Shown: in pieces, positions 1-32,503 of the stretch | How positions within the stretch are numbered: position 1 is the stretch's first letter | Layout: every line of letters begins with the position of its first letter | Source of the DNA: an uncultured Mycoplasmataceae bacterium | GTDB lineage: Bacteria > Bacillota_I > Bacilli_A > Mycoplasmatales > Hepatoplasmataceae | Length of the DNA stretch: 32,503 bases | Assembly: GCA_947330515.1 (NCBI GenBank) | Contig: CAMZOE010000029.1 | Location: 1-32,503 of the forward strand | Direction: 5' to 3' | Position numbers and translations under genes: made by a program | Notes under the pieces: generated by a model | What the model was told of the DNA's origin: nothing | Database searches by the model: none | What the model saw: only the letters and a program-made list of their open reading frames with translations

Positions 1-483
1 ATGACCAAATGAATCTTGTTTTATAGTATCAAAAATAGTTCCCATGCCATCTAAATTTAAATTATGAAAATATATTCCTTCTGTAAAATTTTTGGAAATA
101 ATAATTGGATCAAAAGCATATTTTACAGGTTTATTATAAAGTTTAAAATCTTTTCCATTAGCATTTTCACCAGTGATTTCAAGATTATAATTATTAATAG
201 AAATTAAATTTAAAGTATCTTTAGGTTTAAAATTACTAAAATCAATATCATTAGTAATGATTATTTTAGTATCATTTGTAACACCTTTATCATCTATTTT
301 TAATCAATCATCATAATTATTAACTTTGATTGTTCTAACTGTACCACTTGTAGTTTCATTAATGCTTGTTGTTTTTTCTTTTATGTTACCAATAATATTT
401 TTTTCATTACCTAAAAAATTACTACTTATTAAAGTAAGTGTAGTAGTTAATAATAATGGAAAAAAAATAATTCTCTTTTTCAT
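1..483 (-). CDS. Secreted or surface protein, N-terminal part (partial)
   Basis: The frame is open from an ATG at 481-483 to the window edge (161 codons), so the C-terminus is missing. The protein starts MKKRIIFFPLLLTTTLTLI, a short basic stretch and a hydrophobic core that reads as a signal peptide or signal anchor; no lipobox cysteine is seen. The rest is polar and rich in Asn, Asp and Ile, with segments such as NDTKIIITNDIDFSNFKP and FHNLNLDGMG that recall beta-helix surface proteins. That fold suggestion is inference only. One TGA is read as Trp (YDDWLK). It lies downstream of another surface-protein gene on the same strand, but a terminator at 720-745 and a possible promoter near 576-581 make it a separate unit. 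No function can be assigned. Confidence 0.75.
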
Positions 484-575
484 ATTTTGTTTTCTTTCTT
501 AATTAAATATCCAGTTAATTTGTAAAGCAAACTACATAAAAAATAGTTTAAAACATTGCTAAATAACTTATATTA

Positions 576-581
576 ATTATA
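576..581 (-). promoter_or_regulatory. Possible -10 box for the partial surface-protein gene
   Basis: The minus strand reads TATAAT here, about 90 bases before the ATG at 483. No clear -35 is seen. The rest of 484-719 is AT-rich and I see no gene in it. Confidence 0.35.
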
Positions 582-719
582 TCATTTTGAATAACGAAAT
601 TAAGAGTTAAAAGATTAAAAATTTAATACAAAATATGTTTTTTATCAATAACTTTTTAATAATTACTAAAGCACTTTTAAAACTAATTTAAAAACACAAA
701 ATTGTCTAATAAGATAAAA

Positions 720-745
720 AAATAAGGTAATAAATTACCTTATTT
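720..745 (-). terminator. Rho-independent terminator, bidirectional shape
   Basis: An 11-bp perfect stem (AAATAAGGTAA / TTACCTTATTT) with loop TAAA is flanked by A and T runs on both sides. It lies just past the stop codon of the surface-protein gene ending at 780, so it most likely ends that transcript. Confidence 0.75.
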
Positions 746-779
746 TTTTCTATATAAAAGATTAATTTTTTAAAATAGA

Positions 780-2390
780 TTAATAATAATCAATTTCTTG
801 ATTTCTTTTATTTCTTTTCATTAATAAAACTAGTAAAACTATTAAAGCTAATAAAATTACAGCAACAGTAGCTGAAATAGCAATAATTACACCTGTTGAA
901 AGAGAATTACCACCTTTAAGATTTATTTTGTCATTAGCTTTAATTGAACCTTGACTACCAATGGCTCTTAAATTTAAACCATCATATTTATCTAAATTAA
1001 GATGACTAGTAATTTTTCCATTAGAAACAACGTCTGATTCCATTGCTAAGATTTTACCTCTATTATCTAAAACTTGAATAATAACTGTTTCATTTGTTTT
1101 ATTAGTATTATCATTATTTACTAAATCATATTTAATATTTAAATTATTTCTTTTTACACTAGCTTTTTTAGTTGTAATAGAAAAAATATTAGAATTTTCT
1201 ACTAAAAAAATTTCAAATGTAGGAATATCTGATGAATCATAAACTGTTGTATCTTCTAAATATGTTGCTTGGATTGTTCACCCAACATATGTAGTTGCTT
1301 CTAATTCGAAAACAGTAATACTTCCTCAAAGATAAGCATCTATTCCAGAAGCTTGAACAACATTATCTTGATCTAAAATTTCTATTTGTATTTTAGTTTC
1401 ATCAATATTAGAATCTAAATGATAATTAATTACTGCATTTTGATTACTTGATTCCACTGAATCAACAACTAAATTATTAATTTCTGGTGTTATCGGTGTT
1501 GGAGCATTATCAATTTCAAAAGTAGGGATATCAACTGTTTTAACATTAACAGTATCATTAATATCAAAAGCTTTTAATGTTCAACCACTATGAGTTCCAT
1601 AAGGAATTTCATTAGATTGAATACTTCCATCTAAAACTTGTGCAATTCCCATATCTGTAACTGTTTTAGTTTCATCGATAACTTGAATTTCGATTTCACT
1701 AAGTGGAAGAGAAGAATCTACTTGTAAATCATAAAAGAATGTAGCACTTTGTCCTTCAATTGTTGTATTTATTACACTAAAGTTTATAAATGGTGTTGGA
1801 GCAGGAGGGATTGGTGGAGTTGGAGTGTCATCTGAAACTTCAAAATCCGGAATATTTGCTGTTGTTGATAAAACAACGTCGTCATGATCATGATTGCGGT
1901 TATCACAATCATGATCGTGATCATCATCGTCGTCATGATGATGATCGATATCTTCATTAGAAACAGTTAATGTTCAACCGGAATATACAATTCCTGCATC
2001 AAAAGTATTATAAGGATCATTTACTTCTCCAACTTGAAGAACTCCTTGAGATAAATCTTTAACTGAATTATCATTTAATGATTCACCATTTTCATCTTTA
2101 ACAGTAAAATTTCAATGTTTATATTTTACATTTGTATCTATACTATAATGAATAGTAATCATTTCTGTTCCAGAAACAACATCATTAATAGTAATGCTAT
2201 TCATAAATTTATCATGATGATCGTCATCGTGATCATCGTCATCATCATGATGATGATCTTTAACTAGATTAACGTTAGTATCGTTAATATTTTGATTTAA
2301 TGATGGTAAGGTACTTATAGAAGTGTTCATAAAAAGAGAACCTGTAATGGCACCTATACTACCAACAATAAATAATATTTTGTTTTTCAT
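780..2390 (-). CDS. Surface membrane protein with His/Asp-rich tracts and repeated beta-sandwich-like domains
   Basis: This is a 536-residue protein when TGA is read as Trp. An N-terminal hydrophobic segment (residues about 3-21) looks like a signal peptide. A His/Asp tract follows at residues 45-60 (DHHHDDDDDHDDDHHD), then a domain of about 90 residues, a second tract at about 149-171 (HHHDDDDDHDHDCD, later HDHDD), a Pro-rich linker (PTPPIPPAPTP) and three further domains of about 90-100 residues. The first three domains share a GWTL/GWTI motif near their ends, suggesting duplicated Ig-like or fibronectin-like folds. A C-terminal membrane helix (GVIIAISATVAVILLALIVL) precedes a short basic tail, so the domains should face outside. 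Metal binding by the His/Asp tracts (Zn, Ni, Cu or Ca) is inference; no family was recognised. Confidence 0.88.
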
Positions 2391-2518
2391 ATTTAAACTT
2401 TCTTATTTTATTGTTTTGTATATCTGTATAACTATATACTTTCATTCTACCACTATTTTTTTATTTATATTAAAAATTTTTAATATAGTTTAAATTTAAT
2501 AACAAGATATATATATAA

Positions 2519-2548
2519 AAAAACCAACCATAAAAATGGTTGGTTTTT
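2519..2548 (-). terminator. Terminator after pyk
   Basis: A perfect stem AAAACCAACCA / TGGTTGGTTTT with loop TAAAAA is followed on the minus strand by a T run. It lies 30 bases past the pyk stop codon and closes the glycolytic transcript. Confidence 0.85.
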
Positions 2549-2577
2549 AAGAATTAAATTTGATTTAAATAAAGTTT

Positions 2578-3984
2578 TTAAACTTTGATTAATTTGTATT
2601 CTTTTGCTGTTGCAACAATAATTTTACCTTTAATACCAAGTTCTTTTGCAATTGCTTTAATTGCATCTTTATCTTCATAAAGATTTTTTAATGATTTTAC
2701 TTGTTTTGCATAAACTCCATATCAAATTCCAAAATGTGTTGTTAAACGTTTATTGTCTACAAGTCCAATAATAGTTGCTTTAGGTCTAAATTGTGAAAGT
2801 GCTTTAATTAATCTTCCTTTTGTTGAAAGAGCGAAGATATAATTAACGTTTTCTTCTAGAGCAAGTTTTGCTACTGCATATGAAGTTTCAGCATTAGCAG
2901 ATTTCACATAAGTATATGCTTGTTCATAAGCAGTTTGAAATTCAAAGTTTTTTTCTGCTTCTTTATTGATTGTTGCCATTACTTCGACAGCATCAGTTGG
3001 AAAATTACCTGAAGCTGATTCTCCAGAAAGCATAGTTGCATCTGTACCAGAAATTCCTGCATAATAAACATCAGTAACTTCTGCTCTTGTAGGTCTTGGA
3101 TTATCCATCATTGAATCTAACATTTGTGTAGCAACAATAATTGGTTTACCAAATGTTTTACATTTATTAATAATTAATTTTTCATAAAAAGGAACTTTTT
3201 CATAAGGAATTTCTACTCCTAAATCTCCTCTTGCAAGCATAATAGCATCAGAAGCTTCAATAATTTCATTTAAATTATCAATTGCTTGTAATGATTCTAT
3301 TTTTGAAATAATTTGAACGTCTTCTTTTCCTTTTTTAACTAAGATTTTACGAATTTGTTCAATATCTTTAGCATCTGAAACAAATGATGCAGCTATGTAA
3401 TCGATATCGTTGTCTAATCCTCATTCAATTGATTTACGATCTTTTGTAGAAATGAACGGAATTGTTAATTTTACTCCTGGAACATTAACTGCTTTATTAT
3501 TTGAAAGATAATGATTATTTTTAGAAATTACTGTTACTACTCCTGTTTCTGGATCAGATTTAAGAACTTCTAAAGTTAATTTTCCATCATCACAAAGAAT
3601 TTTTTGTCCTTTTGTAACGATATTTGGTAAATCTTTATAAGTAACTGAAAAAGCTTCACTTGTTCCAAGGATTTCTTCTTTTGTATAAATTTTAACTTTT
3701 TGTCCAAATTTGAATTCAGCTTTTTTATTTTCAAATTTATGAGTTCTTATTTCAGGACCTTTTGTATCTAAAAGAATTGAAATTGGTAAATCTAATTCTT
3801 TAGAAACCTTTCTTGCATTAGTAATACGTTTACCATGCTCTTCAAAATCCCCATGTGACATGTTTAAACGAATAGTGTTTACACCATTTTTAAACATTTC
3901 TGTCATCATCTCTTCAGTTTCAAATGTTGGACCAGTAGTTGCAACAATCTTTATATTTTTTTTGAATTGATTTTTAAAATTCAT
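2578..3984 (-). CDS. pyk: Pyruvate kinase
   Basis: The enzyme converts phosphoenolpyruvate and ADP to pyruvate and ATP, the last step of glycolysis and a main ATP source in a wall-less bacterium. The 468-residue product starts with KIVATTGPT and contains RLNMSHGDFEEH, LDTKGPEIR, the catalytic segment LARGDLGVEIPYEKVP, and TQMLDSMMDNPRPTRAEVTDV. It then has SGESASGNFP, where SGETA is more usual, a conservative change. Length fits the single-unit bacterial enzyme without the extra C-terminal domain of some Bacillus forms. The ATG follows an AAAGGGG Shine-Dalgarno sequence. It starts 17 bases after pfkA, so the two are co-transcribed, an arrangement common in Firmicutes and mollicutes. Two internal TGA codons are Trp. 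Confidence 0.97.
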
Positions 3985-4001
3985 TGTTTTTTCCCCTTTA
4001 T

Positions 4002-4970
4002 TTATTTACTTTCTTTGTAAATTTGAATTAACCCTTCTCTTGAAGGGTTTTTCATCTCCACTGCTTTAAGAATATCAAAAGATACTAGTTTTTCCTTGAT
4101 AATCCCAACTGCGAGAGAATATTTCCCTTCTTTTAAGAGTTTAATTGCATAATTTCCCATTCTTGAAGCGTAAACACGATCCATTGAAACAGGAACACCA
4201 CCACGTTGAAGGTGACCAAGAACACTTGATCTACTTTCAATACCAGTAGTAGCTTCAATTTTTTTAGCTAATTTTGCTACATCATATTGATGTTCAGTGA
4301 CTAACACAATAATTGATCGATCATTATGTTTTTCACGTCTAAGTTTAACTTGAGAAATAATTTCTTCTTCTTCAAGATATTTTTCTGGAACAGATAAAAC
4401 TTCTACTCCAGTAGCAATTGCGGCATTAATTGCTAAATCACCACAATATCTTCCCATAACTTCAACAACTATACATCTATTATGAGATTCTGCAGTATCA
4501 CGAATTTGTTCAATTGCATTAGTAATTGATTGTAATGCTGTAAAATATCCAATTGTATAATCAGAAGAAGCAATATCGTTATCTATTGTTCCTGGAAGAC
4601 CAATAGTTTTAATTCCCATTTTAGTTAATTTTGCCGCTCCCATATAAGAACCGTCTCCGCCAATAACAACTAAGGCTTCAATTTCTTTTTCTTTTAGGTT
4701 TTTAACAGCAATTTCTCTAACTTTTTCTTCTTTGAATTCTGGAAGTCTTGCTGAATAAATAAATGTTCCTCCACGAGAAATATTTTGTTTAATAGCTTTA
4801 AGATCACTAGGTTCAACTTTTTTAATTTCACCTTCAACAAGACCTTTAAAACCTCCATAAACAACATATGGAATCATATCATTAGAAAATGCTGAATTAA
4901 TTACTGCAATTACAGCGTTATTCATCCCTGGAGCATCTCCTCCAGATGTAAGTATTGCTACTTTTTTCAT
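4002..4970 (-). CDS. pfkA: ATP-dependent 6-phosphofructokinase
   Basis: This enzyme phosphorylates fructose 6-phosphate with ATP to fructose 1,6-bisphosphate, the committed step of glycolysis, in the cytosol. The product is 322 residues, the normal bacterial size. Visible motifs are the ATP-binding start LTSGGDAPGMNN, GGDGSYMGA, the catalytic loop GTIDNDI, the substrate-binding VEVMGRYCGDLA, and LGHLQRGGVP near the C-terminus. The start is supported by AAAGGAAAACA just before the ATG. It lies between eno and pyk on the same strand. A hairpin 26-60 bases upstream may change its level relative to eno. Confidence 0.98.
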   Translation of the reverse strand: MKKVAILTSGGDAPGMNNAVIAVINSAFSNDMIPYVVYGGFKGLVEGEIKKVEPSDLKAIKQNISRGGTFIYSARLPEFKEEKVREIAVKNLKEKEIEALVVIGGDGSYMGAAKLTKMGIKTIGLPGTIDNDIASSDYTIGYFTALQSITNAIEQIRDTAESHNRCIVVEVMGRYCGDLAINAAIATGVEVLSVPEKYLEEEEIISQVKLRREKHNDRSIIVLVTEHQYDVAKLAKKIEATTGIESRSSVLGHLQRGGVPVSMDRVYASRMGNYAIKLLKEGKYSLAVGIIKEKLVSFDILKAVEMKNPSREGLIQIYKESK

Positions 4971-4995
4971 TGTTTTCCTTTATTAGGATAAGCAA

Positions 4996-5029
4996 AAAGA
5001 AGAAAATGTGAACACACAAAATCTTCTTT
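4996..5029 (-). promoter_or_regulatory. Intercistronic hairpin between eno and pfkA
   Basis: The minus strand shows AAAGAAG and GTG pairing with CAC and CTTCTTT around a short loop, interrupted by an ATTTT/ATTTT internal bulge, and then a short T run. It could act as a partial terminator or an RNA processing and stability element. Which of these applies cannot be told from sequence. Confidence 0.4.
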
Positions 5030-5057
5030 ATACCAACCCCATCATCAATCGATGTAA

Positions 5058-6371
<1,314 letters not shown>

Positions 6372-6456
6372 CTATTTTTTTTAATATTTATGTTTTTCTA
6401 TTTATATTTTACACTATTGATATTAATTTTTATCAATCAAAAGTGATTTTTTATAA

Positions 6457-7971
6457 TTATTTAATTAATGGTTCTTCATCCATTTCTTCTGGTTGTTCAA
6501 GTTTCAATAACTTCAACATTGTTGGAGCAACATTAGCTAACTTAGCAATTTTTTCTCCAGTTAAAAATTCTTCTTTAATTTCTACATCATGAGAAGTAAT
6601 AATTAATGGTACAGGATTTAATGAATGTTTAGTCATTGGTTCACCTTTTTCATCAATCATTTCATCAGCGTTTCCATGATCAGCAATAACAATTAAAATT
6701 CCATCTAATTCTTTTACTACTTTATCGTAAATTCTTTGTAATGATTGATCAACTGTTTCAACAGATTTAATTGTTGCTTCCATTGAACCGGTATGACCAA
6801 CCATATCAGCATTAGCAAAATTAATAATTGCAGCATCAAAATCAGCAAAATTTTCTACTAATTTATCTGTTAATTCAATTGCAGACATTTCTGGTTGTAA
6901 ATCATAAGTTGCAACTTTTGGTGAATCTACTAAAATTTTTAATTGATTTTCCAAATCAATTTCAACCCCACCATCCATAAAGAAGGTAACATGAGGATAT
7001 TTTTCTGTTTCCGCTCCTCTAATTTGAGAAAGACCTGCTTTAGCAATAGTATCTCCTAATAAGTTTTCTAATTTTAAAAAAGGAAAAACTAAATCAACAT
7101 CAATCCCTGCATATGAAGTCATACTTGTAAAGTAAATATTTTCCAACTCAATTTCTGGATTAGAATCATAAAGTTTTGATTCTTTTAAAAGATAATGAGA
7201 AAGTTCTCTAGCACGATCAGGACGATAGTTAGCAAAAACTATTGCATCATTATCATTAATAAAGTTTTCTTTAGTTTTATCAAAAGCCGGAAGAATAAAT
7301 TCATCAAAAATACCTTCTTCATATTGTGCATCAATATATTCTTCAATGTTTTCATATGAAGGAGCAGTTTTATCAACAAGCACGTCATATGCTTTTTGAA
7401 TTCTTTCTCATCTTTTATCACGATCCATTGCATAAAATCTTCCTGCAATTGAAGAAAGTTCAATATCATTTTCTTTTAAGATTTGAATGTAAGTTTTAAT
7501 TGATTTTTGCCCTACATCTCTACCATCAGAAAATCCATGTAAATAAACTTTATCATATTGTTCTTTTAAAATTTTATAAAGTTCAATGATATGTTGAAGT
7601 TGAGAATGAACTCCACCATCAGAAATTAATCCTAAAAGATGAATTGCAGAATCATTTTCTTTTGCATGAGCAATAGCTTTATTTAATGATTCAGCTTCTT
7701 TTAAAGAATCTTCTTCAATTGCGTAATCAATTCTAGAAAGAGATTGTCTTACAATTCTTCCTGCACCTATGTTTAAATGACCAACTTCAGAATTTCCCAT
7801 TTGTCCTTTTGGTAAACCAACAAATTCTCCATCAGTTCTTAATTGTAGTTTTGGATAAGTTTTAATTAAATAATTTAAGGTTGGAGTATTTGCTAAACTA
7901 ACAGCATTTTTAGATGATGCTTTTGCAAGTCCAATTCCATCCATAATTATTAAAGCAACTGGTTTTTTCAT
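6457..7971 (-). CDS. gpmI: 2,3-bisphosphoglycerate-independent phosphoglycerate mutase
   Basis: The enzyme interconverts 3- and 2-phosphoglycerate through a phosphoserine, using two Mn2+ ions. The product is 504 residues, typical of the iPGM class of the alkaline phosphatase superfamily. The nucleophile serine is S61 in GQMGNSEVGHLNIGAGR; other motifs are DGIGLA at the N-terminus, FSDGRDVGQKS (the family more often has DGRDT), NYRPDRARE, ADMVGHTG and ADHGNADEM. A GGA-rich Shine-Dalgarno sequence precedes the ATG. Two TGA codons are Trp, including KRWERIQ near residue 190. It lies between the unknown 182-residue gene and eno, in the same transcript direction. Confidence 0.97.
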
Positions 7972-8007
7972 TTTTTTTCCTTATTTTTTATTATATTATT
8001 CATTAAA

Positions 8008-8556
8008 TTATTCATCAAAAAACGTAATATGAAAACCATGAAAAACAAATCTTTTTAATGATTGTACTAATTCATCGAAATCACATAATTCAATTCTTTC
8101 AAAATTTAAACTAACAAAAACTGAAATATTTTGAGCAGCAATTTTTGTTTGTTTGTTGACAACTAGATTATCTTCTTTAATTAATAAATTAAGATTTTTT
8201 GATGTTAAAAGATCATCTTTCAAAATAATTCAAATTTTATCATCTGAATTAATATATGTTAAATCTAACATTTGTTGAAAAAAACCTTCATTCTTAACAA
8301 AAAAAACTTTTGTGTTTAAATATTTTAGTAAATAAAAATCAAAACTTTCTGTTGATTCTATAAACTTAAAAAGATTTCTTCTTAATCCACCTAAATTTAA
8401 ATCAGGAGTTTCTTCACCAAAATCCTCTTGTAAAAATTTATATTTTAGTTGATTCCTTGTATTGTAAAAAAAATCTTGATTTTTTTCTCTTAGTTCATCT
8501 AATGTTTGTTGATCAAAATTCCTTAAATCGATTAATAATTGCTTATATCTATACAT
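8008..8556 (-). CDS. Unknown 182-residue protein inside the glycolytic cluster
   Basis: The frame runs unbroken from ATG to TAA if the single TGA at 8230-8232 is Trp. The product starts MYRYKQLLIDLRNFDQQTL and is soluble-looking, rich in Leu, Phe, Asn, Asp and Lys, with no membrane segment or signal peptide. It ends RFVFHGFHITFFDE. I recognise no domain. It sits 47 bases after tpiA and 36 bases before gpmI on the same strand, so it is almost certainly co-transcribed with glycolytic enzymes. That position suggests, without proving, a role tied to carbon flux or to the enzymes themselves. It may instead be a lineage-specific gene carried in the operon. Confidence 0.82.
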
Positions 8557-8565
8557 AAATTTTAT

Positions 8566-8596
8566 AAAAAAAAGTCCCTTTTAAGCACTTTTTATT
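8566..8596 (-). promoter_or_regulatory. Weak hairpin between tpiA and the unknown gene
   Basis: On the minus strand AAAAAGT pairs with ACTTTTT around a 12-17 base loop and runs into a stretch of T. The stem is short and A/T-rich, so it is at most a leaky attenuator inside the operon. Confidence 0.25.
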
Positions 8597-8603
8597 TCCC
8601 TCT

Positions 8604-9392
8604 TTATTTTTGTTTATCAAAAGTAATTAATTTAGCAAATGATTTTGCATCAAGTGATGCTCCACCAACTAATGCACCATCGATATCTTTTTGCCCCATT
8701 AATTCTTTAACGTTTTCCGGTTTTACTGAACCACCATATTGAATAATAACTTTATCAGCAATATCACTATTAAATAATTCAGCAACTACTGTTCTTGCAA
8801 AAGCAACTGCTTTTTGCGCTTGTTCAGGAGAAGCAGTTTTTCCAGTTCCAATTGCTCAAATCGGTTCGTAAGCAAGAACAATTTTTTCCATTTCATTTTC
8901 TTTAACACTTTTTAGTGATGAAGTTAATTGATTTTTAATAACTGTTTCTGTTTTATTAGCATCAAATTCTGATTCAGTTTCACCAAAAGCAAGAACTGGA
9001 GTCATTTGTGTTTTTAAAGCTGCTAATAATTTTTTATTAACAATTTCATCTGTTTCATTAAAAAGTTGTCTTCTTTCTGAATGACCAATAATAAGATATT
9101 CTAATCCCAATTGATCTAACATATCTAAAGATATTTCACCAGTAAAGGCACCTTTTTCTTCGTAATGAAAGTTTTGTGCTGCTAAAGGTAAATAAAATGC
9201 TTCTTTACCTTCTTCATGAGAATGACCAATCATAAATGGTAATGCTACAAATGGAGCTGCAATAGCAAAGTCAACATCTTTAGCGATTTTTTCATTTTTT
9301 AATTCGTCTTCTAAATCATGTAAAAATTGATGAGCTTCCATTGGCCCATTATTCATTTTTCAATTTCCAATAATTAATTTTCTTCTACTCAT
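8604..9392 (-). CDS. tpiA: Triosephosphate isomerase
   Basis: It interconverts dihydroxyacetone phosphate and glyceraldehyde 3-phosphate. The product is 262 residues, within the family range. The start ATG at 9390-9392 gives [18 protein letters not shown], which restores the catalytic lysine motif GNWKMN; its W is a TGA codon, so a standard-code reading would start wrongly 36 bases later. The electrophile histidine is in IGHSERR, the catalytic glutamate in AYEPIWAIGTG (W again TGA), and the phosphate-binding loop is YGGSVKPEN with a later GALVGGAS. The start is preceded by AATAAAGGAATAG. It follows pgk by 22 bases, so the two are in one transcript. Confidence 0.98.
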
Positions 9393-9414
9393 TTTCTATT
9401 CCTTTATTCTTAAA

Positions 9415-10626
9415 CTAATTTTTTTCTTCAGTTGTTTCGAAAATTTTAATTCCCGGTAATACTTTACCTTCAATATATTCAAGTGATGCTCCACCACCAG
9501 TAGCAACGTGACTAAATTCTTTAGCAAGTCCCATTGAAACAACAGCAGCAACACTATCTCCACCACCAACAATAGAAATAACATCATCTTTTTCAGCAAT
9601 TGTCATTGCAATTTCATTTGTTCCTTTGGAGAAGTTAGAAAATTCAGTAACTCCAAATGGTCCATTTCATAAAATTGTTTTAGCATTTTCAAGTTCATTT
9701 TTAATTAACTCAATTGATTTTGGTCCAATATCTAATCCCATATTTCCTTCAGGAACTTCATCTCCGTATTCAGGAACATTATCAGCAAATTCTGTTGTGT
9801 ATGCAGAATCAACTGCAACAATTAATTTATCTTTATATGTTGATAGTAATGCTTTTGCTAATTCAACTTTGTCTTCTTCAACTAAAGAGTTTCCAATTGA
9901 AAGACCTTGTGCTTTATGGAAAGTATATGCCATTCCTCCACCAATAATAACTTTATCTGCTTTTTCTAAAAGAGATTTAATAACATCAATTTTATCTGAA
10001 ACTTTTGCTCCACCAACTAATGCAACAAAAGGTGATTCAGGAGTTTTAACAGCTTTATCCAAGAAATTAATTTCTTTTTCCATTAATAACCCAATTGCTT
10101 TGTTTTCCATTTTAGAAGCAATCCCAACATTTGAAGCATGCGATCTATGTGCAGTTCCAAAAGCATCATTAACAAAAACATCTCCTAGTTTTGATCAATA
10201 TGTTGCAAGTTCATCGTTATTTTTTGATTCATAATTAACTTGTTTACCATCAACAAAATCTTGAAATCTAGTGTTTTCTAACATTAGAATTTCTCCAGGT
10301 TTTAAAATTCTTATTGCTTTTTCAACTAATTCTCCACGATTTTTAGGAACAAAAATAATTTTATATCCAGTAATTTCTGCAAGTTTTTTTGCAACTGGTT
10401 TTAATGATTTTGTTTTTTTATCTTCTTCAGAAGTGATTCTTCCTAAGTGAGAAAATAAAATTATTTTTGCTTTAGCTTCTCTTAAGTATTCAATTGTAGG
10501 AAGCGCTCCTTTAATTCTTGTAATATCTGTGATTTCACCTTTATCATTAAAAGGCACATTAAAGTCTACTCTTGTTAATACAATCTTATCTTCAAGATTT
10601 TTTAACGATTTTAAATTTTTTATCAT
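9415..10626 (-). CDS. pgk: Phosphoglycerate kinase
   Basis: It transfers the acyl phosphate of 1,3-bisphosphoglycerate to ADP, making ATP and 3-phosphoglycerate. The product is 403 residues, about the family norm. Motifs include [56 protein letters not shown] and the C-terminal GGGDSVAAV. The frame ends with TAG. AAAGGA precedes the ATG. It is separated from gap by a strong terminator (10735-10764) and has its own TATAAT-like -10, so it probably begins the transcript that continues through tpiA to pyk. Confidence 0.97.
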
Positions 10627-10701
10627 ATGAATAAATTTTCCTTTACTGTAAATTTAATATTCTTTTTTTCATATTAATTTAACTATATTTTAATTAATTT
10701 A

Positions 10702-10707
10702 ATTATA
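10702..10707 (-). promoter_or_regulatory. Possible -10 box for the pgk-to-pyk transcript
   Basis: The minus strand reads TATAAT about 76 bases before the pgk ATG, just downstream of the gap terminator. The surroundings are very A/T-rich, so chance matches are likely and no -35 is convincing. Confidence 0.35.
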
Positions 10708-10734
10708 TTTTAATACATTTATAGAAATTAATTT

Positions 10735-10764
10735 AAAAAAAGGAGTTTTACAACTCCTTTTTTT
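10735..10764 (-). terminator. Terminator after gap
   Basis: A perfect stem AAAAAAAGGAGTT / AACTCCTTTTTTT with a four-base loop lies 19 bases past the gap stop codon. The T run on the minus strand makes it a textbook intrinsic terminator. It would uncouple gap from pgk, or reduce read-through into it. Confidence 0.88.
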
Positions 10765-10782
10765 AAATTTTCAATTAATCTT

Positions 10783-11787
<1,005 letters not shown>

Positions 11788-11845
11788 GTATGTTATACCT
11801 TTCTTTTGCTAATTTATATATATTAATATTTATATATTTATTATT

Positions 11846-11851
11846 ATTATA
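11846..11851 (-). promoter_or_regulatory. Possible -10 box for gap
   Basis: TATAAT on the minus strand, about 59 bases before the gap ATG, lies within an A/T-rich stretch with many TATATA/AATATT elements. A regulator operator could hide there, but the base composition makes palindromes cheap and I do not call one. Confidence 0.4.
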
Positions 11852-11876
11852 AACCACTATTTATCTTTTTAAATAG

Positions 11877-12563
11877 TTAAATTAAAACTTCGAAATTTTT
11901 TGGAAAAAATCTTACCATTTTAATCTTATTTATTATCCCTTCTTTAGAAAACGAATATTCGTAAACAACAGGAATTTCTGTAATTTGATTTAATTGATTT
12001 TTATCAAAATTAAAAACTCTTTCATCGTTTTTAATAATTAATTCAAGAGTAACAATTTTAATTGTCTTAATTGATTCATCTTCTTCAAATGCTTTAGCTA
12101 TTTTTTCAAAATCTCTATAGATGTTAAAATCAATTGGTTTTTTTTCTTGATAATATCAATTTATTGAATATTGCTTTACTTCATCTTCTTTAAAGAATAA
12201 TTCAATAAAAGGACTTCAATTATTGATATTTTGTTTTGTTAAGTCAATAGAATGACTTTTATCCTTTATCAAATAATTTGGTATTTTTACATTTGTAGGA
12301 AAAATTTGTTTTTCATATTTTTTTGGTTCTTTAGAACTTCCTAAATAAAAATCACAAAAAGGTGAAACAATAAATCCTTTTCCAGGAATTGAATAAATTA
12401 AATTCATTATTTTTAATTCTTGAAAAACTCTTCTTACTGTCATTTTAGAAATTTTAAATTTTTCCCCTAATTCTTTTTCAGTGGGAAGGCGTCCATTTTC
12501 AAATTCATTGTTTTGAATTTTTTCTATTAATCACTTTTGAACGTCTATATATTTTTGCTTCAT
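11877..12563 (-). CDS. GntR-family transcriptional regulator
   Basis: The product is 228 residues. Residues about 5-75 form a GntR winged helix: YIDVQKWLIEKIQ, then GRLPTEKELGEKF, then the recognition helix KISKMTVRRVFQEL, and a wing ending SIPGKGFIV. The C-terminal part (about residues 80-228) has alternating beta-strand-like stretches such as KTIKIVTLELI and EIPVVYEYSF, which fits a UTRA/HutC-type effector domain; that assignment is inference. There is no clear Shine-Dalgarno sequence, but it starts 20 bases after the stop of the upstream membrane-protein gene, suggesting translational coupling. It lies directly before gap, so it may sense a sugar phosphate and control glycolytic genes or its partner membrane protein. 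Confidence 0.88.
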
Positions 12564-12583
12564 AACTTAAAATAATTCTATTT

Positions 12584-13369
12584 CTATTGATCAATAATTT
12601 TTTTATCCTCAATAGTAGTTTCTTTATCTACTCCCTCATTTTTGTTACTTGTTTCTTCAGGAACAATTATTTCTTCATCTAAAAAATCTTCAATTTTAAC
12701 TGATTCATTTTCAATATTAATTTCTACCTTAATTTCTGCTTCTTCAAAGAAAGTTCCAAATTCTCTATCGAGAGAATCAATATCTATACCTTGTTCTCTT
12801 AGAATTTCATCTAAATTTTCTTTTACACTTCCCATAGTTTGATCATCTTGTTGGTTTTTCATATTTTTTTGAATTTCTTCAAAAAATTGATTAGTTTCAC
12901 CTTCTACAAAAGTTTCTCCTAACTCATCCATGACTTTTTCTACTTTTCTTTTTTGAACGTAAAAGACAATACCGATAGTTAAAATCAATGTTGCTACATA
13001 CATAACAAAATAAAAAATAAGACTCACTAATATTCTTCAATAACCAATTGAAGCTAGTGTATATCAAGCAATCCAAAATCAAGTCATGGAAATTGCTGAA
13101 GGATACATATCAATTTTTATTTGTTCTTTGTAAAAAATTCTCAATACTGAGAGAATAATTATATCTAGGAGGAATACTCCCATACTAATTCCTCATTTTG
13201 CACCATCACCTAATTCCTTACTTAATGCCGGAACTGACATAAAGATAATAAAAGGAATTACTGATAGCATCAAAAGTAAAGGAAACTTAATAAGTGCTTT
13301 AGTTCTAAAACCAAAACCACTACTAAATGATTGTTTCATATCTGTTTGCATATTGTTATTTTCTTTCAT
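12584..13369 (-). CDS. Four-helix membrane protein with acidic cytosolic tail
   Basis: The product is 261 residues. Four hydrophobic segments are visible between about residues 27 and 133 (for instance FPLLLMLSVIPFIIFM, GVFLLDIIILSVL, and LVSLIFYFVMYVATLIL). They are followed by a basic stop (VQKRKVEKV) and an acidic tail of about 125 residues including NLDEILREQGIDIDSLDREF and DFLDEEIIVPEE. Several Trp residues in the membrane part are TGA and one is TGG. The ATG at 13367 was chosen because it is the first in frame; a weak GAAAG lies nearby. The gene shares a transcript with the GntR regulator. No family was recognised; a membrane sensor or anchor partner of the regulator is one possibility. 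Confidence 0.85.
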
Positions 13370-13395
13370 ACAATAAAATGATAACCTATAATATA

Positions 13396-13453
13396 TTTTT
13401 TTATTTCAAAAAGAAAGAAGTTTTTTAAATTTTTTCTTTTTGAAATAAAAAAA
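13396..13453. repeat. 21-bp perfect inverted repeat
   Basis: TTTTTTTATTTCAAAAAGAAA at 13396-13416 is repeated as its exact reverse complement at 13433-13453, with a 16-base loop. It lies between the tRNA operon terminator and the start of the membrane-protein gene. It could be a second terminator for the tRNA operon or a regulatory hairpin. Confidence 0.6.
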
Positions 13454-13471
13454 ATATTCTTAACGAATATT
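13453..13471 (-). terminator. Terminator of the tRNA operon
   Basis: AATATTC and GAATATT pair around a five-base loop and are followed on the minus strand by eight T. It lies 27 bases after the 3' end of tRNA-Leu. Confidence 0.7.
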
Positions 13472-13497
13472 TATTTACAACTTATTTACTTTACTTT

Positions 13498-13584
13498 TGG
13501 TGCCCAAGGTCGGACTCGAACCGACACGACGTAAACGTCATGGGAGCTTAAATCCCACGTGTCTACCAATTCCACCACTCGGGC
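13498..13584 (-). tRNA. tRNA-Leu (UAA)
   Basis: This 87-base gene encodes its CCA end. The acceptor arms GCCCGAG and CTTGGGC pair with one G-U, the anticodon loop is TTTAAGC (anticodon TAA), a long variable arm is present, and the T arm contains GGTTCGAGTCC. It is the last gene of the four-tRNA operon. Confidence 0.96.
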
Positions 13585-13589
13585 ATAAA

Positions 13590-13665
<76 letters not shown>

Positions 13666-13670
13666 ATAAT

Positions 13671-13745
13671 TGGCTGGCCTGGCTGGATTCGAACCAACGA
13701 ATGCATGAACCAAAATCATGTGCCTTACCACTTGGCGACAGGCCA
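13671..13745 (-). tRNA. tRNA-Gln (UUG)
   Basis: This 75-base gene has an encoded CCA. Acceptor arms TGGCCTG and CAGGCCA pair perfectly; the anticodon loop TTTTGGT carries TTG. The T arm contains GGTTCGAATCC. Confidence 0.96.
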
Positions 13746-13750
13746 ATTAA

Positions 13751-13836
13751 TGGTGGAGGGGAAGGGATTCGAACCCCTGAACCCGAAGGAACTGATTTAC
13801 AGTCAGTCGCGTTTAGCCAGACTTCGCTACCCCTCC
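13751..13836 (-). tRNA. tRNA-Tyr (GUA)
   Basis: This 86-base gene has an encoded CCA and a long variable arm (CCTTCGGG region). Acceptor arms GGAGGGG and CCCCTCC pair; the anticodon region ACTGTAAAT carries GTA. It is the first gene of the operon, whose order Tyr-Gln-Lys-Leu is also found in other Firmicutes and mollicutes. Confidence 0.96.
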
Positions 13837-13900
13837 ATAATAATAGGTTATTGGACCTGTTGATTTGGTTTTTATCTTACATTACTTTCAGACTATTATT

Positions 13901-13906
13901 ATTATA
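13901..13906 (-). promoter_or_regulatory. Possible -10 box of the tRNA operon
   Basis: TATAAT on the minus strand, about 65 bases before tRNA-Tyr. It is the best match upstream of the operon; the sequence further up is nearly pure A/T. Confidence 0.45.
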
Positions 13907-14159
13907 TACATAATTCCTTTTTAAAAAAAATTTTTTTTAAATTTTTTTTATTTTTTTAAAAAAAGTAAAAAAAAGTAATTAAACGATTAAAATTTTGTAA
14001 ATAAAATAGCTACTTTGTAAAAAATACAATTTGTTTAATTCATTAGTTTCATCTATTGTTTAAATGATCTAAATTAACTTATTTTGTCTTTCAAGTCATT
14101 TCTTTAATCTCTTTTATTTTAACCTTAATAATTAACTAAAAATTAATATTAAACTACCA

Positions 14160-14577
14160 CAATAAAAGTAGTAACCATTCAAAATCTTTTAAGTTAATTT
14201 AAAATCTTTTGAATGCTCAATTGAAAAAATTTAATTTTTTTCTTTTTTTTAACAAAATATCTTCTTATAAGATACTTTTAATTGTTAATTCAGTATCATT
14301 AATTTTTTCATAACGAAATCTATAATTTAATTCTAAAACTATCTAAAACTGCAAAATATGTTTAACCACCTTTTAGTTTTAATGTAAGTTAATTTTAAAG
14401 AAGTATTAGGTTTCATTGAATTTCTTTTTAGTGTCTTTATTTGCAAATTAATTCTTCATAAATATCTTGAATCTTTAAGTTTTGCTTTTAAATCTTTAAT
14501 TCATTGATCTTTTAATTAACAAAAAAATACTACTCTTTTTTTTATTGAAGAATAGTATTTAATTTTGCTATGGCTTT
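14160..14577 (-). mobile_element. Decayed left end and transposase remnant of an IS3-like element
   Basis: Read on the minus strand, 14577 downwards shares GCCATAGCAAAA, then ATAAAAAAAAGAGTAGT, then TTTTGTTAATT, in that order and spacing, with the leader of the insertion element at 31920-31975. The leader keeps the element's hairpin (14525-14562). Further in, broken frames near 14335-14390 give LTYIKTK and then YFAVLDSF after a frameshift, close to the TYI-KT-GWLYLAVVLDLFSR block of IS3-family OrfB transposases. Stops and frameshifts are frequent, so this is a fossil. The right end is not clear. Most of 13840-14680 outside this remnant and the tRNA promoter holds nothing else I can name. Confidence 0.62.
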
Positions 14578-14624
14578 AATCTTTTTTATTAATTGTCTTT
14601 TATTTTAATTTAATAAATAAAAAA

Positions 14625-14648
14625 CCACTCATGATTGTACACGAGTGG
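14625..14648 (-). terminator. Terminator of the ABC operon
   Basis: On the minus strand CCACTCGTG pairs with CATGAGTGG (one G-U) around TACAAT and is followed by six T. It lies about 34 bases past the stop of the last gene of the operon. Confidence 0.85.
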
Positions 14649-14681
14649 AAAAATATTTATCTAAACTTACTTTAAAAAAAT

Positions 14682-16328
14682 TTAATTATCAAAATTTCCA
14701 TAAGGAATTTTACTTATAGAAACATAATTTATTGCTTCATTTAATAAATTAGTTCTAATATCTTTAAATGAATCATCTAGTAATAAATGAGTTTTATTCA
14801 TAATGATATAAAAAGTATTAAATGACATATCTAAATTATCATCAATTAAAGTTACATCAGATTTATCAAATCCCATAACTTTATCTAATTGTTCTTTAGC
14901 AGTTCCTGATTTATCAAGTTCATTAGCTCCAATTTGTTTAAAAGCACTTTTTCAATCAAATTCTCGATAAATATAATCATATAACGATCTTAAAGGACTT
15001 GCAATAAGTGGATCTTTATGTGGATTAAGAGTATCTAAAGGTTCACCTAATATCTTAGCATCGTTTTCTACTTTTAACTCTACTAAATGATTTAAATACG
15101 TTTTTAAAACATAATAAAGATTAGAAAATTCAAAAGGATTTTCTTCTTCACTACTATGACCAATTTTTGCTAAATTAGAATAATAATATGTTTTAAGCAT
15201 AAACATTTGATTTATACTACGATATAAACTTTTAAATTGGAAAATAATAGTAAAAATTTTTAATGAAAAAATTAATGAAAAATTTTCTTGAGAAATTATT
15301 GATTGTTTATCATTTTCTTGATATGATGCTGAAATTTTTTCATCAGGAGTATCATCAACAAAATCAAAAGATAATTCTGGATTAGATAAATCATGATTTC
15401 ATCAATAATTACCATTAGTTGTTTTTGAATCAACAACGTTTTGTTGTGTAAATTCTAAAATAATTGTTTTTGAGACATTAATAGTAATTTTTTTACTATT
15501 ATAAAAAATAGGAATTTTTTTATTTCCAAACTCACCTTTTGGTGTTGCATAATTTAAAGATTGTAATCAATCACTATTTTCTTTTTCTTTATTAAAAGAA
15601 ATAACATTTTTTTTTGTTTTTTTGGGGTTTCAACCGTCTTTAGCAGTAACTTTAGCAAGCCCTGGTAAATTATTTGATAAATTTTTTAAAAAATCATTTA
15701 AATTATCAATAAAATCTTTTAAAATTTTTTTAAGTTCTTCATTAACTATATTTTTATCAATTAAATCCTTGATTTTTTTCATTAGAAATTCAGGAATATA
15801 AGGAGCAGATAAAAATATATTATTGTTATCAATTCCATTCATTATATATTCTTTTGCTGTTATTAATATTCCTGTTAATATTTCTATAGGTAATTTTTTA
15901 CTTGAAAAATCAATATTTGGTATAGTATTAACTAATAAATCTGATAGAAAAGGAATAGCTCCTATATTTTGATATCATTGTAAATTCATCGCTGTTTCTT
16001 TAGCATTAATCGCATCTTGAAGTGAAGCGTGATCATCACCATAACTTAAGGTAGTTAAAAAGTCTGAAGTTGACATATCATCAATTGTATTTTGATTATC
16101 GTTTACTTTTTCTTTATCAATCAGCGGTAATAATCTTGTATTGTTAATATCTTCTAAAACTTGAGTTTTTAAATTTTCTCTAGCTTTTTCTAGAGAAGTA
16201 AAAGAAATCAATGGTAATGTTACCATTAAACCAATAAATAAAATAACTCCAATTGTAACCCCTCAAAACATCCCACTCTTTAATTTTTTATTACGTTTAT
16301 ATTTTTTATATGCTTTATCGTTTGTCAT
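14682..16328 (-). CDS. Membrane-anchored extracytoplasmic protein of the ABC operon
   Basis: The product is 548 residues once several TGA codons are read as Trp. A basic N-terminus (MTNDKAYKKYKRNKKLKSG) precedes one membrane helix at about residues 20-45 (VTIGVILFIGLMVTLPLI). The rest is polar and should lie outside the cell. It contains helical stretches (IPEFLMKKIKDLIDKNI, LKDFIDNLNDFLKNL) and a central beta-like part (KKITINVSKTIILEF). The start has AAAGGTAA upstream and begins 18 bases after the permease stop, so it is the last gene of the operon. No known family was recognised. By position it may be the substrate-contacting subunit or an accessory protein of the transporter, which is inference. 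Confidence 0.85.
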
Positions 16329-16346
16329 GTAAAAATTACCTTTCTT

Positions 16347-17246
16347 TTATCATTTAAGGAAAGTTGTTCCTAGTATTGTAAAGATACCTGTAAACACCAA
16401 TGGTAAAATAATATTTTCTAATTGTTCTTTTGATGTTCCTCACACTGGTTGAAGAGCAGGATAATTAATAATATTATTAATAATAGTATTATCACTATCA
16501 GGGAAAATTTCTTGAAGAAAATTAGCAATTGGTCTTAATTGATCTGAAATCCCTCCAAATGCTGGAATTGAAAAACCATTCATTCAATAATGTGGAACAA
16601 CTAATGAAGCGTATTCAATTCATAATTTTTTACCACTTTCAGGTCTTGATAAGGTAATCAAGAAGTGAGGTAACAATACTCCTCCAAGAAAGAGAACTAC
16701 AAAAACATAACCAATTGATAAAAAGTTATATGATTCCGAAGTATTAGAAATTGCAAGAAAGAAAAAGGCAATTGAAAAGGAAAGAGTAATATTAATAATT
16801 CATGAATAAACTACATTCCCTCATTGAACATTTTCTCAATGCATTTGTGTAAGTATTGGTGGAATAGTTGGAGCTAACGAACCTCAATCCTCTGCTAAAA
16901 ATTGAACTGGAACCGTTAGAAATCATGATCAAAATAATAATCAAACAATTCCTAAGATTGTAACAATTAAAGTAAAAAGTAAAAAAGTAATAAATGTTGT
17001 AAATTTATTTAATTTAGTTAATCCAACAGATTTCATAAAAGCTGTTCTTTTAATTTCTTCTAGTGATGTTCCAAATTGAAACAACGCTGTAGAAAGAATT
17101 CCGATTGATATTACAGAAGGAATAATTCATCCAGATGGAATAGTATACCCTAAAATAATTAATAAAACTAAAGGAAGTACGAATGTAAATACTGATCCTG
17201 CAGATTTAAAAAATGATTTCATTTGCAATATAAATAGTGCGCGCAT
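16347..17246 (-). CDS. ABC-2-type transporter permease (second)
   Basis: This 299-residue protein is hidden under the standard code because about a dozen Trp codons are TGA. It shows six hydrophobic helices: near residues 15-35 (FTFVLPLVLLIILG), 40-60, 85-115, 150-170 (WIINITLSFSIAFFFLAI), 180-205 and 280-297 (IILPLVFTGIFTILG). The segment LEEIKRTAFMKSVGLTKLNKF after helix 2 corresponds to the ATPase-coupling region of ABC-2 permeases. AAGGAG precedes the ATG. It follows the double-ATPase gene by 27 bases and resembles the other permease of the operon in plan, so the two may form a heterodimer. Substrate unknown. Confidence 0.88.
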
Positions 17247-17273
17247 GTGATTTCTCCTTATTTTTTAAAATAG

Positions 17274-20200
17274 CTATTTTTTGCGTTTTCAATTTTTATC
17301 AACAGGTTTGTGATATTCTTTAAAACCAATTTCTTCTTTATTGGCTTTTTTTGCTTCTAGCTTTGCTCTTTTAGCATCTTTAGCAGCTTTTTTACCTTTA
17401 GATTTATTGTTTTCAGGATTTAATTTAGCTGCCTCACGTTGTTGTTGTTTTCTTAAGAATTTTTCTTCTCTAATTTTTTGAATTCTTAATCTTTTTGCTT
17501 CTTCAGCTTCTGCTTTTGCTGCTTCAGCAGCTTTTTTATCCGCTTCCGCTTTAGCAAGTTTTTTAAGACGTTCTTCTTCAAGTCTTTGTTTTTCAATTAA
17601 CTCTTTTGCTTCTTCTTTTGCTTTTTCTTCCTCAAGAGTTTTTTTATCTTCTTCTGCTTTAGCAAGTTTTTTAAGACGTTCTTCTTCAAGTCTTTGTTTT
17701 TCAACTAATGCTTTTGCTTCTATTCTTGCTTTTTCTTCAGCAAGTTTTTTATCTGCAGCAACTTTAGCAGCATCTTCTTGTGCTTTGATAAGTTTTTCTT
17801 TTTCTTTAGCTTCATTAGCTTTATCTTTTTCTTCTTTTATAATAGAAGAATTTTTTGCTTCTTCAGCTTTTTTGATTGCTTCTGCTTCTGCTCTTGCTTT
17901 AGCAAGTTTTTTAGCTTCTTCAATTTTTCAAGCCATCTCTGCTTTTTGTGCTTCTTGTTTTAAACGATACTCTTCTTCATTAAGAGGTTTTCTTAAACGT
18001 TTATTTTTAATTCTTTCAATAGATTTTTTTAATTTTGCTTTATCTGGACGATTAGCAAATTTTTCTTCCCTAACTTCACGAACTAAATCTCTTTTTTGAT
18101 AAACAAAAGAAGTTTTTTTAGGTCTTTTTAAAGGTTCGAATTCAATAATTTCCATTGTTTGAGTACTATCTTCTTCATTATAAAAATTATTGTTTTTTGG
18201 ATCGTCAATAAAGATTTCTTCCTCGATTAAAATATCTTCTTCTAATAACTTAGTTGGAGTTTCTTTTTTTGAAACCTTTTTAGGATTTAATAATGGTTCT
18301 TCTTCAATGATTACTTCATCAAATAAATTTTCGAACTTATCATCAACAATAATTTCTTCTTCAATTGATTCAAGTTTTTTAGGTATTAAATCTTCTGAAG
18401 TCATTACCACTTCATTAATAATAATTTCATCACTATTTTCTTCTTCCCTTAACGGTTTGGTAAGAATTACTTCTGTTTGAAATTCTTTAGTTACAAACTC
18501 TTCTTCAATTGTTTCAACTTCTTCATTATCTTCTTCTACTTTAATAGTTTCTTCTTGAGTTTCTTCTGGAAGTTCTTCTTCTACTTTAATAGTTTCATAA
18601 GTTGTTTCTAAAGTTAAAAATTCTTCATCTTCTTCAGAATCATTATTACCAATAATTGTTTCAATAGTATAAAACTCAGTATCTTCATCTTCTTCAACTG
18701 CTAATTCTTTAAGAGTTTTATCTGTCTCATCAATTTCTGCTAGAATTTCATCAAGTTGAGCTTTTGTATTTTCATTTTCATTAAGAACAATTTCTTTAGT
18801 TTGTTCTACATCATTATTTTTATCAAAAATAACTTCGTTGATTTCTAATTCTTCATCTTCTTCAACTTCCGCTTCTAACATTTCAATAGTTTCAGTTTCA
18901 CTGTCAATTTCATTAGTAACAAATTCGCTATCAATATCATCAGCAGCTTCTTCTTGGAAATCTTTAAATGCTTCTTCATCTAAAATATCTTTTAACTCAA
19001 GAGTGTGTTCTTCTTGTGTATCTTCTTCTTTAGTTTCTTGAATAATATTTTCTGTTAATTTATCATTTTCAACTATAGTATCTTCACTTGTAGTTGAATC
19101 TTTAAATGCGAAATTATCAATAATAAGATCAGAAGTTTTTTCAATTTTACCTTCTTCATTTAATAAAGATGTTACTTCATCTGAGAATAATTCTTCTGTA
19201 AGACGTTTAATAGCATTATATGAACGATCAAGATTATATTCTTTTCGTAAATCTTTAATAAGAACATCACGATAGACTACTCCATCTTTTAAAGCGATTA
19301 CTCTATCAGTCATATCAGCAATTTCTTTAATATTATGAGAAACTAAAATTAAAGTAGAATCATATTTAGTAAGATAATTTAAAATATAACTTTTAATTTC
19401 TTCTACTGCTTCAATATCTAAACCAGTAGAAACTTCATCTAGAATTAATAATTTAGGATTTTTTATTAAAGTAATTAAAACATTAAGACGTTGTTTTTGT
19501 CCTCCAGATAATGAATCTGCAATATGATTTCTATATTTATAAAGATTAAAAATCTTTAAAGCTTTATGAATTTCATATGTAGACATTGAAGTATGATTTG
19601 CACGTGCAAAGAAATAAATTAAATTCTTAACTGTGTACATTACCGGATAAGAAGAATCTTGGAATTGCATTCCAATTTTTGAAGTTATTTGATTTTTTGT
19701 TCTTCCAAATGAATAATAAACTTTTCCTTTAGTAGCATCTTTAATTGTTGCAATAATTTCTGTAAGTGTTGTTTTTCCAGCACCATTAGCACCAATAATA
19801 GCAACACGTTCATTTTTTTTGATTTTAAAATTAACCCCTTTAAGGATTTCTTTTTTTCCATATTTTTTAGTAATGTTATCAACAATTAAGAAATCATCTT
19901 TTTCAGCATTAGGAATATAATTTTTTCCTTCTTCAAAATCTTCATCTTCTATAGCGACTTGTTTAGCAAGATAACGATTAGTTTCTTTAGCTTTATTATC
20001 AAGTTCTTCTTGATAAAGACTTTCAAGTTCTAATGATTTTTTTCATTTCAAGAATTTTATTTGTTCTTTAGCATCAAAAATTCTTTTGTTTTCCATATAA
20101 GTTAAATATTCATAATTTGTTGTCGGTTGTTTTTTTGGTTTATATTCCTTAAAATCAAAATCCTCTGAGATATCATAATGATGTCTATTTGCAGCTTTCT

Positions 20201-20999
20201 TTTCAAAGAAATCAAATAAATAGGTTTCTACATCTCCAAATTCTTGATTAATATCTTCGATAGTTCTATCTTCAGCAATAATTCCACGATCTAACATTAC
20301 TATTCTATTTGTTAATGTTTTAATTTCTTCTGGATCATGAGAAATTAAAATTAAAGTAATTTTATTTTTAGCAATATAATCAATAATATATTTTTGAACA
20401 CGTTCAACTGAATCAATATCTAATCCTGTTGAAAGTTCATCTAAAATTAATAACTTTGGAGAATTTAATAATGAAAGTAAAATATTTAATCTTTGTCTTT
20501 GTCCACCTGATAATGAATCAGCATGGTATGACTTAAATTTAGTAAGATTAAAGATTTCTAAAAATTCATTAATTTGTTCTTTCTTTAAACTATTTCTTCC
20601 ACTCTTAGCAAAGAAATTAACTAAATCAATTACTTTGTAAGTTGGTGGATAAGAAGAATCTTGGAATTGCATTCCAATGTTAGAAGTTATTTTTTTCTTT
20701 TTGTCACCAAAAGAATAGTAAATCTTTCCTTCAGTTGGTTCTTTAATTGTTGCAATAATCTCAGTAAGAGTAGTTTTTCCAGCACCATTAGGTCCTAGAA
20801 TAGCTAAGTGTTCACCTTCCTTAATTGTAAGATTTATACCTTTAAGTACTTTTTTCGACTTATAACTCTTTGTTAAATTTCTTATATCAATTAAAACATC
20901 ATCACCAACACCATTTTGTGTATCAAAATGTGTAGACATTAATCTTAGTTTTTGTAATAATGTTTTTTTGTTTTTTTTATCTTTTTTATCTTTTGACAT
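17274..20999 (-). CDS. Fused double ABC ATPase with long acidic and coiled-coil tail
   Basis: One frame of 1241 residues is open if two TGA codons (near residues 319 and 1024) are Trp. NBD1: Walker A GPNGAGKTT 69-77, signature LSGGQ 163-167, Walker B LLILDE 183-188, H-loop H221. NBD2: Walker A GANGAGKTT 403-411, LSGGQ 497-501, LLILDE 517-522, H-loop H555. Both have intact catalytic residues and share the Q-loop phrase MQFQDSSYP. From about residue 600 to 960 the chain is extremely Glu/Asp-rich, then Lys/Glu/Ala-rich coiled coil with a repeated unit (EKQRLEEERLKKLAKAE) to the end. AAAGGAGGG precedes the start, 11 bases after the first permease stop. It should drive the two permeases of the operon. 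The tail has no known role; a cytoskeletal or scaffold contact is speculation. Confidence 0.9.
17548..17704. repeat. 49-bp exact direct repeat, period 108
   Basis: The stretches 17548-17596 and 17656-17704 are identical over 49 bases and 108 bases (36 codons) apart. They encode the repeated coiled-coil unit in the tail of the double ATPase. Identity at silent positions points to recent duplication or gene conversion. Confidence 0.85.
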
Positions 21000-21010
21000 A
21001 TTCCCTCCTT

Positions 21011-21844
21011 TTATGCATCAAATTCAAATTTTTTCATTGCTATTGGAATGATTAAAATTGTATAAACAATCGGCATAATTAAATTTAATGAAGATGCTCC
21101 TACTTTTATATATCCGTCGCTTCAATTCCTAAAATCCCAAATACTAATTTTTTGATGCACACCATTAATTATGACATCATAATTTCCACTATTAAATGCA
21201 CCTGTAATAAAGTGTGCAGAATATGTTTGTGGAAGTAATAATGAAAAAATATTCATTCATTCAATGTTAGCAAATGAAAAAATAAGTCCACCAAAATACA
21301 GAACTACAAAAAAGTATAGTAATGATAATAATTGGTATGATTCACTATTTGGAGCAATTGAAATAAAGAAAAATGTTGTCATAAATGAAACTATAATTAA
21401 TAAAATAATTCCATAAATTACCCCAACTCAATCAATTGATGCTCCTTTAAATAAAGAAATATCAATAAGTGAGTGAGTTCATGAAGTAAAGAATAACATT
21501 AGAAATGTAACTCATACAATTTCAAGAAATGATTGAAAAATAGTTCATAAAACATATCCCATTAATAATTGAGGTTTTGTTATTTGAGTAGTTCCTAATC
21601 TTTTAATTAAACTTGATGTTCTTAACTCCATAAAATTAGCGCCAAAACTTGTATTAACCACTGACATCACACCAATAGTTAATAGCGATGCATAAATTGC
21701 CATTAATTCTTTTTGACCAGTTCCTGGAGTAGCATTAACTACTGAAATCAATGTAACCACCATTACTAATGGAAAAATGAACATAAACATTGAACCGGGA
21801 TTCCTTAAAAAAGTTCTAAATTGATTTTTTAATATAGCTCCCAT
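21011..21844 (-). CDS. ABC-2-type transporter permease (first)
   Basis: The product is 277 residues with six membrane helices: about residues 17-37 (FMFIFPLVMVVTLISVV), 48-70, 100-120 (FLEIVWVTFLMLFF), 133-158 (YGIILLIIVSFMTTFFFI), 165-185 (LLSLLYFFVVLYFGGLIF) and 250-270. The segment MELRTSSLIKRLGTTQITKPQ after helix 2 matches the coupling region of ABC-2 permeases, which usually export lipids, polysaccharides, drugs or peptides. Its ATG overlaps the TAA of the upstream ATPase gene by one base (TAATG), so the two are translationally coupled. It ends 11 bases before the double ATPase. Substrate unknown. Confidence 0.88.
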
Positions 21845-23463
21845 TATTCTACCTCCTTAGTATTTTCTTCTTTTAAAATATTATTTATGTTTTCTTCAAA
21901 ATTAATTGATTTTCCTTCAATATTATTAAATTCTTCTAAGAAAACATAATCTAAATATTTCTCAACAGAACCCCATTGAAGAATTACATCTTTAATTACT
22001 AAATCTTTATAAATTTTTCCATCATAAATAATGATCATTCTTTTAGCTAAAAATTCAATTTCTTCAGGATTATGTGAAACCATTAACATTGTTGAATTAT
22101 GTTTTTCTAGATATTCTTTAATGAATAATTTAATTTTGGATCTTGCTTCAACGTCAAGACCATTTGATAATTCATCTAAAATTAATAGTTTAGGTGAGTT
22201 CAACACTGCTAATAAAATAGAAAGTCTTTGTCTTTGTCCACCAGAGAGCGCAGAAGCTCTCATTTTTTCCATTCCTTCTAATTGAAAATCAACCATTAAT
22301 TGTTCAATGTCGGATTTAGAAAGATTTGATTTTGTTGCATCAGAAAAGAATTTAATAATATCGATAGTACGATAGTAAAATGGATAAGTTGCTTCTTGGA
22401 ATTGAATTCCAATATTTTTAGAAATATCTGATTTAGATGTTCCATAAGCATAATCAATTTTTCCTGAAGTTATTGGTTTAATCATTGAGATGATTTCTAC
22501 TAATGTAGATTTACCAGCCCCATTAGCACCAACTATAGAAATTTTTTCACCTTCTCTAATAGTTAGGTTAATTCCTTTTAAAACTTTTTTATTACCATAT
22601 TCTTTATGTAAATCATGAATATTAATAACTGTATCACCTAATGAATCAATGTAATCTTGTTGTTCTTTTTCTAAAAATTCTTTTCTTTTTAAACCATAAA
22701 TAATATTTTCTGGTTCAGAAATAAAATCTTCTTCATCTTGTCTTTGTCCATGATTATCTTCTGAAAGAATTTCTTCTTGTGAAATTCTTTCTATTGCCTC
22801 GATATCATAACCTAAACTTTCTTCTTGCTCAGCTTCAACTCTTTCAATTGCTTCTATTTCAAAAACTCTATCACTATCAATTATTTTAGCGGTTACAGTT
22901 GCTTCTTCTTGTTTAAAATCAAATTCTGTATCCCTAGGATTTTTCATAGTAAATTGATTTGATTCTTGTTCAATAGTTTTTGTTTTTTCTTCATCTACAT
23001 CGTCTACATTTTGTTTATCTTCTTGTGTATCACTTGTAAATAATAAAACTTTTTCTATATCTTTAGTCTTTTCAACTTCATCTGTTTCTTCAACTTCATC
23101 TGCTTCTTCAACTTCTTCAGTTTCTTTAACAACTTTTTTTTTTTGTTCATCAACTTGAACTATATTTTGATTTTGTTCATCTGTTTTATTATCTTTAACA
23201 ATCAATTGTTCTTTCGATTGTTCTTCTTCAACAATTGATTGTTCTTCTTTGATAATTGATTGTTCTTCTTCAACAATTTCATTACCTTTTAAACCATTTA
23301 AACCATAAGTTTCATTAATCATTTGGTTTCTTCCATCAATAAGTGGAAAAAAGTAATCATGATCATTTACACTTCTTTTACGTTTTTTCAAAAACTTTTT
23401 ATGTTTTTTGGCAGTAGAAATTATTTCTTTTTGAACATTAATTTCATTTTCAAAATTATCCAT
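21844..23463 (-). CDS. ABC ATPase with a 270-residue acidic N-terminal extension
   Basis: The product is 539 residues. Residues 1-35 are basic (KKHKKFLKKRKR), 60-255 are very acidic with short repeats (VEEEQSIIKEEQSIVEEEQ; IEAIER twice), and the NBD occupies about 278-510. Walker A is GANGAGKST 312-320, the Q-loop region IGIQFQEATYP 351-361, signature LSGGQ 406-410, Walker B LLILDE 426-431, H-loop H464. The NBD is clearly related to both NBDs of the double ATPase. It is the first gene of the operon; the long extension is unlike ordinary ABC-2 ATPases of about 230-310 residues. It is probably one energising subunit for the adjacent permease. Confidence 0.92.
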   Translation of the reverse strand: MDNFENEINVQKEIISTAKKHKKFLKKRKRSVNDHDYFFPLIDGRNQMINETYGLNGLKGNEIVEEEQSIIKEEQSIVEEEQSKEQLIVKDNKTDEQNQNIVQVDEQKKKVVKETEEVEEADEVEETDEVEKTKDIEKVLLFTSDTQEDKQNVDDVDEEKTKTIEQESNQFTMKNPRDTEFDFKQEEATVTAKIIDSDRVFEIEAIERVEAEQEESLGYDIEAIERISQEEILSEDNHGQRQDEEDFISEPENIIYGLKRKEFLEKEQQDYIDSLGDTVINIHDLHKEYGNKKVLKGINLTIREGEKISIVGANGAGKSTLVEIISMIKPITSGKIDYAYGTSKSDISKNIGIQFQEATYPFYYRTIDIIKFFSDATKSNLSKSDIEQLMVDFQLEGMEKMRASALSGGQRQRLSILLAVLNSPKLLILDELSNGLDVEARSKIKLFIKEYLEKHNSTMLMVSHNPEEIEFLAKRMIIIYDGKIYKDLVIKDVILQWGSVEKYLDYVFLEEFNNIEGKSINFEENINNILKEENTKEVE

Positions 23464-23548
23464 GTTTTCCTCATATACCTATTTTGTATTTTTATGTTTT
23501 ACTATGTTTAACCTTTTATCTAAAGGAAATAGCAAAATATTTTTTATA

Positions 23549-23573
23549 TAGTATTCATATACTACCAATTATA
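23549..23573 (-). promoter_or_regulatory. Probable promoter with palindrome at the start of the ABC operon
   Basis: The minus strand has TATAAT at 23568-23573 followed at once by the palindrome TAGTATATGAATACTA (23549-23564). The palindrome would overlap the transcription start, a position suited to a repressor operator. About 85 bases lie between it and the ATG. The rest of 23464-23626 is AT-rich with no gene seen. Confidence 0.45.
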
Positions 23574-23626
23574 ACCTTATTTTAAGAGAAATAATTTACA
23601 CCCATATAATTCATTAACAAATATTC

Positions 23627-24925
23627 CTAATCAGAAAGATTTTTTTTGATGTTTTTTTTATAAATTTCTACCCCTGGTTGGTCAAAAGGATTAATATCTA
23701 ATAAGTATCCGGAAATTGTAACACTAATAAAAAATCAATAATATAAATAACCTAATGATTTTGGTGTTTTTTCTTTTAATTGAATTATTATATTAGAAAT
23801 TCCACCTTCTTGATAATGTGCTTCTAAAACACCTTCAAAAACTTTTTGATTAATTTCCTCAAGAGTTAAATGATTTAAATAATTAATTTTCATTCCATCA
23901 TTTATATCCTTAATAAAGGTAATTGGTTTTTGAGAATTATCTTTTACAATTAAAGTTGTTTCAAAAAATGTTTTTGGTCCTTCTTGAATTATTTGCCCTA
24001 AAGAATGTAAATCTCTAGAATAATGAACTGAAAGAGGAAAAATTCCTTTAGTAGAAACTTTTCCTTCAGATTCACCAAACAATTGTTTTCATCATTCCGC
24101 TAACATTTCTAAATCATAATCATATGTAGTAAAAATTTCATGAGTAATTTTTAATTGATTATCTTTTTGATTTTGATTTAAAAGAAATCTTATAACAGCA
24201 TATCTTAAAGCAGTATTTTTTTCAAGAGAACTTTCTTTTAACAAAAATCTTTTTGCTTCTTTAGCTCCTTCTAACATTTCTCGAACGTTTATACCAACAA
24301 AAATCATCGGAAACATTCCAACTGGTGTCATCACAGAAAAACGACCACCAATTCCATTAGGTATTTCAAAAGAAGTAATTTTTTCTTGGGTTGAAAAGTC
24401 TTTTAAAATTCCTTTATTTCCAGTAATTGCAACAATATAATCATTTGCTTTTGAACCATGTTTTTCTTTTAATTTATTGGAAAAAAAATTAAAAGCAAGT
24501 GAAGGTTCAAGCGTTCCTCCTGATTTTGAAATTACACAAATTGCATACTCTTTATTTTCTAAAAATGATTCCATTTGAGAATAATATGAAGAAGACATAT
24601 CTGTACCAATAAAAAGAACTTTATCTCTTGAAGCTAATTTTCCTTCAAGAAAATCTATTGCAGATTGTGCTCCTAAAAATGATCCTCCAATTCCAATTAC
24701 AAGTAAATGATTTACTTTTAATGTTTTTAATTGATTTACTTTTTCTTCAAGTTCAAGAATCACTTCTTCTTTTACAGTTTCAGGATAATCTATTCAATCC
24801 ATAAATTCATTTCCAATACCTTCTTTGTTAAGAAGATTATTTTTAAATAATAAATTAATTTTTGGTTGCATAGAAGCAATTTCTTTTTCATTTAAGTATA
24901 CTTTTTTAGTATTTAGTTCTAACAT
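23627..24925 (-). CDS. pgi: Glucose-6-phosphate isomerase
   Basis: It interconverts glucose 6-phosphate and fructose 6-phosphate at the entry to glycolysis. The product is 432 residues, the short bacterial form. Motifs are [18 protein letters not shown] (phosphate-binding), [30 protein letters not shown], the catalytic-region [10 protein letters not shown] and the C-terminal [14 protein letters not shown]. It ends with TAG. It is transcribed away from the plus-strand membrane-protein cluster and lies upstream of the ABC operon, about 12 kb from the main glycolytic block. A TATAAT-like box at 24984-24989 suggests its own promoter. Several TGA codons are Trp, for example FMDWIDYPE. Confidence 0.97.
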
Positions 24926-24983
24926 TTATCTATTTTTTCTTTCTATTATTTAATATAAAAATTTTTATTAATTACTTCTTTAA

Positions 24984-24989
24984 ATTATA
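24984..24989 (-). promoter_or_regulatory. Possible -10 box for pgi
   Basis: TATAAT on the minus strand about 59 bases before the pgi ATG, in the divergent region shared with the plus-strand gene at 25076. Confidence 0.4.
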
Positions 24990-25060
24990 TTCTTATCCAA
25001 CGTTTTTCTTCTAAAGAAAATATTTTATGTATTATTAATCTTTTATTTCCATTAATTTAT

Positions 25061-25066
25061 TATAAT
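25061..25066 (+). promoter_or_regulatory. -10 box very close to the start codon at 25076
   Basis: TATAAT ends only 9 bases before the ATG. Transcription would start at or a few bases before the codon, giving a leaderless or near-leaderless mRNA. Consistent with that, no Shine-Dalgarno sequence precedes this ATG. Confidence 0.5.
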
Positions 25067-25075
25067 AAACATATT

Positions 25076-27400
25076 ATGAGTGAAAAAAGACGAACAAAAG
25101 AGCTCGAATTAAATACAGATTTAGATAATCAAGGAGCCATCCCCATAAAAGATTTAAACATAGATAAAAATATAGAAAGTAAAAATAATAATTCAAAAAG
25201 TATTGAAGAAACTTTAGGAAAGAAAGATAACCCTAAAGAAGATTTGTTCAATAATAAAGAAAACTCAAATAACACTAATAAGGAAAAAGATAATTTAGCT
25301 TCTAATAAAACAAAAAAAGATAAAGAAGTAGAAGAAAAACCTGAAATTATTTTGGATATTGACAAAGAAGAAGAAAAAAATAAAAAAGATAAAAAAGAAG
25401 CTTCTAAACCAAATAATTATAAAGATATTGATAAAGAATTTGAAAAAGATGAAAAGAAAAAGAAAATTATAAAAATTTCTGTAATAACATTCATTGTTGC
25501 TTTATTAATCACAGGAATAATTGTAGGTTCTCTTGCAATTGCCGGTGTTGGTGTTTTTGGATCAGAAGATAATGGTGCAGGGTTTTGAAATTTTGATGAT
25601 TTAAATAAATGAATAGAATCTTCAGAAACAAAACAAACAAAAATCACTAATACTGAAAACATTTTAAAAGATAGAGCTACTATCTATACTTATGATACAT
25701 TAGGAAAAGAAGGAAGACTTTTAATGACTCCTAGTGAATCAAAAGATGCAAAAGAAAGAGCTCTAAGAAGTGCTAATCATAAAATCGATACTCAAAAAGA
25801 AGATTTAAGAAAATCTGAAGGAAAAAATTGAGAAGATGAATGAGATAAAGAACTAGTTGGAATGGGATTCTCTATTGCATCTCAAGGTGGAGAAGATCAA
25901 TACCGTGATAGTTTAGTAAATGATTCTTTACAAAATTCAATTTTAGAAGCATTTAGTGGAAGTTCGCATTTAACTGCAGCAACAAAACAAGTAAGTAATA
26001 ATAAAGGTTATGAATTTTCAAGTTCAAATCTTGGGAGTGATACTTCAAAAAAATATCGTGTTATTAAAAAAGGTGATGTAGATAATGAAGTAAACATTGA
26101 AAGTCTATTAGATTTTTATATTAAATATAATAAACCAATTAATTTTGATGAAGGAATAATTCCATTTAGAATTACTGATTTTGATAAAACTCACAAAATT
26201 ATAAATTTAGAAGACTCTGAAATAGAAAGTAAACATCCATTAACATTTGCTTCTTCAGAAGATTTAACAAAATTATTTTATCTTTCTGATGCTTTTTCTA
26301 AAGATAAACTTGATAAAGGATTTGAAAAAATATTAAATCCTACAAATAGTGGTATAGTAAAACTAAACAATTTAGAAATTACTACTCCAGAACCAGATCC
26401 AGGTCCTACACCGGAATTAAGTCATTCTTCTTATGAAATTACTAACGATGATCCTGCACCAGATCCAGGACCAACTGTAGATACAAATGAAACAGAAGTA
26501 TTACTTCTTGATGCTCTTATGAGTAATGATATCCTCACTGGAGATACTGATGGATTAAAAGAATTTTTCAATAATGAACTAAAACTTCTTTCTAAAGCAA
26601 GTGATATTGAAACTTTAAAAGAAGATAATCCTGCATTATTTAAAACATTTGAAGGTGATTCTTACAAAGCATTAAAACAATTTGCAAATAGCACAGATTC
26701 AGAAAAAGCAAAAATTTCTTTCACAGAAATAGATTCAACTGCTAATAATAAATTTATTATTGGTTTTGAAACAGATGGTTTACATCTTTTAAAAATGAAC
26801 GGTTTCAATTTTGATGATGAAAAAAATAATTATAAAGAAGAGTATTCTCAAAATTTAGTAACTCATGATTTAGATGTAGCATTTAAAGCTCCTGATGTTT
26901 CAAAAGAAGAAAATCTTTATGGTATATGAAATGACTTTAATACTTGAATTAATGATAATTATGAATTTTTAATTCTTAATTCAGCTTACGAAGAAGGAAT
27001 TAACTTAATTAGTAATCCAGAATATCCTGATTGAACAGATGTTATTACAGAAAATGAAATTACAATGCAAGATCTTGAAGAACAACTTTATCGTACTACT
27101 TCACTTGAAATGTTTACTAATTTCTTTAATAAAAAAATGGAATATAAAAACTTTATCAAAAAATATGGTGATAAAGAAGAATTTACTTCACCATTAGACT
27201 TAACAAAAGATTCTAGTGAATATACTTTCCTAAAAAATGTTGTTTACTCCGAAAATGGTTTTTCGAGTGAAGAAAAATGAAATAAATTTATGATTAACTA
27301 CAAAGATGGTGTCGGTGACCTTTATGGTGCAATCCAAATCTTTACTAGTGAAACAAAATATTATTCAAAAGGAGGGAACAAATATGAAAAAAATAACTAA
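25076..27400 (+). CDS. Large single-helix membrane protein, P80-like position
   Basis: The frame is open for 774 residues with several TGA Trp codons. Residues 1-132 are cytosolic-looking and highly charged (Lys, Glu, Asn), 133-158 form a membrane helix (ISVITFIVALLITGIIVGSL), and the rest lies outside. Just after the helix, residues about 215-285 (ALRSANHKIDTQKEDLRK, then GKNWEDEWDKEL) resemble the N-terminal helical region of PrsA/SurA-type secretion chaperones; this is inference. A Pro/Asp-rich linker with PEPDPGPTPE and PAPDPGPT lies at about 440-465. It overlaps the next gene by 17 bases. Together with that gene and a HIT protein it matches the layout of the mycoplasma P80-P60-HinT locus, but direct homology could not be tested. 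Confidence 0.85.
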
Positions 27401-28835
27401 AATGATTTATGGTTTAGGATTTACTTTTGCCGCTTTATATTCAATTCCTACTGCTCTATATATTAATAGATCATTAAATAATAATTATTTAATCATTCAT
27501 AATGGTAATGAAATAGTAAAAAGTAAAAAAAATGATAATGCTTATTTACTTGATGGAAAAAATTCTGAAGAAAAAGCTAAATTTATTGAACTAGGTTTTT
27601 ATAAAAATGCTATTTATGGTTTTGATTTCAAAAGTGATGAAGAAGCAATTAAATCAGATAATCCAGGAGCAGATAGTATTCTTACAAAATATAGTCCATT
27701 AAAAGATACTGGAAAAATAACTAAAGAATTTTATTCAAATATCCATATGGCATATACTGAATATACCATTATTAAAAATACAGATTTAAGTGGTGTTTCT
27801 TTTTCAGAATATATTAGTAGTCAAATTATGGCCAATAAAGCATTAGCTATTAATTGAATTCCAATTTTAGAAGAAGAATATGAAACGTCTAAAGATTTTT
27901 TTAGTGATTCAACTTTTGATAAAGATAAAAAAATTGTTGCCTTAGAACAATTAGATTCAACTATTGATTTTGATTTAGCAGCAAATAAATTTATTTATCA
28001 AACACTTTATTTATTTCAAGAAAGTGTAAATAGAGAATTTGATTACAAAATTACTGCTCAACTAAAAACATTAAAACCAATGTTAATGTGATATGCAAGT
28101 TTTACTAATACTGGCGATTGACTTAATGTTGATACTGAAAACTTTAAAACTATTGATGATTTAATCAATGGTGGTAGTGGTGCTTCAGGAACTATTAATG
28201 GAAACGTTAATAATGATGAAAACATTTTAGGTGATATTGGTTTTGAAGGAATAATCAATAAATCTAGTAGTTCTTTAACATTAATTGATGATGTATGAAC
28301 TTATAATAATAGTTGAATTATAAATCCAATAGCAAATGAATGAAGTACAGCTTCTTCAAGCTTCTTTAGTAATTCGGTAGAAGTCAAAGATCTTCCTTTT
28401 TATAAAGTTGATGATTCTATTATTAATCTTGATAGTAGTTGAGTTGATGGTTGAACTTTAAAAGCAAAAACATTATATCCATTTATTTTTGGATTAAATT
28501 ATCAAGATAGTAGTAGTCAATCACCTGGATATGCCGATGCTTTCTATTATTCAATTTTTGCTAACACTGATAGTGATGGTAATTTTGTTAAAACAGATAA
28601 TGTTACTAAAGAAAGTAAAAGTATTATTGATGTTATTTTTCCAGATACAGATCCAGCTAAAAAATGACAAAAAGAATTTGTTACTATTTTATTAATTGAT
28701 GATGTTATCTCTAATAATTCTAGAACCATGTTAAATACTCAATATTTCTGAAAAGATAAAGGATATTATATTGAACTTAGTGGAAAAATGAAAACTATTT
28801 ACGAAACATTAATCGATGAAGGAATTCAAAAATAA
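27384..28835 (+). CDS. Membrane-anchored surface protein, P60-like position
   Basis: The product is 483 residues, starting MKKITKMIYGLGFTFAALYS, one N-terminal membrane segment without a lipobox Cys, then an extracytoplasmic body rich in Asn, Asp, Ser and Trp (about a dozen TGA Trp codons). AAAGGAGGG at 27367-27375 sets the start, which lies inside the end of the previous gene in another frame, so the pair is coupled. The body contains helical parts (AANKFIYQTLYLFQES) and a Ser-rich stretch near residue 320. A terminator follows at 28876. By position it is the partner of the 774-residue protein; no domain was recognised with confidence. Confidence 0.85.
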
Positions 28836-28875
28836 TTAAAAAATAATAACCTTTAAAAGTTAAACTATATAACAT

Positions 28876-28908
28876 AAAAATACTCATATTTTTAGGAGTA
28901 TTTTTTTT
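28876..28908 (+). terminator. Terminator after the two membrane-protein genes
   Basis: AAAAATACTC pairs with GAGTATTTTT around a ten-base loop, followed by more T. It lies 41 bases past the stop codon. The rest of 28836-29005 is A/T-rich and probably holds the promoter of the next unit. Confidence 0.8.
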
Positions 28909-29005
28909 ATTATTAGATATAATTTAATTACATTTGGATTATTATACAAAAATGTGTTTTGTATAAAATGTTTGAGTGTTTGGTTTTGAATTATAGGAGG
29001 CTTAT

Positions 29006-29443
29006 ATTTATAAGTTCGGGAAAAAACATCCTATACTTTTTTTTATTTATACAATTATATTATTTAATTTAACCTTATTTGTTTGTTTGTTTCTTCTTAC
29101 AATAGGAGAATCTTATCTTGCAATATATTCATATAATAACAATCAGGAAATGCTTTTATTTTCATTGTTTTCCTATTTTATGTTTATTATTGCTCTATGA
29201 TTGATAATAAAATATTTTGATTGAAAATCTTTTGTTATCGGAAGTTTATTAGCATCATTGTGAGTGTTAAACGATCATGTTTTACAAATAATTCATCAAT
29301 GAAGTTTTTTAACAGGATTTGCTTTAAATTCTAATTTTTTTATTTGAGGTTTTTACTTCATAATCCTAACTGGAAGTTCATTAACAATCGCAAAATATCT
29401 TAATTCCTTCAAACAAATGAGAAAAGAAAAAATACAAAAATAA
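29006..29443 (+). CDS. Small four-helix membrane protein with probable ATT start
   Basis: A 145-residue frame is open when six TGA codons are Trp. No ATG lies near its beginning, the first in-frame ATG being about 49 codons in. A strong AGGAGG at 28995-29000 sits five bases before an ATT (29006) that starts IYKFGKKHPILFFIY. Hydrophobic segments: ILFFIYTIILFNLTLFVCLFL, then LLFSLFSYFMFIIALWLI, FVIGSLLASLWVL and FIWGFYFIILTGSSL. A basic tail (FKQMRKEKIQK) ends the protein. It starts after a terminator and lies 23 bases before the HIT gene, so those two are probably co-transcribed. No family was recognised. Confidence 0.72.
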
Positions 29444-29466
29444 TTAAATAACTTTATAATAGAAAT

Positions 29467-29853
29467 ATGAAAAGTATATTTGAAAAAATTTTGAATAAAG
29501 ATATTCCTGGAGAAATACTTTATGAAAATGAAAAAATTTTTGTAATTGTGGATATCAATCCTAACGAACTAGGACATGTTTTAATCATTCCAAAAGAATT
29601 AAAAAAAAATATTTTCGAAGAAAACGATGAAACAATAATTGAATTATTCAAAATATCTAAAAAAATAAAAACTGTATATGAAGAAAAATTAAATGCAAAA
29701 GGTTTTAAAGTTACTTTTAATGTGAATGAAGCTGGAGGTCAAGTAATATTCCATACTCACCTACACTTAATTCCCTTCTATGATGAAAAGCAAAATAGTA
29801 AAACGCTTTCATCTAAACAAATAGAAGAAATTAAAATCTTATTATCAAAATAA
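29467..29853 (+). CDS. hit: HIT (histidine triad) family protein, HinT-like
   Basis: The product is 128 residues. It starts SIFEKILNKDIPGEILYENE, the common start of HinT purine-nucleoside phosphoramidases, and has VIVDINPNELGHVLIIPK, then FNVNEAGGQVIFHTHLHLIP with the catalytic HxHxH triad complete. HIT proteins of this type hydrolyse adenosine 5'-phosphoramidates in the cytosol. In Mycoplasma hominis HinT has been reported to interact with the membrane proteins P60 and P80 encoded beside it. The two large membrane proteins just upstream here give a similar setting, with a small extra membrane gene between. A 16-bp-stem terminator follows. Confidence 0.95.
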   Translation: MKSIFEKILNKDIPGEILYENEKIFVIVDINPNELGHVLIIPKELKKNIFEENDETIIELFKISKKIKTVYEEKLNAKGFKVTFNVNEAGGQVIFHTHLHLIPFYDEKQNSKTLSSKQIEEIKILLSK

Positions 29854-29860
29854 TTTTTCA

Positions 29861-29897
29861 AAAAAAATAAGGTTAAGAAATTAACCTTATTTTTTTT
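29861..29897. terminator. Bidirectional terminator between convergent genes
   Basis: A 16-bp perfect stem (AAAAAAATAAGGTTAA / TTAACCTTATTTTTTT) with loop GAAA. It ends the HIT transcript on the plus strand and, with T runs on both strands, also the convergent minus-strand gene. Confidence 0.88.
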
Positions 29898-30532
29898 GAA
29901 TACATTCTATTAAAATAAATTCATAAAATATTATTATTTTTTGCCTTAAGTAAATAGGAAGTTTCATCAAGAATTAATTCTACACCTTGTTTTTTATTAT
30001 TAATTTTTTTTAATTTTTTAATTTCAATTTCTTTTATAATATTATTTTTTTTTATAAAAGAAATTTTTTTAGGAAAAAATAAAATTTCAACTGAATTTTC
30101 AAAATTAACAAAAATGTTTAAATTTGTTTTTTTATAAATAGAAATATTTCCTTCTTTAAAAAACGGAACAACATCAAATTGTTTCGCTAATTCCCTTGGT
30201 AATTCAATTGTTTTTTTTGTTCTTCAAAGAGCAAACTCTTCTTTTATAAATTCTCTAATATATTTATATTCATATGAAGTTAATGTTATATCTAATTTCT
30301 TTAATAATTTATTAAGCTTATTAATTAAATTTGAATCATATTTTTTTTTACTTTCAAAATATTCAAAAAATAAATTTTTTTTATAAACTGAAAAAAAAAC
30401 TGGATCAACTTTTCTTCCAATTCTTTTAATTTGTTTTTTTGAAAGTTTATTGATATTGTTTAGATTTAAATCTTTTTTTAATATCTGTTTCGCAGCTAAA
30501 AATTCCCAATCTTTTATATAAATTTCATACAT
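29873..30532 (-). CDS. Unknown 219-residue basic protein
   Basis: The frame is open from ATG at 30530-30532 to a TAA at 29873-29875, with two TGA codons as Trp. The product starts MYEIYIKDWEFLAAKQILKK, is rich in Lys, Ile, Phe and Asn, and has no signal peptide or obvious membrane helix. Helical charged segments fill the first half (SNLINKLNKLLKKLDITL); a beta-like second half follows (NISIYKKTNLNIFVNF; GVELILDETSYLLK). The last codons and the stop lie inside the stem of the shared terminator, so the annotated C-terminus is compact but plausible. It is divergent from the PnuC-like gene. I do not recognise it; a nucleic-acid-binding role would fit its charge but is a guess. Confidence 0.7.
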
Positions 30533-30587
30533 ACATTAATTATATCTTTATTTTAAAAACACCCATAAAAAAGAAAAGAAAATAAGA

Positions 30588-30593
30588 TATAAT
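30588..30593 (+). promoter_or_regulatory. Possible -10 box for the PnuC-like gene
   Basis: TATAAT lies 48 bases before the ATG at 30642, which is preceded by a strong AAAGGAGG. No clear riboswitch structure is seen in the short leader. Confidence 0.45.
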
Positions 30594-30641
30594 TAATTAA
30601 TTGTTTTTAAATAAAATCAATAAAAAAAAGGAGGAAAAAAT

Positions 30642-31868
30642 ATGGATAATGTTTCGTTTACAAGAATAAAGAAAAAAGAAAATGAAACAACTTTCAGATA
30701 TGTATCTGAACTTTTATTTAAAATGTTTATTATTATTACAGTAATAATAGGAATTGTCAATATTGTTTTATATGCAACTGGAAATGCAATTCAAACACCT
30801 TGAAGACATCAAGTAAATGGGAAATCTAACTATGAAAATTCTAATATTTTCGTTATATTAGGATATGTTTCAATTGTTTCATCAATTTTTAGTGGTATTG
30901 GAATATTTATGGGAAATATTTATAATTTAGATTTTAATCATAAATTTTTTAAATATTTTGTTGGGTATGTTGGTTTTAGTTTAATTAATAGTATTATTGT
31001 TAACGCTTGATGATTGACATTAACTTTTATGATTCAATTTGTATTTTTTTATATTAGATACGCAACATGAAAAAAAATAAATACTAGTGAAGAAAACTTA
31101 GAAGAAAATAAAGTGAATTTTCCAGATGAAAAAGTTTCTTTAATGAATGGAAAATGATGAACATTTACTATTATATTTATTTTATTTTATTTTATCATCG
31201 GAGTTATTTTATTAGTTCCAGATGTAATAGTTAAAGGTAAAGAAATTTCAATAACAGTTATTGATGGAAAACTGTCTAACCAAGCAAGTGGAATTATTTA
31301 TGATGCTAATCCGTGATTGGATATCATCTCTTCATCATTACTATTAATTGGAGTTTTATTAGTTACTAAAAAAGAAAAAATCGGATGAGTTTTTTATATT
31401 ATTTCTTTTGGAATGATGGCAGTTTTATATGGTAAAGAAGCTGTTTGACCAATGGTAGCACAATATGCCCTTTCAATGATTACTGTTTTCTTATTAGGAG
31501 CTAGTTGATATCTTAAAGATAAAGAAGTGAAAAAAAACTTTAAAGAATTTATTGGTAAAGAAGTTATTATCGTTGAAGAAGAACTTAAAAATAATGTTTA
31601 TGAAGATAATGTAGATGCTGATTTATATAAAAAATATTATCAATATTTTAATCATTTTATAATACATTCTCAAGAAGATCAAAAAACAAAAGTTTATCAA
31701 ATTTCAAAACATAAATTGAAAAAAAATGAAATTAATGAAATAGTTTTAGGATCTCAAAAAGATAAAACTGTTTATATTGATTTAGAAAATGAAAAACTAA
31801 AAATTACTTCACCATCTAAAAAAATAACTATTATTGCAACAAATACAACTCATAATAAAAATAAATAA
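30642..31868 (+). CDS. PnuC-like nicotinamide riboside transporter with cytosolic tail
   Basis: The product is 408 residues with about eight hydrophobic helices between residues 20 and 292, for example FIIITVIIGIVNIVLYATG, IFVILGYVSIVSSIFSGIGI, GFSLINSIIVNAWWLTLTF, and IIFILFYFIIGVILLVPD. The segment KKEKIGWVFYIISFGMM followed by WPMVAQYALSMITVFLLGASWY resembles the last two helices of PnuC vitamin transporters, which move nicotinamide riboside by facilitated diffusion. Mollicutes depend on uptake of NAD precursors, so this fits. The assignment is from overall pattern and is moderate. Residues about 297-408 form a charged cytosolic tail (VIIVEEELKNNVYEDN) beyond the usual PnuC length. AAAGGAGG precedes the start. 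Confidence 0.65.
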
Positions 31869-32340
31869 CTTATTTTTTTTATTAAAGAAAATAAAAAAAA
31901 TAAGTTCTTACAATAAACCGCCATAGCAAAAGTGGACACTACTCATAAAAAAAAGAGTAGTGTTATTTTGTTAATTTGAAAGGAAAACATATAAAAAGAA
32001 AAAAAACAAAAAGAAAAATTAAATATAAATAAATAATGAGAAAAAAAAATGAAGAATCATATACAAAAAAAAAAAAAAACAAAAAAAGAAAAAAATACAA
32101 CACATAAAAAAAAAAAATAACTTATTTATATAATAAAAAAAAAAAAGTTCATTTTTATATAAAAGAAAATAAAAAAATAAGATCTTACAAAAAACCGACA
32201 TAGCAAATGTGGAAAAAAAAAAAAAAAAAAAAGAGTAGTGTTTTTTTGTTAATTTGAAAGGAAAACATATGAAACGAATAAAAACAAATTGAATTATTAA
32301 ATATAATTATCTTATGAGATATTTAAATGGAGAATCATCT
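31821..32340. repeat. Damaged tandem duplication of gene end plus IS leader, A-biased
   Basis: The end of the PnuC-like gene and the IS leader appear twice. Sequence 32073-32132 copies 31821-31880, and 31991-32070 copies 32269-32348. Both align without gaps over 60-80 bases, and the roughly 13-20 mismatches in each are all changes to A in the inner copy. The leader (CCATAGC, GAGTAGTG, GAAAGGAAAACATAT) recurs at an offset of about 277. The whole inner block 31990-32235 therefore looks like its flanks with non-A bases overwritten by A, including an A run of about 20 at 32213-32232. Confidence 0.75.
31937..31962 (+). promoter_or_regulatory. Hairpin in the left end of the IS element
   Basis: CACTACTC pairs with GAGTAGTG across an A-rich ten-base loop, just before the transposase leader. 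Hairpins near IS ends commonly shield the transposase from outside transcription. In the second copy (near 32213) the left arm is replaced by A. Confidence 0.6.
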
Positions 32341-32503
32341 GCAAAATTAGGTGAAGAATTGAAAAAAAAATTAATTACAACATTAAATCATAAATACTAT
32401 AATGGGATAATTTATCGCTGAAACAATAAATTTAAGAAAAAAGGAATTAATGGTTTAAAAGAAGAACTTATTGGAAGACCTCCGAAAAAAGGAAAGAAAA
32501 ATA
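32269..32503 (+). CDS. IS3-family transposase OrfA (partial, cut by window end)
   Basis: The frame starts with ATG after GAAAGG and runs 78 codons to the window edge: MKRIKTNWIIKYNYLMRYLNG, then SSAKLGEEL, then IIYRWNNKFKKKGINGLKEE and GRPPKKGKK. The helix-turn-helix followed by IYRWxxKFKKKGxxGL and a GRP-KKGK end is the usual start of OrfA in mollicute IS3-type elements. OrfA binds the element ends. Trp codons are TGA, so this element is adapted to the host code. The inner copy at 31991-32070 repeats this start but is degraded. OrfB and the right end lie outside the window. Confidence 0.72.

Follow-up and report, generated by a model that had tools for sequence, protein, structure and literature searches.

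The window, a stretch of 32,503 nucleotides (contig C29) from a hepatoplasmatacean genome, carries five adjacent minus-strand genes, which encode in order an ATPase (A), a permease (B), a fused double ATPase (C), a second permease (D) and an anchored protein (E), and this combination of three NBDs with two permeases raises the question of whether the genes build one export machine or two. A first-pass annotation had favored a single, undescribed machine. The comparisons presented here make it probable that the locus instead encodes two ABC-2/type V exporters arranged in tandem, with pgi on one side and a tRNA cluster on the other. The genome (G000; 832,759 bases in 85 contigs, about 84% complete) represents its genus alone among the sampled genomes, and the best relatives belong to the Hepatoplasmataceae, which are mollicute gut symbionts of isopods and other invertebrates. 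Permease B alone as a query against genome contigs gave no match, but an alignment query recovered named relatives; six of the eight named loci matched belong to the Hepatoplasmataceae (Ca. Hepatoplasma scabrum, H. crinochetorum Ps, H. vulgare, Ca. Tyloplasma litorale and two MAGs).

ORFs were read with translation table 4 (TGA=Trp), and their coordinates bear out the earlier description of five genes on a single strand with gaps of 27 bases or fewer and one overlap. Genes A and B overlap by 1 nt, and the remaining junctions measure 11 nt (B/C), 27 nt (C/D) and 18 nt (D/E). A purine-rich, ribosome-binding-like stretch lies 5’ of the ATG in all five genes: GAGG for A, AAGGAGG for B, AAAGGAGGG for C, AAGGAG for D and a weaker GAAAGG for E. 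A strong terminator-like hairpin of 9 pairs (14625..14648, minus strand; CCACTCGTGTACAATCATGAGTGG then TTTTTT) is located 34 nt 3’ of E, and no terminator-like hairpin was found on the minus strand inside the five genes. Because the junctions are short and the sole strong terminator-like hairpin follows E, genes A to E are likely co-transcribed. Pfam matches, motifs, spacing and the hairpin all support the proposal that the genes are of the ABC-2 export type and probably form an operon; no solute-binding protein was found among the five. The operon is flanked by pgi (23627-24925) on one side and a tRNA-Tyr/Gln/Lys/Leu cluster on the other. Elsewhere in the window (25076-28835 and 29467-29853), two proteins that look anchored or secreted are followed by one with a HIT domain. 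The arrangement resembles that of P80/P60/HinT in other mollicutes (PMC1173108), the HIT domain being the part of this resemblance that was tested.

The first of the two exporters would consist of A and B. Gene A (21844..23463, minus strand; 539 aa) has one Pfam ABC_tran match, corresponding to a single NBD (about 22629-21928) in which all motifs are intact: Walker A GANGAGKST, Q-loop QFQEATYP, LSGGQ, DE after Walker B, and SH. This NBD is 47% identical to the first NBD of C and is preceded by an acidic N-terminal extension of 278 aa with a net charge of -42 (23463-22630). Gene B (21011..21844, minus strand; 277 aa, 6 TM) is an ABC-2/type V permease with a Pfam ABC2_membrane match (1.8e-9). 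Its AlphaFold model, built from an alignment of 14 sequences, has a pLDDT of 78, and the matches listed by Foldseek for this model are type V structures (ABCH, ABCG, NosDFY, KpsMT, Wzm-Wzt) with a best TM-score of about 0.6. The best PDB sequence matches of A are the NBDs of ABCA lipid transporters. Together, the type V matches of B and the ABCA matches of A support an ATP-driven type V export cycle. On the model of the type V fold, ATP would close the NBD pair, the permease dimer would be shifted by the coupling helices, and the substrate, lipid-like or a peptide, would be pushed or flipped, presumably outward. At a guess from the fold, the substrate class may be lipid, peptide or glycolipid; the first-pass annotation rightly assigned no substrate, and no matching characterized system was found.

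Comparison of gene order, as the same annotation had suggested, places A and B in a conserved setting and C-D-type genes elsewhere in relatives. In relatives, the first of these loci (locus 1) consists of pgi, one single-NBD ATPase and one or two permeases, followed in most cases by tRNAs, and this pgi-ATPase-permease-tRNA arrangement is present across the Hepatoplasmataceae. The pgi-linked ATPases of relatives are orthologues of A, which is sister to the copy in G002 (tree support 95/94), which is likewise paired with a single permease. B clusters with the locus-1 permeases, with moderate support on long branches (87/60). Exporter 1 would descend from the family’s pgi-linked exporter, with the single-NBD A predicted to dimerize on a B homodimer as A2B2.

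Locus 1 also carries some additional features in relatives. The Hepatoplasma pgi-linked ATPases (L032:7669-9039, L033:8260-9270, L034:8190-9212) start with what looks by sequence like a short SAP/HeH-like stretch, LTVQELKDELKKQNIKFKSSDKKADLIKLLE, an odd beginning for an ABC ATPase. In two other cases, the pgi-linked permease is followed by a gene for a 244-aa exported or anchored protein with a carbohydrate-binding look (L035:7587-8321) or for a 493-aa protein with a C-terminal anchor (L036:7998-9479), the latter showing no similarity to E when the two were compared.

The second exporter would be built around gene C (17274..20999, minus strand; 1241 aa), a fused double ATPase with two ABC_tran matches and two complete motif sets. 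The ATG at 20999 is a better start than the TTG at 21125 given by the ORF tool, because GGAGG precedes the ATG while the TTG frame overlaps B. Pfam and motifs delimit NBD1 (residues about 36-290; 20130..20894) and NBD2 (residues about 370-612; 19164..19892), which are separated by a linker of ~80 aa. Their Walker A motifs read GPNGAGKTT and GANGAGKTT, respectively; both have the Q-loop QFQDSSYP, LSGGQ, DE after Walker B in the form DE(L/V)STGLD, and SH, and thus constitute two canonical ATP sites. Motif inspection therefore agrees with the first-pass description of three NBDs with intact motifs and a similar Q-loop ending in YP. The very large acidic and coiled-coil extensions reported there are also present, as seen from the charge and composition of A and C. 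In C, the C-terminal extension (17277..19163) is acidic over residues 613-1000 (about 388 aa, net charge -87); residues 1001-1241 (241 aa, with 54-bp imperfect repeats) are rich in Ala/Lys/Glu and coiled-coil-like. Such acidic and coiled-coil tails vary across the Hepatoplasmataceae and define nothing.

Among 148 Mycoplasmatales genomes, one long frame with two NBDs was found only in the Hepatoplasmataceae at the threshold used. The two NBDs of C are 52% identical, and each is nearer to the other than to either domain, N or C, of the fusions in relatives. Trees in which the two NBDs of C group with the relatives’ N or C domains were not rejected (AU p 0.098 and 0.389), so that shared descent with those fusions may hold, while the tree tentatively suggests an independent origin of the fusion in C. 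Two NBDs per chain with a linker of ~80 aa would also be expected of an ABC-F-like translation factor that lies in the operon by chance and is no transporter ATPase, and ribo_prot_ABC_F is the top NCBIfam profile for the whole C chain. This identity is nevertheless highly improbable: the profile score is 263.6 against a curated cut-off of 380 bits, C has LSGGQ and DE(L/V)STGLD instead of the ABC-F motif DEPTNHLD, Pfam detects no ABC-F extension domain, and both NBDs fall inside the exporter clade of the tree. The sub-cut-off score and the motifs led to rejection of C as an ABC-F protein. An RbsA-type fused importer ATPase was rejected as well, since both sites of C are canonical and the permeases are of the ABC-2 type.

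Gene D (16347..17246, minus strand; 299 aa) is an ABC-2 type permease recognized by homology and its 6 TM segments, with no Pfam match. It is 39–42% identical to a permease of Tyloplasma that belongs to a second locus of the family (locus 2), but is without the outer loop of ~200 aa seen in its nearest relatives. D clusters with the locus-2 permeases (89/76 to 85/81), a grouping with moderate support and long branches. Locus 2 in relatives comprises a fused double-NBD ATPase of 750–835 aa and two to four permeases, and sits apart from the pgi site, beside engB/thrS or fakA (engB and fakA as presumed from their sequences). An apparent open frame of 13,708 aa that spans the double ATPase of G003 is an artefact of sequence read as N. 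No locus-2-type genes were found at the fakA site in the window’s genome. In the Tyloplasma-type fused ATPases (L041:7518-9770, L082:9824-12109, L083:7408-9807), Walker A and the Q-loop of NBD2 are separated by a long coiled-coil-like insert. C and D share with the family’s double-NBD exporters the feature of two NBDs in one chain adjoining a permease of the locus-2 clade. A firm link between C-D and locus 2 is opposed by the NBDs of C, which group with each other and not firmly with the locus-2 NBDs. In the proposed exporter 2, the two NBDs of C would form one intramolecular ATP sandwich, and C would drive a permease pair containing D, either D2 or D plus another permease.

Gene E (14682..16328, minus strand; 548 aa) encodes a protein with a single TM helix near its N-terminus (residues 23-41) and a body that is predicted to lie outside. 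No relatives of E were found in 40 genomes, PDB, Pfam, NCBIfam, PHROGs or PADLOC, and an AlphaFold model of E alone (pLDDT 36) was discarded as unusable. The possibility that E is a detached outer loop of the locus-2 permeases was rejected (no similarity; hhalign probability 0.2%), and E showed no similarity to the P80-like protein or to the anchored protein that follows the permease in G002. Because E is the last gene, has an outer topology and follows a D without the outer loop of its relatives, it is a likely outer partner of exporter 2, with which it would act from outside the cell through its one-helix anchor. A role of the locus in anti-phage defense was considered and rejected: there were only generic ATPase matches (such as mad3, mad8, AbiLi and AriA), and B, D and E had none.

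Several observations could be taken to favor one machine, in which a B-D heterodimer uses the NBD pair of C and A is an extra regulatory NBD. The genes follow one another tightly, two of them overlapping by 1 nt, and only one terminator is seen; the three NBDs are closely paralogous and have near-identical Q-loops. However, the ATPase motifs of A are complete, so that A is not a degenerate regulatory NBD, and the A-B type is complete on its own in relatives, with C-D-like genes elsewhere; a single machine of this kind is accordingly improbable. A B-D heterodimer that uses A and C together may also be envisaged. The first-pass proposal of three NBDs serving two permeases in one machine is not borne out, as the orthologues of A-B form an exporter of their own with one NBD and C-D resemble a second exporter located elsewhere. 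The three NBDs and two permeases of the operon are best resolved as A2B2 plus a C-D exporter because relatives carry the A-B and C-D types separately, and it is from these relatives that we infer the stoichiometry. The simplest reading of the sequence is that a C-D-type exporter now lies downstream of the A-B exporter. Its position at the pgi site, observed in this one genome, may reflect a move, a copy or an older arrangement. The label of an undescribed system does not hold for the five-gene whole; it applies only to the fused double-NBD exporter and to the orphan E.

The excess of NBDs over permeases that characterizes the operon is reversed genome-wide. A census with one permease profile built from Hepatoplasmataceae and with PF00005 covered 10 related genomes, several of them incomplete, and its counts rest on these searches. 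ABC-2-like permeases number 6 in the window’s genome, 8 in G003 and G004, 9 in G007 and G009 and 11 in G005. The complete Hepatoplasma genomes have 9–11 such genes, and there are 3–4 NBDs close to C per complete genome (3 in Hepatoplasma, as one single and one double). Across the Hepatoplasmataceae, ABC-2 permeases are far more numerous than ABC-2 NBDs. Other Mycoplasmatales families gave 0–4 matches, a contrast that is biased because the profile was built from Hepatoplasmataceae. All eight genomes with a fused ATPase, and neither of the two without, have permeases lacking an NBD within 4.5 kb (3–5 per genome); if ancestry is ignored, the probability of this distribution arising by chance is 1 in 45, and both negatives are incomplete genomes. 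A few of these permeases lie near contig ends, and in fragmented genomes a missing neighbor may reflect assembly loss.

The orphan permeases placed in the tree fall outside the locus-1 permease clade. Some occur in tandem arrays of three to five genes that are ATPase-free within about 50 kb (L117:7112-12435, L118:7365-10510, G003:C1:349902-353940), including five tandem permeases of 6 TM each in H. scabrum (L117) and four in G003, with no PF00005 match within that distance. The window’s genome has four NBD-less permeases (C44:13185-14843, L079; C46:16854-17651, L078; C5:19819-20646, L123), of which two have a SpoU methylase gene and metK as neighbors, a third lies next to a dinB-like gene, and the fourth stands alone. 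The co-occurrence of orphan permeases with the fused ATPase suggests a shared engine, and ATPase sharing is known among importers (PMC4519317). It is a tentative but reasonable possibility that C and its counterparts in relatives energize several scattered ABC-2 permeases. Against this, the pairing of ATPase and permeases rests on co-occurrence, the 10 genomes include several incomplete ones, the count is uncorrected for ancestry, and the family-derived profile and possible assembly loss affect the numbers. A further step, that such a network evolved and that in the window’s lineage its engine moved into an older A2B2 operon and works with a new E, is more doubtful.

The preferred reading, two exporters side by side, makes the operon a pair of exporters of known kind, in which the unusual part is the fused ATPase, a family trait. 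Its significance lies in a family-wide fused NBD pair that belongs to an exporter and keeps both ATP sites intact. Together with the arrays of ATPase-less permeases, it makes the sharing of ATPases among exporters a testable idea. A further lesson is one of caution, as the NBDs and permeases of one operon need not be one machine.

Several known systems invite comparison. ABC-2/type V exporters (Wzm-Wzt, KpsMT, NosFY and the ABCG/ABCA fold) have the same exporter-clade NBDs and 6-TM permeases; the resemblance is seen in the NBD motifs of A, C-NBD1 and C-NBD2, in the fold model of B, and for D by homology and 6 TM only. Exporter 2 differs from them in that its two NBDs share one chain, which carries long acidic and coiled tails. 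KpsMT and its partner KpsE (PMC11041684) offer a functional analogy for E only, with no detected sequence relation. Bacillus subtilis ytrBCDEF, one operon modeled as YtrB2CD plus YtrE2F2 (PMC11466899, PMC8060467), similarly combines two ATPases with several permeases and is a precedent for the two-exporter reading, but has no fused ATPase, and its second unit is type VII (FtsX/MacB-like). The double-NBD locus of Tyloplasma and Hepatoplasma has the same fused ATPase with flanking ABC-2 permeases; it differs in its position beside engB/thrS or fakA and in its 2–4 permeases with large outer loops. No description of that locus was found in the literature searched, and at least five ABC systems, with no substrate assigned, are reported in Tyloplasma (PMC10928387). 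MsmK of Streptococcus, one ATPase serving several carbohydrate importers (PMC4519317), is likened to C only as an analogy for a shared engine, its partners being importers. NBD fusion is described as relatively rare in prokaryotic ABC transporters and of unclear purpose; in B. subtilis, the only fused NBD pairs found were those of two importers, RbsA and NupO, each with one degenerate site (PMC11466899). Like C, the RbsA/NupO importers have two NBDs per polypeptide serving separate permeases, but they belong to the type II importers and one of their sites is degenerate, whereas C combines two canonical sites with exporter permeases.
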